A stretch of DNA of 61,887 bases from Methyloglobulus morosus KoM1 (GTDB lineage: Bacteria; Pseudomonadota; Gammaproteobacteria; Methylococcales; Methylomonadaceae), in NCBI RefSeq assembly GCF_000496735.2, contig NZ_AYLO01000025.1, forward strand, positions 1 through 61,887. The letters are read 5' to 3'. A program made the position numbers and the translations under genes. Of the stretch, positions 1 to 61,887 are shown in pieces. The notes beneath the pieces were generated by a model. It had not been told where the DNA came from, made no database searches, and saw only the letters and a list, made by a program, of their open reading frames with translations. Positions within the stretch are counted from its first letter, which is position 1. Each line of letters starts with the position of its first letter.

Positions 1-616
1 ACCCCAATTGTTGAAGCCGATACGTAAACCTAAAGGTTAGGCCTAAAGTTAGAATCGCTTTTTCGTTTTTGCTGTAACTTACGGAGAAGTTTAGCTTAAT
101 TATCTACTTGATGTTGATGTCGTTACTGATTATGGGAACTCCATCATAGTTTTCTGATAAATCGCGCCGTTGTGGTTCTATGGCGGAACTTTATGGGCAA
201 GTATAAAATTTCGTGTATGACAAATTAAAGATTAGCGTTCAACAAGGTCACGAAATTTGGACGTTGCCTAACTAACTTTAAACTGTTTACTAGTCTACAA
301 ACTACTTCTTTTTATTGAATAAAGCATAGTAAAGAAGGGTGATAAAATCAAATTTGATTGGCGTTATTTTTAGGGCTGGTGTGGGTTGATTTGTGGGCTT
401 GTATGGGTTGCCGGATTGAGATCGGCAGGATTGTGCTGAGATATTCTTTACAGCGGAGGTTTAGGGCTTGGGCTAAGCACTAAACCCTCTTCGTCCTTGA
501 GGGGTGAGTGTTAGGGATTTCGGCAACAGGCATGGAGCTTGTGTCGCTAGGGGTAGGGTGAAAGAAGGCTATTAACTGCTGAGGAGTTGGCTGCAAAACG
601 TCACAAATGTAGCGTT
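1..616. other. left-edge non-coding stretch
   Basis: No gene is recognised here. No reading frame of useful length is open and no tRNA or rRNA is visible. The segment next to the response-regulator gene contains a short inverted repeat around 487-504 (CCCTC...GAGGG), without a T-run on either strand, so I do not call it a terminator. Confidence 0.4.
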
Positions 617-1003
617 TTAACTCAACATACCACTAATTTTTTTGACTAAATCGGCAGGTTTAAAGGGTTTTATCATGTAGGCCGTGATGCCTGCCGTAAC
701 GGCTTCTTTAACTTTGCTGCCTTCTGATGAAGAGGTCAGCATAATGAAAGGTGTCCCCGCTATTTTCGGATCGGCTTGTACCGCCTTAAAAAATTCCAGC
801 CCGCTCATGACAGGCATGTTCCAGTCACACACGATGAGGTTGACCCTGACTTTCTGCATAAGTTTTAGGGCTTCTTGCCCGTCCGGTGCATCAAACACAT
901 GCGCGAAGCCAGCTTCCCGCAAAATGGCTTTGGTCAAGCTTCGCATGGATAAGACATCATCAACAATCAGGATTTTATTGAGAAATATTTCTTTTGAGTC
1001 CAT
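617..1003 (-). CDS. CheY-like single-domain response regulator
   Basis: Stand-alone receiver domain of 128 aa with no output domain. The acidic pocket D15/D16, the phospho-acceptor D60 (in VCDWNMP), T90 and the switch lysine K112 (IKPF) are all present, so it should be phosphorylatable. By family knowledge such proteins signal to the flagellar switch or act as phosphate sinks. It differs clearly from the cheY next to cheA at 40747-41109, so the window encodes two single-domain receivers. It is monocistronic. The gene to its right is divergent and the left side is empty. Which kinase feeds it cannot be seen; the CheA encoded here is the obvious candidate. Confidence 0.9.
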   Translation of the reverse strand: MDSKEIFLNKILIVDDVLSMRSLTKAILREAGFAHVFDAPDGQEALKLMQKVRVNLIVCDWNMPVMSGLEFFKAVQADPKIAGTPFIMLTSSSEGSKVKEAVTAGITAYMIKPFKPADLVKKISGMLS

Positions 1004-1453
1004 TGTAAATCCCAGTTATCACGTCGTTCAGTAACTGTCAGCCCTTCATTGTGAGGCGGGTGACATAATTATTTATAAGTACAGGCAGAATTGTCCGGCT
1101 ATGTTAATGCTTTGATGAGTGTCGAACAAGCCCCCGTAGTTCCAAAAATGGCAATTGTTATTTTTAAACGGTTTTGGGTGTTTCTCGCGTGAGCGCCATA
1201 TTTTTGTTTGCTCCCTGTATGGCGACATTATAGGCTAATCTTGGTAATCTATCTGTAACGCAATGTAATTTACGTTATGAAGTTCACATAAAAGTTGAAG
1301 TATTTTCTTGTCATGACAGAAAGATATTTTTTTATTTGTCTTGAAATCAATAAAATACATTCTTTTTTGAAGGCAAAGGAAAGTGCATTAGGGATTGCCA
1401 ATCATCATGGCTTTTTTGAAATTCGGGCATTTAGCCAATAGGGAGTCGCTATT
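1004..1453. other. divergent intergenic region
   Basis: About 450 bp between the divergent response regulator and the methyltransferase gene, AT-rich toward its right half. A 7-bp inverted repeat (CGCCATA at 1194-1200 with TATGGCG at 1218-1224) is visible. No convincing sigma-54 or sigma-28 motif was found. Both genes must have their promoters here. Confidence 0.4.
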
Positions 1454-2224
1454 TTGTTAAAACAGCTCGTTAGGGTTCCCGTTGTTCTTGTTGCCCTATT
1501 TTTGCAATTCGTGGCTGTTCTGGGGGTGATGTTTGTAACACATATTTTTACCTTGAAACTGTCACCCATTGCATTTGCCTGTTCTAGTGGGGTGTTTGCC
1601 GCTAGTTTTAGTTATATTGCCAAACTCGACAGGTGGTGGTGGTTTATCCAATTTTTATTTCTCCCCGCTCTGGTAGCGGTGTTTGCGCTAAATATTCACC
1701 CCAACTTTTTTCTTGTGGCCTTCTTTATCATGTTATTGGTGTTTTGGAACACTTTTCGCACCCAGGTGCCACTGTATTTGTCCAGCGAAAAAGTGTGGCG
1801 TGCGTTGGAAAACTTTCTTCCGCAGCCAAAACTGGGCATGGTTTTTTCTTTTGTGGATATTGGTTCAGGTTTGGGCGGTGTTTTGACGCATCTGGCGAAC
1901 AGTCGTCCTGACGGAAATTATTACGGTATTGAATCAGCCCCGTTGCCTTTCTTGTGGAGTTGGTTGAGGTTTCGTTTGGGTGGTTACCGCCAATGCCAGG
2001 TATATTGGGGCGATCTATGGAATTGCGACCTTTCCCATTACGATGTGGTGTTTGCGTATCTTTCACCCGCGCCGATGGAACGGTTATGGCGGAAGGCGCA
2101 AGCGGAAATGCGCTCTGGGACGGTTTTTATCAGCAGTACTTTTGCTGTGCCTGGACATGTACCTGTTGAGGTTGTCAGCATAGACGATTTGCATCAATCC
2201 ACTTTATTGGTGTGGCGGATGTAA
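1454..2224 (+). CDS. membrane-anchored class I SAM methyltransferase-like protein
   Basis: 256 aa. The first ~100 residues are hydrophobic and should form three to four membrane segments. The C-terminal part carries the SAM-binding glycine loop DIGSGLGG (135-142), followed by an acidic residue at the end of strand 2 (YYGIE, E160). The start is TTG, with AGGGAG about 9 nt upstream (1439-1444); no ATG lies in frame before it. The substrate is unknown. Proteins of this shape are usually annotated only as class I methyltransferases. It is monocistronic and convergent with motB. There is no direct evidence for a role in motility. Confidence 0.7.
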   Translation: MLKQLVRVPVVLVALFLQFVAVLGVMFVTHIFTLKLSPIAFACSSGVFAASFSYIAKLDRWWWFIQFLFLPALVAVFALNIHPNFFLVAFFIMLLVFWNTFRTQVPLYLSSEKVWRALENFLPQPKLGMVFSFVDIGSGLGGVLTHLANSRPDGNYYGIESAPLPFLWSWLRFRLGGYRQCQVYWGDLWNCDLSHYDVVFAYLSPAPMERLWRKAQAEMRSGTVFISSTFAVPGHVPVEVVSIDDLHQSTLLVWRM

Positions 2225-2358
2225 CAGCAATGCCGTGGGGTTGAGCGGTTGTTTTCTTTCCTCTAGGGAAGGTTGCGGATTCTCTATCCGTTGCCATACT
2301 TCCCCTATCCTTGGAGGGCAAAGCTTAGGATGAGCGTAGGCATTTTCCTTATTTATTT

Positions 2359-2392
2359 TCCCCTCACCCCAGCCCTCTCCCGCAGGGAGAGG
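2359..2392. repeat. REP-like palindromic intergenic repeat
   Basis: The tract starts with CCCCTCACCCC and ends in a perfect 8-bp hairpin, CCTCTCCC (2374-2381), loop GCA, GGGAGAGG (2385-2392). This matches a family of dispersed intergenic repeats common in gammaproteobacteria. It lies between the convergent methyltransferase and motB genes, just past the motB stop. There is no T-run, so I read it as a repeat and not as a classical terminator, although it could protect the mRNA 3' end. Confidence 0.65.
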
Positions 2393-2426
2393 ATTACTTC
2401 CTGCCTTAAGCTTGGCAAGTTCCGTT

Positions 2427-3629
2427 CTAATGCTTTTCAGGCTCAGGAGCGGGTTTGGCTTCGGCATCAGCCGCTGGTTTTTCTGGTGTTCCAGCCGGTT
2501 CATGCGTTTCGGCTGGTGGAGGTGCGGATTCAGGCTGGGGAGCAGATTCTGTACCTGCTGGTATTTCAGTCGGTGGAGCTTTGGTTTGATGTTCGGCTTC
2601 CGTCGGGGTTGTCGGCTCGGGTTTAGGTCCAGTCTCCCCAACTACGGGTTTTTCAGTAGGTTTTTCTGGCGTTGTCGATGGCTCATGGGCCTTGGTTTCA
2701 GGCGCATCATGCGGGGCTGCGGCATCTGTGGGCTGGTGTTCGTCGCCGCCCTCTTTAGTTCCATGAGCGGGCGCTTCCACTGGTGCCGGTGCTTTTTCAT
2801 CTGTGGCAGCAGGCATATTTCCCGACGAAGCCTCCAGTATTTTCTTCTCTGCTTTTTTGTTCATCACTATGATGGAAATCCGCCTGTTCATCGGGTCTAG
2901 CGGATCTTTCTTGTTAAAATGAATACTGTCTGACAGGCCGGCAACTCGGATAATCTTATCCTCCCCAAGGCCGCCCTGGGTCAATACAAAGCGGGCGGCA
3001 TTCGCACGTTCGCTGGAAAGCTCCCAGTTGGTGTATTGCTTCCGGTTGCCTGAAAAGGGCTGCGAATCAGTATGCCCATTGATGGTGATCCGGTTAGGCA
3101 AGCTGTTGATGACTGGGGCAAGTGCGCTCAGGATAGTCCTGATTTGAGGTTCGGTTTCCGAACTGCCGGTTTTGAACATGGGCTTATTCTTGCTGTCAAC
3201 AATTTGTACACGCAAGCCTTCGTCCGTAATTTCAAGCTTGATTTGATCTTTGGCTTCGGACAGCTTAATGTCGTCCTTAATCATTTTTTCGATTTTTTCT
3301 TTTAGTTTTGCCAAATTTTTCTTTTCTTCTTTTTCCGCGATAAGTTCCAAATCGGTAGTGGCTTCTTTCCCTTGTATTTCAGAAAGCGAACCACTGGTTC
3401 CGGGCGGTGGCGCTGTACCTTTACTGGATTCTTCGGCTTTATAAGGGTTTTGAAAATATTCGGAAATACCTTTTTTGGTTTCTTCGGTCGTTGACCCTAA
3501 CAGCCACATCAACAGGAAAAAGGCCATCATGGCAGTGACGAAATCAGCATAAGCCAATTTCCACGCGCCGCCATGATGCTCCTGGCCTTTCTTTTTGATT
3601 ATTTTTTTGATGATGGGTTGTTCGGCCAT
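2427..3629 (-). CDS. motB: flagellar stator protein MotB
   Basis: Stator B subunit, 400 aa. A basic N-terminus is followed by one membrane helix with the proton-carrying Asp (D29 in YADFVTAMMAFF). After that come a plug/linker, a periplasmic OmpA-like peptidoglycan-binding domain (about 150-265; motifs INGHTDSQPF, NWELSSERANAARF, RRISI), and a ~130-residue tail after the OmpA fold rich in Pro, Glu, Ala and Thr. Typical MotB is ~300-310 aa, so the tail is an unusual extension. It lies 11 bp downstream of motA in the same operon. It pairs with MotA to make a proton channel; the second pair, MotCD, is at 26911-28911. Confidence 0.96.
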   Translation of the reverse strand: MAEQPIIKKIIKKKGQEHHGGAWKLAYADFVTAMMAFFLLMWLLGSTTEETKKGISEYFQNPYKAEESSKGTAPPPGTSGSLSEIQGKEATTDLELIAEKEEKKNLAKLKEKIEKMIKDDIKLSEAKDQIKLEITDEGLRVQIVDSKNKPMFKTGSSETEPQIRTILSALAPVINSLPNRITINGHTDSQPFSGNRKQYTNWELSSERANAARFVLTQGGLGEDKIIRVAGLSDSIHFNKKDPLDPMNRRISIIVMNKKAEKKILEASSGNMPAATDEKAPAPVEAPAHGTKEGGDEHQPTDAAAPHDAPETKAHEPSTTPEKPTEKPVVGETGPKPEPTTPTEAEHQTKAPPTEIPAGTESAPQPESAPPPAETHEPAGTPEKPAADAEAKPAPEPEKH

Positions 3630-3640
3630 AATGGTGTTTG

Positions 3641-4504
3641 TTAACCTTCGGCTGGTTTATTTTTGTGGGCTTTCAGCTGTTCGTCCAATTCAGCAAAAGT
3701 GGGACGCAGATTGGAAGGGATCATCGCCCGCATATATTCTGCGGTCATCGTGGGCGATATGGCATTCGCGCAGCATAACAGGCCTTTTTGGGTGCATTTA
3801 TAGGCATTTCCGAGGGCTTCTAATCGGTCTTCCATGACACTGGAGACAGGCGATATAAAGCCGTAAGCCAGCAAAATGCCCAAAAATGTCCCGACCAGCG
3901 CGGCTGCGATCAATTTGCCCAATTCGGCGGGCGGCAAACTTACCGATTCCATGGTGTGCACGACACCCAATACGGCGGCGACGATCCCAAAAGCAGGCAT
4001 ACCGTCAGCCAGGCCTTTGACAGCCTTGATCGGGCCATGACCTTCTTCGTGATGTGTTTCGAGAGCTTGGTCCATCAGGTCTTCTAATACATGCGCCTCA
4101 ATGCCGGTGACCATTAAGCGCAGGTTGTCGCGGATAAATTCCATCAGGTGATGGTCTTTCATGACTTTGGGCGAAAAAATGGTTTCGATTTCCGGGCCGT
4201 CAATGACGTCTTCCAATGACAATAAGCCCTCTTTGCGTATTTTGCTGGAAAGGGTGTTAAATGACATTAACAACTCAAGATAAAAAGCCTTGTCGCAAGG
4301 GGCGCCTTTTAATGTCCCTGTTCCTTCCTTCAGTGAGGCCTTTATGACGTGCATGGAGTTGCCACACACAAACGCTCCTAAGGCGGCGCCAATGATAATG
4401 ACAAATTCAAAGGGTTGGAACAAGACGGCCGGATGTCCGCCTCCCCCGATAAATCCGCCCATGATTGCCCCAATGATCAGCACATAGCCCACAATAACTA
4501 ACAT
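3641..4504 (-). CDS. motA: flagellar stator protein MotA
   Basis: Stator A subunit, 287 aa from the chosen start, close to the ~295 aa of E. coli MotA. It has four membrane segments, a cytoplasmic loop with RKEGLLSLED (torque-generating charged helix) and the conserved proline region PAFGIVAAVLGVVHTME. A longer frame runs to 4549. I choose ATG at 4504 because AGAGGAA lies 6-8 nt upstream and because the family begins at this hydrophobic MLVIVGYV sequence. It is the first gene of motAB. No convincing sigma-28 motif was found in the 280-bp divergent region shared with flgM. Confidence 0.96.
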   Translation of the reverse strand: MLVIVGYVLIIGAIMGGFIGGGGHPAVLFQPFEFVIIIGAALGAFVCGNSMHVIKASLKEGTGTLKGAPCDKAFYLELLMSFNTLSSKIRKEGLLSLEDVIDGPEIETIFSPKVMKDHHLMEFIRDNLRLMVTGIEAHVLEDLMDQALETHHEEGHGPIKAVKGLADGMPAFGIVAAVLGVVHTMESVSLPPAELGKLIAAALVGTFLGILLAYGFISPVSSVMEDRLEALGNAYKCTQKGLLCCANAISPTMTAEYMRAMIPSNLRPTFAELDEQLKAHKNKPAEG

Positions 4505-4724
4505 AAATTCCTCTAAAGAAACGGTTGGATACGGCACACAAATGTTCACCCGATGAAAAAATTCCAGGCCACTCTGCGTAAATATAGTAGTTCAAAAAAA
4601 TTTTGTCTTTTTTAATATGAAGAGGTAATTTCCAGGTGAAGGGTTTTTAAAGCAATTGGCACTTTATAAGATGGCGCTAATCTTTAATGCTTAAAGAAAT
4701 GCATTTTCTACTTGTGTTTTACAT

Positions 4725-4751
4725 TAAAGTTTTTCGTTGGGCTGTCGATAA
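4725..4751 (+). promoter_or_regulatory. sigma-28 (FliA) promoter of flgM
   Basis: TAAAGTTT (4725-4732), an 11-nt spacer, then GTCGATAA (4744-4751). This matches the sigma-28 consensus TAAAGTTT-N11-GCCGATAA with one mismatch and exact spacing. It lies 33 bp before the flgM ATG and would couple anti-sigma factor synthesis to FliA activity. Confidence 0.85.
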
Positions 4752-4784
4752 CAGGTACAATGAAACCATATTTAGGAGTTTGAC

Positions 4785-5090
4785 ATGGCTATCGAATCAA
4801 TTACAGGCAGAACGCGTGTGCCCATTGCCACCAAAGCAGTTCCAAAAACTGAAATGGATGGTGGGAATAAAGCGGCAAAGCAAGCCGAAAAGAGCGACAG
4901 TATTGCAATTACCGGTATAGCGCAAGGGATAAAAAAGGCCTTTGAATCTTCATCTTCTGGTGCTATTGTTGATGCAGAACGGGTCGCGTCTGTGAAAAAA
5001 GCCATTGCTGAGGGTAGTTACCAGGTTAATGCCGAAAGGATTGCAGACAAAATGATGCAATACGAAAACTTAACCCCACAAAATAAATAA
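4785..5090 (+). CDS. flgM: anti-sigma-28 factor FlgM
   Basis: 101 aa, within the usual FlgM size. The N-terminal half is low in structure and rich in small and polar residues. The C-terminal half carries the sigma-binding helices (VASVKKAIAEGSYQV...AERIADKMM), typical of FlgM. It binds FliA (encoded at 26126) in the cytoplasm and is exported once the hook is complete. The ATG has TAGGAG about 6 nt upstream and a sigma-28 promoter ahead of it. flgN follows after 8 bp. Confidence 0.93.
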   Translation: MAIESITGRTRVPIATKAVPKTEMDGGNKAAKQAEKSDSIAITGIAQGIKKAFESSSSGAIVDAERVASVKKAIAEGSYQVNAERIADKMMQYENLTPQNK

Positions 5091-5098
5091 GCAGGGAA

Positions 5099-5596
5099 AT
5101 GGTAGAAAAAACTTGGCCTATTGCGGAAAAGCTGATCATTAATACCCTGGATTTGACCAGACAGCTTCATCGCCAATTTGTCCAAGAAGCGGATATGCTT
5201 AAGGATTCCCCGCAGCCTGAATTGCTTGATGCTATTACCGCCAACAAACGACAGTTGTTGAGTCAGCTAGAACAATTTAATCAGCAATGCGGCCAAATTT
5301 TGGCAACTGAAAAGTTGCCCAATAATCGGGATGGGTTTAAGGTGTATTTCCAACGGGCGGAAGCGGAAGGATTGCCGACGACCGAGACATTTAAGAATTG
5401 GTCGCAAATTCAGCTTCTATGTTCCGAGTGCAAGGCGCTGAATGAACAAAATGGCGCAAGCATCGAACTGTTGGCCCAACATACTAAACGGTCACTGGAC
5501 ATATTGAAAGGTAAGCCATTCAGTTCAAACACCTATGGGCGGGACGGTATAACCAAAAGCGATCCGGTCACCCATACCCTAACTTTTTATTTGTAA
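5099..5596 (+). CDS. flgN: flagellar export chaperone FlgN
   Basis: 165 aa, predicted all-helical. The family signature near the C-terminus is visible (LNEQNGASIELL... RSLDILKG... YGRDG). FlgN is the cytosolic chaperone for the hook-associated proteins FlgK and FlgL, both encoded here (49668, 51333). It lies 8 bp after flgM in the usual flgMN arrangement. The AGGGAA just before the ATG leaves very short spacing, so translation may be coupled to flgM. Confidence 0.88.
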   Translation: MVEKTWPIAEKLIINTLDLTRQLHRQFVQEADMLKDSPQPELLDAITANKRQLLSQLEQFNQQCGQILATEKLPNNRDGFKVYFQRAEAEGLPTTETFKNWSQIQLLCSECKALNEQNGASIELLAQHTKRSLDILKGKPFSSNTYGRDGITKSDPVTHTLTFYL

Positions 5597-5716
5597 GGCA
5601 TTCTTGAATCAAGAATGCCTTGCTTGTGCCTATTTCCCCGGTTAAGCTTCAAGCGCATTGATTGTTGAAGATCTACAATATCTAAAAATACCTGAAAAAT
5701 AGTAGGTTGTCGCACT

Positions 5717-6454
5717 ATGGAACATGAATCCGCATTTATCATCCGAAACCCTGCACAAATTATCAACAAGCTATCCCTGTTGCTTAAAAATAAACGCCTG
5801 ATTACGGTGTACTTTGGCGATAAGAAAGATTCATTCGTTTCCACATTACTGGATGTGGACAAGAAAGATAAGATTTTAATTTTTGATGGTTGTAAGGAGG
5901 AATTAGCCGAACAATTACTGAGTAGCCCAAAAATTATTTGTAATACGGAACATTTAGGCGCAAAAGTCGTTTTTAATCTGACAGATTTGGTGCCGATTAA
6001 TTACCAAAGTAAGCTGGCGTTCACCGCACCGATGCCGGAAATGATGCGTTGGATAGAACACAGGGAGTTTTTTCGGTTAAGGGCACCTTATGCAACGCCT
6101 AGTCATTGCGTATTAACGATTAAAGATAAAGAACCTGTCAAACTTAAGTTATACGATATCAGCCTTCGCGGTTTTTCCATGTTGAATACGTCCGAAGAGA
6201 TTTCTGAGCTTATGATCCCCGAGGCCCATTTTGAAAAAATTAAGCTCGAATTAGAAGGTGTTGGTGAATGCGTCGTTTCTTTTGAGGTCAGGAACAAGTG
6301 CGTCATCAATTCTGATAAAGCAAACAGTTTGGAAAAAATAGGCTGCAAATTTACCCGCCTCGCCCCCTCAATTGAAGACACCATCCAGCGTTATATGTTG
6401 CAGGTTGAAAGGGAAATACTTAAAAAGAAAGAAATGGGAACGGTACTTTTTTGA
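5717..6454 (+). CDS. ycgR: YcgR-type PilZ c-di-GMP receptor (flagellar brake)
   Basis: 245 aa. The N-terminal YcgR-like beta domain (about 1-105) is followed by a PilZ domain. The two c-di-GMP binding signatures are intact: RxxxR at R116-R120 (REFFR) and D/NxSxxG at D147-G152 (DISLRG). By family knowledge, YcgR bound to c-di-GMP contacts MotA/FliG/FliM and slows the motor. It sits 120 bp after flgN and may be co-transcribed or have its own promoter. A matching diguanylate cyclase is encoded at 57715-58602. Confidence 0.88.
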   Translation: MEHESAFIIRNPAQIINKLSLLLKNKRLITVYFGDKKDSFVSTLLDVDKKDKILIFDGCKEELAEQLLSSPKIICNTEHLGAKVVFNLTDLVPINYQSKLAFTAPMPEMMRWIEHREFFRLRAPYATPSHCVLTIKDKEPVKLKLYDISLRGFSMLNTSEEISELMIPEAHFEKIKLELEGVGECVVSFEVRNKCVINSDKANSLEKIGCKFTRLAPSIEDTIQRYMLQVEREILKKKEMGTVLF

Positions 6455-6486
6455 CCGCCAAACCTAATCGTTAGGCGACAACTGCC

Positions 6487-6513
6487 AAAACGCTATTATG
6501 AAGAATAGGTTTT
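6487..6513. terminator. possible bidirectional terminator ycgR / fliJ
   Basis: An imperfect hairpin (AAAACgCTATT, short loop, AATAGGTTTT) lies between the convergent ends of ycgR (6454) and fliJ (6543). The A-rich left arm and T-rich right arm would give a terminator-like shape in both directions. The stem is AT-rich and moderate in strength. Confidence 0.4.
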
Positions 6514-6542
6514 GCGCGAAATTCCCGATGTTGGCGGAAAAT

Positions 6543-7004
6543 TCAGGCGTTACTCGTATTGCCGGGATTGTTTCGTCCTAGCCTGGACGCGCGTTCATCT
6601 TGCGCCAATTGCTCAAACTTACTTTCCTGCTTTATTTCAGTCGCCAGGGCAGAATCGTAAACTTTTTTTAGGCTTTCGGTGCGGTTGTGCATGTTCTCCC
6701 AGATTTTTCTTTTCGCCGCCAAATCAGCCCTGCTCTGATCCAGGGAGAGCTCCTGGCCGGCTATTGCCGTGTCCAACTTATCCATAAAGGATCTGAATTC
6801 AAGCAACTGTCCTACATTGGCGCCTACGTTTCCTAGTTGATTGAACTTATCTTGATAGTCCATCCGATATTTCTTTAAGCCGTCCACTTGCGCTTGCATA
6901 GCCGTCAATTTACGTTGGGATGCGCCCAACACTTCCAATTGATTTTTTTCTTGCGCCGCTTTAATCTCGACTATTGTTTTGATCCGTTGGGATTTTTTTA
7001 TCAT
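6543..7004 (-). CDS. fliJ: flagellar export protein FliJ
   Basis: 153 aa, almost entirely alpha-helical coiled coil with a basic N-terminus (MIKKSQRIKTIVEIK), as expected for FliJ. FliJ forms the central stalk of the FliI hexamer and links it to FlhA during type III export. It is the last gene of fliEFGHIJ, overlapping the fliI stop by 4 bp. Sequence conservation in this family is low, so the call rests on size, coiled-coil character and position. Confidence 0.9.
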   Translation of the reverse strand: MIKKSQRIKTIVEIKAAQEKNQLEVLGASQRKLTAMQAQVDGLKKYRMDYQDKFNQLGNVGANVGQLLEFRSFMDKLDTAIAGQELSLDQSRADLAAKRKIWENMHNRTESLKKVYDSALATEIKQESKFEQLAQDERASRLGRNNPGNTSNA

Positions 7005-8362
7005 GATTTTGTTGCCTTTATGCCTAACAGAATGCCTAGCTCTTGTAAACTACGCTCAAAATCAACGGCTTCATCCATATCTTGTTGCAAAAAATCCACA
7101 ATAGCAGGGTTTTTGTCGATGGCTTGGTCGATCCGGCGGTCAGAACCCGGCTGATAAGCGCCTACACTAATCAGGTCGCGGTTTTGTTGATATAGGGAAT
7201 ACATCCGTCTTATATCCCGTGCCATTTGCATATGGCCGGTTTCAACAATGTCCGGCATGACGCGGCTGACTGATGCCTCTATGTCGATAGCCGGGAAATG
7301 CCCCGATTCCGCCAAGCTTCTGGAGAGTACAATATGTCCGTCCAATACCCCGCGTGCGGCATCGGCAATCGGGTCATTGGTGTCGTCCCCTTCTGCCAGC
7401 ACGGTATAAAATGCGGTGATTGAGCCGCCGCCGACATTGGCATTGCCAGCGCGTTCGACCAAGTGCGGCAGTTTTGCAAAAACCGAAGGCGGGTAACCTT
7501 TGGTGGCGGGTGGTTCGTCGATTGCCAACGCAATTTCGCGGTGTGCCTGCGCGAAGCGGGTTAATGAATCCATCAGCAGCAATACATCCAGCCCTTGGTC
7601 GCGAAAATATTCGGCAATACTGGTTGCGAGCAACGCGCCATGTACCCGCATCAAGGGCGGGCAGTCGGCGGGGGTAGCTACAACGACAGAGCGTTTAAGC
7701 CCGTCTTCGCCCAGGATTTTCTGGACGAATTCGTTAACTTCTCGGCCTCGCTCACCAATTAAGCCCACTACGACAATATCGGCATTGGTGAATTTGGTCA
7801 TCATGCCCAACAGGATACTTTTACCTACACCTGTGCCGGCGAACAACCCCATACGTTGACCACGACCCACACAAAGCAGGGAGTTAATCGCCCGTACACC
7901 AACGTCCAATGGTTCGCGAATAGGTTTTCTGGACAAAGGATTAATCGGGGTGCCATTGAGCGAAATCTGGGCATCGGTTTTAAGTGCGCCTTTGTCGTCC
8001 AGGGGATTGCCGGCACCATCCAGGACGCGGCCCAATAAGCCAAATCCAACTCGCGCTAAACTGTTTTTACCCAGCGGGATGACGCGGCAGTCGGGTTCTA
8101 GCCCGTGCAGTTCGCCAGCAGGCATCAAAAATACCCGTGACCCTGAAAAACCGACGACTTCGGCTTCTATCGACCTGCCATTTTTTGTCTCGATTCGGCA
8201 ACGCGAGCCGATAGCCGCACGGCATCCGACCGCTTCCAATGTCAAACCCACCATACGGGACAGTTTGCCTTCAACGATTAGCTCGGTGGATTCCGTCAAT
8301 TTTTCGGAGTAGGGCCTTAATTGGCTTACCCAACTTTGTGATCTATTGGCAGCCGGGATCAT
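7001..8362 (-). CDS. fliI: flagellum-specific ATPase FliI
   Basis: 453 aa F1-type ATPase of the flagellar export apparatus. The Walker A motif is GTGVGKS (176-182). Further family blocks include GLIGERGREVNEF, LLLMDSLTRFAQAHREI and the type-III ATPase block PATKGYPPSVFAKLPHLVERAG. It forms a hexamer with FliH and FliJ at the base of the export gate. Its ATG overlaps the fliH stop (ATGA at 8359-8362), which indicates translational coupling. Confidence 0.97.
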   Translation of the reverse strand: MIPAANRSQSWVSQLRPYSEKLTESTELIVEGKLSRMVGLTLEAVGCRAAIGSRCRIETKNGRSIEAEVVGFSGSRVFLMPAGELHGLEPDCRVIPLGKNSLARVGFGLLGRVLDGAGNPLDDKGALKTDAQISLNGTPINPLSRKPIREPLDVGVRAINSLLCVGRGQRMGLFAGTGVGKSILLGMMTKFTNADIVVVGLIGERGREVNEFVQKILGEDGLKRSVVVATPADCPPLMRVHGALLATSIAEYFRDQGLDVLLLMDSLTRFAQAHREIALAIDEPPATKGYPPSVFAKLPHLVERAGNANVGGGSITAFYTVLAEGDDTNDPIADAARGVLDGHIVLSRSLAESGHFPAIDIEASVSRVMPDIVETGHMQMARDIRRMYSLYQQNRDLISVGAYQPGSDRRIDQAIDKNPAIVDFLQQDMDEAVDFERSLQELGILLGIKATKS

Positions 8363-9060
8363 AGGTGTTTGTCCCGCTCCCGTTCACCGCCTAATATTGT
8401 CGCAACAACAGCCGCTAACCTGTTTTCTACCGTCGCGTTGACATGGGAAACATCGGTGTCGACTCTGCATCCACCCCGGGTAATCAAGGGGTCTTCAGTT
8501 ATGCCCCAAGGCGTTGACATTTCATCAAGGGACAACACTGAGCGGACTAACCCGGCATCTTCTGGGTGCAAATACAACATGATTTTTTGCGACGATAACG
8601 GTAATACGTTAATCGCTTCGCGTACGGCGGCGATTACTTGCCCTGGGTCAAGTTTGATTTCACGACGAATAATTTGGGTAGCAATGGCGATAGTGAGTTT
8701 GACCAATTCATTTTCGACTTCTTCATCCAGGGTCTTGAATGGCTCGCTTAATGACTTCATAAGGCTGATAAATTCATTCGCTTTTTGGTTCAGCAATTCG
8801 ACATTGTCTTCATAACCTTTCCTCGCACCGTCCTTTAGCCCTTGCTCAAAGCCTTGCTGAAAGCCTTCATCTTTCCCTTGGGCAAAAGCTTCATCGTAGG
8901 CTTGCTTTTGCATGGACTCAATTTCGTTTACCGTCAACTGCGGCATTGACGAGGATGGGTTGCCGACCATTTCCCCTGATTTTGGGACATCAGGCAAACG
9001 CCAGACATTTAAGGCTTCCAATTCAGATTCGGAGAAATCGATGCCTTTAGATGAGCTCAT
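8359..9060 (-). CDS. fliH: flagellar assembly protein FliH
   Basis: 233 aa. The centre has the FliH helix with repeated glycines (QGKDEGFQQGFEQGLKDGARKGYE), a GxxxG-type heptad segment typical of the family. The C-terminal domain resembles the F1 delta subunit. FliH is the regulator and peripheral stalk of FliI and docks it to FliN in the C-ring. It overlaps fliG by 14 bp and fliI by 4 bp. Confidence 0.94.
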   Translation of the reverse strand: MSSSKGIDFSESELEALNVWRLPDVPKSGEMVGNPSSSMPQLTVNEIESMQKQAYDEAFAQGKDEGFQQGFEQGLKDGARKGYEDNVELLNQKANEFISLMKSLSEPFKTLDEEVENELVKLTIAIATQIIRREIKLDPGQVIAAVREAINVLPLSSQKIMLYLHPEDAGLVRSVLSLDEMSTPWGITEDPLITRGGCRVDTDVSHVNATVENRLAAVVATILGGERERDKHL

Positions 9061-10045
9061 CGCCTTCCTCTACGCTAAATATGATGATGCCTGAATCCAT
9101 CAATTGTTTCGCAATACTCAATATTTCTTTTTGGGATTTTTCTACGTCACTTAATTTGGCTGGCGGTGAAGCCTCCAGGTCGTCCCTCAGTATTTCTGCG
9201 GCGCGTTTGGACATATTGGCGTATATTTTCTCTTTGAGTTCATCGCTTGAACCACGTAACGCCAATAATAACAGTTCAGTCGGAACTTCGCGCAACAAGG
9301 TCTGCATGTCGCTTCCGGACAAGGAGGTGAGGTCTTCAAAGACGAACATTTTGTCCTGAATTTTGGTTGCCAATTCAGCATCGCTTTCAGAAATTTTCTT
9401 CAATACAAGATTGCTGGCACTGCCGTCCATAAAGTTAAGGATGCTAGCGGCCGCTTCAATCCCGCCGATGGTGGTTGCCTTGACAGCTACGCTGCCGCTT
9501 AGTTGCTTTTCCATAATGGCATCCAGTTCACGCAATGCGCCGGGTTGTACGCCTTGCATGGTTGCGATCCGCAACATCAGGTCGGATCGGATGTGTTCGG
9601 GTATGCGCTGCATGACTTCAGCGGCCTTGTCATTGCCCAGCATGGACAGGATAATCGCGCCGATTTGCGGGTGTTCCAAGCGCACCAAATCTGAAATTGA
9701 TTTGGGGTCCAAGTACTTCAATTGTTCGATGCCCTTGCTCTCGGTGCTCAAAAAGATGCGCTCAATGACGCTGGTCGCTTTATCTTCGCCCAAAGACTGG
9801 ATCAACACACTGCGAATATAACCGTCCGAATCAACACCCAAGGACGTCTGGTGCTTTACCGCAGGAATCACTTCCCCCAGCACGACGTTAATCATATCCG
9901 GCGAAATGTCCCTCAACCGCGCCATAGAGTAGCCGATAAGTTGGACTTCCCTGGCATCCATGTGTTTTAGAACGGCGGAGGCCCTCTCTTCCCCCAATGC
10001 AAACAATAAGAGGGCGGCACGATCGGCTTGGGACATCTCTTCCAT
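9047..10045 (-). CDS. fliG: flagellar motor switch protein FliG
   Basis: 332 aa, the normal FliG length. It is made of three armadillo-like domains: N-terminal FliF-binding, middle, and C-terminal torque domain. The family block EHPQIGAIILSML is visible, and the C-terminal torque helix region has FVFEDLTSLSGSDMQTLLREV and SKRAAEILRDDLEA. It transmits torque from the stators to the rotor and sets rotation direction with FliM. It starts 5 bp after fliF. Confidence 0.97.
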   Translation of the reverse strand: MEEMSQADRAALLLFALGEERASAVLKHMDAREVQLIGYSMARLRDISPDMINVVLGEVIPAVKHQTSLGVDSDGYIRSVLIQSLGEDKATSVIERIFLSTESKGIEQLKYLDPKSISDLVRLEHPQIGAIILSMLGNDKAAEVMQRIPEHIRSDLMLRIATMQGVQPGALRELDAIMEKQLSGSVAVKATTIGGIEAAASILNFMDGSASNLVLKKISESDAELATKIQDKMFVFEDLTSLSGSDMQTLLREVPTELLLLALRGSSDELKEKIYANMSKRAAEILRDDLEASPPAKLSDVEKSQKEILSIAKQLMDSGIIIFSVEEGDELI

Positions 10046-10049
10046 GTCG

Positions 10050-11798
10050 TTACCTCACCCATCTCTTGAGGACTTGGGCGACTAATTGGGGATCCTTGTC
10101 GACAACGCTCTGCAAATATTCCAATCGCCTTCCATAGGTGGGTGGGACATCCACCAGCAATAAATCTTCGATGTCATGCGGCAATGCAAGTGTCCCTTGT
10201 TGTTGGTGGTTAAGGGAGGCGACAGCTTTGCCGTTTTGGTCGTATACCAGTTCACCTAATGCTGCCCTTAATTCGTCCTCAGTTACCGGAGATCCCTTTT
10301 TTATTCCAGAAAGGTTACGCATGGCAGGCCTCAGTACTCCGAGCAGTATAAACACCACCACCAATATGGCACCGACTTGTTTCAACAGGTTAAGCACCCA
10401 GTCCTGTTTCCATAACGGGGGTTCGGGCAAGGTTTCAGGGGCTTCCGGTGCCTTGAAAGCGACGTTAGTGACAGTGACTTGGTCGCCACGGGCGTTATCG
10501 AAGCCTACGGCCTGTTTCACCAAGTCAGTAAAGCGGGTGATTTCTTCTGGCTTATAAGGTTGGGCAGTCACTTTGCCATCCGCCTGGGTTATACGTTTGT
10601 CATCAACGACCACTGCAACGGACAGTCTACGCAATGAGCCTGTCGCCATACGGGTATGGGTGATCGTTTTATCGACTTCAAAGTTCCTGGTCGCATTTTT
10701 TGCAGTTGAACCGGACGCAGAAGCGGTTTCAGCTGACGGATTGACTGCAGGCGAGGGTGCCGTACCGGATGCAGGTGTCGTTTCCGGGGCTGCTGCGGCG
10801 GCTGTTGGCTGATTAGACAATGCACCTGGGACACCTTGTGTGGCAGGCATTTTGTTTTGCTCTTCCGATGTTTGTTCGCTCCGCAACACGGATGATTTTG
10901 GGTCGAACAACTCCTGGGTTTTGTCGGTCTCCGTAAAATCAACATCGGCTGAAACCTGTACACGCACGCCATCGCCCACCATAGGGGACATAATGTTACC
11001 AATCCGCTCCATCAGGTGTTCTTCGATATTTTTCTTGTACTCAAATTGTTTAGTGGTCAAATTGCTGACAGATGATGAATCCCTACTGTTCAACAGGTGC
11101 CCTTTTTGGTCTACAACCGTGACTTGGTCGGCATCAAGTTGGGGCACGCTGGAAGACACCAGATGAATAATCGATTCAATCTGACCTTTGTCTAACGACC
11201 TGCCTTGGTATAAGTTGACGACAACAGAGGCGCTGGGCTTTTTGCGGTCGCGCATAAATACCGACTGCTGGGGGATTGCCAATAACACCCGCGCGGTTTT
11301 TACGCCTTGAATGGCCATAATGGTTTGTGCGATTTCACCTTCCAACGCGCGTTGGAAGCGAACCAGTTCAACACTTTTGCTGGAACCGAAACCTTGGTCC
11401 TTATCCAACAATTCATAGCCTACGCTATTGCTTTTAGGCAGCCCTACTGCCGCCAGTTTGAGCTTAATTTGATTGATTTCATCGGTCGGCACCATAATCG
11501 CACCGGAGCCGTTTTCAACCTTATACTTGATGTTTTGCGTGTTTAGGACTTCAAGGATTTCGGTCACATCCTTTTCGCCAATTTCGGCGTATAAACGGCT
11601 ATAACTCGATTCTTGGGACCACAGTACGATAGCGACACCGATAGCGACGCTAAACGCCAATCCTAGCATCAGGCCAAGTTGCCGTGCTATCGGCAATTCG
11701 GACAAGCCTTTGACAGCAGGATGGGCGTTGCTTTTTGCTGTCAATACTTGTTGTATGCCCTTGGTTTCGGCTAAATTCTTACCGGGTTTTTCGCTCAT
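10050..11798 (-). CDS. fliF: flagellar MS-ring protein FliF
   Basis: 582 aa. Two membrane helices (about 46-66 and 450-475) flank a large periplasmic region of ring-building motifs (for example the YscJ/FliF block EGEIAQTIMAIQGVKTARVLLAIP). A Pro/Ala/Ser/Thr-rich disordered loop lies at about 320-365. The cytoplasmic C-terminus binds FliG. FliF forms the MS ring, the first structure assembled and the housing of the export gate. It starts 36 bp after fliE. Confidence 0.97.
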   Translation of the reverse strand: MSEKPGKNLAETKGIQQVLTAKSNAHPAVKGLSELPIARQLGLMLGLAFSVAIGVAIVLWSQESSYSRLYAEIGEKDVTEILEVLNTQNIKYKVENGSGAIMVPTDEINQIKLKLAAVGLPKSNSVGYELLDKDQGFGSSKSVELVRFQRALEGEIAQTIMAIQGVKTARVLLAIPQQSVFMRDRKKPSASVVVNLYQGRSLDKGQIESIIHLVSSSVPQLDADQVTVVDQKGHLLNSRDSSSVSNLTTKQFEYKKNIEEHLMERIGNIMSPMVGDGVRVQVSADVDFTETDKTQELFDPKSSVLRSEQTSEEQNKMPATQGVPGALSNQPTAAAAAPETTPASGTAPSPAVNPSAETASASGSTAKNATRNFEVDKTITHTRMATGSLRRLSVAVVVDDKRITQADGKVTAQPYKPEEITRFTDLVKQAVGFDNARGDQVTVTNVAFKAPEAPETLPEPPLWKQDWVLNLLKQVGAILVVVFILLGVLRPAMRNLSGIKKGSPVTEDELRAALGELVYDQNGKAVASLNHQQQGTLALPHDIEDLLLVDVPPTYGRRLEYLQSVVDKDPQLVAQVLKRWVR

Positions 11799-11834
11799 TT
11801 TCTAATCACTATGTGTCAAATTGCAGATTGCCAA

Positions 11835-12149
11835 CTACATTGGCATATTCATAACATCTTTATAAGCTTCGACCAATTTATTTCTGACTTGTAGTGTAGC
11901 TTGAAAAGAAACATTCGCTTTTTGGGATTCCACCATGACCTCAGCTAAGCTAATATTGGATGCGCCTGATTCAAAGGCATCAACCATTCTCCCTGCTCGT
12001 TGTTGCGTTTCGTTAACGGAAGCGAGTGATTGTTGCAGCAATGACGAAAAATCAGTGCTGCCGCCTGTTTCCTGGACGGGCTTGCCTGCCGCTTGCAGCG
12101 ACAATGACCGCATCTGGTTTAAAATATGGTTTACATTGATGTCACTCAT
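11835..12149 (-). CDS. fliE: flagellar hook-basal body protein FliE
   Basis: 104 aa, typical FliE size. The conserved C-terminal helix (NISLAEVMVESQKANVSFQATLQVRNKLVEAYKDVMNMPM) is unmistakable. FliE joins the MS ring to the rod and is among the first exported substrates. It is the first gene of fliEFGHIJ, with a sigma-54 motif 43 bp upstream. Confidence 0.96.
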   Translation of the reverse strand: MSDINVNHILNQMRSLSLQAAGKPVQETGGSTDFSSLLQQSLASVNETQQRAGRMVDAFESGASNISLAEVMVESQKANVSFQATLQVRNKLVEAYKDVMNMPM

Positions 12150-12191
12150 GGGTTTACCTAATGGACTCTCATAATCAATGACAATTAATAA

Positions 12192-12206
12192 GCATTAATT
12201 ATGCCA
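12192..12206 (-). promoter_or_regulatory. sigma-54 promoter of fliEFGHIJ
   Basis: Read on the minus strand, TGGCATAATTAATGC has GG-N10-GC spacing and fits the -24/-12 consensus TGGCAC-N5-TTGC. The -12 GC is 43 bp before the fliE start. FleQ is encoded close by and is the expected activator. Confidence 0.75.
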
Positions 12207-12410
12207 TGTGTAAAAATGGTAAAATTACCCCCAAATTGCTTCTGTATAAAATATAACTGGCTGTTTTTGTTTAGTTAACAAAATATATCAGGCTGTCAAA
12301 AGATTGACGCGGATCGGATTTTCCGACTGGAGTATACGGGTGTCAATTATTCGTCATTCTAGGCCCGTACGTCAAAGCATTCGTTGTGGCCCCGATACGC
12401 TTCATCTTTA

Positions 12411-12677
12411 TTAGTTATAGCCCGTTTCACCATAAAGGCAAATGCGGTTACGGTCAGGTTTTTTGGCTTGGTACATGGAGTGGTTTGCGTGCTGCAACAA
12501 TCTAGCCGGTTCGCTGCTGTCAGTAGGAAATATCGTAACGCCGATGCTTGCACCCACAGTTGCTTCAGTTGAACCATCTAATGGGATGGGTAAGTTGAGG
12601 GAGTTGATGATGTGTAGCAATATGAACTGATAGTTATCGCGATTTTCGAGAGAATTCAACCAAAAAAGGATCGACAA
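12411..12677 (-). pseudogene. GGDEF-domain C-terminal relic
   Basis: The translated segment matches only the C-terminal third of a GGDEF domain: ASIGVTIFPTD, then LLQHANHSMYQAKKPDRNRICLY. The GGDEF active-site half is absent, and the frame opens only with a TTG that lacks a good Shine-Dalgarno sequence. I read it as a decayed diguanylate cyclase gene. It lies between fleQ and fliE, where many relatives carry fleS and fleR. Confidence 0.75.
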
Positions 12678-12747
12678 TAATGAAAGCCAGCAAATAATTA
12701 TTTATAATGCCCGGCAACCCCCAAACTTCGTAATCAAAAAACAAAAA

Positions 12748-13014
12748 ATGCTATCTACACTTTATACGATTGCCTTCTTTCTTTCATTTCTTGTTTGGAT
12801 TCTATACAGGAGCGGTGATAAGACGGTAATATGCCCCCGATGTTCAAAGAAAAACACACTTTCGAGGATGGTTTGTAATAACTGTGGAAATGTAGGGCTA
12901 AGGTTAAATCGCCTGGGGACAATCAATCACGTTTTCTGTAAAAAATGTAAGTCCCATATATTTTTAACGTCCTGCAAGTGTGGGTGTGATATTGGGCCGT
13001 TAATGAGGGGATAA
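12748..13014 (+). CDS. small membrane protein with zinc-ribbon cysteine pairs
   Basis: 88 aa, not recognised as a named family. It has an N-terminal membrane helix (about 4-21). Cysteine pairs follow: CPRC, CNNC, CKKC, then CKCGC, a pattern for one or two zinc ribbons on the cytoplasmic side. There is no clear ribosome-binding site before the ATG. It overlaps no other gene, runs toward the 3' end of fleQ, and sits beside the GGDEF relic. The regular cysteine spacing argues that it is real. Confidence 0.5.
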   Translation: MLSTLYTIAFFLSFLVWILYRSGDKTVICPRCSKKNTLSRMVCNNCGNVGLRLNRLGTINHVFCKKCKSHIFLTSCKCGCDIGPLMRG

Positions 13015-13026
13015 GTTATTTCTTGG

Positions 13027-14529
13027 TTAACGCTCTAAATTGTATTTTCGCAATTTTTCGACCAAGGTCGTACGGCGCATGTTCAAGCGCTTGGCGGCAT
13101 GGGCGACTACCCCGCTGCATTCAATCAACGCTTGGCGGATGAGGTCACCTTCCAGGACATTCAGGTATTCCTTCAAGTCTATGCCTTCTGTGGGTAACTG
13201 AGCTAAGGCAGGCGAGCTGTCTATGCTGTCATTGACGTCGATTTTTTCCAATAACTCGGAGATGTCGTCTGAATCAGATAGCTGGGCTGGACTCCTTGTT
13301 TCGCTTATCCCTTTATATTGTTGAAATTTTTCCGGCAAATTTGACACATCTACCCGCTCATCTGGGTGAATGATAGCCATCCTTTCGATTAAATTGGCGA
13401 GCTCCCTGATGTTGCCCGGCCATTCATATTGCATCAGGGCATTTAGGGCCGCTTTAGTAAACTGCACGGAACCACGGTTAGCCGATTCCATACAGGAAAT
13501 AATGTCCTCCACCAGTAAAGGCAAATCCTCAATCCTTTCCCGCAATGGAGTGACTTCAATAGGGAAAACATTCAAGCGATAAAACAAGTCTTCCCGAAAC
13601 CGATTGGCTTTTATCTCCTCACTAAGGTGTCGATGGGTGGCTGCAATAACCCGGACATCACAGTGCATGGTTTTATTGCTGCCCACGCGCTCAAAAGTGC
13701 GTTCCTGTAACACGCGTAACAATTTGACCTGCATGGGCATGGGCATGTCGCCAATCTCATCAAGGAACAACGTGCCGCCTTCCGCCATCTCAAAGCGGCC
13801 TTGCCTTACGCCTAATGCACCCGTAAAAGCCCCTTTTTCATGGCCGAACAATTCGCTTTCCAGCAGTTCGGCAGGGATCGCCCCGCAGTTAATGGGGACA
13901 AACAATTTTGGCCGTCGTAAGGAAGCGTCGTGCACTGCCCGGGCAATAATTTCTTTGCCCGTACCGGATTCGCCCAGGATTAAGACATTCGCGTCCGTTT
14001 TGGCAACCTGCGCTATCGATTTGCGGATGTTGGCAATCGCCTTGCTATTGCCTTTCAAACGATCTTGGGCGGAAAAACGGCGGTCATATCCCCTCCGATC
14101 GGTGAAGCCCCTTCTACGTTCGGTGATGTTTTCTTCCGGTGTTTGCTCTTGGCCGGAATCTTGAACGCCAAATGTGGCCGAAATTTTATCGGTAATCCGC
14201 TTTAGGGCAGGGTAGGTGGCGGGGTACTCCAGTGCTTGAAATATGTTGTCATCGAGTGCTGCTGAATCCTGGGGTGAAGTGTCTTTTTCAATGATTAAGA
14301 CGACCGGTATTTTACTTGGCTTATGGGTAATATCCTTAATGATGGTTGCGTGGTTGGTTAAGTCGTGAGCGACAAAAACGCCAAACAACTGATCGAGTTC
14401 GCTGATAGAAGCGTCATAACTGGCTGAGTCGGCGATTTTTACGCGATACTCCATAAACTGGAGAATCGTCTCAAGATTCTGGGATCTTGCTTTATTGTCA
14501 TCAACTAACAGGATGTAAGGCAATGCCAT
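13027..14529 (-). CDS. fleQ: sigma-54-dependent flagellar master regulator FleQ
   Basis: 500 aa. The N-terminal receiver-like FleQ domain (about 1-125) is followed by a linker rich in Arg ([13 protein letters not shown]). The AAA+ domain has Walker A GESGTGKE (186-193), the sigma-54 contact loop GAFTGA (233-238) and Walker [10 protein letters not shown] Fis-type HTH ends the protein ([20 protein letters not shown]...[10 protein letters not shown]). The [12 protein letters not shown] ending is typical of FleQ/FlrA. In pseudomonads FleQ opens the flagellar cascade and binds c-di-GMP. Its likely targets here are the three sigma-54 motifs at fliE, flgA and flgB. fleN, its known antagonist, is at 25257. 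Confidence 0.93.
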
Positions 14530-15026
14530 TGGTTACACTCATTACTCAAAATATAAATGCGGTCGATATTCAGGCTGGAAACCAGCCTTCAAGAATAACT
14601 GTCGTCCTTATCAATATGCCATTGCCGCTTAAAGATAACAGCCCAACTTTAAGATACGATGCAGAACGGCTGATAGGGGTTTGGATGGTATTATTGAAGC
14701 CAATCTTGTCATTTGCCAGTTGCTTGCATGCGCTTGTCTCAACAACCATTGTGCAAAGAACATTCTTTCCCCAGAGGATTTTTTAGGATTCCCTATTTCG
14801 ATATAGGATCGTCAATCAATTGGCTCATAGCCGAATATTATCGGCTACCCCTCTGGTCTAGTTGGCAAAATACAATAGCGTTGCATCCTAACTCTAAGAA
14901 ATATAGCCTAAAACGTCCTTTAATTCCAGGCGAAGTGGATAGTAAAAGATGAAAGTGCCGTGGAAGTGATTTATGGCGGCATCAAGATCCTGGTGATTCT
15001 CGAGTGACGCCTAACCGTGTAAGTTG
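14530..15026. other. intergenic region upstream of fleQ
   Basis: About 500 bp without a recognisable gene. It must hold the fleQ promoter, but I see no strong sigma-70 or sigma-54 motif. A perfect 7-bp hairpin (AGGCTGG, loop AAA, CCAGCCT at 14572-14588) lies ~43 bp before the fleQ start, inside the probable leader, and could affect expression. Short plus-strand frames here look like chance. Confidence 0.4.
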
Positions 15027-15058
15027 CTCGCCCTTAAGCGGTTAAGGTGAGGTTTTTT
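15027..15058 (+). terminator. rho-independent terminator (orphan)
   Basis: Stem CCTTAA (15032-15037), loop GCGG, TTAAGG (15042-15047), extended by weaker outer pairs and followed by six T (15053-15058). It has terminator form on the plus strand, yet no plus-strand gene is recognised upstream. That raises the question of a small RNA or decayed gene at 14.6-15.0 kb. Confidence 0.55.
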
Positions 15059-15131
15059 CGGGCAACAACGGTAGAGTGGCCAGAAGAAAATTGGGTGCTA
15101 TACAGTCGCTTTTGACTAAGGATCGGTATAA

Positions 15132-15160
15132 AAAAGCCAGCAGTTCAGTTACTGGCTTTT
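15132..15160 (-). terminator. rho-independent terminator of fliK
   Basis: Perfect 9-bp stem AAAAGCCAG (15132-15140) / CTGGCTTTT (15152-15160), loop 11 nt. Read on the minus strand it starts 31 bp after the fliK stop and ends in a run of five T. Confidence 0.8.
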
Positions 15161-15190
15161 GTGTCCTTCAGGTGATTGTGTGTCATGAAA

Positions 15191-16327
15191 CTATGCATAC
15201 AGGCTCAACAAGCCTTTTCCGACGACAACTTGGTTTAAGCTATTCATTTCCATGCCTGTAACCTCTTCACCGCCTTTTTCGTGATGTTCTGACAGGGTGC
15301 GAAACGGGTTGGGCTGTGGTCGGCCTTGGTCTGTGGTGGAGTTTTGGGAAATATTCACATTCACCAAATTGAGTTGCTGGTTGACCAGCATTTCACGTAA
15401 CTTCGGTATGGAGGCTTCGATAGCTTCCTTGACTTCCAAGTGCTGCGCCGTAAACATGATCGATGCTTGTTGGTCCTTGTTGACATCAATGCGGATGGAT
15501 ATTGGGCCAAGATGTTCCGGGTTTAGCCGGATTTCTGCGGCGGATAAGTCCTTGTTGTTCATCCAAACAATCTGTTCGCCAAGATCCTTGCCCCAATTAG
15601 GGTGCGATATCGGTCTTGCTATGGCTGCCTGGATGTCTATCTTGGCATCAATCGGCCTTTGGGCAGGGAGCATATCCGTGGTAATGCCAGGTAACGCTTT
15701 TTCCAAGCCGGAAAGGAACGATTGCTTTTCAACTGACGCGGCTTCGCTTGGGAGCTCTCCTGTTGCCAGGGACGCTAAGCCAAGTTGCCCGTCTGGATTG
15801 GACTGGCGAGGGGGGGTTGCGAATTGCAAATAGTCTCCTGGTACTGCGTCTGAAACAGGAAGGCTCAGTTTGGCTTCTTCAGGCATAGGCTTTACAAAGA
15901 CCAGTCCAGTTAACGCCAATGCACCACTCATGTCGACTGTTGGCGCAGTTGCCGCCGCCGCTTCGGGGGCAATAGTGGGCGTATGGGTTGTGGGTATGTC
16001 GGTTAATGTTGGCAAAGCCGCTGCTGCGTCAGCAGACGCACTGTCTGCAAACGGTTCAGGCAAATATTTTTCGAACAAAGCGATCAGGTCTTTTTGGTCA
16101 GCCGTGCTTTTTTGCAAATCGTTAGTTTCGGGCAGGCTTTCAACGACCTCTTGCTGCACAGGCAATTCGGCTTGTTCCTTGGTTTTGTCCAATAACTTTT
16201 TCTGTCCTTTTAAGGCCATTGCGAAATTATCCGGTGAAGAACCATTCTCAGGCAAAACCTGAGAATCACCCTCAATGGGGCTTTTGCTTGGCAACATTGA
16301 TATTGAACTTACGCTTTCAACATTCAT
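15191..16327 (-). CDS. fliK: flagellar hook-length control protein FliK
   Basis: 378 aa. The N-terminal two-thirds is disordered, rich in Ala, Pro and Thr. The C-terminal FliK domain (about 240-345) has the characteristic block LSAAEIRLNPEHLGPISIRI, then AQHLEVKEAIEASIPKLREML. FliK is a secreted ruler that stops hook growth and switches export specificity through FlhB (20392). It is monocistronic on the minus strand, divergent from fliM. Confidence 0.93.
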   Translation of the reverse strand: MNVESVSSISMLPSKSPIEGDSQVLPENGSSPDNFAMALKGQKKLLDKTKEQAELPVQQEVVESLPETNDLQKSTADQKDLIALFEKYLPEPFADSASADAAAALPTLTDIPTTHTPTIAPEAAAATAPTVDMSGALALTGLVFVKPMPEEAKLSLPVSDAVPGDYLQFATPPRQSNPDGQLGLASLATGELPSEAASVEKQSFLSGLEKALPGITTDMLPAQRPIDAKIDIQAAIARPISHPNWGKDLGEQIVWMNNKDLSAAEIRLNPEHLGPISIRIDVNKDQQASIMFTAQHLEVKEAIEASIPKLREMLVNQQLNLVNVNISQNSTTDQGRPQPNPFRTLSEHHEKGGEEVTGMEMNSLNQVVVGKGLLSLYA

Positions 16328-16693
16328 AATAAATTCTCTTTTCTGCCTGGCTTGACTTAGGATATATTCTTGGTTGAGAGAATATCGTTGTTTTTGGGGA
16401 AAAACATAGGCATCAGCCCATATTTTCCTAATTGAAATAACATTAGCACGCTTATCGATATATTTCGCCCCGTTCTTTTTGATTTTATGCGCGAGTTCAC
16501 AGTTTTTGTTTATTGAAGGACAATAGCCGTAAGACAGGAAGATTTTGCCAATGGCAAATAATAGGGTTATTAGCTCTTGTGTAAAATTATAGTGTCCATT
16601 GTTGGATAAAGGAGCTATCCTTTTGAGAAAATAACGAGTAAAAACGATGTCGAAGGACTATTCTTTATTTATTTGTGACCCACAACTTAAGAT
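16328..16693. other. divergent region fliK / fliM
   Basis: 366 bp between the divergent fliK and fliM starts, AT-rich. It must hold promoters for fliK and for the fliM-to-fliA operon. I looked for GG-N10-GC (-24/-12) motifs on both strands and found no convincing match. No fliL gene, which normally precedes fliM, is present. Confidence 0.45.
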
Positions 16694-17665
16694 ATGAGTG
16701 ACTTACTTTCACAGGAAGAAATTAATGCGCTGCTGCAAGGCATGGATGATGGGGAGATTGAAACTGAGGTCGAGAACTTTGAGGACAAGTCGAGTGCTAA
16801 AGAATATGATTTTAGCAGTCAGGAAAGGATAGTACGTAGACGTATCCCTACCCTAGAAATGATAAATGAGCGGTTCTCCAAGTCGTTGCGTACATCCCTG
16901 TTCAAGTTTTTGCACCGTTCGCCAGAAATTTTCATGTCGGGTATCCAGATTCGGAAATTTTCCGAATACGTGGATGGGCTGCATGTGCCTGCCAACTTGA
17001 ATATCATCCGGTATTCCCCGCTGCGGGGTAGGGCGATAATAGAGATGGAGCCGTCCTTGATTTTTGCGGTCGTTGACAATTTTTTTGGGGGCGGCGGACA
17101 GTTTTATGGCACTTCGGGTGAGGCGCGGGAATTTACCCTGACTGAAATGCGAATTGTCCAGATGCTTCTCGACATGATGTTCAAAAACTTGAAAGAAGCC
17201 TGGAAACCGGTAATGGAACTCAATTTTGAATACTTAGGTTCAGAGATCAACCCCAGTTTTGCCAGTATTGTCGGGGCTGAAGACATTGTCATGATTTCTG
17301 CGATTAATGTCGCATTGGAAAGCGGTGGCGGTGATATTAAGATTGTCATGCCGTATTCCATGATTGAACCGATTCGGGGCTTATTGGATACCATTGGCGA
17401 TGATTCTGACGAGTCTGACCTCAGGTGGAAGAATGCCTTACGCAATGAGGTATTGAGGGCATCGGTGCCGGTGAACGGTTTTTTGGTGGAAAAGAAAATA
17501 TCCATCGGCGACGTGCTCCGTTTTAAGAAGGGCGACGTTATTCCCATTGATATGCCGAAAACGATGCTGCTTAAGGCATCAGGGGTTCCAATTTACTCGG
17601 GCAAGGCCTGCGTATCCGAGGGCTATTATGCCATGCAAGTTATTGATAGGGTAAAACTGAGATAA
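16694..17665 (+). CDS. fliM: flagellar motor switch protein FliM
   Basis: 323 aa. The N-terminal CheY-P binding peptide (LLSQEEINALLQGM) is followed by a CheC-like middle domain (IEMEPSLIFAVVDNFFGGGG) and a C-terminal SpoA domain that binds FliN. It is part of the C-ring and receives the chemotaxis signal. It is the first gene of a plus-strand operon running through fliA. Confidence 0.97.
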   Translation: MSDLLSQEEINALLQGMDDGEIETEVENFEDKSSAKEYDFSSQERIVRRRIPTLEMINERFSKSLRTSLFKFLHRSPEIFMSGIQIRKFSEYVDGLHVPANLNIIRYSPLRGRAIIEMEPSLIFAVVDNFFGGGGQFYGTSGEAREFTLTEMRIVQMLLDMMFKNLKEAWKPVMELNFEYLGSEINPSFASIVGAEDIVMISAINVALESGGGDIKIVMPYSMIEPIRGLLDTIGDDSDESDLRWKNALRNEVLRASVPVNGFLVEKKISIGDVLRFKKGDVIPIDMPKTMLLKASGVPIYSGKACVSEGYYAMQVIDRVKLR

Positions 17666-17708
17666 AACTGTAGCGATTTAGTCTTGAACAATATTAGCGT
17701 GAAGAAAG

Positions 17709-18074
17709 ATGAGTGAAGAAGAAATTGAAAATGATGAAGAAATTAAGGCGGCTGTGTTCCAACAAGTGGATAAGCAGGAAGAAGTCGACGATTTCTATGC
17801 GACCCCGGCAGATGACCTTAACCTTGATGTCATTTTGGATGTACCCGTCACTCTGTCCATGGAAATTGGCCGGACCCAGATTAATATCAGGAATCTTTTG
17901 CAGCTAAACCAAGGTTCGGTCGTCGAACTTGACCGGTTTGCCGGGGAGCCATTGGATGTCTTGGTAAACGGTACTTTGGTGGCGCACGGCGAGGTAGTGG
18001 TCATCAATGAAAAATTTGGTATTCGCCTGACTGATGTCATCAGTGTGTCGGAACGGGTCAAAAGGCTGGGCTGA
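17709..18074 (+). CDS. fliN: flagellar motor switch protein FliN
   Basis: 121 aa. An acidic N-terminus of about 45 residues is followed by the SpoA domain (VPVTLSMEIGRTQINIRNLLQLNQGSVVELDR...EPLDVLVNGTLVAHGEVVVINEKFGIRLTDVIS). It forms the base of the C-ring and docks FliH-FliI. The fliO ATG overlaps its stop codon. Confidence 0.97.
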   Translation: MSEEEIENDEEIKAAVFQQVDKQEEVDDFYATPADDLNLDVILDVPVTLSMEIGRTQINIRNLLQLNQGSVVELDRFAGEPLDVLVNGTLVAHGEVVVINEKFGIRLTDVISVSERVKRLG

Positions 18075-18541
18075 TGCCTGTAAAAACAAACCTTTTTTGG
18101 TTCGTGTTGTTTTGGCTTCCCGTGGGGGTTGCCTTGCCTGGCACCGACATCCCAAAACCCTCCGCCAGGGAAGTCACTTCTGGTGATATTGCCGGATGGG
18201 GCATGAGCCTGTTGGTTGTGCTGGGTGTTTTTTTTCTGTGTCTCTGGGGTGTACGAAAGTTGAGTGGATTGACCATCAATGGCACGCAAAAAATGCGGTT
18301 GCTCGGCGGGCTGTCTTTAGGGATGCGGGAGAAAGTCATCTTACTGCAAGTAGGGAAGAAGCAACTTATCTTGGGCGTAACGCCGGGTCGCATTGAAACC
18401 TTGCTCGTTTTGGAAGGCGAGGATTGCTTGCTAAGGGAAGAATCTTTGTCAACAACTGGGGAAACTGGGTTCACGCAAAGATTGATGCAGGCACTAAATG
18501 CCCGTCCTGAACACAGCCGAAGCGGTTCTCCCGATGCGTAG
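18074..18541 (+). CDS. fliO: flagellar biosynthesis protein FliO
   Basis: 155 aa. An N-terminal hydrophobic signal-like segment (about 6-22) precedes a membrane helix (about 43-63). The cytoplasmic FliO domain follows ([36 protein letters not shown]). FliO helps assemble the FliP pore. It overlaps the fliN stop and the start chosen for fliP. Confidence 0.93.
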
Positions 18542-19292
18542 TCGTCTTTTCCTGCAATTTTTATTGATTACCTTTGCCTTTCTATGGATTGAAACACCGG
18601 TTTTTGCGGCGGCGGGCATCCAAGCGGTAACGGTCACCACAAATGCCCAAGGCGGACAGACCTATAGCGTAACGCTCCAGATTTTGGCATTAATGACGGC
18701 ATTGACCGTATTGCCGGCCTTATTGCTGACCATGACTTCGTTCACCCGGATCGTCATCGTATTAAGTTTGCTGCGGCAGGCATTGGGTACAGGTCAAGCG
18801 CCCAGTAACCAGGTATTGTTGGGCTTGTCGTTGTTTCTGACGATTTTTATTATGATGCCGGTATTCGACAAGGTGAACACCGATGCCGTCCAGCCTTACC
18901 TGGAAGAGAAAATTGATGTCACCACCGCCATGGAAAAGGCTTCGGGGCCGTTCAGGCAATTTATGCTGAAACAAACGCGGGAATCTGACTTGGAAATGTT
19001 TATCCGAATTTCCGGCAATGCCGAACTGGAGTCGGCGGCGGATGTGCCGTTTTCGTTATTGATGTCCGCTTTCGTCACCAGCGAATTAAAAACCGCTTTC
19101 CAAATCGGTTTCCTGATTTTCCTGCCGTTCCTGATTATCGACCTAGTGGTCGCCAGTGTCCTCATGTCCATGGGGATGATGATGCTGTCGCCGATGATCG
19201 TGTCATTGCCGTTTAAGATTATGTTGTTTGTTTTGGCTGACGGTTGGTCGTTAATCATGGAAATGCTGGCGGCGAGTTTTTATGTCAGTTGA
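18534..19292 (+). CDS. fliP: flagellar type III export pore protein FliP
   Basis: 252 aa from the chosen start. A cleavable signal peptide ([15 protein letters not shown]...VFAA) precedes four membrane helices and the family blocks [24 protein letters not shown] and [20 protein letters not shown] longer frame from 18498 exists. I choose ATG 18534 because it puts the signal peptide at the N-terminus and overlaps the fliO stop. FliP forms the core export pore with FliQ and FliR. Confidence 0.95.
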
Positions 19293-19307
19293 CAATGGAT
19301 ATCCACC

Positions 19308-19577
19308 ATGACACCGGAAACCATTTACAGGGTTAGCCAGGATGCAATGATCGTCGCCATCAAGCTGACGGCTCCGGTGCTACTGCCCTCGTTGGCGGTG
19401 GGCCTTATTATTGCAGTGTTCCAGGCAGCTACCCAGATCAATGAATCGACGCTGACTTTCGTACCCAAGTTAATTGTCATAGGGATAGTGTTGTTGATCG
19501 CGGGGCCGTGGATGTTGCAAACATTTCTCGATTATTTTCAAGGATTGATCCGGGAAATCCCGCAATTAATCGGATAA
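19308..19577 (+). CDS. fliQ: flagellar type III export protein FliQ
   Basis: 89 aa, two membrane helices, with the family signature LLPSLAVGLIIAVFQAATQINE...LTFVPKL. It wraps around the FliPR core of the export gate. It starts 15 bp after fliP. Confidence 0.96.
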   Translation: MTPETIYRVSQDAMIVAIKLTAPVLLPSLAVGLIIAVFQAATQINESTLTFVPKLIVIGIVLLIAGPWMLQTFLDYFQGLIREIPQLIG

Positions 19578-19580
19578 GCG

Positions 19581-20354
19581 GTGGATTTTACCGAAGGGCA
19601 ATTGCTGGGCCACACAGCGTCATTTATCTGGCCGCTGATGCGGATCAGTTCGATGTTTGTGACCATCCCATTGTTTAGCCTACGGGGCGTACCGGCTCAG
19701 GTCAGGCTGATCCTCTCGGTGGCAATCACCCTGGTGGTCATGCCCTTATTGCCGAGCTTCCAGGCCGTTGAGATGTTCAGCTTTCAAGGGTTTATGGTCA
19801 CTATTGCGCAAGTCATGATCGGCATGACGAGCGGCTTTATTTTGCAATTAGTGTTTTCGGCAGTCCTCTTTGCGGGGCAAAGTGTCGCATTAGGTATGGG
19901 CTTGGGGTTTGCCTCTATGGTCGATCCGCAAAACGGTCAGCAAGTGCCGGTGGTGGCGCAGTTTTATGTCTTTACCAGCACCTTGATTTTTCTCAGTTTG
20001 GATGGACACTTACTATTGATAAAGATGCTGCTGGACAGTTTCACCAGCCTGCCTATTGGTATTGAGGGTCTCACCAAAGCTAACATTTGGACTATTATTG
20101 CTTGGAGCAGCCGCATGTTTGCAGGCGGCTTTTTGCTGACGATGCCTATTGTGGTCAGCCTATTGCTGGTCAATGTCAGTTTTGGCGTGGCAACACGGGC
20201 CGCGCCACAGCTGAATATTTTTTCGGTGGGCTTTCCGATCACATTGATGCTTGGGATTGTCCTGATTTGGTTGACATTACCGGATGTGCTGAGCCAATTC
20301 GGGAACATTTTGACCGATGCCTATGATTTGGTCGGGCAGTTGCTACGGTTATAA
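19581..20354 (+). CDS. fliR: flagellar type III export protein FliR
   Basis: 257 aa with six or more membrane helices. Conserved stretches include GVPAQVRLILSVAITLVVMPLLP and AVLFAGQSVALGMGLGFASMVDP. It begins with GTG, 3 bp after the fliQ stop, so translation is likely coupled. It completes the FliPQR pore, which FlhB then joins. Confidence 0.95.
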   Translation: MDFTEGQLLGHTASFIWPLMRISSMFVTIPLFSLRGVPAQVRLILSVAITLVVMPLLPSFQAVEMFSFQGFMVTIAQVMIGMTSGFILQLVFSAVLFAGQSVALGMGLGFASMVDPQNGQQVPVVAQFYVFTSTLIFLSLDGHLLLIKMLLDSFTSLPIGIEGLTKANIWTIIAWSSRMFAGGFLLTMPIVVSLLLVNVSFGVATRAAPQLNIFSVGFPITLMLGIVLIWLTLPDVLSQFGNILTDAYDLVGQLLRL

Positions 20355-20391
20355 GGACGCAATAGTTTGCGCCCACCAAAAGGGTTAAATT

Positions 20392-21522
20392 ATGTCCGAA
20401 GATTCAGATCAAGAAAAAACCGAAGAACCCACCAGTAAGCGTCTTGAAGACGCCCGGAAAAAAGGCCAGATCCCCCGCTCCAGGGAATTCAACACCTTTG
20501 TCATGCTGATGACCAGCGCTGTCCTGTTGCTTAGCTTGGGTAGGCAAATGGCTAATGGCCTGTTGGATATTATGCGCAGCCAGTTTCAAATAAGCCGGGC
20601 AGTTATTTTTGACCCTGCCAGCCCGTTAATCCATCTCAAACAAGCCATGATGGATGGGCTCACGTTGATTGCGCCTTTTGTTGCAATAATGGTTGTCGCC
20701 GCGATTATTGCACCGTTGGCGTTGGGCGGATGGGTGTTCAGTTGGACAGCCATAGAGCCCAAATTCGCAAAACTCAACCCTCTTTCGGGCATTGCCAGGA
20801 TGTTTGCCACGCATGGCTTGATTGAATTAGTCAAGGCATTGTTGAAAGTCCTGCTGGTCTTTGGGATCGCCATTTTATTGGGCAAGCATTACCTCAACAA
20901 TCTGCTCAGGCTGGGAGATGAACCGTTAGGGCAGGCTATCGGTCATGCTTTAGATATTATTGGCATGTCATACCTGATACTTTGTGCTTCGCTGATATTG
21001 GTTGTGATGTTCGATGTCCCTTACCAGCTATGGGACTACAGCAAAAAACTGAAAATGACCTTGCAGGAAATCAAGGACGAGGCAAAAGAATCGGAAGGTA
21101 GTCCTGAAGTAAAGGCGCGGCAGCGCAGGGCGCAAATGAGCATGGCACAGAACCGCATGATGGCGGAAGTGCCAAATGCGGATGTCATTATCACTAACCC
21201 TAGCCATTACGCCGTGGCCTTAAAATATGAACAGAACTCAGGTGGGGCGCCCCACCTGGTGGCAAAAGGCCTGGACTTGATCGCTGCCCAAATCCGCTCG
21301 TTGGCGGCGGGTGCCAATATACCGATGGTGGCATCGCCGCCTTTGGCCAGGGCGTTGTATTATTCGACAGAAATAAACAAAGAAATACCTAAGGGGCTTT
21401 ATTTGGCGGTCGCCCAGGTGCTGGCTTATGTTTACCAGTTAAAAATCGCCAAGGAAAACCATTGGGACGAACCGTTGCCGCCTGGAAATATCAAAGTGCC
21501 GGACGAATTTAGACAGGGTTAA
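20392..21522 (+). CDS. flhB: flagellar export switch protein FlhB
   Basis: 376 aa. A charged N-terminus (DQEKTEEPTSKRLEDARKKGQ) precedes four membrane helices and a cytoplasmic domain with the autocleavage site NPTH-type motif, here TNPSHYAVALKY. Note the NPSH version (N-P-S-H). FlhB cleaves itself between Asn and Pro, and with FliK it switches export from hook to filament substrates. Confidence 0.96.
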   Translation: MSEDSDQEKTEEPTSKRLEDARKKGQIPRSREFNTFVMLMTSAVLLLSLGRQMANGLLDIMRSQFQISRAVIFDPASPLIHLKQAMMDGLTLIAPFVAIMVVAAIIAPLALGGWVFSWTAIEPKFAKLNPLSGIARMFATHGLIELVKALLKVLLVFGIAILLGKHYLNNLLRLGDEPLGQAIGHALDIIGMSYLILCASLILVVMFDVPYQLWDYSKKLKMTLQEIKDEAKESEGSPEVKARQRRAQMSMAQNRMMAEVPNADVIITNPSHYAVALKYEQNSGGAPHLVAKGLDLIAAQIRSLAAGANIPMVASPPLARALYYSTEINKEIPKGLYLAVAQVLAYVYQLKIAKENHWDEPLPPGNIKVPDEFRQG

Positions 21523-21531
21523 TGATTAAGT

Positions 21532-23625
21532 ATGGATTTTAGCAAACTGACAAACGCCTTAAGATTTCTGGGCAAAGCCGAGCTGGGCGCACCTTTAGTT
21601 ATTGTCATTATACTGGCAATGATTATGCTGCCGTTGCCGGCGTTTTTGCTGGACATGCTGTTTACCTTCAATATCGCCTTCTCGTTAATTATCTTGCTAG
21701 TGGTGGTTTACACCTTAAAGCCATTGGAGTTTTCGGCCTTTCCGACCGTTATCCTGCTGGCGACCTTATTACGCCTGGCCTTGAATGTCGCTTCGACCCG
21801 TATCGTATTGCTGGAAGGGCATAACGGCGGTTCTGCTGCAGGTAAAGTTATCGAAGCTTTCGGCGCTTTTGTGATTGGCGGAAATTTTGCCGTGGGCCTG
21901 GTGGTTTTTGCCATTTTGACGATCATCAACTTTATGGTCGTCACCAAAGGTGCGGGACGGGTCGCAGAAGTGGGCGCACGATTTACTCTAGATGCCATGC
22001 CCGGTAAACAAATGGCGATTGATGCCGACTTGAATGCCGGTTTGATCACCCAGGATGAAGCACGCGCACGGCGTGCCGAAGTGGCGACCGAAGCGGATTT
22101 TTATGGCTCCATGGACGGTGCGAGCAAATTCATCAGGGGCGATGCGATTGCCGGGATTATCATCCTGTTCGTCAATATGATCGGCGGTTTGGCTATCGGT
22201 ATTACCCAGCACAATTTGGGTTTTGCCGAGGCGGGCGAGATTTATGTGCTATTGACTATCGGTGACGGCCTAGTTGCCCAAATCCCTTCCTTATTGTTGG
22301 CGACAGCCTCTGCGTTAGTGGTGACCAAGGTTGGTAGTAGCGGTCAGAACATCGGGCAACAGGTCAGCGCCCAGTTATTCGACAATCCCAAGGCACTAAT
22401 GATTACGGCAGGCGTGATCGGTGCGTTAGGCATAATACCGGGCATGCCAAACTTGGTTTTTATCTTGTTGGCTTCGGCATTGGGTGGTTCCGCTTATTGG
22501 ATCACCAAGCGCAAGAAAGAAGTGGATCTTGTGGACATCGACCATCCGATGGAATTGTCCCGTGCTGCGCCGGAGGTTAAAGAACTGGGCTGGGATGACG
22601 TGATGCCCGTCGATATTGTTGGTCTGGAAGTTGGTTATCGGCTTATTCCGTTAGTGGACAAGAACCAGGGCGGGCAATTGATGACCCGGATCAAAGGGGT
22701 GCGGAAAAAACTGTCCCAGGAACTGGGTTTTTTGATCCCGTCGGTGCATATTCGGGATAACCTTGACTTAAGTCCGACAGCTTACCGGATATCGCTGATG
22801 GGCGTGACGGTGGGTGAATCTGAAATTCTGCCGGAAATGGAAATGGCGATTAACCCTGGGCGGGTTTTCGGTAGTTTGCCTGGCAAAACCTGTAAAGATC
22901 CTGCCTTTGGCCTGGATGCGGTTTGGATAGAGGTTAACCAGAAAGACCATGCCCAAACTTTGGGTTATACCGTGGTTGATCCCGGAACCGTTGTTGCCAC
23001 CCATCTTAGCCATCTCCTGCAAGCATACGCCCATGAGTTGTTCGGTTATGAAGACGCACAGAAAATTCTCGAAAATTTGGGCAAAACCGCACCCAAGCTG
23101 GTTGAGGATTTGGTCCCGAAAATCTTGCCCTTGGGTTTAGTGGTGAAAGTGCTGCAAAACCTGTTGCAAGAACGCGTGCCAATCCGTGATATGCGTACCA
23201 TAGCCGAAACTTTGGCGGAGTATGGTAGCAAGAGTCAAGATCCTGACATCTTGACTGCCGCAGTCCGTGCTTCGTTGGGTCGATTAATTGTCCATGAAAT
23301 CAGTGGGATACAAAATGAGTTGCCCGTAATAACATTGGATTACGAGTTGGAACAGTTATTGCATAAATCATTGCAGACGGCAGGCGAACATGGCGCAGGC
23401 ATCGAACCAGGGTTAGCAGAGCAAATGCATAAATCATTACAGGAAAGTACGCAAAAGATGGAAATGGAGGGACAAACAGCGGTTTTGTTGGTTTCTTCTT
23501 ACATTAGGCCTTGGTTAGCTAGATTCGTCCGTCACTCAATATCTGGATTACATGTCCTGGCATACAATGAAATACCGACTGATCGGCGGATCAAGGTGGT
23601 TTCAACGGTCGGGCAACGCACTTAA
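21532..23625 (+). CDS. flhA: flagellar export gate protein FlhA
   Basis: 697 aa, usual length. Eight membrane segments span the first ~330 residues with the FHIPEP-type signature region (TRFTLDAMPGKQMAIDADLNAG). The large cytoplasmic domain forms the nonameric ring that receives chaperone-substrate complexes (FlgN, FliS and FliT are all encoded here). It starts 9 bp after flhB. Confidence 0.97.
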   Translation: MDFSKLTNALRFLGKAELGAPLVIVIILAMIMLPLPAFLLDMLFTFNIAFSLIILLVVVYTLKPLEFSAFPTVILLATLLRLALNVASTRIVLLEGHNGGSAAGKVIEAFGAFVIGGNFAVGLVVFAILTIINFMVVTKGAGRVAEVGARFTLDAMPGKQMAIDADLNAGLITQDEARARRAEVATEADFYGSMDGASKFIRGDAIAGIIILFVNMIGGLAIGITQHNLGFAEAGEIYVLLTIGDGLVAQIPSLLLATASALVVTKVGSSGQNIGQQVSAQLFDNPKALMITAGVIGALGIIPGMPNLVFILLASALGGSAYWITKRKKEVDLVDIDHPMELSRAAPEVKELGWDDVMPVDIVGLEVGYRLIPLVDKNQGGQLMTRIKGVRKKLSQELGFLIPSVHIRDNLDLSPTAYRISLMGVTVGESEILPEMEMAINPGRVFGSLPGKTCKDPAFGLDAVWIEVNQKDHAQTLGYTVVDPGTVVATHLSHLLQAYAHELFGYEDAQKILENLGKTAPKLVEDLVPKILPLGLVVKVLQNLLQERVPIRDMRTIAETLAEYGSKSQDPDILTAAVRASLGRLIVHEISGIQNELPVITLDYELEQLLHKSLQTAGEHGAGIEPGLAEQMHKSLQESTQKMEMEGQTAVLLVSSYIRPWLARFVRHSISGLHVLAYNEIPTDRRIKVVSTVGQRT

Positions 23626-23641
23626 AAACTGAGGTTAAAAT

Positions 23642-25264
23642 ATGAAAATTAAACGATTTTTTGCAGCAGACATACGCCAAGCCATGCGAATGGTGAAAGA
23701 AGAGTTAGGTGCGGATGCAGTCATCATGTCGAACCGGGCTGTTGAGGGTGGCATTGAAATTGTTGCCGCACGGGATTTTGACGAGCAGACGCTTCAAAGC
23801 AAATTGCAGGAACAAGCCCCAGAGCCTGCAACCAAAAAACTTGCGTTGCCTAGTTTTGATGCCGCCAAAAAGCGTTTCCAATTATTGGACAGCCAAAGAA
23901 AAGCTGAAACAGGCGCTGCGGCAGAACAGGCAACTCGCCAAAATCCAGACAATAAATTACCCGGACAAAATTTTGCACATGCGTCAGAGCCGGGCGAAAA
24001 AAAGATTGTATTGCCGAATTTCGATGCGGCAAAAAGACGTTTGCAGCTGGAAAATGAAAGGAAAAATGCGATGGCTTTGGCATCCGCACAATCCATGCGG
24101 TCACGACTCCCTTCCGATAGCGACGCTTCCCCTGGCGGTCGGTCGAATCGGTTCCCTACCGATAACGACACTTCCGCCATCCCTGGCGGTCACCGGAATG
24201 CCACGCCTTATGTGGGTTATGCAGAGAAAGTGCAATTAGGCACAAATCCTGAAGCCCCAGCAATATCCAGGGCGGCGCCAATCGTCAAGAAAGAACCGTT
24301 CGCAAACTTGAATCCTCAAACTAAAGAGGTTGGTTTGTCAGATCAGTTGCTGATGGAAATGAGCAAGGAACTGAAATATTTAAGGGCCGCCATGGATGCC
24401 AAGTTTACCCAGGTGGGCCAAGCGAGTTCACAGCCTACACCTATCAAGAATGAATTGCTCCAGCGCTTAGTCAATATGGGCATTTCAAAAAGACTGGGTA
24501 CCGTGATGTCGAATCATTTTCCTGACCAAAGCGACATTGAATCGGTTTTCGAAAAAGCACAGGATTTACTGTCACAAGCCTTACCAATTGCGGATGATGA
24601 ATTGCTGGAAACAGGCGGTATCGTCGCGTTGGTTGGGCCAACGGGTGTAGGCAAAACGACAACAATTGCCAAATTGGCCGCCCAATTTATTTTGAAGCAC
24701 GGTGCCAGCCAAGTGGCTTTGATTACCACGGACAATTACCGCATCGGCGCCCATGACCAGTTGAATACTTACGGGCGTATCCTTGATGTACCGGTTCGAG
24801 TCGCTTCCAGTGCAGAAGAATTACGCAAGCACATCAACAGTTTTGCCAATAAACGCCTGGTCTTGATAGATACGGCAGGTATGGGGCAACGCGATATGAA
24901 GTTGATTGAGCAAATCAATACCTTGCAACAAAATGGCTTGGCTATCCGCTCTTACTTGGTGATGTCCGCCGCGACGGAATACAAGGCAATGAATGCGATT
25001 ATCAAGGCATTTGCAGTATTTGACCCACAAGCGTGTATTTTGACTAAACTTGATGAAGCGGTCATGATTGGTTCAGCCATCTCGTCGATCATCGAACACA
25101 ACCTGCCTTTATCTTTTATCACAGATGGTCAGCAAGTGCCCGAAGATTTCCATAATGCGGATGCCCGTACCTTGGTTGGGCAATGTGTGGCTGAAATGAA
25201 CGCAGAAGCGGAACTTGATGAAAATGTGGATCAAGAACCATGGGCGGCACAAGCGTATGCCTAG
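23642..25264 (+). CDS. flhF: flagellar placement SRP-type GTPase FlhF
   Basis: 540 aa. The N-terminal basic B domain (MKIKRFFAADIRQAMRMVKEELG) is followed by a long linker and an NG domain with the G1 loop GPTGVGKTT (332-340) and the later motifs DTAGMGQRD and TKLDEA. FlhF recruits FliF to the pole. The linker carries two copies of a motif, LPxFDAAKxRxQL (about 66-87 and 120-141), and then a duplicated (F/L)P(S/T)D-rich stretch (155-186). It is longer than the ~430 aa of many FlhF proteins. Its end overlaps the fleN start by 8 bp. Confidence 0.96.
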   Translation: MKIKRFFAADIRQAMRMVKEELGADAVIMSNRAVEGGIEIVAARDFDEQTLQSKLQEQAPEPATKKLALPSFDAAKKRFQLLDSQRKAETGAAAEQATRQNPDNKLPGQNFAHASEPGEKKIVLPNFDAAKRRLQLENERKNAMALASAQSMRSRLPSDSDASPGGRSNRFPTDNDTSAIPGGHRNATPYVGYAEKVQLGTNPEAPAISRAAPIVKKEPFANLNPQTKEVGLSDQLLMEMSKELKYLRAAMDAKFTQVGQASSQPTPIKNELLQRLVNMGISKRLGTVMSNHFPDQSDIESVFEKAQDLLSQALPIADDELLETGGIVALVGPTGVGKTTTIAKLAAQFILKHGASQVALITTDNYRIGAHDQLNTYGRILDVPVRVASSAEELRKHINSFANKRLVLIDTAGMGQRDMKLIEQINTLQQNGLAIRSYLVMSAATEYKAMNAIIKAFAVFDPQACILTKLDEAVMIGSAISSIIEHNLPLSFITDGQQVPEDFHNADARTLVGQCVAEMNAEAELDENVDQEPWAAQAYA

Positions 25265-26129
25265 ACAATTTGACCAAGCAGCCGGAATAAGAAAGATGAG
25301 CAAAATAAATCCCGTGAAAGTCATCGCAATAACCAGCGGTAAAGGTGGCGCCGGCAAGTCCAACTTATCGGTCAATCTCGGTATAGCGCTGGCTCAAGCG
25401 GGGCGTAGGGTGGCTATACTGGATGCCGACATGGGCTTGGCGAATGTCGATATTTTGTTGGGCATTTACCCCAAGTTTAATCTTTCGCATGTGTTGACCG
25501 GCGAAAAGACTTTGTCTGAAATCATACAGGAAGGGCCGTTTGGCTTGAAGGTCATTCCGGGCGCATCGGGAATCCAGAAAATGGCCGAACTGTCCGTGAC
25601 CGAACAGGCCGCGATGATCCATGCTTTTAGTGAGCTTGACCAAGACCTGGATGTGTTGATTGTGGACACGGCCGCCGGCATATCGGCGGGCGTGGTGAAC
25701 TTTACCAGGGCCTGCCAAGAAATTATTGTGGTTGTTTGCGATGAGCCGACATCCCTGACCGACGCTTATGCCTTTATCAAGTTGTTGAACAGGGATTATA
25801 AGCTGTCCAACTTTCACGTCATCACCAATATGGTCAAAACTGTCCAGCAAGGCCAAGCCCTGTTCCAAAAGCTGACCAAGGTGACGGACCATTATTTGGA
25901 TGTCACCTTGCGTTATATAGGCGCAGTGCCCCACGACCCTAATTTGGGCAAGGCTGTCCAAAAACAATCACCGGTCGTTGTCTCGTTCCCGGACAGTAAG
26001 GCAACCGTTGCCATCAAAGAAATTGCCGGGAAAATTAATAGTTGGCCAGTAAAAGCCCAAACAGGCAGCTTTATTGAGTTTTTTGTTGAAAAAATGATCC
26101 GTTTCGATTCACAGAAGGATGTCGCATGA
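25257..26129 (+). CDS. fleN: flagellar number regulator FleN (FlhG), ParA/MinD ATPase
   Basis: 290 aa MinD-like ATPase. The deviant Walker A is SGKGGAGKSN, with DADMGLANVDILLG and VDTAAGIS further on. A frame upstream opens at 25215, but I choose ATG 25257. That start keeps the DQAAGIR motif, the conserved N-terminal helix of FlhG proteins that stimulates the FlhF GTPase, and discards a poorly conserved leader. FleN limits flagellar number and antagonises FleQ. It overlaps flhF by 8 bp and fliA by 4 bp. Confidence 0.95.
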   Translation: MPRQFDQAAGIRKMSKINPVKVIAITSGKGGAGKSNLSVNLGIALAQAGRRVAILDADMGLANVDILLGIYPKFNLSHVLTGEKTLSEIIQEGPFGLKVIPGASGIQKMAELSVTEQAAMIHAFSELDQDLDVLIVDTAAGISAGVVNFTRACQEIIVVVCDEPTSLTDAYAFIKLLNRDYKLSNFHVITNMVKTVQQGQALFQKLTKVTDHYLDVTLRYIGAVPHDPNLGKAVQKQSPVVVSFPDSKATVAIKEIAGKINSWPVKAQTGSFIEFFVEKMIRFDSQKDVA

Positions 26130-26860
26130 ACGCCGTTGCAATGTATACCTCAGTACAAGCAGGTAGCACTGATGAATTCGTGGTGCAGAACGCACCTTTG
26201 GTTAAGCGCATTGCCTATCACTTATCCAATCGATTGCCTCCTTCCGTCCAGGTTGACGATTTGATCCAGGCCGGGATGCTGGGCTTACTGGAAGCCATCA
26301 AACATTTCGATGCGTCGCAAGGGGCCAGTTTTGAAACGTACGCGGGTATTCGTATTAGGGGGGCTATGTTGGATGAAGTTCGTCGCTCCGACTGGACACC
26401 TCGCTCGGTGCATAAAAAATCCAGGATGGTTTCCGAGGCCATACGGGCAATCGAAAACAAGACCGGGGCAGAAGCGCGAGATGCCGACATCGCTGACTAT
26501 TTGGGGATACCCATCAACGAGTATAATGAGATCCTGCAAGACTCGGCCAGTTGCCGCGTGTTTAGCATTGAGGACTTGACTGAAAACGGGGATCATGACG
26601 ATTATGATGAATTCTCCCCAGCCGAAGAAGGGCCGTTAGACGGCTTAATGCGCAACGGTTTTCAACAAGCATTGGCACAGGCTATCGCCAAGTTGCCTGA
26701 GCGTGAACGTCTGGTCGTCTCGCTTTATTACGACGATGAACTGAATTTACGGGAAATTGGTGAGGTCTTGAATTTAACAGAATCCAGGGTAAGCCAAATC
26801 TGCACCCAGGCGGTGTTGCGGTTACGGTCTAGGTTATCCGCATGGGTGGACGCTAAATAA
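26126..26860 (+). CDS. fliA: flagellar sigma factor FliA (sigma-28)
   Basis: 244 aa with sigma region 2 (DLIQAGMLGLLEAIKHFD, FETYAGIRIRGAMLDEVR), region 3 and region 4 (LPERERLVVSLYYDDELNLREIGEVLNLTESRVSQI). It drives late flagellar genes; exact-spacing sigma-28 motifs precede flgM (4725) and fliC (57349). It is held inactive by FlgM until the hook is complete. The start ATGA overlaps the fleN stop. Confidence 0.97.
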   Translation: MNAVAMYTSVQAGSTDEFVVQNAPLVKRIAYHLSNRLPPSVQVDDLIQAGMLGLLEAIKHFDASQGASFETYAGIRIRGAMLDEVRRSDWTPRSVHKKSRMVSEAIRAIENKTGAEARDADIADYLGIPINEYNEILQDSASCRVFSIEDLTENGDHDDYDEFSPAEEGPLDGLMRNGFQQALAQAIAKLPERERLVVSLYYDDELNLREIGEVLNLTESRVSQICTQAVLRLRSRLSAWVDAK

Positions 26861-26910
26861 AATTTAAAGACCCAATACTTTGTGTTCTACCCTAAAATGG
26901 CGCACGATTA

Positions 26911-27666
26911 ATGGATATTTTAAGCATCTCAGGCATTCTGTTGAGTGTCGGTGCCCTCTTGGTTGGAAACCTGTTGGACGGTGGCGATATTGGCTCATTG
27001 CTTAACGGGCCTGCGTTTATTATTGTGTTGGGGGGGACATTGGGGGCAACATTATTGCAATATCCGCCAATGACCTTTGTCAGAAGCCTAGAAATGTCTT
27101 TATGGGTATTTAAGCCGCTAAAATTTAATCTTGAGGCACAAATTACGCAAATCGTCAATTGGAGCCTTCATGCTCGCAGGAAAGGCTTATTAGGGCTAGA
27201 GAACCTGATCGACAGGGAAAAAGACCCCTTTGTAAAGAAAGGGTTGCAGCTTTTGGTCGATGGTAACGAAGCGGACATCATAATCGACATCATGGAACTG
27301 GACATAAATATTCAGGAGAACAGGGATTACCAAGCGGCCCGATTATTCGAGGCAATGGGCGGGTATGCCCCTACCGTCGGTATTCTCGGTGCCGTTATGG
27401 GCTTGATCCATGTCATGGAAAACCTAAGCGATCCAGGCCTTCTAGGAAAAGGCATCGCCACGGCGTTTGTGGCAACCATCTACGGAGTGGCTTCTGCCAA
27501 CCTATTTTTTTTGCCCATCGCCAATAAATTAAAAGCCCATATTTTTGCCTCTAACCAAGCCAAAGAAATGGTCGTTTTAGGTATTGCCGCCATCGCCAGA
27601 AATGAAAACCCAAAAAACATCGAGTTAAAATTGAAAAGCTACCTACAAAAAAACAAAACGAAATAA
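26911..27666 (+). CDS. motC: second stator A subunit MotC
   Basis: 251 aa MotA/PomA-type protein with four membrane segments and the block MGGYAPTVGILGAVMGLIHVMENLSDPGLLGKGIATAFVATIYG. The cytoplasmic loop keeps ARRKGLLGLE. It clearly differs from MotA at 3641. As in pseudomonads, the MotCD pair lies downstream of fliA and near chemotaxis genes. By family knowledge it supports motility under high load or in swarming. Confidence 0.94.
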   Translation: MDILSISGILLSVGALLVGNLLDGGDIGSLLNGPAFIIVLGGTLGATLLQYPPMTFVRSLEMSLWVFKPLKFNLEAQITQIVNWSLHARRKGLLGLENLIDREKDPFVKKGLQLLVDGNEADIIIDIMELDINIQENRDYQAARLFEAMGGYAPTVGILGAVMGLIHVMENLSDPGLLGKGIATAFVATIYGVASANLFFLPIANKLKAHIFASNQAKEMVVLGIAAIARNENPKNIELKLKSYLQKNKTK

Positions 27667-27669
27667 GCG

Positions 27670-28911
27670 ATGGCGAGGCATATAAGGCAGAGAAGAAAAG
27701 TCATGGTCGATACCAATAACCATGACCGTTGGATAATATCCTATGCTGACTTTATAACCCTGTTGTTTGCGTTTTTTGTCGTCATGTATTCAATTTCATC
27801 GGTCAACCAAGGCAAGTACAAAAACCTGAGCGAATCGTTAGGCACCGCTTTTTCAAACAAAGAAAAACCGAAAGCGGAAAAAATAATTCACCCTGCCCAG
27901 GTCAAAAATAGCCAAGTTGACACTACCTCTTATGACATTGCCCAAGCCGCTTTTTTAGACATTCTTAACCTACCTTTTGAATCACTCGAATTAACCAAAC
28001 AGGCGGAGGTAGGGCCTACGGAAAAATGGGTATCAACTGCGGCTATTTTAAATGGGCAAGCATCTTCCCCGCCTTTGATTGACCTGTCCCCTAAGCTCGA
28101 CCAGCTAACTCCGTCCGTTATTCTTGCTCCGCCTTTTGAATCCGTTGCATGGGATCATCAGGCAGGGACGGCAGCAGAAGATAAACAGGCAGTGGACAAA
28201 GCCGCTTTACCCCCTGACACCGTTCAGCTTGAGCCATCCGCCAATATTGACCAGTCAACCCTGCTCGACATCCTTGACGTGCCTTTTGAATCCATGAAAT
28301 TCGATAAGCAGACGACGGCGGAAATTGAAAAAACCAGGGAGTTGAGTGAAGAATTATTGAAAGAGAGAAGGCAATTGAACCAAGTGTCCGATCAGTTAGA
28401 AACCGCACTGGAGGCTTTTATTGATGATAAACTGGTTTCTGTCAAACGCAATGATTACTGGATAGAACTGGAAATGAATAGCGAACTGTTATTCTTAAGC
28501 GGCGAGGCCGCATTGTCCCCTAAAGCCCCGCCCGCACTAAAAAAGATTGCCGAAGTGGTCAATACGCTCCCCAATGCGATTAATGTTGAAGGCCATACGG
28601 ACAATATCCCTATAGGCACGCTGATATTTCCGTCTAACTGGGAGTTGTCGTCCGCTAGGGCGACCAGCGTTGTTCAGGAACTGATCAAGGAGGGTATTAA
28701 TCCAATACGCTTGTCTGCGGTGGGTTACGGTGAGTTCCATCCCATTGGCGACAACACGACTGAAGAAGGCCGCTTTAAAAACAGGCGCGTTACCTTGGTT
28801 TTGATGTCGCAGGCTTTTTCCCGTTATGGCGCAAACGACGAAGAACGCGCAAAATTATTAAATTTGGAGCCGACGACCCATGTCGATCATTCTCCTGATA
28901 GTAAACCCTGA
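27670..28911 (+). CDS. motD: second stator B subunit MotD with repeat-containing linker
   Basis: 413 aa. One membrane helix carries the ion-binding Asp (D27 in SYADFITLLFAFFVVMY). A C-terminal OmpA-like peptidoglycan-binding domain (about 275-395) has VEGHTDNIPIG, NWELSSARATSVV and RRVTLVLM. Between them is a linker of about 200 residues with three copies of a 16-residue motif, L(D)IL-x-xPFES-x-x-x-D-x-Q, at 96-111, 149-164 and 199-214. MotD is usually ~300 aa, so this linker is an expansion. It starts 3 bp after motC. Confidence 0.94.
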   Translation: MARHIRQRRKVMVDTNNHDRWIISYADFITLLFAFFVVMYSISSVNQGKYKNLSESLGTAFSNKEKPKAEKIIHPAQVKNSQVDTTSYDIAQAAFLDILNLPFESLELTKQAEVGPTEKWVSTAAILNGQASSPPLIDLSPKLDQLTPSVILAPPFESVAWDHQAGTAAEDKQAVDKAALPPDTVQLEPSANIDQSTLLDILDVPFESMKFDKQTTAEIEKTRELSEELLKERRQLNQVSDQLETALEAFIDDKLVSVKRNDYWIELEMNSELLFLSGEAALSPKAPPALKKIAEVVNTLPNAINVEGHTDNIPIGTLIFPSNWELSSARATSVVQELIKEGINPIRLSAVGYGEFHPIGDNTTEEGRFKNRRVTLVLMSQAFSRYGANDEERAKLLNLEPTTHVDHSPDSKP

Positions 28912-28922
28912 AAGGTTATGTA

Positions 28923-29324
28923 ATGCTTAGTCCCTTATCCATGACTATTATCGTTGCAATCATCGCAGTTGTGGTTTGCATTATGGTTGTGGCGTTTGTT
29001 TGTTTGGTGCGCAAGCATCAAAAACTCAAACGCGATCACGAGGATCTCACGGAGATTGTGCACGGCCATAATAACGACCTTCGCGAACTATTTGCCGCCT
29101 CGCTGACAATGGACGACCGCATGGCTGCCGTTGACGGGCAGCTTAGGGTCTTATCCGCAAAAATGAATGATTTTCAGCAAAGTGAAGCATCCAATCACCC
29201 TTATAGTTCCGCCATACAAAAAGTTCGTAGCGGAGCGAGCGTGAGTGAGTTGATGCAGAATTCAGGCTTAAGCCAAGATGAAGCGGCCTTATTGATCCGG
29301 TTGCATGGCTCTAAACCACGGTAA
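28923..29324 (+). CDS. DUF2802-family membrane protein
   Basis: 133 aa. An N-terminal membrane helix (about 6-28) is followed by a helical coiled-coil region. The C-terminal DUF2802 motif (Y-SSAIQKVRSGASVSELMQNSGLSQDEAALLIRLHG) looks like a small helix-turn-helix fold. The family is often found next to chemotaxis/motCD genes; its function is unknown. Its last codons are duplicated 3.5 kb downstream at the far end of an inserted island. It is 11 bp from motD. Confidence 0.8.
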   Translation: MLSPLSMTIIVAIIAVVVCIMVVAFVCLVRKHQKLKRDHEDLTEIVHGHNNDLRELFAASLTMDDRMAAVDGQLRVLSAKMNDFQQSEASNHPYSSAIQKVRSGASVSELMQNSGLSQDEAALLIRLHGSKPR

Positions 29325-29335
29325 CAAAGCCGCCC
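29282..29335. repeat. direct repeat copy 1 (3' end of DUF2802 gene)
   Basis: 54 bp covering the last codons and stop of the DUF2802 gene plus 11 bp beyond. It matches 32821-32874 at 47 of 54 positions. It marks the left junction of the inserted island. Confidence 0.85.
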
Positions 29336-29346
29336 AAGTGCGTATT

Positions 29347-29431
29347 ATCATTAAAAAGAGCCATTGATAATACCCCCAAAAAGTCGGTTAAAGTTTTTGA
29401 AAAAACCACCTAAAATTATCCAAAGCAGCCA
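29347..29431. repeat. left imperfect inverted repeat of the island
   Basis: Reverse-complemented, this 85-bp segment aligns with 32731-32814. The core, 29399-29431, gives TGGCTGCTTTGGATAAT then TTTAGGTGG and TTTTTTC, and matches the right core at about 27 of 33 positions with one gap. A second, weaker unit (around 29347-29386) lies outside it. Both lie between the direct repeat and the ATPase gene. Confidence 0.65.
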
Positions 29432-29646
29432 GTCGAGATTTTTAAGCGGTTTTAGTCAAAATCGGCCAAGGGCCGCCGTTCGGTGATTACTCAGCCAACT
29501 GCCGTTGGAAAGCGTTACCGGACGTATACCGAGGTAATGAAGTCGAGCAGGTGCTTTCTCATATTACCACTCCAGCAGGTATTAATTGATTGCAGCATTC
29601 GGAAATCAATCAACAGAGGCCAGGAAACTCTTCTTATGCCCTCTGG

Positions 29647-31383
29647 TCAGACTGAGTCATCAAAGTTAAGTATTGGCCTGAACTCGTTGTATTTCGTTAG
29701 ATCCAGAATCTTTTCGGTATCCAATTCAATTACGAATGCTAACTTTTTGTAAGCATCAATTTCCTTTCGGTTCATCGCGCACAAAATAAGCTGAGAGTCG
29801 GAAGGTATTGTATTCATGAGAAATTGAAGAATTTTTTCGTAGTTAAAGTCTGCTTGTTCCTGCTGATTTGGCGTATCGATTATCACAGCTGAAAAAACTT
29901 CGTTCTTTGCAGCATGAATTTGGAGAAGAACTGCCATGTAATAAGCCAATATGCCCCGTGTGCTTTCAGCAGCTCCACCACTGCCATAAAGTTTTTTGTA
30001 ATCTAGCGATGACTCAATGGGCGATAGATTTACCCCTTTCGCTTTCAAGTCATTGATATATTTTGCCAAATTGTCCTTGAAGGCAGCGTCCATGTCTTCT
30101 CGCTCTTTTTTGGTCAGTAACTTTTTTTGATCGTCTCTCAACGCACTATTTGTACGGTTGATATTGCGAATAAGAGCCGTCTTAGTCTCCATTGTCCGTT
30201 GCACATGCTTTTGAACAGAGCGGGATGCAAGACCATCCAAAAATGAGAGCGTATCATTTTTGGGTTCTGCCTCTACTTCGGAGGAAATTTCATCCCGCTT
30301 GTATTTGCTGTTGATGGTGTCAATTTCAGAGCGTATCGCTGTCAAGCGCTCCTGGCTCTGGATATATTTCTTTTCTAGCCCGGATGTCTTCGTTGAGAGC
30401 ATTTGCACTTGATTGTCTGCCTCATCCTTGTCGGCAAGGATAGAGGCTCTGTTAGGAGAGGAGTTGTCGTGAACCGTCCCGCACAGAGGACAAACAAGTA
30501 TTTCACCGACTACGCACTCCACTGAGAATGAGTAGTCCTTTTCGAGTTCGGCAGAGGCTAGTTTTGCAAGATCAAGTTGTCCCTGGAGATAGATCCGCTC
30601 AGTTTGAATTTCAGCGATCGTCCTCAACAGTTCTTCTTGCTTAGATTGTAGCTTCGATATGTCGATATTGACTTCAGCAGAGAGCACATCAAACTCGCTG
30701 CTTGTTAGTGCGACAGTTTTCTCGTTCGTCGGAATATAAGCTTTGACTACCTCGATGGCAGTTTCAATCTTCTTAACCTCAGCCTCTGCAGTTTTTTTCT
30801 CAAGGGTGCTTTGAGCAATCTTTTCCTCGATAGAAAAGAACTCAGGCAGCAGATAACCGGTGTGGTACCGAATAATGGTTTTCTGCCATCTTGCGTATTG
30901 TTCAAGATTGGGGAAACTGTTCCAGGCCTGCGACCAACTACGCTGCTGATCTACGTAAAAAGGAAGAAAATAGTAGGCAGGAGGCGGGGTTTCTAATTTG
31001 GTGACGTCTTTTCTGTTTGGTAATAGCGCACCAAATTCTGCAATTTCAGCAAAAGCCCTGGAATATTCCCCAGTTATTTTTTGAAATCTTTCCCAGTCAC
31101 CATCAGGGCGTCTGAGAAACATCATATTGCCATACCTGCCAACTTGGTATACAGCATTTCCGATGCTGAAATCAACTAAGGTACGAATATTGAAAGACTG
31201 CCAAGTAAAATCAAGGCTAGGGTCGCCGCCTAGAGTCCAGAACAATAGTTTAGCAAGTGTCGACTTACCAATACTATTGTCGTTCCCTGTTATTAAATTG
31301 AATCGTGGTTTGAAGTTGTATTGATTTGCCGACTTTAGTGTATCGGACGCTATCGTTAGACGTTTGAATACTAAGTTTGGCAT
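29647..31383 (-). CDS. SMC/Rad50-like ABC ATPase of putative defence module (LmuB-like)
   Basis: 578 aa. N-terminal Walker A, TGNDNSIGKST (32-42), follows an SMC-type first strand. Coiled coils flank a CPLC pair near the middle (298-301), like a short zinc hook. A C-terminal ABC signature-like SGGAAEST (468-475) precedes Walker B with IIDTPNQQEQ (501-510). The D-T-P after the Walker B Asp, rather than D-E, recalls DUF3732 (Lamassu LmuB) and ABC-3C ATPases. It is 53 bp downstream of the nuclease gene, with AAGGA before its ATG. Inferred role: sensing of foreign or damaged DNA ends and activation of the partner nuclease. Confidence 0.72.
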   Translation of the reverse strand: MPNLVFKRLTIASDTLKSANQYNFKPRFNLITGNDNSIGKSTLAKLLFWTLGGDPSLDFTWQSFNIRTLVDFSIGNAVYQVGRYGNMMFLRRPDGDWERFQKITGEYSRAFAEIAEFGALLPNRKDVTKLETPPPAYYFLPFYVDQQRSWSQAWNSFPNLEQYARWQKTIIRYHTGYLLPEFFSIEEKIAQSTLEKKTAEAEVKKIETAIEVVKAYIPTNEKTVALTSSEFDVLSAEVNIDISKLQSKQEELLRTIAEIQTERIYLQGQLDLAKLASAELEKDYSFSVECVVGEILVCPLCGTVHDNSSPNRASILADKDEADNQVQMLSTKTSGLEKKYIQSQERLTAIRSEIDTINSKYKRDEISSEVEAEPKNDTLSFLDGLASRSVQKHVQRTMETKTALIRNINRTNSALRDDQKKLLTKKEREDMDAAFKDNLAKYINDLKAKGVNLSPIESSLDYKKLYGSGGAAESTRGILAYYMAVLLQIHAAKNEVFSAVIIDTPNQQEQADFNYEKILQFLMNTIPSDSQLILCAMNRKEIDAYKKLAFVIELDTEKILDLTKYNEFRPILNFDDSV

Positions 31384-31436
31384 GCTGCTTGGTCCTTAGA
31401 TTTCTTATTAGCAGTTTGTATTGATCAATAGTTGAT

Positions 31437-32606
31437 TTATTTTTCATGGCACTTGGAAATTAACTCGTAAATAATTGCGGCTTGTGCTGATTCCAAGTCA
31501 ATGAAGTTTTTCTTCATGTTTTCAGGTAGCGCTTCCAGTGCCGTCTCAATCAGGGATACAGCACCGTGTTCATGAAACACGGAAAAATTATTCTCAACAG
31601 CCATTTTTACTGCTTGCTGGTGGTCGATGGCGATTAGTGAGCGCTCCAGGCGAACTGCATTGTGGTATCGCTCAAACGCTCTCCTTAGGCCAACTTTCTT
31701 ATTGAACTTCAGACCCATTTCTTCAGTAATACTGTTGAAATCAGAACTGAAGCTGTCGATACCCTTGTTTTCCGTATAGGCAGAAATTACCTGCTCCACA
31801 TCTTTATATGTCATTCCCTTATTTTTCACAAGGTTGCTCCACTGGGTATAATCAAACGCCACACTCCCCTTGCGATGGAGATCATCTATCAGAACCCGAT
31901 AAATGGATTGTGCGCTGCACTTTGCTCCCGGCGCTGAGAGTTCGACGAGTTTTGATATGCGTCCAATGGCGGCATCCTGAAACCCTGTGCTGGGCAAGTC
32001 TGGGACGATGAATCTTAATGTCTTTGGCAGTGGGTAGAGCCCAATCTCTTTGTCGATTGCTGATTGAATATCATTTATACATTCATCGTGGATTTCACCA
32101 ATGGAAATTATTGAAAGCTTTAAACCTTCTGTTTTAGGCGGTAGGTTGAATCCACATGTGGCGACAAGATTTATTGCGTTGAGTTTATCAATAAACGGCT
32201 TGTTGCGAACACCCAGCAGCATTTTCCCAAGGATCGAATTCTTTTCTTTTTTTGCGCTTCCCTTCGGCCTTAAAGTCAGTTTCTTCGAATTCCAAGGCGA
32301 CTCGCTGACGTTCTTTACTTGGTTGAACTCGAATTCGGCGAGGGTTACGTCAGACGAGGTTGCCAAGACGACATCTTCGTGAAGTTCAATAAACACCACA
32401 TAGTCATTCGAAAGTTCATGAGCACCAAGAATCCGGCATAGCGCCCAATGGTACTGGTACTCGTACTTTTCGAATGTCTTTGCACCAACTGTCTCGCGTT
32501 GCGGTGAAGCCAGCGGATTGCTTTGGGAAGTGTAATGCGCTGCGTTCAATATTGCCTCCTCCAAGAGTTCGATGTCATTATTGCCGCCTACTGGTAGTAG
32601 AGTCAA
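31437..32606 (-). CDS. DUF4297/Cap4-like PD-(D/E)xK nuclease (LmuA-like effector)
   Basis: 389 aa. The N-terminal region fits the DUF4297/Cap4 dsDNA-nuclease pattern. It has ETVGAKTFEKYEYQYHWAL, then FIELHEDVV (E74, E77, D78), then a strand ending EFNQVK (Q96, K98), the usual E...D...QxK active-site layout. The C-terminal half is helical and not recognised; in such effectors it is a sensor or partner-binding region. The start is TTG with AAGGA about 10 nt upstream. No ATG lies in frame before the upstream stop. It is the first gene of a two-gene operon with the ATPase. An ABC-3C effector is the alternative to Lamassu-type. Confidence 0.7.
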   Translation of the reverse strand: MTLLPVGGNNDIELLEEAILNAAHYTSQSNPLASPQRETVGAKTFEKYEYQYHWALCRILGAHELSNDYVVFIELHEDVVLATSSDVTLAEFEFNQVKNVSESPWNSKKLTLRPKGSAKKEKNSILGKMLLGVRNKPFIDKLNAINLVATCGFNLPPKTEGLKLSIISIGEIHDECINDIQSAIDKEIGLYPLPKTLRFIVPDLPSTGFQDAAIGRISKLVELSAPGAKCSAQSIYRVLIDDLHRKGSVAFDYTQWSNLVKNKGMTYKDVEQVISAYTENKGIDSFSSDFNSITEEMGLKFNKKVGLRRAFERYHNAVRLERSLIAIDHQQAVKMAVENNFSVFHEHGAVSLIETALEALPENMKKNFIDLESAQAAIIYELISKCHEK

Positions 32607-32730
32607 TCCATACTGATCCTTAATGTACGTCTGGTAAGGCTTTCATAGCTGACTCATTCGACTCGAAGTTTAGACGACGACTTTGGGTCGTATTAGCCAA
32701 TTCATTATTGACAAAGAATGAAAATTTGAA

Positions 32731-32814
32731 TGGCTGTTCGGATAATAATAGGTGGCCTTTTCGTATAAATCTGGTTGGTCTTTTGGGATAATTTTTACTG
32801 GCTTATTTCAGATG
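32731..32814. repeat. right imperfect inverted repeat of the island
   Basis: 84 bp made of two tandem units starting near 32731 (TGGCTGTTCGGATAAT...) and 32776 (TGGTCTTTTGGGATAAT...), 45 bp apart. It is inverted relative to the left repeat. Its core is 32731-32762. It sits about 58 bp inside the right direct repeat, close to the ~63 bp on the left. Confidence 0.65.
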
Positions 32815-32820
32815 GTTTTA

Positions 32821-32874
32821 AGTGGCCTTATTGATTCGGTTGTATGGTACTAAACCACGGTAGCAAACCCGCCC
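32821..32874. repeat. direct repeat copy 2 (duplicated DUF2802 3' end)
   Basis: 54 bp matching 29282-29335 at 47 positions. In frame it reads VALLIRLYGTKPR-stop against AALLIRLHGSKPR-stop in copy 1. The differences are synonymous or conservative, as if derived from another allele of the same gene. It leads directly into the native sequence before the CheZ-like gene. Confidence 0.85.
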
Positions 32875-32887
32875 CTCCCCAAAAGCG

Positions 32888-33424
32888 CTAGAATAATTCG
32901 ATATCGTTGGATTCGATGGTTTCATGCGCGTCTCTCATGGCAATCGCATCTTCGATGGACTTGCCTTGTAAGATGGCATCAAACATCAGCTTTTCAGATT
33001 CCATCGTGTATCTTGAACGGATCTGGCTCTGGAAATCCAGCCATTCTTTGGGGTTATAAAGGCGGTCTGGATTTTCAACGAGCGCCGATAAGTTCCTTAA
33101 ATTTGACGTGACGTGCTGTAGGCATTGCTGCATCCGATCGTAGAACTGGAAGGCAATGATAGCCTTCTGGAATTTGGCATGGGTGTCCGCACAGCAATCC
33201 AGCACTTCGTCCTTAGTGTCGCTCGTATCAAGCGCCAAAAGGTGGTCGTGAATCAGTTGCATACTTTCGGCTATATTAGTAAACGATTCGGTCAGCGTGT
33301 TCACCGACAGCTCGCTTTCCTGCATCAATGCATCAACCTGTGCTGCCGATAAGTTCAGCAACTTGACAGTTTCCCGAACTTGACTCCAGTCAAGGTCAGG
33401 ATTTTTTGAATCAGAACGAACCAT
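32888..33424 (-). CDS. CheZ-like helical protein (putative CheY-P phosphatase)
   Basis: 178 aa, all helical. It is not classic CheZ, but a long-helix segment IIAFQFYDRMQQCLQHV contains D96-x3-Q100, the same spacing as the catalytic D-x3-Q of CheZ. The C-terminus ends in an acidic/hydrophobic tail (DIELF), comparable to the C-terminal CheY-binding peptide of CheZ. It is the last gene of the chemotaxis operon, next to the diiron-protein and MCP-like genes. Inferred role: dephosphorylation of CheY or scaffolding of the MCP-like protein. No classical cheZ is seen elsewhere in the window. Confidence 0.55.
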   Translation of the reverse strand: MVRSDSKNPDLDWSQVRETVKLLNLSAAQVDALMQESELSVNTLTESFTNIAESMQLIHDHLLALDTSDTKDEVLDCCADTHAKFQKAIIAFQFYDRMQQCLQHVTSNLRNLSALVENPDRLYNPKEWLDFQSQIRSRYTMESEKLMFDAILQGKSIEDAIAMRDAHETIESNDIELF

Positions 33425-33617
33425 AGCCCACCAATGGATGATTTAAGAAAACAGCAATTTATTGCATTTTATACAATCCAGCCTTACCTATAAACAAAAA
33501 ACAACCATACGACGGCCTTGTTTAAGAGTCACGCCCAGTCGTGGTTTGATTCCGATTTATCATTCGTCTGTCTATTTTATGTCAAGCCTTACATGCCATT
33601 GCCAATCAACAGCCCCG

Positions 33618-34346
33618 TTAAACGACAATTCCGACCTGTAGGTTCTCAAACCAGTCTAAAAAGCGTTTCACATCATCGCCCCTGAACATTCGCCCGTGTT
33701 GCGGTGCCAAAATATTAATATCCAGTTTCCTGACCCGCCCAATCCAGTCATTTTTTGCTTGGTTAGATGGCATCCAACGCTGATGAAAATAACGCATTTT
33801 TTCCGTATGGGCATCGAAGTTATCGACAAACATCGGCGACCCGGCAGCGTCTAAGGCGGCGCCAATATCGCCGGACATCAGGATTTTTGCTTGCGGATCA
33901 TAAACATGAAAGTTACCCGAAGAATGCAGGTAATGAGCCGGAATAAGTTGCAATTCTACAGAATCCAATTTGATGGTTCCGCCTTTATCGGGAATCGGCA
34001 TGTACTTTATCGATTCACAGCCAAAATGCCGCAAATAACCCTCCCAAATAGCGGGGGCATAAAGCTTGGCATTTGTCAAGGCCTGGTCCCAAAGACCCAG
34101 GGACGAAATGACATCAGGGTCCTGGTGTGAGGCGAACAAATCAGTGATTTGCTCAACGGGGGCATAGTGCAATACTGCAGCCATCATTGCGGCGAACATT
34201 TCGGCGCCACCAGGATCAAGGAGTAGGCAGTGGCTTTTTGTACGCACCATGTATTGGTTGGAATCGATTATGTTATCGGGCTTATTTTCATCCCTGCCGA
34301 ACATGATCCAGAGGTGCGAACCTTCATATATTTTGGTTGATTTCAT
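33618..34346 (-). CDS. metallo-beta-lactamase-fold oxygen-binding diiron protein (ODP-like)
   Basis: 242 aa from the chosen start. It has the flavodiiron-type MBL fold without the flavodoxin domain. Metal-ligand motifs visible are ASHQDPDV, AHYLHSSGNFHVYD, LMSGDIGAA and APQHGRMF. ODP proteins of this kind are known as oxygen/iron sensors for chemotaxis, encoded beside soluble MCPs. A longer frame begins at 34388. ATG 34346 is chosen because the extra 14 residues look unlike the family. The gene lies between the MCP-like and CheZ-like genes. Confidence 0.78.
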   Translation of the reverse strand: MKSTKIYEGSHLWIMFGRDENKPDNIIDSNQYMVRTKSHCLLLDPGGAEMFAAMMAAVLHYAPVEQITDLFASHQDPDVISSLGLWDQALTNAKLYAPAIWEGYLRHFGCESIKYMPIPDKGGTIKLDSVELQLIPAHYLHSSGNFHVYDPQAKILMSGDIGAALDAAGSPMFVDNFDAHTEKMRYFHQRWMPSNQAKNDWIGRVRKLDINILAPQHGRMFRGDDVKRFLDWFENLQVGIVV

Positions 34347-34488
34347 CGCAAGTAAGCATACCCTTGGCAAATAGCATTGCTTTTGCACATTATTGGTGGT
34401 TTTTTGGGGGTCGGCGCTACAACGCCTCCGGTGTACAAAATGGAAAAACGGTTCAGATAATAGGTCGATGCCATGCGTTTTATGAAAG

Positions 34489-35097
34489 CTATTTCGAGAA
34501 AGGGGCTAACGCCATGATGCAGCTTTGCACGTTTTCATGAATGGTATACGCGGCCTTGTCGACGCTTTCGGCGACAGCTTGTAAGCTTTGCAAATATTCG
34601 CCCGCTTGGGATGCCTCGATCCTGGAATAGGTGGCAATAACCCGTGCGGTCTGGGCATGGTGCATCACCGCTTCCAACTGGCCCAAAAGCAAGGTGACAT
34701 CGCGTTTAAATTGTCGATTGTAATCCTGCATGATGATTTTTGTCTTGTCCAACGGCTTCTGCATGGAATCGGCATACATTGCAGACCGCGATATTTTTGT
34801 CACTTCGTCGAATTTATTATAAGAAACAGCCACTCGAAATTCATTTACCGTCACTTTGTACAAGACGATTGCCAATTCGTTAATGGCAGCTACTCTCTCG
34901 ATCGTTTCCTTAGCCAAGTCACCAATAAAGTCAGTAATCGGCTGAAAGCCCTTGGCTTTATCCCCTGCCCTAAAAGCGATGGCCTTGGCATTGGCTGCGG
35001 CCAATGAAATTTCTTTGGCGATGACTACAACCGCACTTAATTCGGAAGTAATTGTAGCCACTGCAATAAATTGGTTTTTGGTTTGAGTATTATTCAT
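34489..35097 (-). CDS. soluble, sensorless MCP-like protein
   Basis: 202 aa, helical, no membrane segment and no sensor domain. Residues 24-65 (IAKEISLAAANAKAIAFRAGDKAKGF..., then DLAKET) align with the MCP hairpin tip that binds CheA and CheW (canonical [21 protein letters not shown].GRGF). Several tip residues differ, for example QTNLLAL becomes EISLAAA. The protein starts almost at the tip, so the descending helix of a normal MCP is missing. It is encoded directly before the ODP-like gene, its probable sensor partner. Confidence 0.62.
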   Translation of the reverse strand: MNNTQTKNQFIAVATITSELSAVVVIAKEISLAAANAKAIAFRAGDKAKGFQPITDFIGDLAKETIERVAAINELAIVLYKVTVNEFRVAVSYNKFDEVTKISRSAMYADSMQKPLDKTKIIMQDYNRQFKRDVTLLLGQLEAVMHHAQTARVIATYSRIEASQAGEYLQSLQAVAESVDKAAYTIHENVQSCIMALAPFSK

Positions 35098-35198
35098 TGC
35101 CAGCTTCGTGCTTATAGGGCTTTCCTAAGTTTGCATCCTAGCAGCCGTTTCCCATTCCCTATATTTAATAAAGATGGCAGTAACAGCAGGGTGCTTTG

Positions 35199-36242
35199 TT
35201 AAACTAAAGAGACAATTTTATGCGCCACCTCTTCCAACGGTAACATATAATCCACACAACCCAACTTATATGCGGATCCAGGCATACCCCAAACAACACT
35301 GGTCGGTTCATCCTGTATCACTGTTTTGGCACCGGCATCGTGCATTTCTTTCATGCCTGCTGCGCCGTCCGCGCCCATACCCGTCAATAATACGGCTATG
35401 GCGTTGCTCCCGGCACATTGCGCCACTGATCGAAACATCACGTCAACCGCCGGTTTATGACGGTTAACCGGCTCAGTATCCAACAATTTAATAACGTACC
35501 TGGACCCTTCCTTGACCACTTCCATGTGCCTGTCCCCTGGTGCCAAGTAAATATGGCCGCTTTCCACGGCTTGACCGTGTTTGGGGATGAGTGCTGTCAT
35601 TTTGGAAGCTAGGTCAATATGTTTGACAAACGACTCGCTGAAAGCGGCTGGCAGATGTTGGGTGATCACGATGCCGGGCGTGTTGGCGGGCAATCCCCTG
35701 ACGACGACCTTAATCGCTTCCGTGCCGCCTGTGGAAGCCCCCAATGCAATAATCGTTTTGTCGCTGCCGGGACGTTTATTCGCAGGTTCAATAATTTTGT
35801 CCGGTTCCCTGGTCTTTAAAGCCCTATTGCTGTTGCTAAGATTGGCGCGTGCAGCCATTTTCACTTTGCTGATAATTTCATCGGCATAGCTATTGAGCGT
35901 GCTGACGACATCAACCTTAGGCTTGGCGATAAAATCCACCGCACCTAATGTAAGGGCTTCCAGGGTTATGCCTGCGCCTTTTTCTGTTAGCGTTGAAATC
36001 ATTACCACCGGGGTTGGCCGTAAGCGCATCAAGTTCCTCAGGAATGTGATGCCGTCCATTTTTGGCATTTCGATATCCAAGGTCAAGACATCCGGGTTCA
36101 ACTGTTTGATCATCTCCCTGGCGATAAGCGGATCTTCCGCCGCTCCCACCACTTCAATATCAGGTGACGAATTTAATATTTCAGTCAGGATTTTCCTGAT
36201 TAGCATTGAGTCATCAATGATTAATACCCGTATCTTATTCAT
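35199..36242 (-). CDS. cheB: chemoreceptor methylesterase CheB
   Basis: 347 aa. The receiver domain has D10/D11 and phospho-acceptor D56, followed by a linker and the methylesterase domain with catalytic triad S170 (GASTGG), H196 (TQHLP) and D292 (TGMGADG). It removes methyl groups and deamidates receptor glutamines. The first ~130 codons are duplicated upstream at 36323-36742. No cheR is seen in the window. Confidence 0.96.
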   Translation of the reverse strand: MNKIRVLIIDDSMLIRKILTEILNSSPDIEVVGAAEDPLIAREMIKQLNPDVLTLDIEMPKMDGITFLRNLMRLRPTPVVMISTLTEKGAGITLEALTLGAVDFIAKPKVDVVSTLNSYADEIISKVKMAARANLSNSNRALKTREPDKIIEPANKRPGSDKTIIALGASTGGTEAIKVVVRGLPANTPGIVITQHLPAAFSESFVKHIDLASKMTALIPKHGQAVESGHIYLAPGDRHMEVVKEGSRYVIKLLDTEPVNRHKPAVDVMFRSVAQCAGSNAIAVLLTGMGADGAAGMKEMHDAGAKTVIQDEPTSVVWGMPGSAYKLGCVDYMLPLEEVAHKIVSLV

Positions 36243-36322
36243 GCGTTTCTCTTTGAATGGTCAATATTCAGCTTATTCTTATTTATTTTAAAATGCTATG
36301 TATAAAAAATAAATTATTGTGT

Positions 36323-36742
36323 TCACTCCGCTTTTTTAAAATTGGCTTTTGATGCCGTTATCACTTTCGCAATAATTTCTTCGGCATAGTCATTCATGCC
36401 TTCTTCAGTGTCGCCTGACGGTTTGGCAATAAAGTCTACAGCCCCCAACTCCAGTGCCGTCAAGGTGACTTCCGCGTTGCTTTCCGTCAAGGCTGAAATC
36501 ATCACCACCGGCATAGGCCTTAACCGCATCAAGTTACGTAAAAAAGTGATGCCATCCATGCGTGGCATTTCTATATCTAAAGTCAATACATCCGGATTCA
36601 ACTGCTTAATCATTTCCCTGGCTATGAGAGGGTCTTCCGCCGTACCGACAACTTCGATGCCTGGCGAGGAATTGAGGATTTCCGTCAACACATCCCTAAT
36701 CACATGCGAATCATCGATAATTAAAACACGTACTTTTTTCAT
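36323..36742 (-). CDS. receiver-only CheB duplicate
   Basis: 139 aa. It is closely similar to the first ~135 residues of the adjacent CheB (shared SSPxIEVVGxAEDPLI, [19 protein letters not shown]), including the start of the CheB linker ([19 protein letters not shown]), and then stops. Acceptor D56 and the switch lysine (IAKP) are intact, and the methylesterase domain is missing. It looks like a tandem partial duplication kept as a stand-alone receiver, possibly a phosphate sink or a CheD/CheB competitor. It lies 80 bp before cheB. Confidence 0.85.
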
Positions 36743-36765
36743 TGATCACTCGTTTTCTATGGGGC

Positions 36766-37395
36766 TCAAAAAAGCTCAACATCGCCTGCGACAGGGACAG
36801 CTTTAAGGTTGTTAATATACTGCCGCTCACGTTGGATAATGGTATCGTTATGCAAATCTTGGATTTTTTTCATGTTGACTTTACCCGTTTTGGGGTAGTA
36901 AACGACTTTCCTAGGGTAAATGTCGCCCAGATCCTGGGCCAATGGCTTTAAGCCTTCTTGGACGAGATAGTCCAAGACAAAGGTGATGTTCTTTATCCCG
37001 ACATCGGTCAATGTCGGGATGATTTTGCCGCCACCAAACACTTTCACTTCCAGATTTTTCCGTTTGCCGCCATTGCTCAAAATGGTATTGATTAAATGTT
37101 CCATCGCAAAATTGCCGTAACGGGTGGCGATGCCAACGATTTCATCGCTGCTTTTGCCAGTGCTGGTTTGCGGCAGCATGAAATGGTTCATGCCCCCTAT
37201 GCCTGATTCCCTGTCCCTGATGCAGGCGGATACGCAAGACCCCAATACGGTTGTGACCACTTCATCTTCCCGTGTGACATAGTATTCTCCGGGCAGGATT
37301 TTGGCGGCGATAATTTCACGCTCGCGATCCCAATAGCGATTGACATGTTCAAATCCGATTATTGACGGCCTCTCGATTTTGATTTTTTTAATCAT
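36766..37395 (-). CDS. cheD: chemoreceptor glutamine deamidase CheD
   Basis: 209 aa. Catalytic Cys in TVLGSCVSACIRD and His in GGMNHFMLP, typical CheD. It deamidates receptor glutamines and binds CheC-type proteins. It precedes the receiver-only CheB copy by 23 bp. Confidence 0.94.
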   Translation of the reverse strand: MIKKIKIERPSIIGFEHVNRYWDREREIIAAKILPGEYYVTREDEVVTTVLGSCVSACIRDRESGIGGMNHFMLPQTSTGKSSDEIVGIATRYGNFAMEHLINTILSNGGKRKNLEVKVFGGGKIIPTLTDVGIKNITFVLDYLVQEGLKPLAQDLGDIYPRKVVYYPKTGKVNMKKIQDLHNDTIIQRERQYINNLKAVPVAGDVELF

Positions 37396-37563
37396 TATGA
37401 GTTATTTTTCCTGTAAGTGGCGTAGTGCCAATTCAAAAAACCGTTAATAGTTAATGTAAAGATTATGGATACCAATAGAAACCATCGGTTGCCGCCGTAC
37501 GGAATCGGGATAGTAAAGCTATCAGTAATGTCTTAAAGTTGCTATTGAACCTAAACTTTCAAC

Positions 37564-37971
37564 CTAAGGGTCAACATCGAGTATTTCCAGCAAGCCTAAT
37601 AATCCTGCGGATTCAATAAATCGTGGGGATGGCACGGTAAAAATGACTTCTTTTTGCTGTTTGACAGCATCTTTTTTTAAGGCGACCAATAATTGTAAGG
37701 TCGCCGTGTCTATGGAGGACACACCGGACGCATTGATTTCAAGGGTGTCAAATGCAGCGTAACATTTCTTGATCTTTTCATGCAGCTTAGCGACATTCTG
37801 GATAGATAAATTGGAATCCAAGTTTATAGACGGTTCGGCAACGACAGTGTCTGCTACCTCTTCCGAAACGGGGTCTTCCGGCAAATCTGCATTTGTATTC
37901 ATATCGGTCTCGCTGTTGTTGGCCTCTAAATTCTCATGATTGTCTGTGTTCTTCTTTTTTCTCGCTGCCAT
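37564..37971 (-). CDS. STAS-domain protein
   Basis: 135 aa. A polar, acidic, low-complexity N-terminus of about 50 residues precedes a STAS fold (LSIQNVAKLHEKIKKCYAAFDTLEINASGVSSIDTATLQLLVALK). The serine pair SSID is where the phosphorylatable serine of anti-sigma antagonists sits. Such proteins occur in many chemotaxis operons of this layout. The gene lies between cheW and cheD. No kinase partner is seen nearby. Confidence 0.8.
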   Translation of the reverse strand: MAARKKKNTDNHENLEANNSETDMNTNADLPEDPVSEEVADTVVAEPSINLDSNLSIQNVAKLHEKIKKCYAAFDTLEINASGVSSIDTATLQLLVALKKDAVKQQKEVIFTVPSPRFIESAGLLGLLEILDVDP

Positions 37972-38024
37972 AATCTCATACCTTCCAATATAGTGGACGA
38001 CAACAGGGTTAGACCTGCTTTGGC

Positions 38025-38549
38025 TTAGTTGTCGCCTGCGTCCTGTTCTTCAGTCTCTTCCAATTTAAGCAGTTTATCGACATCCAGGAGTATAACCATA
38101 CGGTCATTCAGCGACACCAGTCCGTTGATAAACTCGTTGCTGATTTTCGCACCAAAATCAGGGGCGTCCTGAATTTTAGTTTTATCGAGCGTGATGACAT
38201 CGGAGACGGAATCAACGACTACGCCCATCGTCCGGGTCTTTTTTTCATCGCTGGTCTGTAACACAACCACGACCGTCAATGGGGTATATTCGGTAAATTT
38301 GATGCCGAGCTTTTCCCGCAAATCAATTATCGGGACGATGGAACCGCGTAAATTAACGACCCCCTTCTCGTAATGCGGCACATTAGGAATCCTGGATACC
38401 GGTTCCCAACTGCGGATCTCTTGGACACGGAGTATATCGACCCCGTATTCTTCATTCGCCAACGTAAAGCTTAGGTACTGGACTCCATTAACCTGCTCTT
38501 TGTTGTGGCGATTCTGATTATCGCCTTTGGTTTTAAGTTCTTCTGACAT
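38025..38549 (-). CDS. cheW: chemotaxis coupling protein CheW
   Basis: 174 aa CheW with the blocks YGVDILRVQEIRSWEPVSRIPNVPHYEKGVVNLRGSIVPIIDLR. It couples CheA to receptors. It lies 37 bp after cheA. Confidence 0.96.
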   Translation of the reverse strand: MSEELKTKGDNQNRHNKEQVNGVQYLSFTLANEEYGVDILRVQEIRSWEPVSRIPNVPHYEKGVVNLRGSIVPIIDLREKLGIKFTEYTPLTVVVVLQTSDEKKTRTMGVVVDSVSDVITLDKTKIQDAPDFGAKISNEFINGLVSLNDRMVILLDVDKLLKLEETEEQDAGDN

Positions 38550-38585
38550 ATCTATTTTCCTGAGCCGGGATGCATATTCTGGTGA

Positions 38586-40700
38586 CTATCGGTTTGAATA
38601 CCGGACTAGCCCAGGTATATCAAGGATCAACGCAACCGAGCCATCGCCCAGAATGGTTGCGCCTGAAACGCCTTGCACCCTGCGGTAATTCGTTTCCAAT
38701 GATTTAACCACCACTTGTTGCGGCCCTAATAATTCATCAACAAACAATCCGCACAATACGCCCTGCCTTTCGACAACAACAATAACGCCTTCACCCGTGT
38801 TTGCCTTATCTGTTGGCTGCACATTAAAAATCTCGTGCATTCTAATGATGGGTATATAAAGGTTTCGTAAACGGTAAGTTTCACCCTTGCCCGCTATTTT
38901 ATTGAGCATGCTTTCGGTGATGTTAATTGACTCTTTAATCGAAACTAAAGGCACTATGTAGATTTCGTCACCGACGGCGACAGACTGCCCATCAATAATT
39001 GCCAGCGTCAAAGGTAGGTGAATCGAAATGGTGGTGCCCTTTCCCAGTTCGGAAATAATTTCGATATTGCCGCCTAAAGACTGGATATTCCTTCTGACGA
39101 CATCCATGCCGACACCACGGCCGGAAATATCGGTAATGCTCTCCGCCGTAGAAAACCCCGGCATAAAAATCAGTTCAAACGCTTGCTTATCGCCCAGGAC
39201 GGCATTTTCGTCGAGTAGGCCTTTTTCAACGGCTTTGGCTATCAATTTTGCCTTATTAAGGCCCCTGCCGTTGTCTATGATTTCAATGACGATGTGACCG
39301 CCGCGATGATAGGCGTTCAGTTCTATGGTGCCGGTTTCCGGCTTGCCTGCCGCAATCCTTTCAGCGGGCATTTCTATGCCGTGATCCAGGCTGTTCCTTA
39401 TCAAATGCACTAAGGGGTCGCTGATTAACTCGACGACGGCCTTGTCGACTTCGGTGCTTTCGCCGACCAGTTTCAGTTCAATTTTCTTGCCCAGCTTGGT
39501 GCTGATGTCATGCACCAAGCGTGGGAAACGGCTAAACACAAAGCTAATCGGCACCATGCGGATGTTCATGACACTTTGCTGCATGTCACGGATATGGCGT
39601 TCAAGTTGGGCAAGCCCCCGTTTGAGTTGGGCCAGCTTGTCCATAGTGAAATTTTCGCCGATCAGGCTCAGCATGGATTGCGTGATGACCACCTCGCCCA
39701 CCATATTGATTAAGGTGTCAATTTTAGTGGTGTCTACTCGGATGGAATTCGAAGCGGCTGATTTGGCGGACGCTTTAGATGGGTCATTATCCGCTTGCGC
39801 CGCTTGAGGTTTAGGGGCTGAAGGGCTGTCCACCGCTTTAGCCGCTATGGGCGCAGGCTTAGGTTGTTCGATTTCCTGGACTGGCGGCGGCGCTTCCGGT
39901 TCGGTTATTTTTGCTTCAGAGGCGGGTTTAGCGGTTTTTTTGGTGAACGACTGGATGTCCAGTTCGCAGTCCCCTTCAACCCAGTTAAAAATTTCCCTGA
40001 TCTCGCTTTCTGGAATATCCCCGATAACCTCTAATGCCCAAGATAGGTTGCATTCTTCAGGATCCAGCTTAGAAAACGGGGGAATGTCATTTGTATTTAC
40101 CGAAACACTGTATTCCCCCAATTCCGCCAACTCCCGGAACATCCTGACTGGATCATTGCCGGTCTTGAGCAAATCCAGGTAGGGGCAAAATCCGATTTTC
40201 CAACCTTTTTCTTCCACCATGTCCTCATCGGCAACGACCACAACCGTTTCTGCGTTGTCATGTGCAGGTTGGGTTGCCGCCGTGGGAGTTGTTGTTGACG
40301 GTTCGCTTGCGGAACCGGTCAGCTCAATTTCCAATGCCGTTTTATATTTTTCTACTGCTGCGCTATCTACGCTTTCTTCGGCTTGTATCGAAGTAAGCAT
40401 GGTTCGCAGGCAGTCTACAGAGCCCAGCAAAACATCTATCGCGGGTTGTGTCACTTGCCTGCGGCCATCCCGCATTTCGTCCAGCAGTGTTTCCATGATA
40501 TGGGTAAAGTCGGCTACGTCGGTAAAACCAAACGTGCCACTGCCGCCTTTAATGGAATGCGCCCCCCTAAAGATGGTATTGATTACTTCCGAATCAATAG
40601 CTCCGGTATCAAGGTTTAACAGCCCTGATTCCATCGATTCCAAGCCTTCGAAGCATTCTTCAAAAAAGACTTGATGGAATTGTGACATATCAATAGACAT
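38586..40700 (-). CDS. cheA: chemotaxis histidine kinase CheA
   Basis: 704 aa. The HPt domain has phospho-accepting H48 (AHSIKGGSGTFGF), followed by a Thr/Ala-rich linker, a P2-like region (about 165-255) and a Pro/Ala linker. Then come the dimerisation helices, the HATPase domain (DPLVHLIRNSLDHGIE; GRGLNKAKL; GRGVGMDVVRRNI) and the C-terminal CheW-like domain. It phosphorylates CheY and CheB. It is 46 bp after cheY. Confidence 0.97.
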   Translation of the reverse strand: MSIDMSQFHQVFFEECFEGLESMESGLLNLDTGAIDSEVINTIFRGAHSIKGGSGTFGFTDVADFTHIMETLLDEMRDGRRQVTQPAIDVLLGSVDCLRTMLTSIQAEESVDSAAVEKYKTALEIELTGSASEPSTTTPTAATQPAHDNAETVVVVADEDMVEEKGWKIGFCPYLDLLKTGNDPVRMFRELAELGEYSVSVNTNDIPPFSKLDPEECNLSWALEVIGDIPESEIREIFNWVEGDCELDIQSFTKKTAKPASEAKITEPEAPPPVQEIEQPKPAPIAAKAVDSPSAPKPQAAQADNDPSKASAKSAASNSIRVDTTKIDTLINMVGEVVITQSMLSLIGENFTMDKLAQLKRGLAQLERHIRDMQQSVMNIRMVPISFVFSRFPRLVHDISTKLGKKIELKLVGESTEVDKAVVELISDPLVHLIRNSLDHGIEMPAERIAAGKPETGTIELNAYHRGGHIVIEIIDNGRGLNKAKLIAKAVEKGLLDENAVLGDKQAFELIFMPGFSTAESITDISGRGVGMDVVRRNIQSLGGNIEIISELGKGTTISIHLPLTLAIIDGQSVAVGDEIYIVPLVSIKESINITESMLNKIAGKGETYRLRNLYIPIIRMHEIFNVQPTDKANTGEGVIVVVERQGVLCGLFVDELLGPQQVVVKSLETNYRRVQGVSGATILGDGSVALILDIPGLVRYSNR

Positions 40701-40746
40701 AAACTTTCCTGAGTGGCGCTGAAATTAATGGAGCAAGACGGCGTTG

Positions 40747-41109
40747 TTAACCAAGCACTTTGTTTAAGGTCTTTAACAATTGGTCTGGATCGAAAGGTTT
40801 GACGATCCAACCTGTTGCTCCCGCTGCTTTGCCGGCTTGTTTTTTTTCAGCACTGGATTCAGTGGTCAGCATTAGCATCGGAATGTATTTGTAATCAGGC
40901 AAGGAGCGTAACTCCCTGATTAAGGTGATGCCGTCTTTATTGGGCATATTGACATCGGTGACAATGCAGTCGAACCGTTTGGCCTGGGCTTTAGCCAGAG
41001 CGTCAACCCCATCTACCGCTTCTTCAACTTCATACCCTGCGCCCTTTAGCGTAAAGGTAACCATTTTTCTCATTGAAGCTGAGTCGTCAACTGCAAGAAT
41101 GCTTGCCAT
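40747..41109 (-). CDS. cheY: chemotaxis response regulator CheY
   Basis: 120 aa receiver with D8/D9, acceptor D52 (VTDVNMP), T in LTTES and K in WIVKPF. It is the first gene of the che operon, directly before cheA. Phosphorylated CheY binds the FliM N-terminal peptide. Confidence 0.95.
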   Translation of the reverse strand: MASILAVDDSASMRKMVTFTLKGAGYEVEEAVDGVDALAKAQAKRFDCIVTDVNMPNKDGITLIRELRSLPDYKYIPMLMLTTESSAEKKQAGKAAGATGWIVKPFDPDQLLKTLNKVLG

Positions 41110-41178
41110 TATTTTCTCCGTTGTTGAATTTTATTGCTAACTCGACCTAACGAGTTGAACCAGTTTCGTTTTTTTTGA

Positions 41179-41208
41179 ATTATAGTTAAAGAAATTTGCT
41201 TGTGTCTT
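41179..41208 (-). promoter_or_regulatory. possible sigma-70 promoter of the che operon
   Basis: On the minus strand, AAGACA (-35) and TATAAT (-10) are separated by 18 bp, with the -10 about 70 bp before the cheY start. The leader holds a small hairpin (AACTCG...CGAGTT). No sigma-28 or sigma-54 motif was found in this 300-bp gap (41110-41410). Confidence 0.4.
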
Positions 41209-41410
41209 TTTTCTTGAAAAAACTAGAGTTCTGTCGCATTAATAATGAAAGATTTTGCCCGGTTAACTTTTAATCCAAGGCAACTTCGACCAAGCATCAT
41301 TCCTGCTCTCTTTGAAAAAACCGCACGCTGTGGGAATAAAGCATGCGTATCTTTAAGCATAGCCCTGCCGCACGAAGTTGTCTAATCCTGGGTCAACCAT
41401 GGGATAGGGT

Positions 41411-42106
41411 TTATTTGACCAATACCAGGCCAGGTTCAATGACTGTGGCGCCTACGATACGCCCTGAATTTTCGTTTTTGACCTTAATGAGTTGGCCCTT
41501 TACGCCATCCATCATCGCAATTCCGCTCATTTGGATAGCAAAGCCGGGTTGTGCGCTGCTGATAGTAATCTTGTCTTTGCGCTTGACCATCGGGGGCTCA
41601 ACAAAGCTCCTTGCTCCCAGGATGAAACCTGCTGGCAGGTTACGCGCCGCTTGTTTGTTTTCGACTTGTTCGGTTTGGACAATAAAATCGCCCCTGCATT
41701 TGGATACGTCCCGCTTTTCGATGGCGAGGTGTTGTGCGGTAATAATTTCGCCCCGTTGTACCGCTTGCGTCAAAATTACGACATGTTCATAAACCTTGAT
41801 GACGGCGGAAGCGAAAATTGACCACTTTTTGTCGGCATTGCAGCGTACGCCTATTGTCGCCCTGCCTGCTTTTATTAAATCAGTTGCCTTAAACACTTCT
41901 AACGGCCTAGTGCATTCAGGTAGTTTTAATTGATCGTCCAATGGCAGTACGCTGACCTCGTATTCGGCAGAGGTTTTCACGCTTTGCTCAATAGTTTCCT
42001 TTACGAACCCGTAAATAGAATCCAGCGACTGGAATTTGTCTTCCGCACGGCATGGCGTAACTAGTGCCAAGCCCAGCGCAATTAAAGTAAATCTATTTTT
42101 AATCAT
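41411..42106 (-). CDS. flgA: flagellar P-ring assembly chaperone FlgA
   Basis: 231 aa. It has a signal peptide (FTLIALGLALVTPCRA) and a C-terminal SAF-type domain (VQRGEIITAQHLAIEKRD, NLPAGFILGARSFVEPPMVKR). FlgA helps FlgI form the P ring in the periplasm. It is divergent from flgB, with its own sigma-54 motif. Confidence 0.94.
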   Translation of the reverse strand: MIKNRFTLIALGLALVTPCRAEDKFQSLDSIYGFVKETIEQSVKTSAEYEVSVLPLDDQLKLPECTRPLEVFKATDLIKAGRATIGVRCNADKKWSIFASAVIKVYEHVVILTQAVQRGEIITAQHLAIEKRDVSKCRGDFIVQTEQVENKQAARNLPAGFILGARSFVEPPMVKRKDKITISSAQPGFAIQMSGIAMMDGVKGQLIKVKNENSGRIVGATVIEPGLVLVK

Positions 42107-42143
42107 GGGTAATACCGGTTTTGAACTTAGATACAGTTGATAA

Positions 42144-42158
42144 GCATAATCAGTGCCA
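42144..42158 (-). promoter_or_regulatory. sigma-54 promoter of flgA
   Basis: TGGCACTGATTATGC on the minus strand has a perfect TGGCAC, GG-N10-GC spacing and a -12 ATGC. The -12 GC is 38 bp before the flgA start. Confidence 0.8.
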
Positions 42159-42353
42159 AGTCAATACGGGTCAAAATGCCAGTAAATAACCCCTAGTGAG
42201 CCAAATTATTGACACATTATAAAAACAATTTATTAAGGTAACGCCATTTTCATGTCTGCTTTCGCGTTGAATGCACGTGCTTTCTAGGGATTACGGCTGT
42301 TTTGCCCGCAAAAACCGTTGTCTATGCTAGGCACTAATTCATTATTATATTTT

Positions 42354-42369
42354 TGGCACATATTATGCT
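42354..42369 (+). promoter_or_regulatory. sigma-54 promoter of flgBCDEFGHIJKL
   Basis: TGGCACATATTATGCT has a perfect TGGCAC and GG-N10-GC spacing. The -12 GC is 34 bp before the flgB ATG. Back to back with the flgA motif, it suggests shared FleQ-type activation. Confidence 0.82.
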
Positions 42370-42402
42370 TTAGGTTTCTTGAGCAAAACTTGAGGAATTA
42401 TT

Positions 42403-42792
42403 ATGGCTATTAATTTTGACACTGCCCTAGGCATTCATCCACAGGCCCTGGCCTTGCGGGAAAAGCGCGGCGAATTGCTTGCAGCCAATTTGGCTAATGC
42501 AGACACGCCAGGCTATAAGGCTCGTGACCTGGACTTTAAATCCGTCTTAAAGCAAAACATGCAACTGGCCCAACCCATGGAACGCACCCAAGCAAACCAT
42601 TTGTCGATCCAGCGATCATTGCAGTCGCATGTGATGTACAGCAATCCTATGCAGGCTTCATTGGACGGCAATACCGTTGAAGCCAATGTCGAGCAGGCCA
42701 AGTACGCAGAAAATGCGGTGCAATACCAAGCCAGCTTACAGTTTGTCGGCGGTCATTTTTCCGAGCTTATGATGGCTCTAAGGGGGCAATAG
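42403..42792 (+). CDS. flgB: flagellar proximal rod protein FlgB
   Basis: 129 aa. Rod signature in the N-terminal helix (ANLANADTPGYKARDLDF) and the C-terminal helix. First gene of the rod/hook operon, 2 bp from flgC. The ATG has GAGGAA upstream. Confidence 0.96.
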   Translation: MAINFDTALGIHPQALALREKRGELLAANLANADTPGYKARDLDFKSVLKQNMQLAQPMERTQANHLSIQRSLQSHVMYSNPMQASLDGNTVEANVEQAKYAENAVQYQASLQFVGGHFSELMMALRGQ

Positions 42793-42794
42793 TT

Positions 42795-43211
42795 ATGTCA
42801 TCTCTAAAAATATTTGATATTGCGGGCAGCGGCATGAATGCCCAGTCGTTACGGCTCAATCTGGTGGCAAGCAATATTTCCAATGCCAATAGCGTCAGTA
42901 GCAGTTCAGGCGGCGTTTATAAGGCCAGGCAACCCGTATTTGCGGCTGAGTTAAAAGGTATTATGGATGGTCAAGATGCTTCCAGCAAGGTGAGTGTATT
43001 GGGCGTGGTCGAAAACCAAGCGCCTCCCATCATGGAATATGCGCCGAACCATCCGATGGCGGATAAAGCAGGTTATATCTACAAATCCAACGTCAATACA
43101 GTAGAAGAGATGGCTAATATGATGTCGGCATCGCGTTCTTACCAAAATAATGTGGAGGTGTTAAACACCGCCAAGCAATTGATTCTTCAAACCTTAAAAA
43201 TGGGGCAATAA
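42795..43211 (+). CDS. flgC: flagellar proximal rod protein FlgC
   Basis: 138 aa with the rod N-terminal motif (LVASNISNANSVSSSSGG) and C-terminal VNTVEEMANMMSASRSYQNNVEVLNTAKQ. It builds the proximal rod with FlgB and FlgF. Confidence 0.96.
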   Translation: MSSLKIFDIAGSGMNAQSLRLNLVASNISNANSVSSSSGGVYKARQPVFAAELKGIMDGQDASSKVSVLGVVENQAPPIMEYAPNHPMADKAGYIYKSNVNTVEEMANMMSASRSYQNNVEVLNTAKQLILQTLKMGQ

Positions 43212-43213
43212 CA

Positions 43214-43882
43214 ATGAGTGCAGTAGACGCGATTAACAGCCTGGGCGGAGTGACCTCTGCGCCGACGGGAACCAAAAAAAAATCCTTGGGACAAGATGAT
43301 TTTTTAAAATTGATGACCACCCAAATGACCCACCAGGACCCCACCAAACCGATGGACAACGCCCAATTCCTGTCGCAGATGGCGCAATTCGGTACGGTTT
43401 CCGGCATTCAAGATTTGCAACAATCGTTTAAGGATTTTGCCAAGTCCATCAGTTCTGACCAAACATTACAAGCGGCCAGCTTGGTCGGTCATTCCGTGTC
43501 GGTTTCTTCTGGCCAAGGCCTTTTGGCGGCAGGCGGTGAAATTAAAGGCACATTTGAGCTTCCGTCCAGTACTTCCAACGTGAATTTGAAAATTACAGAT
43601 CCGGTAACCGGTGATGTGATTAGAACTCAGAGCTTAGGCGAACAGGGTGCTGGGTCGATGCCGTTCTCCTGGAATGGCACGAACGATAACGGCAATTTTG
43701 CCAATCCCGGAGTTTATAAAGTCCAGCTAGAAACCAACATTAATGGTGTCAATACGGTGTTGCAGCCGGATATCCAGTCGCGTGTCGAAAGCGTATCGAT
43801 GGGTAGCGGCAGCAATGGCATTCAAGTCAATTTGCCTGGCCTAGGCGCAGTCAATTTTAACCAGATCAAACAAATTCTATAA
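43214..43882 (+). CDS. flgD: flagellar hook cap protein FlgD
   Basis: 222 aa. The N-terminal export/hook-cap motif (LGQDDFLKLMTTQMTHQDPTKPMDNAQFLSQMAQF) precedes a beta-rich FlgD domain. It scaffolds hook polymerisation and is later displaced by FlgK. Confidence 0.96.
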   Translation: MSAVDAINSLGGVTSAPTGTKKKSLGQDDFLKLMTTQMTHQDPTKPMDNAQFLSQMAQFGTVSGIQDLQQSFKDFAKSISSDQTLQAASLVGHSVSVSSGQGLLAAGGEIKGTFELPSSTSNVNLKITDPVTGDVIRTQSLGEQGAGSMPFSWNGTNDNGNFANPGVYKVQLETNINGVNTVLQPDIQSRVESVSMGSGSNGIQVNLPGLGAVNFNQIKQIL

Positions 43883-43897
43883 CTCAGGAGATATAAG

Positions 43898-45172
43898 ATG
43901 GGCTTTTCAACAGCATTAAGCGGATTAAATGCCGCCGCCAATAATTTGACAGTCATAGGCAATAACATTGCCAACGCCAATACCGTTGGCTTTAAGGAAT
44001 CACGCTCTGAATTTGTCGATGCCTATGCCGACAGTTTGTCGGGCATGAGTAAAACACAACCGGGTGCTGGTGTAAGGTTGGCGCAAGTTGCCCAGCAATT
44101 TAATCAAGGTAATGTCGAGTTGACAGGCAATACCCTGGATTTGGCGATCAATGGTGAAGGCTTCTTCACGATGGCGGCCACCCCAACCGACATTAATTCT
44201 CATGTTTATACTCGTAATGGGGCCTTCCATGTCAACAAAGACGGTATTATCACCAACACCCAAGGCCAAGCCTTGCTGGCTTATAAGCCCAATGGTTCTA
44301 CGGTTGCGGCTGGGTTTAGCACAGGGGGATTAACGACGGTTTCCATGAATACCGGTGCCGGCAAACCAGTTTCCACGTCCAAAATTGATTTGGATGTTAA
44401 CTTGGATGCATCCAGCCCGGCCATTACCGTGCCTTTTGATCCGTTGGATTCCAGCACTTATACCAGAGAAACCTCAGTAACGGTCTACGACTCCTTGGGT
44501 GTCTCCCACAAGATGACGACATATTTTGTGGCTCAAACGGCAACACCCCCTACCAGGGATTGGACGGCGCATCATTACATTACCGACAACCCTTTGGCTC
44601 CCGTCTCAATTGATACAGCACCTGTACCCGCAGGAGCGACATTAACATTTGATTCGACCGGAAAGCTCACCGTACCTGCCAGCGGTCAAGTGCCATTAGC
44701 ACCTTTTGTAACTGGAACCTCGGCTGCCAATATTGTTGCGACCATAGACTACTCCGGTTCATCGCAATTATCTACCACCTTTAGTGTTAACGCCATAAAG
44801 CAAGACGGCTTACCGGCCGGCACATTGACCGGTATTGCCATTGACAAGGAGGGCGTCATTTTTGCCAACTTCAGTAACGGCAATTCGACACCTTTGGGCA
44901 AAGTGGCTATGACCCGGTTCACGAATCCGCAAGGATTGACAAAATTGGGTGACGGTGCCTGGGGAGAAAGTTCGGCTTCGGGATCGCCCATTATAGGCAG
45001 CGCCGGGGAGGGCACTTTCGGTTCCGTGCAATCGGGAGCGTTGGAGCAATCCAATGTGGATATATCAAAGCAATTGGTCAGCCTGATCCTTGCCCAGCAG
45101 ACATATCAGGCCAACTCACAGACGATCCAAACAGAAAAGAGCGTCATAGATCAAATCATGAACCTCCGTTAA
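43898..45172 (+). CDS. flgE: flagellar hook protein FlgE
   Basis: 424 aa. The N-terminal helix motif is ANNLTVIGNNIANANTVGFKESR. The family C-terminus is SNVDISKQLVSLILAQQTYQANSQTIQTEKSVIDQIMNLR. The middle is the hook D1/D2 region. It follows flgD after 15 bp. Confidence 0.97.
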   Translation: MGFSTALSGLNAAANNLTVIGNNIANANTVGFKESRSEFVDAYADSLSGMSKTQPGAGVRLAQVAQQFNQGNVELTGNTLDLAINGEGFFTMAATPTDINSHVYTRNGAFHVNKDGIITNTQGQALLAYKPNGSTVAAGFSTGGLTTVSMNTGAGKPVSTSKIDLDVNLDASSPAITVPFDPLDSSTYTRETSVTVYDSLGVSHKMTTYFVAQTATPPTRDWTAHHYITDNPLAPVSIDTAPVPAGATLTFDSTGKLTVPASGQVPLAPFVTGTSAANIVATIDYSGSSQLSTTFSVNAIKQDGLPAGTLTGIAIDKEGVIFANFSNGNSTPLGKVAMTRFTNPQGLTKLGDGAWGESSASGSPIIGSAGEGTFGSVQSGALEQSNVDISKQLVSLILAQQTYQANSQTIQTEKSVIDQIMNLR

Positions 45173-45194
45173 ACGTTGAGGTAGGAGAGCCGAC

Positions 45195-45935
45195 ATGGAC
45201 AAAAGCCTATATATTGCAATGAGTGGTGCCAAACAAACTTTGTTGGCCCAAACCGCTAACGCCAATAATTTGGCTAATGCCCAGACTTCCGGTTTCAAAT
45301 CTGACCTGGAGCAGTTCCGCAGTATGCCTGTTTATGGCCCAGGCTTTCCTACCCGCGTTTATGCCATGGCAGAACGCCCAGGGACAGACTTGTCCCCAGG
45401 CGCCGTACAACAAACAGGCCGTGACCTGGATGTGGCCGTTGATGGCGAAGGTTGGTTGACCGTGCAAGGTGCGGACGGTAAAGAAGCTTATACCCGTGCC
45501 GGCGACCTGCGGATTACACCTGACGGGCTACTCCAGACGGGGGCTGGCTTGCAGGTGATGGGGCAAGACGGGCCTATTTCTGTCCCGCCTTCACAAAAGC
45601 TGGAAATAGGTAAGGATGGCACTATCAGCGTTGTTCCCTTAGGCGCGAATTCAACTAACCTCGCCGTCGTAGACCGGATCAAATTGGTGAAACCTGCCTT
45701 GGATAACATGGAAAAACGAAGCGACGGCCTGATGCATGTTAAAGACGGGAAACCGGTAGCGGCCAGTGCTGATGTAACCTTAATACAAGGCGCAGTGGAA
45801 GGCAGTAACGTCAACGCGATCAGCGCCATGGTGGACATGATTGAACTCTCAAAAAACTTTGAATTACAAACTAAAGTAATGAAAAGCGCCGATGAAAACG
45901 CCAGTGCAAGTGCCAAGCTAATGCAATTGGCATAA
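45195..45935 (+). CDS. flgF: flagellar rod protein FlgF
   Basis: 246 aa with the rod motif (QTANANNLANAQTSGFKSDLEQF) and C-terminal VNAISAMVDMIELSKNFELQTKVMKSADENA. Proximal rod component. RBS AGGAGAG before the ATG. Confidence 0.96.
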   Translation: MDKSLYIAMSGAKQTLLAQTANANNLANAQTSGFKSDLEQFRSMPVYGPGFPTRVYAMAERPGTDLSPGAVQQTGRDLDVAVDGEGWLTVQGADGKEAYTRAGDLRITPDGLLQTGAGLQVMGQDGPISVPPSQKLEIGKDGTISVVPLGANSTNLAVVDRIKLVKPALDNMEKRSDGLMHVKDGKPVAASADVTLIQGAVEGSNVNAISAMVDMIELSKNFELQTKVMKSADENASASAKLMQLA

Positions 45936-45988
45936 ATTGTGCATGATAGTCTACAAGAAGACAACTTTTTGACACTTGGGAGATTATC

Positions 45989-46777
45989 ATGACAGAACGC
46001 GCATTGTGGGTAGCCAAATCCGGCCTCGACGCACAGCAAACACGGATGGCGGTTATTTCGAATAACCTGGCCAACGTGAACACTACCGGATTCAAAAAAT
46101 CCAGGGCCATTTTTGAAGACCTGGTCTACCAGAACATCAGGCAAGTTGGCGCACAAACCAGCCAAAATACCCAACTGCCGTCTGGCTTGCAATTAGGCAC
46201 TGGTGTCAGGACGGTTGCCACCGAAAAACTGCATACCCAAGGCAATATCCAACAAACTGAAAACTCATTGGACGTCGCTGTCAATGGTCGTGGCTTCTTG
46301 CAAGTCCTTATGCCGAACGGTGATGTCAATTATACCCGGGACGGATCGTTAAAATTGGATTCCACCGGGCAATTGGTCACTTCCGGCGGTAATCCCATAG
46401 AACCCGCGATTACCATCCCTAATGATGCTATCAGTATCACGATAGGACGCGATGGCACTGTCTCTGTCTTGCAACCAGGCAGTGCCACACCGAGCCAAGT
46501 TGGGCAAATACAGACGGCTGATTTTGTTAACCCCACGGGCTTAGAGCCAGTAGGCGAAAACCTTTATCGCGAATCGGTAGCCAGTGGCGCGCCCGTCCAA
46601 GGCACACCGGGCGAACAGGAGTTCGGACCACTGCTGCAAGGCTCTTTAGAAACCTCCAACGTCAATGTCGTTGAAGAACTGGTCAACATGATCGAAACCC
46701 AACGGGCTTATGAGATGAACTCTAAAGCCATTTCTACCACAGACCAAATGCTGTCCTTTGTGACGCAACAGTTATAG
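45989..46777 (+). CDS. flgG: flagellar distal rod protein FlgG
   Basis: 262 aa, the standard FlgG length. The rod motif is [19 protein letters not shown] and the C-terminus has [26 protein letters not shown]. It forms the distal rod that passes the P and L rings. Confidence 0.97.
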
Positions 46778-46791
46778 TGAGGGATAGCATA

Positions 46792-47460
46792 ATGAAAACA
46801 CTCATTTTCATAGGATTCGTTTTATCAATGCTAGAGGCTTGCACCCCTATCCCACCCAGGGATCCGGCATTTGCACCCGTTGCGCCAGCTGACTTAAGGG
46901 CGCCTGTCCAAAATTCTGGGGCTATCTACCAGTCTGGTTACGATATGCGCCTGTTTGAAGACAACAAGGCCGCACGGGTTGGCGATATTTTGACCATCAT
47001 ACTTCAGGAATCAACCCAAGCTAAAAAGGCGGACGACCTTAACACTAAAAAGGACAACAACATTTCCGTGTCAGCGCCGAGCTTAATGGGTTTTGCCCTG
47101 TCTGCCTTGACGGGCAATGACGCCAAAACTGAACTGGCTGCCAAACGGGCTTTTACCGGACAAGGCAAGGCCGATCAAAGCAATAGTTTAGATGGCAACA
47201 TTTCTGTCACTGTCGTTGAGGTCTTGCCGAACGGCAACCTAAGGGTACGTGGCGAGAAGCGCGTTACTTTAAACCAAGGTGATGAATACATCCGCTTGGC
47301 AGGTATCGTTAGGCCTGTAGACGTATCTCCAGACAACACGCTAACTTCCGATAAGGTCGCCGATGCCACCATTATGTACACCGGAGAAGGCGCAATGGCC
47401 GATGCCAGCAAGATGGGCTGGGCATCACGGGCTATCTTCAGCCCTTGGTTCCCATTTTAG
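46792..47460 (+). CDS. flgH: flagellar L-ring lipoprotein FlgH
   Basis: 222 aa. Lipoprotein signal peptide with lipobox LEAC at about 15-18. The FlgH fold follows (RVGDILTIILQESTQAKK, NLRVRGEKRVTLNQGDEYIRLAGIVRPVDV). I choose ATG 46792, with GTGAGGGA upstream, over a GTG at 46777 that overlaps the flgG stop. FlgH forms the outer-membrane L ring. Confidence 0.95.
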   Translation: MKTLIFIGFVLSMLEACTPIPPRDPAFAPVAPADLRAPVQNSGAIYQSGYDMRLFEDNKAARVGDILTIILQESTQAKKADDLNTKKDNNISVSAPSLMGFALSALTGNDAKTELAAKRAFTGQGKADQSNSLDGNISVTVVEVLPNGNLRVRGEKRVTLNQGDEYIRLAGIVRPVDVSPDNTLTSDKVADATIMYTGEGAMADASKMGWASRAIFSPWFPF

Positions 47461-47486
47461 TTCCCATATAAACAGAGGGTAATGAC

Positions 47487-48590
47487 ATGTACGCACTGCA
47501 AAAAATTCTCGTTCCATCACTCCTATTGGCAGTCATTGGTGCTGCCCCGGCTTATGCGGAACGGATAAAAGACATCGCCTCCATCCAAGGCATCCGCACT
47601 AATCAATTGGTGGGTTACGGCTTGGTTGTCGGACTGGACAAATCTGGGGATAAAACAAAATTTACCGGACAAACCTTGCGTAGTATGCTGGGGCGTTTTG
47701 GGTTGACACTGCCTGCCGGTGTTGACCCTAAAGCAAAAAATATCGCAGCCGTCGCCATCGAGGCAGAACTGCCGCCATTTGCAAAGCCCGGCCAAGCGAT
47801 TGACGTGACCGTATCTTCGATTGGCGATGCCAAAAGTTTGCGCGGCGGCACATTATTGATGAGCCCCCTGAAAGGCGCGGACGGCCAAGTCTATGCCGTC
47901 GCCCAGGGCAGCTTGGTGGTAAGTGGCTTGAGTGCATCGGGGCAGGACGGTTCCAGCATTACCGTCAACAACCCCAGTGTCGGTCGTATACCCAATGGCG
48001 CAACTGTTGAGCGTGCCGTCAACACGCCTTTTTCAGAAGGCAATACGTTGACTTTTAATTTACATACCCCAGATTTTACGACTGCCAACCGTATGGCGGA
48101 ATCCATTAATAACACATTGGGCACGGGTACGGCAAAAGCTATTGATGCCACGTCTGTGCAAGTTAGTGGGCCGGTGGATAGTGGACAGAAAGTGACGTTC
48201 GCTTCGATGGTCGAAAACCTTACCCTTACCCTTGATGACGCGCCGGCGCGTATTATTGTCAACTCCCGAACTGGCACGGTTGTCATCAACAGCAAAGTAC
48301 GTGTACAGCCGGCGGCGGTATCGCATGGCAGCTTGACGGTCACCATCAGTGAAAATCCGCAGGTCAGCCAACCCGCGCCGTTTTCCAATGGCCAAACTGT
48401 AGTCACCCCAAAATCGAATGTCCAGATCGAACAGGAAAAAAACCACATGTTCGTGTTTAACCCTGGCGTTTCATTGGATCAAATAGTCCAGGCGGTCAAT
48501 AACGTGGGTGCCTCGCCCAGCGATTTGGTGGCCATCCTTGAAGCACTTAAATCAGCAGGCGCATTGCGTGCCGAGTTGATCATTATCTAA
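47487..48590 (+). CDS. flgI: flagellar P-ring protein FlgI
   Basis: 367 aa. Signal peptide ([17 protein letters not shown]), then the FlgI blocks [41 protein letters not shown] and [30 protein letters not shown]. It forms the periplasmic P ring with the help of FlgA. Confidence 0.97.
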
Positions 48591-48602
48591 TCGGAGACGG
48601 TT

Positions 48603-49619
48603 ATGCTAAACGTAAACCATGCCAGCGCCAGTGCCGATGTTTATACCGATTTCAATGGCTTGGCTAACCTTAAAAACGAAGCCAGGAAAAACTCACCGGA
48701 TTCCGTCAAGGAAGTCGCTAAACAATTTGAATCTATTTTTGTCAGCAATGTGCTTAAAGGTATGCGGGACGCAAAGTTGGCGGATGGTATTGCCGATAAC
48801 GACCAAAGCAAGTTTTACAAAGAAATGTATGACCAGCAGTTGGCCGTGCATTTATCGGGCAAGCCAGGGGTTGGCCTTGCAGACTTGATCGTCAAGCAGT
48901 TAAGCCCTGACGACAAGAACGACAATAAGAAAATAGGTCTTGAAGATTACCTGAACAGGTCATCTGGATCTAACAAGACCGTTTCACATTCTTCACGGGC
49001 TGCCGATAGGTCGGCCAACAGGAAAGACGACAATAATCTGGGCATATTCAAATCTTATGTACAAGAGATGCGCCCGGCTAGTGGGATAGACGAAACTCAA
49101 TTAAAGAACACACAATCCGGGCCGATAACGTCAGCAGGAGATTTCGTACAGAAGCTCTACCCTTATGCGGAGCAAGCCGCGAAGGAATTGGGCGTAGAAC
49201 CCAAGGTCCTCCTGGCGCAAGCGGCATTGGAAACGGGTTGGGGCCGTTCAGTCATCAAGAACGGTGACGGCAGCAGCAGTTTCAACCTGTTTAATATTAA
49301 GGCCGGCAAAGGCTGGGATGGCGGACAGGCGCGAGTGTCTACACTGGAATACCGGGATGGCGTTGCCAGAAAAGAACAAGCAGGTTTTAGGTCTTATTCT
49401 TCGTACCAGGAAAGTTTCAATGATTATGTGGACTTTATCAAAGCTAATCCGCGTTATCAGGATGCGTTGCAGCATGTCGGCAATAGCCAGCGCTATGTGC
49501 ACGAATTGCAACGTGCAGGTTATGCGACTGACCCAAGCTATGCCCACAAGATTATGAGTATTTTTAATGGCGATAAGATGGCTGATCTTGACAAAAAGAC
49601 AGTCGTGGCGATGAACTGA
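48603..49619 (+). CDS. flgJ: rod-cap / peptidoglycan hydrolase FlgJ
   Basis: 338 aa. The N-terminal rod-binding domain (VAKQFESIFVSNVLKGMRDAK) is fused to a C-terminal GH73 glucosaminidase-type domain (LLAQAALETGWGRSVIKNGDGSSSFNLFNIKAG). It opens the murein for the growing rod and caps it. The dual-domain form is typical of beta/gammaproteobacteria. Confidence 0.96.
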   Translation: MLNVNHASASADVYTDFNGLANLKNEARKNSPDSVKEVAKQFESIFVSNVLKGMRDAKLADGIADNDQSKFYKEMYDQQLAVHLSGKPGVGLADLIVKQLSPDDKNDNKKIGLEDYLNRSSGSNKTVSHSSRAADRSANRKDDNNLGIFKSYVQEMRPASGIDETQLKNTQSGPITSAGDFVQKLYPYAEQAAKELGVEPKVLLAQAALETGWGRSVIKNGDGSSSFNLFNIKAGKGWDGGQARVSTLEYRDGVARKEQAGFRSYSSYQESFNDYVDFIKANPRYQDALQHVGNSQRYVHELQRAGYATDPSYAHKIMSIFNGDKMADLDKKTVVAMN

Positions 49620-49667
49620 TGACCGCAATAACTATAGGGTTTATGTCCCTCAAATCGGGGTTTTAAT

Positions 49668-51326
49668 ATGTCAGGTATTATAAGTACTGGATTGTCAGGC
49701 CTTTTGGCTTCTCAAAGCTCTTTGAGCACCATTAGCCACAACATAGCCAATGTCAACACCGAAGGTTATAGCCGTCAGCGTGTCGAACTTAGCGCAAGTC
49801 TACCTCAGTTTACTGGCGGTGGGTATGTTGGCCAAGGGGTTGATGTCGCTACGGTTACCCGTAGCTATGACCAATTTATCAGCAACCAATTGAGTTCAAG
49901 CACATCAGCTTTTGGAGAATCAAATACGCTTTCAACTTTAGCATCCCAAGTGGACAATATCACCTCCAATGAAGCAACTGGCTTGTCCACAGGATTAAAA
50001 TCGTTCTTTAGTGCAGCCAACGGGGTTGCCAATGATCCTACTTCACTGTCCGCCAGGCAAGTCATGCTCACAGAAGCCAGTTCCTTGTCACAGCAATTCA
50101 ATCGGCTGTCATCGCAATTCGATAGCATACGAAATCAGGTGAACGGGCAAATGCAAAGCACCGTTGACGACATCAACTCCTTGGCCAAGAACATCGCCGA
50201 ATTGAACGGTAAAATTGCTGTCGTGGCTACCAATTCATTGTATTCACAACCGCCGAATGACTTGCTGGATCAGCGTGATGCGCTCATCAATAAACTGGCA
50301 GAAAAAATTAGCGTTACGGCAATCCCCCAACAAAATGGTTCGATAGACTTGGTTATCGGCAAAGGACAATCTTTGGTGTCGGGTACAAGTACTGCCAAAC
50401 TGTCTTTGGTGGGTTCAGCCAACGATCCCAGCCATAAAGATGTCCTATTGGATGGGCATAATATAGGCAAAGACATCAATGGTGGCGAATTGTCCGGCGC
50501 GATTAAATTCCGAGACCAAATTCTCGACCCTGCCCAACAACAACTGGGCTTGGTAGCGGCTGGGTTCACTGTCCAATTTAATGCATTGCATACCACAGGC
50601 TTCGACCTGAACGGCAACGCAGGCACAAATATGTTCAGTCTAGGAGCGTCGGCGTTGAACGTCCCTGTCATCGCCAATCCTAGCAATGTCGGTAGTATAA
50701 CGGCAACTTACGATCCATTGACATCAGGCCAGTTGGCTCCCAGTGATTACAACCTGAGTTATGATGGCAGCAACTTTTCGCTAAAACGCTTGAGTGACAA
50801 TACCGTTACGACTTTTGCAGGGCCTCCCCCAACAACGATAGCTGGCCCCGGATTCAGTATCTCAACAGGAGCGACGGTTGCGGCTAATGACAGTTTCCTG
50901 ATTAGGCCGACTTTTAATGCCGCCCAAACGATGACGACCTTGATCACCGACCCGACCAAAATTGCTGCCGCTGGTACGACAGGCGGCGCAGGCTCACCAA
51001 TAACAGGTGACAATACGGTCGCTTTGGGTCTGGCGAACCTTGAAAATAAGCCTATTTTGTCAGGCGGAAGGTCTACTTTTAATAGCGCTTACGGGCAATT
51101 GGTTTCACAGGTTGGTGCTTTAACGAGTTCGGCAAAAGTTAGCAGCTCAGCCCAGGAAGCCTTATTGAACCAAGCCAAACAATCCAGGGAAAGCCTGGCA
51201 GGTGTCAATTTGGACGAAGAGGCAGCTAATATGCTCAAATACCAACAGTCATACCAAGCCGCCGCGAAAGTCGTTAGTATTGCCAGTTCACTGTTCGATA
51301 CTTTAATCGGCGCTATCAATAGGTAG
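49668..51326 (+). CDS. flgK: hook-filament junction protein FlgK (HAP1)
   Basis: 552 aa. N-terminal SSLSTISHNIANVNTEGYSRQRVEL and C-terminal SRESLAGVNLDEEAANMLKYQQSYQAAAKVVSIASSLFDTLIG are diagnostic. It joins the hook to FlgL and is chaperoned by FlgN. Confidence 0.97.
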   Translation: MSGIISTGLSGLLASQSSLSTISHNIANVNTEGYSRQRVELSASLPQFTGGGYVGQGVDVATVTRSYDQFISNQLSSSTSAFGESNTLSTLASQVDNITSNEATGLSTGLKSFFSAANGVANDPTSLSARQVMLTEASSLSQQFNRLSSQFDSIRNQVNGQMQSTVDDINSLAKNIAELNGKIAVVATNSLYSQPPNDLLDQRDALINKLAEKISVTAIPQQNGSIDLVIGKGQSLVSGTSTAKLSLVGSANDPSHKDVLLDGHNIGKDINGGELSGAIKFRDQILDPAQQQLGLVAAGFTVQFNALHTTGFDLNGNAGTNMFSLGASALNVPVIANPSNVGSITATYDPLTSGQLAPSDYNLSYDGSNFSLKRLSDNTVTTFAGPPPTTIAGPGFSISTGATVAANDSFLIRPTFNAAQTMTTLITDPTKIAAAGTTGGAGSPITGDNTVALGLANLENKPILSGGRSTFNSAYGQLVSQVGALTSSAKVSSSAQEALLNQAKQSRESLAGVNLDEEAANMLKYQQSYQAAAKVVSIASSLFDTLIGAINR

Positions 51327-51332
51327 GTTATC

Positions 51333-52262
51333 ATGCGAATATCAACGTCTTGGGCGCAACAATTATCCGTCAATGCAATGCTCGACCAACAATCAAGGTT
51401 GCAGCAAACGCAAATGCAATTATCTACCCAGAAAAGGATTCTGACGGCTTCCGATGATCCTGCTGCGGCTGCCCGCATCATTGACCTCAACCAAAGCTTA
51501 AAGCAAACGGGGCAATACCATAGCAATATTAATGCCGCTAGGGATCGGTTGTCTATGGAAGATGGGGTATTGCAGAGCGCAACGGATATATTGCAAAGAA
51601 TTCATGAGCTGGGCGTACAAGGAATGAGTGGCACTAATACCGCAAACAGCCGGACTGCCGCAGCGGCAGAGTTGGATGCCCTCAACGGACAGTTGCTCAA
51701 CCTTGCCAACACCAAGAATGCCAACGGCGAATACATGTTTTCAGGCCTTAAAAGCACAACCCAGCCGTTTAGCAAAGATGCCGGCAATCCTGGTGCCTAC
51801 GACTATGTCGGGGATGCCAATTCGCGGCTCATACAAATAGACATGGGTCGTCAAGTGACTGACAGTGACCCTGGCACCAGTGTTTTCGGAGTCCCTACGG
51901 GACCGTCACCCGCAACAGTTCCTGCGCCAGGTTCCATCAACAATATTTTTGAAGCGATCAACAAGCTTTCCACCGACCTAAAGGCTAATGCCCCAAGCGC
52001 GGCATCCCTTGGCGACATATCCAAGGCGCTGGACAACGTGACTTTAACCCGCGCATCAGTAGGGGCGAGGCTAAATGCGTTGGACAACCAGGAAAGCATT
52101 AACTCGGCCACCGCCCTCAATATACAAACAACCTTGTCCGCAACACAAGACCTGGATTATGCCGAAGCCGTAAGCCGATTTACCCAGCAAACCGCTTCGT
52201 TACAGGCAGCACAGCAAACATTTACCCAAGTAAAAAAATTGTCCTTGTTTAATTATCTTTAG
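51333..52262 (+). CDS. flgL: hook-filament junction protein FlgL (HAP3)
   Basis: 309 aa flagellin-like protein with N-terminal RISTSWAQQLSVNAMLDQQSRLQQTQMQLSTQKRI and C-terminal DLDYAEAVSRFTQQTASLQAAQQTFTQVKKLSLFNYL. Last gene of the flg operon, 6 bp after flgK. Confidence 0.96.
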   Translation: MRISTSWAQQLSVNAMLDQQSRLQQTQMQLSTQKRILTASDDPAAAARIIDLNQSLKQTGQYHSNINAARDRLSMEDGVLQSATDILQRIHELGVQGMSGTNTANSRTAAAAELDALNGQLLNLANTKNANGEYMFSGLKSTTQPFSKDAGNPGAYDYVGDANSRLIQIDMGRQVTDSDPGTSVFGVPTGPSPATVPAPGSINNIFEAINKLSTDLKANAPSAASLGDISKALDNVTLTRASVGARLNALDNQESINSATALNIQTTLSATQDLDYAEAVSRFTQQTASLQAAQQTFTQVKKLSLFNYL

Positions 52263-52300
52263 CGATATGCGTCTATACTTAACTAAAACACTGAATAAGT

Positions 52301-52385
52301 CCTTTCGACAAGCATCGTTCGATAAGCCCAGGTGGAACGGGGTAAAAAGTAGAACCCCTCGTGGTGAGCCTGTCCAACCATTGGT
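52301..52385. repeat. degenerate REP-type inverted repeat
   Basis: The left part TTCGACAAGC and the right part CTCGTGGTGAGCCTGTCC face each other around a GGGG/CCCC stem. This resembles the widespread TTCGTGGTGAGCTTGTCGAA family of intergenic repeats. A shorter copy is at 57520-57551. Located after flgL. Confidence 0.55.
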
Positions 52386-52463
52386 TGAAATCAATTTATC
52401 CAGAGTTCCTTCATCTGACTTAATTTAAGCCAGCATCTATTACCTGCTATTAGAGGCATCAAT

Positions 52464-52625
52464 ATGAACTTAAATAAAAAAATTGAGGATCATGCCGAAT
52501 CAAAGCTTAAGTTTCTTATGGATTCTGAAACCGTCTCAAAAGACAAGCATTACAAATTAGGCGTGTGGCTGCATGGAGAGTATAGGAATAAATTAGCGAG
52601 AGCCGCTGGACGTAAGCCGTCCTGA
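52464..52625 (+). CDS. small hypothetical protein
   Basis: 53 aa, below the usual length cut-off. It is highly charged and helical (NLNKKIEDHAESKLKFLM..., KLGVWLHGEYRNKLARAAG), not recognised. The ATG is preceded by TTAGAGG with 6-7 nt spacing, a good ribosome-binding site, which is why I list it. It is isolated between the flg operon and the HDOD gene; the rest of the 52263-52804 gap holds only a REP-type repeat. I have no function to propose. Confidence 0.4.
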   Translation: MNLNKKIEDHAESKLKFLMDSETVSKDKHYKLGVWLHGEYRNKLARAAGRKPS

Positions 52626-52804
52626 GTGGATGGGTCGTTAGGCTATGTTCGTGTCCGCATAGGCTTTAAAGGTCTTTTGGGTCATGATGCATTTCCTGTA
52701 AGAAGGTTTGTGCAGCTCAATCCTATTGATATCCTAATTTCGTGATTCTTTATGGATTTTTCCTAATATTTTAGGAATTTACAAGGGCGAAGAAAGCAAG
52801 GCAA

Positions 52805-53695
52805 TCATTGCGAGAAAAAGTTAATGGTGTCTGCGACTTGCTGTTTGGCGTCGTGTAATATCTGCAATGACATTTCGGGTGTCAATGTTTGGTCGCCCAG
52901 TTTTTGATAGGCTGGCATGGAGGCAATTGTGGGTAAATCGGCACCCGGAGTCCCCAGGAAACAATGGTATTTTGCCAGCAAGACAATATCATTCAGGTTG
53001 AGGTTTTCGCCGGTGTTCGCAAACCAGTCCGAGGATTGCAATGGGATTTTTCTTAAGTTTTCCGGGAATTCCCATTGCTCTAAAATAATTGAGCCTATTT
53101 GCCCTTGTACCTCATTGATGCAAAGGCTGATGTCGTTGGGTTGATAGGTATCTTCCGACAGGCTGTCAGCAAAGGTCAAAATGGGTAGCACACCGATGTT
53201 ATGCAAAAGGCCTGCGAGCAGCGCCTCATCAGAATCCGCTTTTTTAGTCAACTTAGCCAGGGTGTAAGCCATGCTGGAAACCTTTATGCTTTGATACCAA
53301 CTTTGTTGGATCAATTTTTTTATGATGGCTTTTTCGCTCCTAATCAGGTTTTTCAGGCTGAATGTGATGACCAAGTCACGGGTGGTCTTCCTGCCCAATC
53401 GATTGATGGCGTTGAGTGTATTGGTGATCGGCACCATCGGCATGTAAAAAGGGCTATTGACTACCTGGATCAATTTTCCGGAAATGACGGGATCCATATT
53501 GATGATTTTAACAAGGTCAGCTATTTCGCAATCCTGCTGGATTGCTTTGCGCATTTTTAAGGCGACGTCAGGGAAGCTGGGGGTTTTAAGTTCGCCATGA
53601 ATATAATGTTCGTAGAAACGGCTGCCAAATGCATTGGCCTTGAGGCTTTCCGAAATCGTCAGTTCTTTATCCGCAGGGTCAGTTGTCGTCGTCAT
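52805..53695 (-). CDS. HDOD-domain protein
   Basis: 296 aa HDOD (HD-related output domain) protein. Visible blocks are LKTPSFPDVALKMRKAIQ, IINMDPVISGKLIQVVNSPFY, INRLGRKTTRDLVITFSLKNL and EALLAGLLHNIGVLPIL. The metal-binding HD pair is not conserved as in true HD-GYP enzymes, so a regulatory rather than enzymatic role is expected. RBS AAGGA before the ATG. It lies between flgL and fliT and is separately transcribed. Confidence 0.85.
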   Translation of the reverse strand: MTTTTDPADKELTISESLKANAFGSRFYEHYIHGELKTPSFPDVALKMRKAIQQDCEIADLVKIINMDPVISGKLIQVVNSPFYMPMVPITNTLNAINRLGRKTTRDLVITFSLKNLIRSEKAIIKKLIQQSWYQSIKVSSMAYTLAKLTKKADSDEALLAGLLHNIGVLPILTFADSLSEDTYQPNDISLCINEVQGQIGSIILEQWEFPENLRKIPLQSSDWFANTGENLNLNDIVLLAKYHCFLGTPGADLPTIASMPAYQKLGDQTLTPEMSLQILHDAKQQVADTINFFSQ

Positions 53696-53883
53696 AAGGG
53701 TTATCCTTAAGGTGTCCTGAAATGTTTAGTTTTTTTATCCACAGTTGGCTTTGTAGCCATTATGATGGTAGCCAATGTAGTCCGGTATAACCTTAAATGC
53801 AGCGGGGGATTAAGTGCCAATACTAGGGTCACGCATCAAGATTAATAGCCATATTATAGACTATAAAGCGAACACAATTTGAG

Positions 53884-54225
53884 TTAAGCCCCATACGCAT
53901 GCAACAAGCGTTGTTCTTGGCGGTTGCTTTGCATGCTAAGTTCCAATTGGCTCATCCAGGTTTGGACGCGCTTGCGGATTTCGGCATCCTCGGACAATAT
54001 TTTGCTAATCAATTGTTTTTTAAGTTGATTCGCAGCCTCATCCAGCATGGTCTCGGCATCCAATAGTTTCATGGCGGCGACCAGCTCGCTGCATTGCTGC
54101 TCGATACTGATTAACTGATCCCATTCGCCGTCTTTTGCCGCTTCCAGCATTTGCCCAGTCAAGGCCGACAGGGATTCGTAATTCGCAATAACTTGAGGTG
54201 CGCCCATCTGCCTAAGCCCTTGCAT
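53884..54225 (-). CDS. fliT: flagellar chaperone FliT
   Basis: 113 aa helical protein with the FliT pattern (YESLSALTGQMLEAAKDGEWDQLISIEQQCSELV). It is the chaperone of the filament cap FliD. It overlaps fliS by 14 bp. The call rests on size, helical pattern and the fliDST order. Confidence 0.85.
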   Translation of the reverse strand: MQGLRQMGAPQVIANYESLSALTGQMLEAAKDGEWDQLISIEQQCSELVAAMKLLDAETMLDEAANQLKKQLISKILSEDAEIRKRVQTWMSQLELSMQSNRQEQRLLHAYGA

Positions 54226-54652
54226 AAGCTAGATGGGAATTAGTTGGAAGCGGTGCGGACTGAACGCTGTTGGGGCGTATGCTGTCCCAAGCTTCGGTTA
54301 ATTCGGTCAACAGGCGTGTCACTTCGTCCAAAATAGTAATGTCGCTTTTCAAATTGGCCTCAACCAAGCGCCGCACCATATATTCGTATAGCGATGATAA
54401 GCCTTGTGCCACCTCGCCTCCGGCTTTATTGTCCAGGCTGGCATGCAGCCCTTCACCGATGATGGCGATGGCTTTGGAGATCGATTTGCCCTTGGCATCA
54501 ACCTCCTTGCGTAATATTTCGTTTTTCGCGTTGTCGATGCTAAGTAATGCACCATGAAACAACATTGAAATGAGCTGGTGCGGGTCTGCCCCAATAACTT
54601 TGGATTCTACGCCGACTTTCTTGTAGGCATTAATGGCTATAGTGGTATTCAT
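54212..54652 (-). CDS. fliS: flagellin export chaperone FliS
   Basis: 146 aa. Typical FliS blocks: YKKVGVESKVIGADPHQLISMLFHGALLSI and SSLYEYMVRRLVEANLKSDITILDEVTRLLTELTEAWDSI. It holds flagellin monomers in the cytosol before export. Confidence 0.95.
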   Translation of the reverse strand: MNTTIAINAYKKVGVESKVIGADPHQLISMLFHGALLSIDNAKNEILRKEVDAKGKSISKAIAIIGEGLHASLDNKAGGEVAQGLSSLYEYMVRRLVEANLKSDITILDEVTRLLTELTEAWDSIRPNSVQSAPLPTNSHLAYARA

Positions 54653-54667
54653 GATTCTAATCCTAGG

Positions 54668-56089
54668 TTATAGGTTTGCGAGTTGTTGGGTCAGATAGGC
54701 ACTGGTGCCGCTCATGTTGGTCAGCATAACGTTAAGGTCGCTGTAGGTTTTGGTGTATTGTTTTTGAAGAATTGCCATCCGGACTTCCAGCTTACTGATT
54801 TGGTTGTTATACCCTGTAATCGATGTATTAAGGCTTTGGGTGCGGCTGTCAATCAAGCCGCCGGGCGCAAGCGTGGAGTCTGTCCACGCTTTCAGCCGGG
54901 TGGAAAAACCCGTAGCCGACGTGAACAAATTTGTCACGTCGCTGAAATTGTTGGTCATGGCTGTGTTAAGTTTGCTGCTATCCAGCTTTAGCGTACCATC
55001 TGCTTTAGACGTAATGCCGACTTGGGAGAGCGATGTCAAGGTGCCGCCGCTTGCGCCCACATTAAAAATGCCATGCAATTGGCTCAGCATAAGACGTACC
55101 GTTCCGTCACCCGCTAAGGCAGGTTTGGTGGTGTCGGTGCTGCTGCCGAAGGCAGAGCGGGATTTAAGTTGGCTGACCAAGGCATTGTAAGCATCGACAA
55201 ACCCAGATACTGCCGTTTTGACAGCAGCTGTGTCATGCGCCACCGTCAAGTTGGTTTGCGTAGTTGTGGGTTTGTTCAGTGTTAAGGTAACACCTTGAAT
55301 CGCATCGGTGACGGTGTTGGCAGGGCTAGTAATCGCTATGCCGTTCACCGTTAAATTGGCATTCTGGGCTGCAGTTGTTTGGTTTAAATGTTGTACTCCG
55401 GCAGGATCATTTGCCAATAAGGCATCTAGGGTTCCATCCCCGCCGCTGGTGGAAATCTTGAGGCTATTGCTGACACCGCTTTTTTCCGACGTTAAGGCAA
55501 GGCGATAAGGTGTGCCGCTGCCATCGTTGACGATGGTCGCCGACACGCCTATCTTTGCATTATTAATCGCATCGCGGATGCCTTGCAGTGTATTGTTCGT
55601 GCCATCTATCGTGATACTTTTTGTGCCATCGCCGTTGGAAGCAAAGGCAGCGCCACTATAAACCCCAGAGGTCAACGTGCCGCCGCTGATCGTGCCAAAA
55701 TCAAAAGAAATAGTCGTTGATGTGCCGTCACCGATAGCCGTTGTGCTGCTGGCTTGTCCAACGGCAACCAGGCTCTGTGAGCGGGCCAGATTAGCTACAT
55801 CCAAGGTATAAGAGCCTGCCGCTGCTGTGCTGGCGGCTGAAGCAGAAAATACGCTGGTATCGGACGGCGTGGCGGTGTAACCCTGAAAATTGGTATCCAA
55901 GCTCTGCAACGAAGTTTGCAGGCTAGAGGCTAACCCGCTGATCGTGCCGAACGATGAAATCTTGGTCTGGTAGCTGGATACCTGAGTGTTGAGCTTATCG
56001 ATGGGTTGACGTTCGAGTGTCATCAACTGCGAAACGAGGCCTTGGACATCAAGGCCTCCGCTAGAGCTTACGGATGAGGTGCTTGCCAT
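54668..56089 (-). CDS. fliD: filament cap protein FliD (HAP2)
   Basis: 473 aa. N-terminal SGGLDVQGLVSQLMTLERQPIDKLNTQVSSYQTKISSFG and C-terminal coiled coil ending in LQKQYTKTYSDLNVMLTNMSGTSAYLTQQLANL are diagnostic. It caps the filament and promotes flagellin folding. It lies 15 bp from fliS and 16 bp from flaG. Confidence 0.96.
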   Translation of the reverse strand: MASTSSVSSSGGLDVQGLVSQLMTLERQPIDKLNTQVSSYQTKISSFGTISGLASSLQTSLQSLDTNFQGYTATPSDTSVFSASAASTAAAGSYTLDVANLARSQSLVAVGQASSTTAIGDGTSTTISFDFGTISGGTLTSGVYSGAAFASNGDGTKSITIDGTNNTLQGIRDAINNAKIGVSATIVNDGSGTPYRLALTSEKSGVSNSLKISTSGGDGTLDALLANDPAGVQHLNQTTAAQNANLTVNGIAITSPANTVTDAIQGVTLTLNKPTTTQTNLTVAHDTAAVKTAVSGFVDAYNALVSQLKSRSAFGSSTDTTKPALAGDGTVRLMLSQLHGIFNVGASGGTLTSLSQVGITSKADGTLKLDSSKLNTAMTNNFSDVTNLFTSATGFSTRLKAWTDSTLAPGGLIDSRTQSLNTSITGYNNQISKLEVRMAILQKQYTKTYSDLNVMLTNMSGTSAYLTQQLANL

Positions 56090-56105
56090 GACGAACCCCC
56101 TTGAA

Positions 56106-56447
56106 TTAAGCCTTTTGATTTAACAAAAGGCTGTGCTGGAAACGATCTATCGAACGCGCAATCGCCACCATCTCTTCCGAGGGAATTTGACGGACCAATT
56201 CGCCAGTTTGTTTGTCGACCACCTTGACTAATGGTTTTTTAGTGTCGGTGTCCATGGTGAATTCAAACTGAAGGTTTTGGTTAGTTTGTTGCATTGCCCG
56301 GTTGATGTCGTCAGTCGTTTTCTTTAACTGTTCGGATGAAGCTTGCTTGGTCTCAGCCTTGACCTCAGAAACGACTTTAGGCGCATCTTCAGTAATGCGG
56401 CTGACAGCCTCAACCTGATTGATGTTGTTTGCAAATTGAATGATCAC
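56106..56447 (-). CDS. flaG: FlaG-family protein
   Basis: 113 aa. A polar N-terminus precedes the FlaG domain (LQFEFTMDTDTKKPLVKVVDKQTGELVRQIPSEEMVAIARSIDRF). FlaG affects filament length in polar-flagellate bacteria. Classic position between fliC and fliD. Confidence 0.92.
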   Translation of the reverse strand: MIIQFANNINQVEAVSRITEDAPKVVSEVKAETKQASSEQLKKTTDDINRAMQQTNQNLQFEFTMDTDTKKPLVKVVDKQTGELVRQIPSEEMVAIARSIDRFQHSLLLNQKA

Positions 56448-56466
56448 CTTACTTCTCCTTAATACT

Positions 56467-56496
56467 AATACCCAACCGGATAACCGGTTGGGTATT
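56467..56496 (-). terminator. terminator between fliC and flaG
   Basis: Perfect 13-bp stem AATACCCAACCGG / CCGGTTGGGTATT with a 4-nt loop, 17 bp after the fliC stop. The trailing sequence has only short T groups. It probably ends or partly attenuates the abundant fliC transcript before flaG. Confidence 0.75.
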
Positions 56497-56512
56497 GATT
56501 AACGTATCTAAC

Positions 56513-57229
56513 TTAACGCAACAAACCGAGCACAGAGTTTGGTGTTTGGTTAGCTTGCGACAGCACCGCCGTACCTGCTTGTTGCAGGATGTTGTTGCGG
56601 GTCATGTTCGCAGATTCTGCAGCAAAGTCGGTGTCCATGATACGGCTGAACGAAGCGGACAAATTCACCGACGCGGTTTGCATGCCACTGACGGCAGAAC
56701 CCAGCGTTGACATGTCGGCGCCGTATTGGGCACGGTTGGCGGCAACGGCGGCGATGTCGGTGTCGATAGCGGCAACCGTAAGACCGACGGTGGCGGTAAC
56801 CGCAGTGCTGACACCAGTGAATGTAGTGCCATTTCCATCCACCGTAACAGCGGTGGCGGCAGCTGTCTTTCCAGCTAGACGGGCGTTTTCAGTGACCAGT
56901 GCGGTAGCTTCCGTGCCGGCGGCGGTGCCACCCGCTTGTACCGCAAGTTCACGTAGGCGTTGCAAGTTCTCGGTGATTTGGGACGCGTAGCCATCATTGG
57001 TTTGCGCTTTTGAAATGCCGTCATTGGCGTTGCGGATGGCCATGTTGGTGCCGCGAATCTGGCTGTCATAGCCTGTGGCGGTGACAAGGCCAGTAGCGTC
57101 GTCCTTGGCGCTATTGATGCGCAGGCCTGAAGATAGGCGAGCTTGGGCAGTTTGCAGAGCATTCGCTGATTTGTTAAGTGCAGCTCCAGCAAAGAGGGCG
57201 CCGACGTTGGTGTTGATGACTTGTGCCAT
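56513..57229 (-). CDS. fliC: flagellin
   Basis: 238 aa. The conserved N-terminal D0/D1 region (INTNVGALFAGAALNKSANALQTAQARLSSGLRINSAKDDATG) and C-terminal region (FSRIMDTDFAAESANMTRNNILQQAGTAVLSQANQTPNSVLGLLR) are joined by a very short, Ala/Thr/Val-rich variable centre (about 115-160). Most flagellins are larger. Single flagellin gene in the window, with its own sigma-28 promoter. Confidence 0.97.
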   Translation of the reverse strand: MAQVINTNVGALFAGAALNKSANALQTAQARLSSGLRINSAKDDATGLVTATGYDSQIRGTNMAIRNANDGISKAQTNDGYASQITENLQRLRELAVQAGGTAAGTEATALVTENARLAGKTAAATAVTVDGNGTTFTGVSTAVTATVGLTVAAIDTDIAAVAANRAQYGADMSTLGSAVSGMQTASVNLSASFSRIMDTDFAAESANMTRNNILQQAGTAVLSQANQTPNSVLGLLR

Positions 57230-57322
57230 GATATTTCTCCAAATTGTCCCGGATTAAGAGTATTGCCGGGTTGTTTAAAATTGAGTTCCTTACCGTTTTG
57301 ATAATTCCCCCACCTGACTTAG

Positions 57323-57349
57323 TTATCGGCACGTATTTTTTAAACTTTA
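57323..57349 (-). promoter_or_regulatory. sigma-28 (FliA) promoter of fliC
   Basis: On the minus strand TAAAGTTT, an 11-nt spacer, then GCCGATAA: an exact match to the sigma-28 consensus. The -10 end is 94 bp before the fliC ATG, giving a leader of about 85 nt. Confidence 0.93.
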
Positions 57350-57714
57350 ATATTTTTTTCAGGTTTTTTTAAAGAATTCGTTTATGGCTGTTTGTAGGGA
57401 TAATATTGGAAATATCTTGGGCATAATAAACATTCAGGAATCCACGAAGACCACCTTGACTTATCCTAATATTATAGGTATAGGCATTTCTGATTATTGA
57501 TTCGGGCCTTTAATGTTTGGATCGTTCGTGCTGCGCTTGTCGAAGGGCTTAAATGGAGATTTCTACACAAGGTTTTTACAGGCGGCGGCAAAGAAGAAAT
57601 TATCTGAACGCGATAAACCCGTCACACGTAGTGGCGGTTTTTGACAGGCCAACTTTAGATAAAATTGGCCTGGGAAGACAAGCCCCTAAAAGGGGTAAAG
57701 ATTTCTATATCTAA
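57350..57714. other. intergenic region upstream of fliC
   Basis: No gene seen. A short REP-type remnant lies at 57520-57551 (CGTTCGTGCTGCGCTTGTCGA). A perfect 8-bp hairpin, CAGGCCAA (57645-57652) / TTGGCCTG (57665-57672), lies past the stop of the diguanylate cyclase gene and may be its terminator, though the T-run is poor. Confidence 0.45.
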
Positions 57715-58602
57715 TTAAAAAGCCAATACGACCTGGTTTCTGCCGTTTTTCTTGGCCTTATACATGGCGCCGTCGGCACGTTTGACTAGGGCATCAACCG
57801 TCTCGTTGCCACGCAATTCGCTTACGCCCAGGCTTGCCGTTATATTGACCGCTTGCATGTTGTACGACATGGTATGATTTTCGATATTGTTCCGAATGCG
57901 TTCCGCCACTAATTCTGCGCCGATAAGATCGGTTTCGCTCAATATGACTACGAACTCTTCCCCACCAAAGCGAAACACGGCATCACTGCTGCGCAAACAT
58001 TCTTTAATCCATTTGGCGACAGACGTTAATGCAACATCGCCGCATTCATGGCCGTACTGGTCATTAATATGCTTAAAATGGTCGACATCCAGAAAAATAA
58101 TGGACAGGCTTTTGGAGTGCCGTGTCGCCAGGCTGATTTCCCGTTTGATGTAATCGTCAAATGCCGACCGGTTGCTGGTTTGGGTAAGCGGATCGGTATA
58201 TGCCATTCTCAAGGCTTGTTGATACAAGGTTGCATTTTTTAATGGGTAAATTAGGCAACAAAGTAAGGTTTCCAGCAATTCGAGGTCTGCGATGTCAAAT
58301 TTATGGCTACGCATCAGTTTCAGTTCGCCTAATGTTTGATCCTCAACCTTAAGCGCATAGCTGCAAGAATGCCTGGAAAAAACGCCATTTTTAATTTCCA
58401 GCCCAAATTCTTTATTGGTGTAAACATAAGCGCTATGCGGCACCATGCTGGCAACTTTACTGCTAAAATTTTGAATTAACTTATTAAAGTCTAATGTCGT
58501 TTGTAAGGCGCTGCTGATGTCATAGTGGTTTAAATTGACTACTTTTGTCGCTTCAAACGTCTTATTACTGACAACTGCCAAGTTTGTTGATTTGTTTTTC
58601 AT
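57715..58602 (-). CDS. diguanylate cyclase (GGDEF) with GAF-like N-terminus
   Basis: 295 aa, soluble. The N-terminal ~120 residues look GAF-like. The C-terminal GGDEF domain has the active motif GGEEF and the product-inhibition I-site RSSD five residues before it, plus the usual LDVDHFKHINDQYGHECGD block. It makes c-di-GMP, which the YcgR-like protein and FleQ encoded here could bind. Separate transcript. Confidence 0.93.
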   Translation of the reverse strand: MKNKSTNLAVVSNKTFEATKVVNLNHYDISSALQTTLDFNKLIQNFSSKVASMVPHSAYVYTNKEFGLEIKNGVFSRHSCSYALKVEDQTLGELKLMRSHKFDIADLELLETLLCCLIYPLKNATLYQQALRMAYTDPLTQTSNRSAFDDYIKREISLATRHSKSLSIIFLDVDHFKHINDQYGHECGDVALTSVAKWIKECLRSSDAVFRFGGEEFVVILSETDLIGAELVAERIRNNIENHTMSYNMQAVNITASLGVSELRGNETVDALVKRADGAMYKAKKNGRNQVVLAF

Positions 58603-58643
58603 GTTTTGATCCTCTTTTAAAACTTACTGTTGCAATAATGTAA

Positions 58644-58658
58644 GCCAATATCATGCCA
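58644..58658 (-). promoter_or_regulatory. weak sigma-54-like motif before the diguanylate cyclase
   Basis: TGGCATGATATTGGC on the minus strand has GG-N10-GC spacing, but the -12 reads TGGC instead of TTGC. It lies 42 bp before the start. It may be chance. Confidence 0.3.
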
Positions 58659-59102
58659 AGTATTAAAAGAACTATATAATCAATAGGTTATTCAGTGTTC
58701 ATGGTTTATGTGTTTGTCAGGCAAGATAACTTCTATGGTGAAATGTCAATTATTTGACGACATAGAGACAAAATTATCTCCCCTTGAGTTCCTAAGTATA
58801 GTTGATTTGGCGATGAGCATAAAAGGCCTTTGCCCATGCTTGTTTGGCGGATTATTTTTGGTGAATACGGCTGTAGCGATTGTCAACCAAGCAACATTAA
58901 AGCGATCCGCTTTTTAATGTGACTGACCGTCAAATAAATGGCGTTGCAGCAAAAAAGTGGGCTATTGTCCGCTATGTACTGGGTCTTGCGTTGGTATAGT
59001 GACAGTCGAAACGGCTGTTCGTCATTGAAGGCGACAAATTTTTACCCGTGCTTGAATAGCGCTTTGGTTTTTATTCCCGATGGCAGAAATTTTCATGAAA
59101 TA
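58659..59102. other. gap between diguanylate cyclase and proB
   Basis: About 440 bp in which I recognise no gene. Short plus-strand frames (58708-58917 and 58938-59246) show no family resemblance; the second runs into proB. They are treated as chance. Confidence 0.4.
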
Positions 59103-61248
<2,146 letters not shown>

Positions 61249-61282
61249 TCACAATCGAGGATTTCGCAACCTGCAAAAACAA

Positions 61283-61316
61283 AAAAAGCCCCGTCACAAG
61301 CTGCGCGGAGCTTTTT
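61283..61316 (-). terminator. terminator between rpmA and obgE
   Basis: On the minus strand AAAAAGCTCCG pairs with CGGGGCTTTTT (one U-G pair) and is followed by more T, 40 bp after the rpmA stop. It would separate ribosomal-protein from obgE transcription or attenuate it. Confidence 0.75.
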
Positions 61317-61355
61317 GAAAAGCCAATCCTGTTGCTTATTGCAACAGGGAATGCC

Positions 61356-61613
61356 TTATCCAGCCAATATGCTGACAAATTTACGGTTTTTAGGGCCTTT
61401 TTCTTTGAATACGACTTTGCCGTCGGCAGTCGCAAACAGGGTGTGGTCTTTGCCCAAACCTACGTTGTCGCCAGGATGGAAATGGGTGCCGCGTTGACGG
61501 ACAATGATATTGCCTGCCAGGACGTTTTCCCCGCCATATTTTTTAACGCCCAATCTTTTTGAATTGGAGTCGCGTCCGTTACGGGTACTGCCCCCAGCTT
61601 TCTTATGTGCCAT
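61356..61613 (-). CDS. rpmA: 50S ribosomal protein L27
   Basis: 85 aa, complete L27 ([41 protein letters not shown]). It begins directly at the mature AHKKAGG form and follows rplU after 15 bp. Confidence 0.98.
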
Positions 61614-61628
61614 TTCTAACCCCTGCTG

Positions 61629-61887
61629 TTAAGCGGAAATGCCAGTGATCTGGATTTCCGTATAGTACTGGCGATGACCCATGTGTTTCATGTGGTGTTT
61701 ACGCCGTCTGAATTTAATGATCTTAATTTTTTCGTGCCGACCTTGTGACAATACTTTTGCTGTAACCTTAGCGCCCTCTATATAGGGGACTCCGATTTTT
61801 ACAGCATCATCTGACTGAAACATCAGCACTTTGTCGAACTCGATACTGTCGCCAGTGCCCAGTTCAAGCTTTTCTACCTTTAAGTAC
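61629..61887 (-). CDS. rplU: 50S ribosomal protein L21 (partial, runs off the window)
   Basis: C-terminal ~85 residues of L21, with [57 protein letters not shown]. The N-terminus lies beyond the right edge; the frame stays open to the last base. Confidence 0.96.

Follow-up and report, generated by a model that had tools for sequence, protein, structure and literature searches.

In Borrelia, the MotB linker threads a ring of FliL (PMC9195833), and in Campylobacter an arc of FliL partly encircles it (PMC11482838, PMC12222027). The MotB linkers of Helicobacter, Campylobacter, Borrelia and E. coli are flexible segments between the plug and the peptidoglycan (PG)-binding domain, as is the linker of the MotD described here; the motors of all four have FliL, and the accessible portions of the sources on them describe no linker repeat of the kind reported below. 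The plug and linker are reported to regulate ion conductance (PMC9093738), and the combined length of plug and linker has been considered a flagellar stator trait (PMC12505986). E. coli MotB tolerates GFP or iLOV insertions close to its plug, motility being retained (PMC12434310). A review states that FliL is made by all flagellated bacteria, and poses as a key question by what means the flexible MotB linkers bear torque and in what way the FliL ring around them contributes (PMC9195833). Elsewhere FliL is argued to be non-essential for motility, H. pylori included (PMC10127578), in disagreement with PMC12222027 on that species. In the available text of PMC7990780 the linker appears only in the reference list, and that of PMC12199754 makes no mention of FliL. 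At the level of titles and the opening lines of abstracts, the literature yielded neither a MotD linker repeat nor a FliL-less methanotroph, although such reports may still exist.

The window, that is, the whole stretch of 61,887 nucleotides analysed here, comes from the Methyloglobulus morosus KoM1 genome, an assembly of 4,136,943 bases that is 99.97% complete. It carries a motC-motD pair with the following features.

26911..27666, + strand: motC, the partner stator A subunit (MotA_ExbB; Pfam, E 2.1e-31)
27670..28911, + strand, stop codon within the coordinates: motD, flagellar stator B subunit, 413 aa (Pfam domains)
27709..27852, + strand: MotB_plug region, residues 14-61 (Pfam PF13677, E 1.8e-20, 72.7 bits against a cut-off of 24; helix at 16-61 in the AF2 model)
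27853..28314, + strand: long periplasmic linker, residues 62-215, probably disordered (low pLDDT; length comparison)
28489..28785, + strand: OmpA-like PG-binding domain, residues 274-372 (Pfam PF00691, E 2.9e-18, 66.4 bits against a cut-off of 27.2)

The marks of a MotD/MotB B subunit, namely the plug helix, the OmpA-like domain and the adjoining A-subunit gene, are all present, and MotB and PomB chains are among the best solved-structure matches of the PG-binding domain; the protein is the predicted stator B subunit of a MotCD pair. Pfam places genes for FHIPEP, SRP54-type GTPase, ParA-like ATPase and sigma-70 proteins 5' of the pair, presumably flhA, flhF, fleN and fliA, and a gene for a DUF2802 protein lies downstream of motD.

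Three copies of a 16-residue repeat lie in the linker.

27955..28002, + strand: repeat copy 1, residues 96-111, LDILNLPFESLELTKQ (repeat finder, shuffles, codons)
28114..28161, + strand: repeat copy 2, residues 149-164, SVILAPPFESVAWDHQ (repeat finder, shuffles, codons)
28264..28311, + strand: repeat copy 3, residues 199-214, LDILDVPFESMKFDKQ (repeat finder, shuffles, profile)

All three share the IL-x-x-PFES pattern given in an earlier note on this DNA, as ILNLPFES, ILAPPFES and ILDVPFES, with PFES starting at residues 102, 155 and 205 (nt 27973, 28132 and 28282), and each ends in Q (residues 111, 164 and 214). Copy 3 is directly N-terminal of TTAEIEKTRELSEE, the site of the last unit in short-linker relatives. 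Significance was assessed on a 161-aa stretch, residues 62-222, by comparing ungapped 16-residue windows with those of shuffled sequences. The best pair scores 54, which 0 of 1000 shuffles reach (mean 22.7, maximum 42), and the best triple scores 111, which 0 of 300 reach (mean 42.3, maximum 81); that triple is the same three copies, starting one residue later (97, 150 and 200). A DNA repeat finder returns the same three sites at 27961, 28120 and 28270, 23 nt each, copies 2 and 3 being 78% and 83% identical to copy 1. The spacing of 159 and 150 nt agrees with the pitch of about 50 residues described in the earlier note, and the positions of the three repeats are borne out by both methods. The repeats are confirmed to be beyond chance.

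The linker is also long. With the MotD of Methylobacter sp. KS41 (L040) as query, 111 of 237 family genomes have a MotD at E up to 1e-60; 95 loci gave a MotD by sequence pattern, those off the pattern being dropped, and 59 of these are distinct. Linker length, counted as amino acids between a fixed plug mark and a PG-domain mark, is 190 in the window protein (L001, genome G000) and 63-182 in the other 58 distinct MotDs. The next longest are L037 (Methylococcaceae bacterium isolate fen_1218; 182 aa) and L038 (Methyloglobulus sp. isolate WB-IL-21; 181 aa), which probably correspond to genomes G061 and G063, followed by L040 with 115 aa, then L041, L047 and L062 with 93 aa each, and the remaining 52 with 63-87 aa. 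The genus, probably Methyloglobulus, is represented by eight genomes, three with a full MotD, and the long linker is found in all three. The 56 distinct MotDs outside the genus have linkers of 63-115 aa, so that the linker is, as had been claimed, much longer than usual for MotD. Family MotDs have the same plug, linker and OmpA-like domain as the window protein, and 36 of 40 rows have a matching linker unit; the window protein differs from those outside the genus in its linker length, its three PFES copies and its setting in a genome without FliL. The change is a real lengthening of a known linker, seen in every MotD-bearing genome of the genus, three in all, and its possible tie to the loss of FliL is unexpected.

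In an AF2 model of the window MotD (24 sequences), the plug is helical and the PG-binding domain is predicted with confidence, and pLDDT falls below 50 over residues 65-195, 197-200 and 202-210. The model of a short-linker relative, built from 39 sequences, likewise stays below 50 over residues 60-82. The MotD linker is therefore probably disordered, low pLDDT being no proof of it. The earlier suggestion that the repeats set the reach of the stator stands in part, in that a longer reach would fit a long, probably disordered linker.

A likely source of the repeats can be found in the short linkers. A segment like TIQPIPLENPTT precedes EKRRELSEE in most short-linker relatives, and 36 of the 40 related MotDs from outside the genus carry such an older linker unit. 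A profile was trained on those 36 rows; L030, L031, L041 and L047 gave no unit by pattern, and 16 Sedimenticola-type rows were left out. The training rows include the nearest outgroups, L008 and L040, which cluster with the genus (support 99/92) and carry TFKPILLGNQTPAE and TFKPIPVDNPAPAV; L040 was trained with another unit, AVKPLPLDKQAAEE. On the sister protein L037, the three copies are ranks 1-3 of the profile, with 0 of 1000 shuffles at each rank, and on L038 copies 2 and 3 are ranks 1-2, with 16 and 36 of 1000 rank-matched shuffles. On the window protein the signal is weak: copy 3 comes first with a score of 3.2, which 79 of 1000 shuffles reach, copy 1 second with -2.4 (155 of 1000 at its rank), and the segment at rank 3 covers part of copy 2 in a shifted register (505 of 1000).

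Codons run TTT AAA CCT in two L040 units, TTT AAG CCC in L008, TTT AAA TCT in copy 3 of L037 and TTT GAA TCx in the PFES copies, and would fit a stepwise change from TFKP through PFKS to PFES. Given the profile ranks and these codon steps, copy 3 would occupy the original position of the unit, with copies 1 and 2 most simply explained as duplicates. A further NPFTS between copies 1 and 2 of L037 is perhaps a worn unit. Taken together, the repeats look like diverged copies of an older MotD linker segment, a reading that is well supported for the genus and weaker from the window protein alone. Shared codons were considered as proof of recent duplication and set aside, given that the shared core is only mildly unusual against codon usage in nine window genes (CCT 0.30, TTT 0.70, GAA 0.71).

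The refuting condition set in the earlier note, a lack of conservation at the PFES positions of orthologues, does not hold within the genus. In the order L001, L037, L038, copy 1 reads PFES, PFES, AFET, copy 2 reads PFES, SFES, TFES, and copy 3 reads PFES, PFKS, PFES, such that F is invariant at all three unit positions and E is found in 8 of 9. Units are 53% identical and spacers 31%, a difference matched by about 10% of circular shifts, and conservation specific to the units is therefore only suggestive. As for variation in copy number, the three sites are constant in the genus, and the relative L040 has a different array of about five units. That protein, from genome G096, belongs to the same FliL-less clade, and its linker has likewise been lengthened by units that resemble the older one; it differs from the window protein in having about five units of the TFKPIPVDNPA kind, a linker of 115 aa and no PFES at a 50-residue pitch. 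Its five units, of 12-15 residues, occupy residues 78-140 (MTFKPVQLDDRA, VTFKPIPVDNPA and similar sequences).

FliL was sought as PF03748, with a cut-off of 24.6 bits and a family-wide threshold of E up to 1e-6. It is found in 138 of 237 family genomes and in 103 of the 111 that bear MotD, including G092, G010 and G142. The eight MotD genomes without it are G000 (99.97% complete), G061 (79%), G063 (90%), G036 (97%), G096 (100%), G100 (96%), G118 (90%) and G089, which is a 70%-complete MAG outside the clade. At E up to 10, the window genome gives one PF03748 match, of 15.6 bits in a 550-aa frame and below the cut-off, G036 gives only 12.5 bits in a 543-aa frame, also below it, and G061, G063 and G096 give none. 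The lack of FliL in G061 means little alone, because that genome is 79% complete. The seven FliL-less MotDs (L001, L037, L038, L008, L040, L041 and L047, some of them assigned to their genomes from frame length and position on the contig) group in a single clade of the tree, with support of 81/77, and the absence is most plainly placed on it as one loss. Many FliL-bearing relatives have two FliL matches; G092, G010 and G142 have one near motD and the other elsewhere, and the seven clade genomes have neither. A search with PF18393 (MotY) gave no match in any control genome and is thus uninformative.

Gene order, with fliM, fliK and FliL named by Pfam, was compared at the place that fliL takes in two relatives, L184 and L185, where FliL adjoins fliM directly upstream.

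16328..16693, strand not assigned: stretch between fliK and fliM, the fliL place in two relatives (no ORF above 47 aa)

In the four of seven clade genomes checked in this way (the window, G096, G100 and G036) there is no fliL before fliM, and the fliL place looks rearranged in the FliL-less clade. The fliK gene is on the opposite strand to fliM in the window (15191-16693), in G100 (L183) and in G036 (L191), and cheR stands before fliM in G096 (L182). Between fliM and fliK of G036, at the site expected for fliL, there is an OrfB_IS605-type transposase gene (PF01385, E 2.7e-28; L191, 5917-7224). The statement that all flagellated bacteria make FliL would have an exception in a clade that carries flagellar genes and lengthened tethers but no FliL.

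Linker length appears to change more freely in this clade. Contrasts of log linker length have a mean square of 0.96 and a median of 0.025 inside it (n=6), against 0.031 and 0.0013 outside (n=46), and 1.7% of random draws reach the in-clade mean square, which is driven mainly by two contrasts, ranks 1 and 3 of 52. Grouped by clade, the distinct rows outside have linkers of 63-93 aa, the longest being L062 at 93 aa, and within the FliL-less clade the linker of L008 measures only 79 aa.

The comparison was widened to a draw of 369 genomes from the class, using plug-to-PG distance, a measure that spans 157-284 in the 59 distinct rows. Of the 369, 173 match MotD/MotB at E up to 1e-25, 11 of them without FliL, and 110 do so at E up to 1e-45, six of them without FliL, the window genome included. 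Distances cover the five other strong-match FliL-less genomes; the five with weaker matches are G265, G277, G418, G500 and G525. In an unrelated FliL-less family, f108, they are 155 (G556) and 141 (G458), both genomes being 98% complete, and in G556 fliM follows fliK without an intervening fliL. The others are 160 in G269 (86% complete), 148 in G315 (81%) and, on the long side, 182 in G539 (97%), whose contig ends before fliM. FliL loss as the sole cause of long linkers is weakened by the short distances in f108, and as a cause it is unproven, since there is a single loss on the tree and f108 has short linkers without FliL. The f108 distances and the 79-aa linker of L008 therefore suggest that FliL loss may permit long linkers rather than force them; it may have relaxed a limit on linker length. 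A ready set for comparison is at hand: relatives that combine FliL with short linkers, those that lack it and have long ones, and an unrelated family in which FliL is absent and linkers are short.

The reading that accounts best for these results, with a probability of roughly 60%, is that a disordered tether was lengthened by duplication of an older segment and that the loss of FliL probably relaxed the limit on its length. A short, extended segment between the plug and the PG-binding domain would have been duplicated in the MotD linker, stretching a tether that is presumably disordered in the cell from about 70 to 190 residues. The lengthening would have taken place in a clade without FliL, whose ring or arc surrounds the linker in other motors, and with that neighbour gone the linker would act simply as a longer tether. 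This is supported by the repeats beyond chance, the profile ranks of L037 and L038, the codons and the L040 units, as well as by linker pLDDT below 50, the FliL pattern in 111 genomes, the gene order before fliM, the place of FliL around the linker in Borrelia and Campylobacter, and the contrasts. It is weakened by the weak profile on the window protein, the clade support of 81/77, the single loss, f108, L008, the 93 aa of L062 outside the clade, the weight of two contrasts in the rate comparison and the only suggestive conservation of the units.

It is possible, if somewhat doubtful, that the linker has only drifted, gaining and losing units without effect, and that the tie to FliL is accidental. 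The insertions tolerated near the E. coli MotB plug (PMC12434310), the spread of 63-93 aa outside the FliL-less clade, and the single loss with its counter-example in f108 would all fit neutral drift. However, length changes about 30 times faster in the clade by mean squared contrast, albeit mainly through two contrasts, and the F and E of the units persist while the spacers diverge, which is suggestive only. Binding sites are an unlikely account, in which F-[EK]-[SP] units would dock as extended strands on a periplasmic partner, be it the T ring, the P ring or another motor protein, and the copies would raise avidity and replace the FliL ring as a second anchor of the stator. F invariant at three positions in three species with E in 8 of 9, an alternating pattern similar in the older unit and in PFES, and a clade that lacks the very protein found around the linker elsewhere are consistent with docking. 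Yet no partner is known, the units are not significantly above the spacers (about 10% of shifts), L008 lacks FliL with a linker of 79 aa, and the FliL-less f108 linkers are short; binding cannot be addressed by an AF2 monomer model. It is quite improbable that in this clade of methane-oxidising bacteria the repeat array does the work of the FliL ring, copies of the old motif anchoring or bracing the stator tether in the periplasm and the linker then evolving fast into differing arrays in different lineages.

An origin of the repeats in a dispersed DNA element that inserts in genes is scarcely credible, and was rejected for the window genome as assembled, which has no further copies elsewhere: although the CCT TTT GAA TC core is identical in all three copies, the exact pattern occurs in that genome only at these three sites, up to 3 mismatches give 17 matches in forward and 9 in reverse orientation, a control giving 12 and 14, and a protein-level search of the genome for the copy-3 segment (E up to 10) returns MotD alone, at copies 3 and 1.

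Two other loci of the window can be described in their own right. A second stator pair (MotA-like and MotB-like) is found at 2427-4549 of the window on the minus strand; its 400-aa MotB has a long P/E/A/T-rich tail beyond the OmpA domain, and its translation is without PFES. A Lamassu-type defence pair, at 29647-32606 on the minus strand, lies 3' of motC-motD-DUF2802, and consists of an LmuB-like ATPase (E 4.5e-245) and an LmuA-like protein with a Cap4 nuclease domain (E 7.6e-155), placed between the flagellar and chemotaxis genes.
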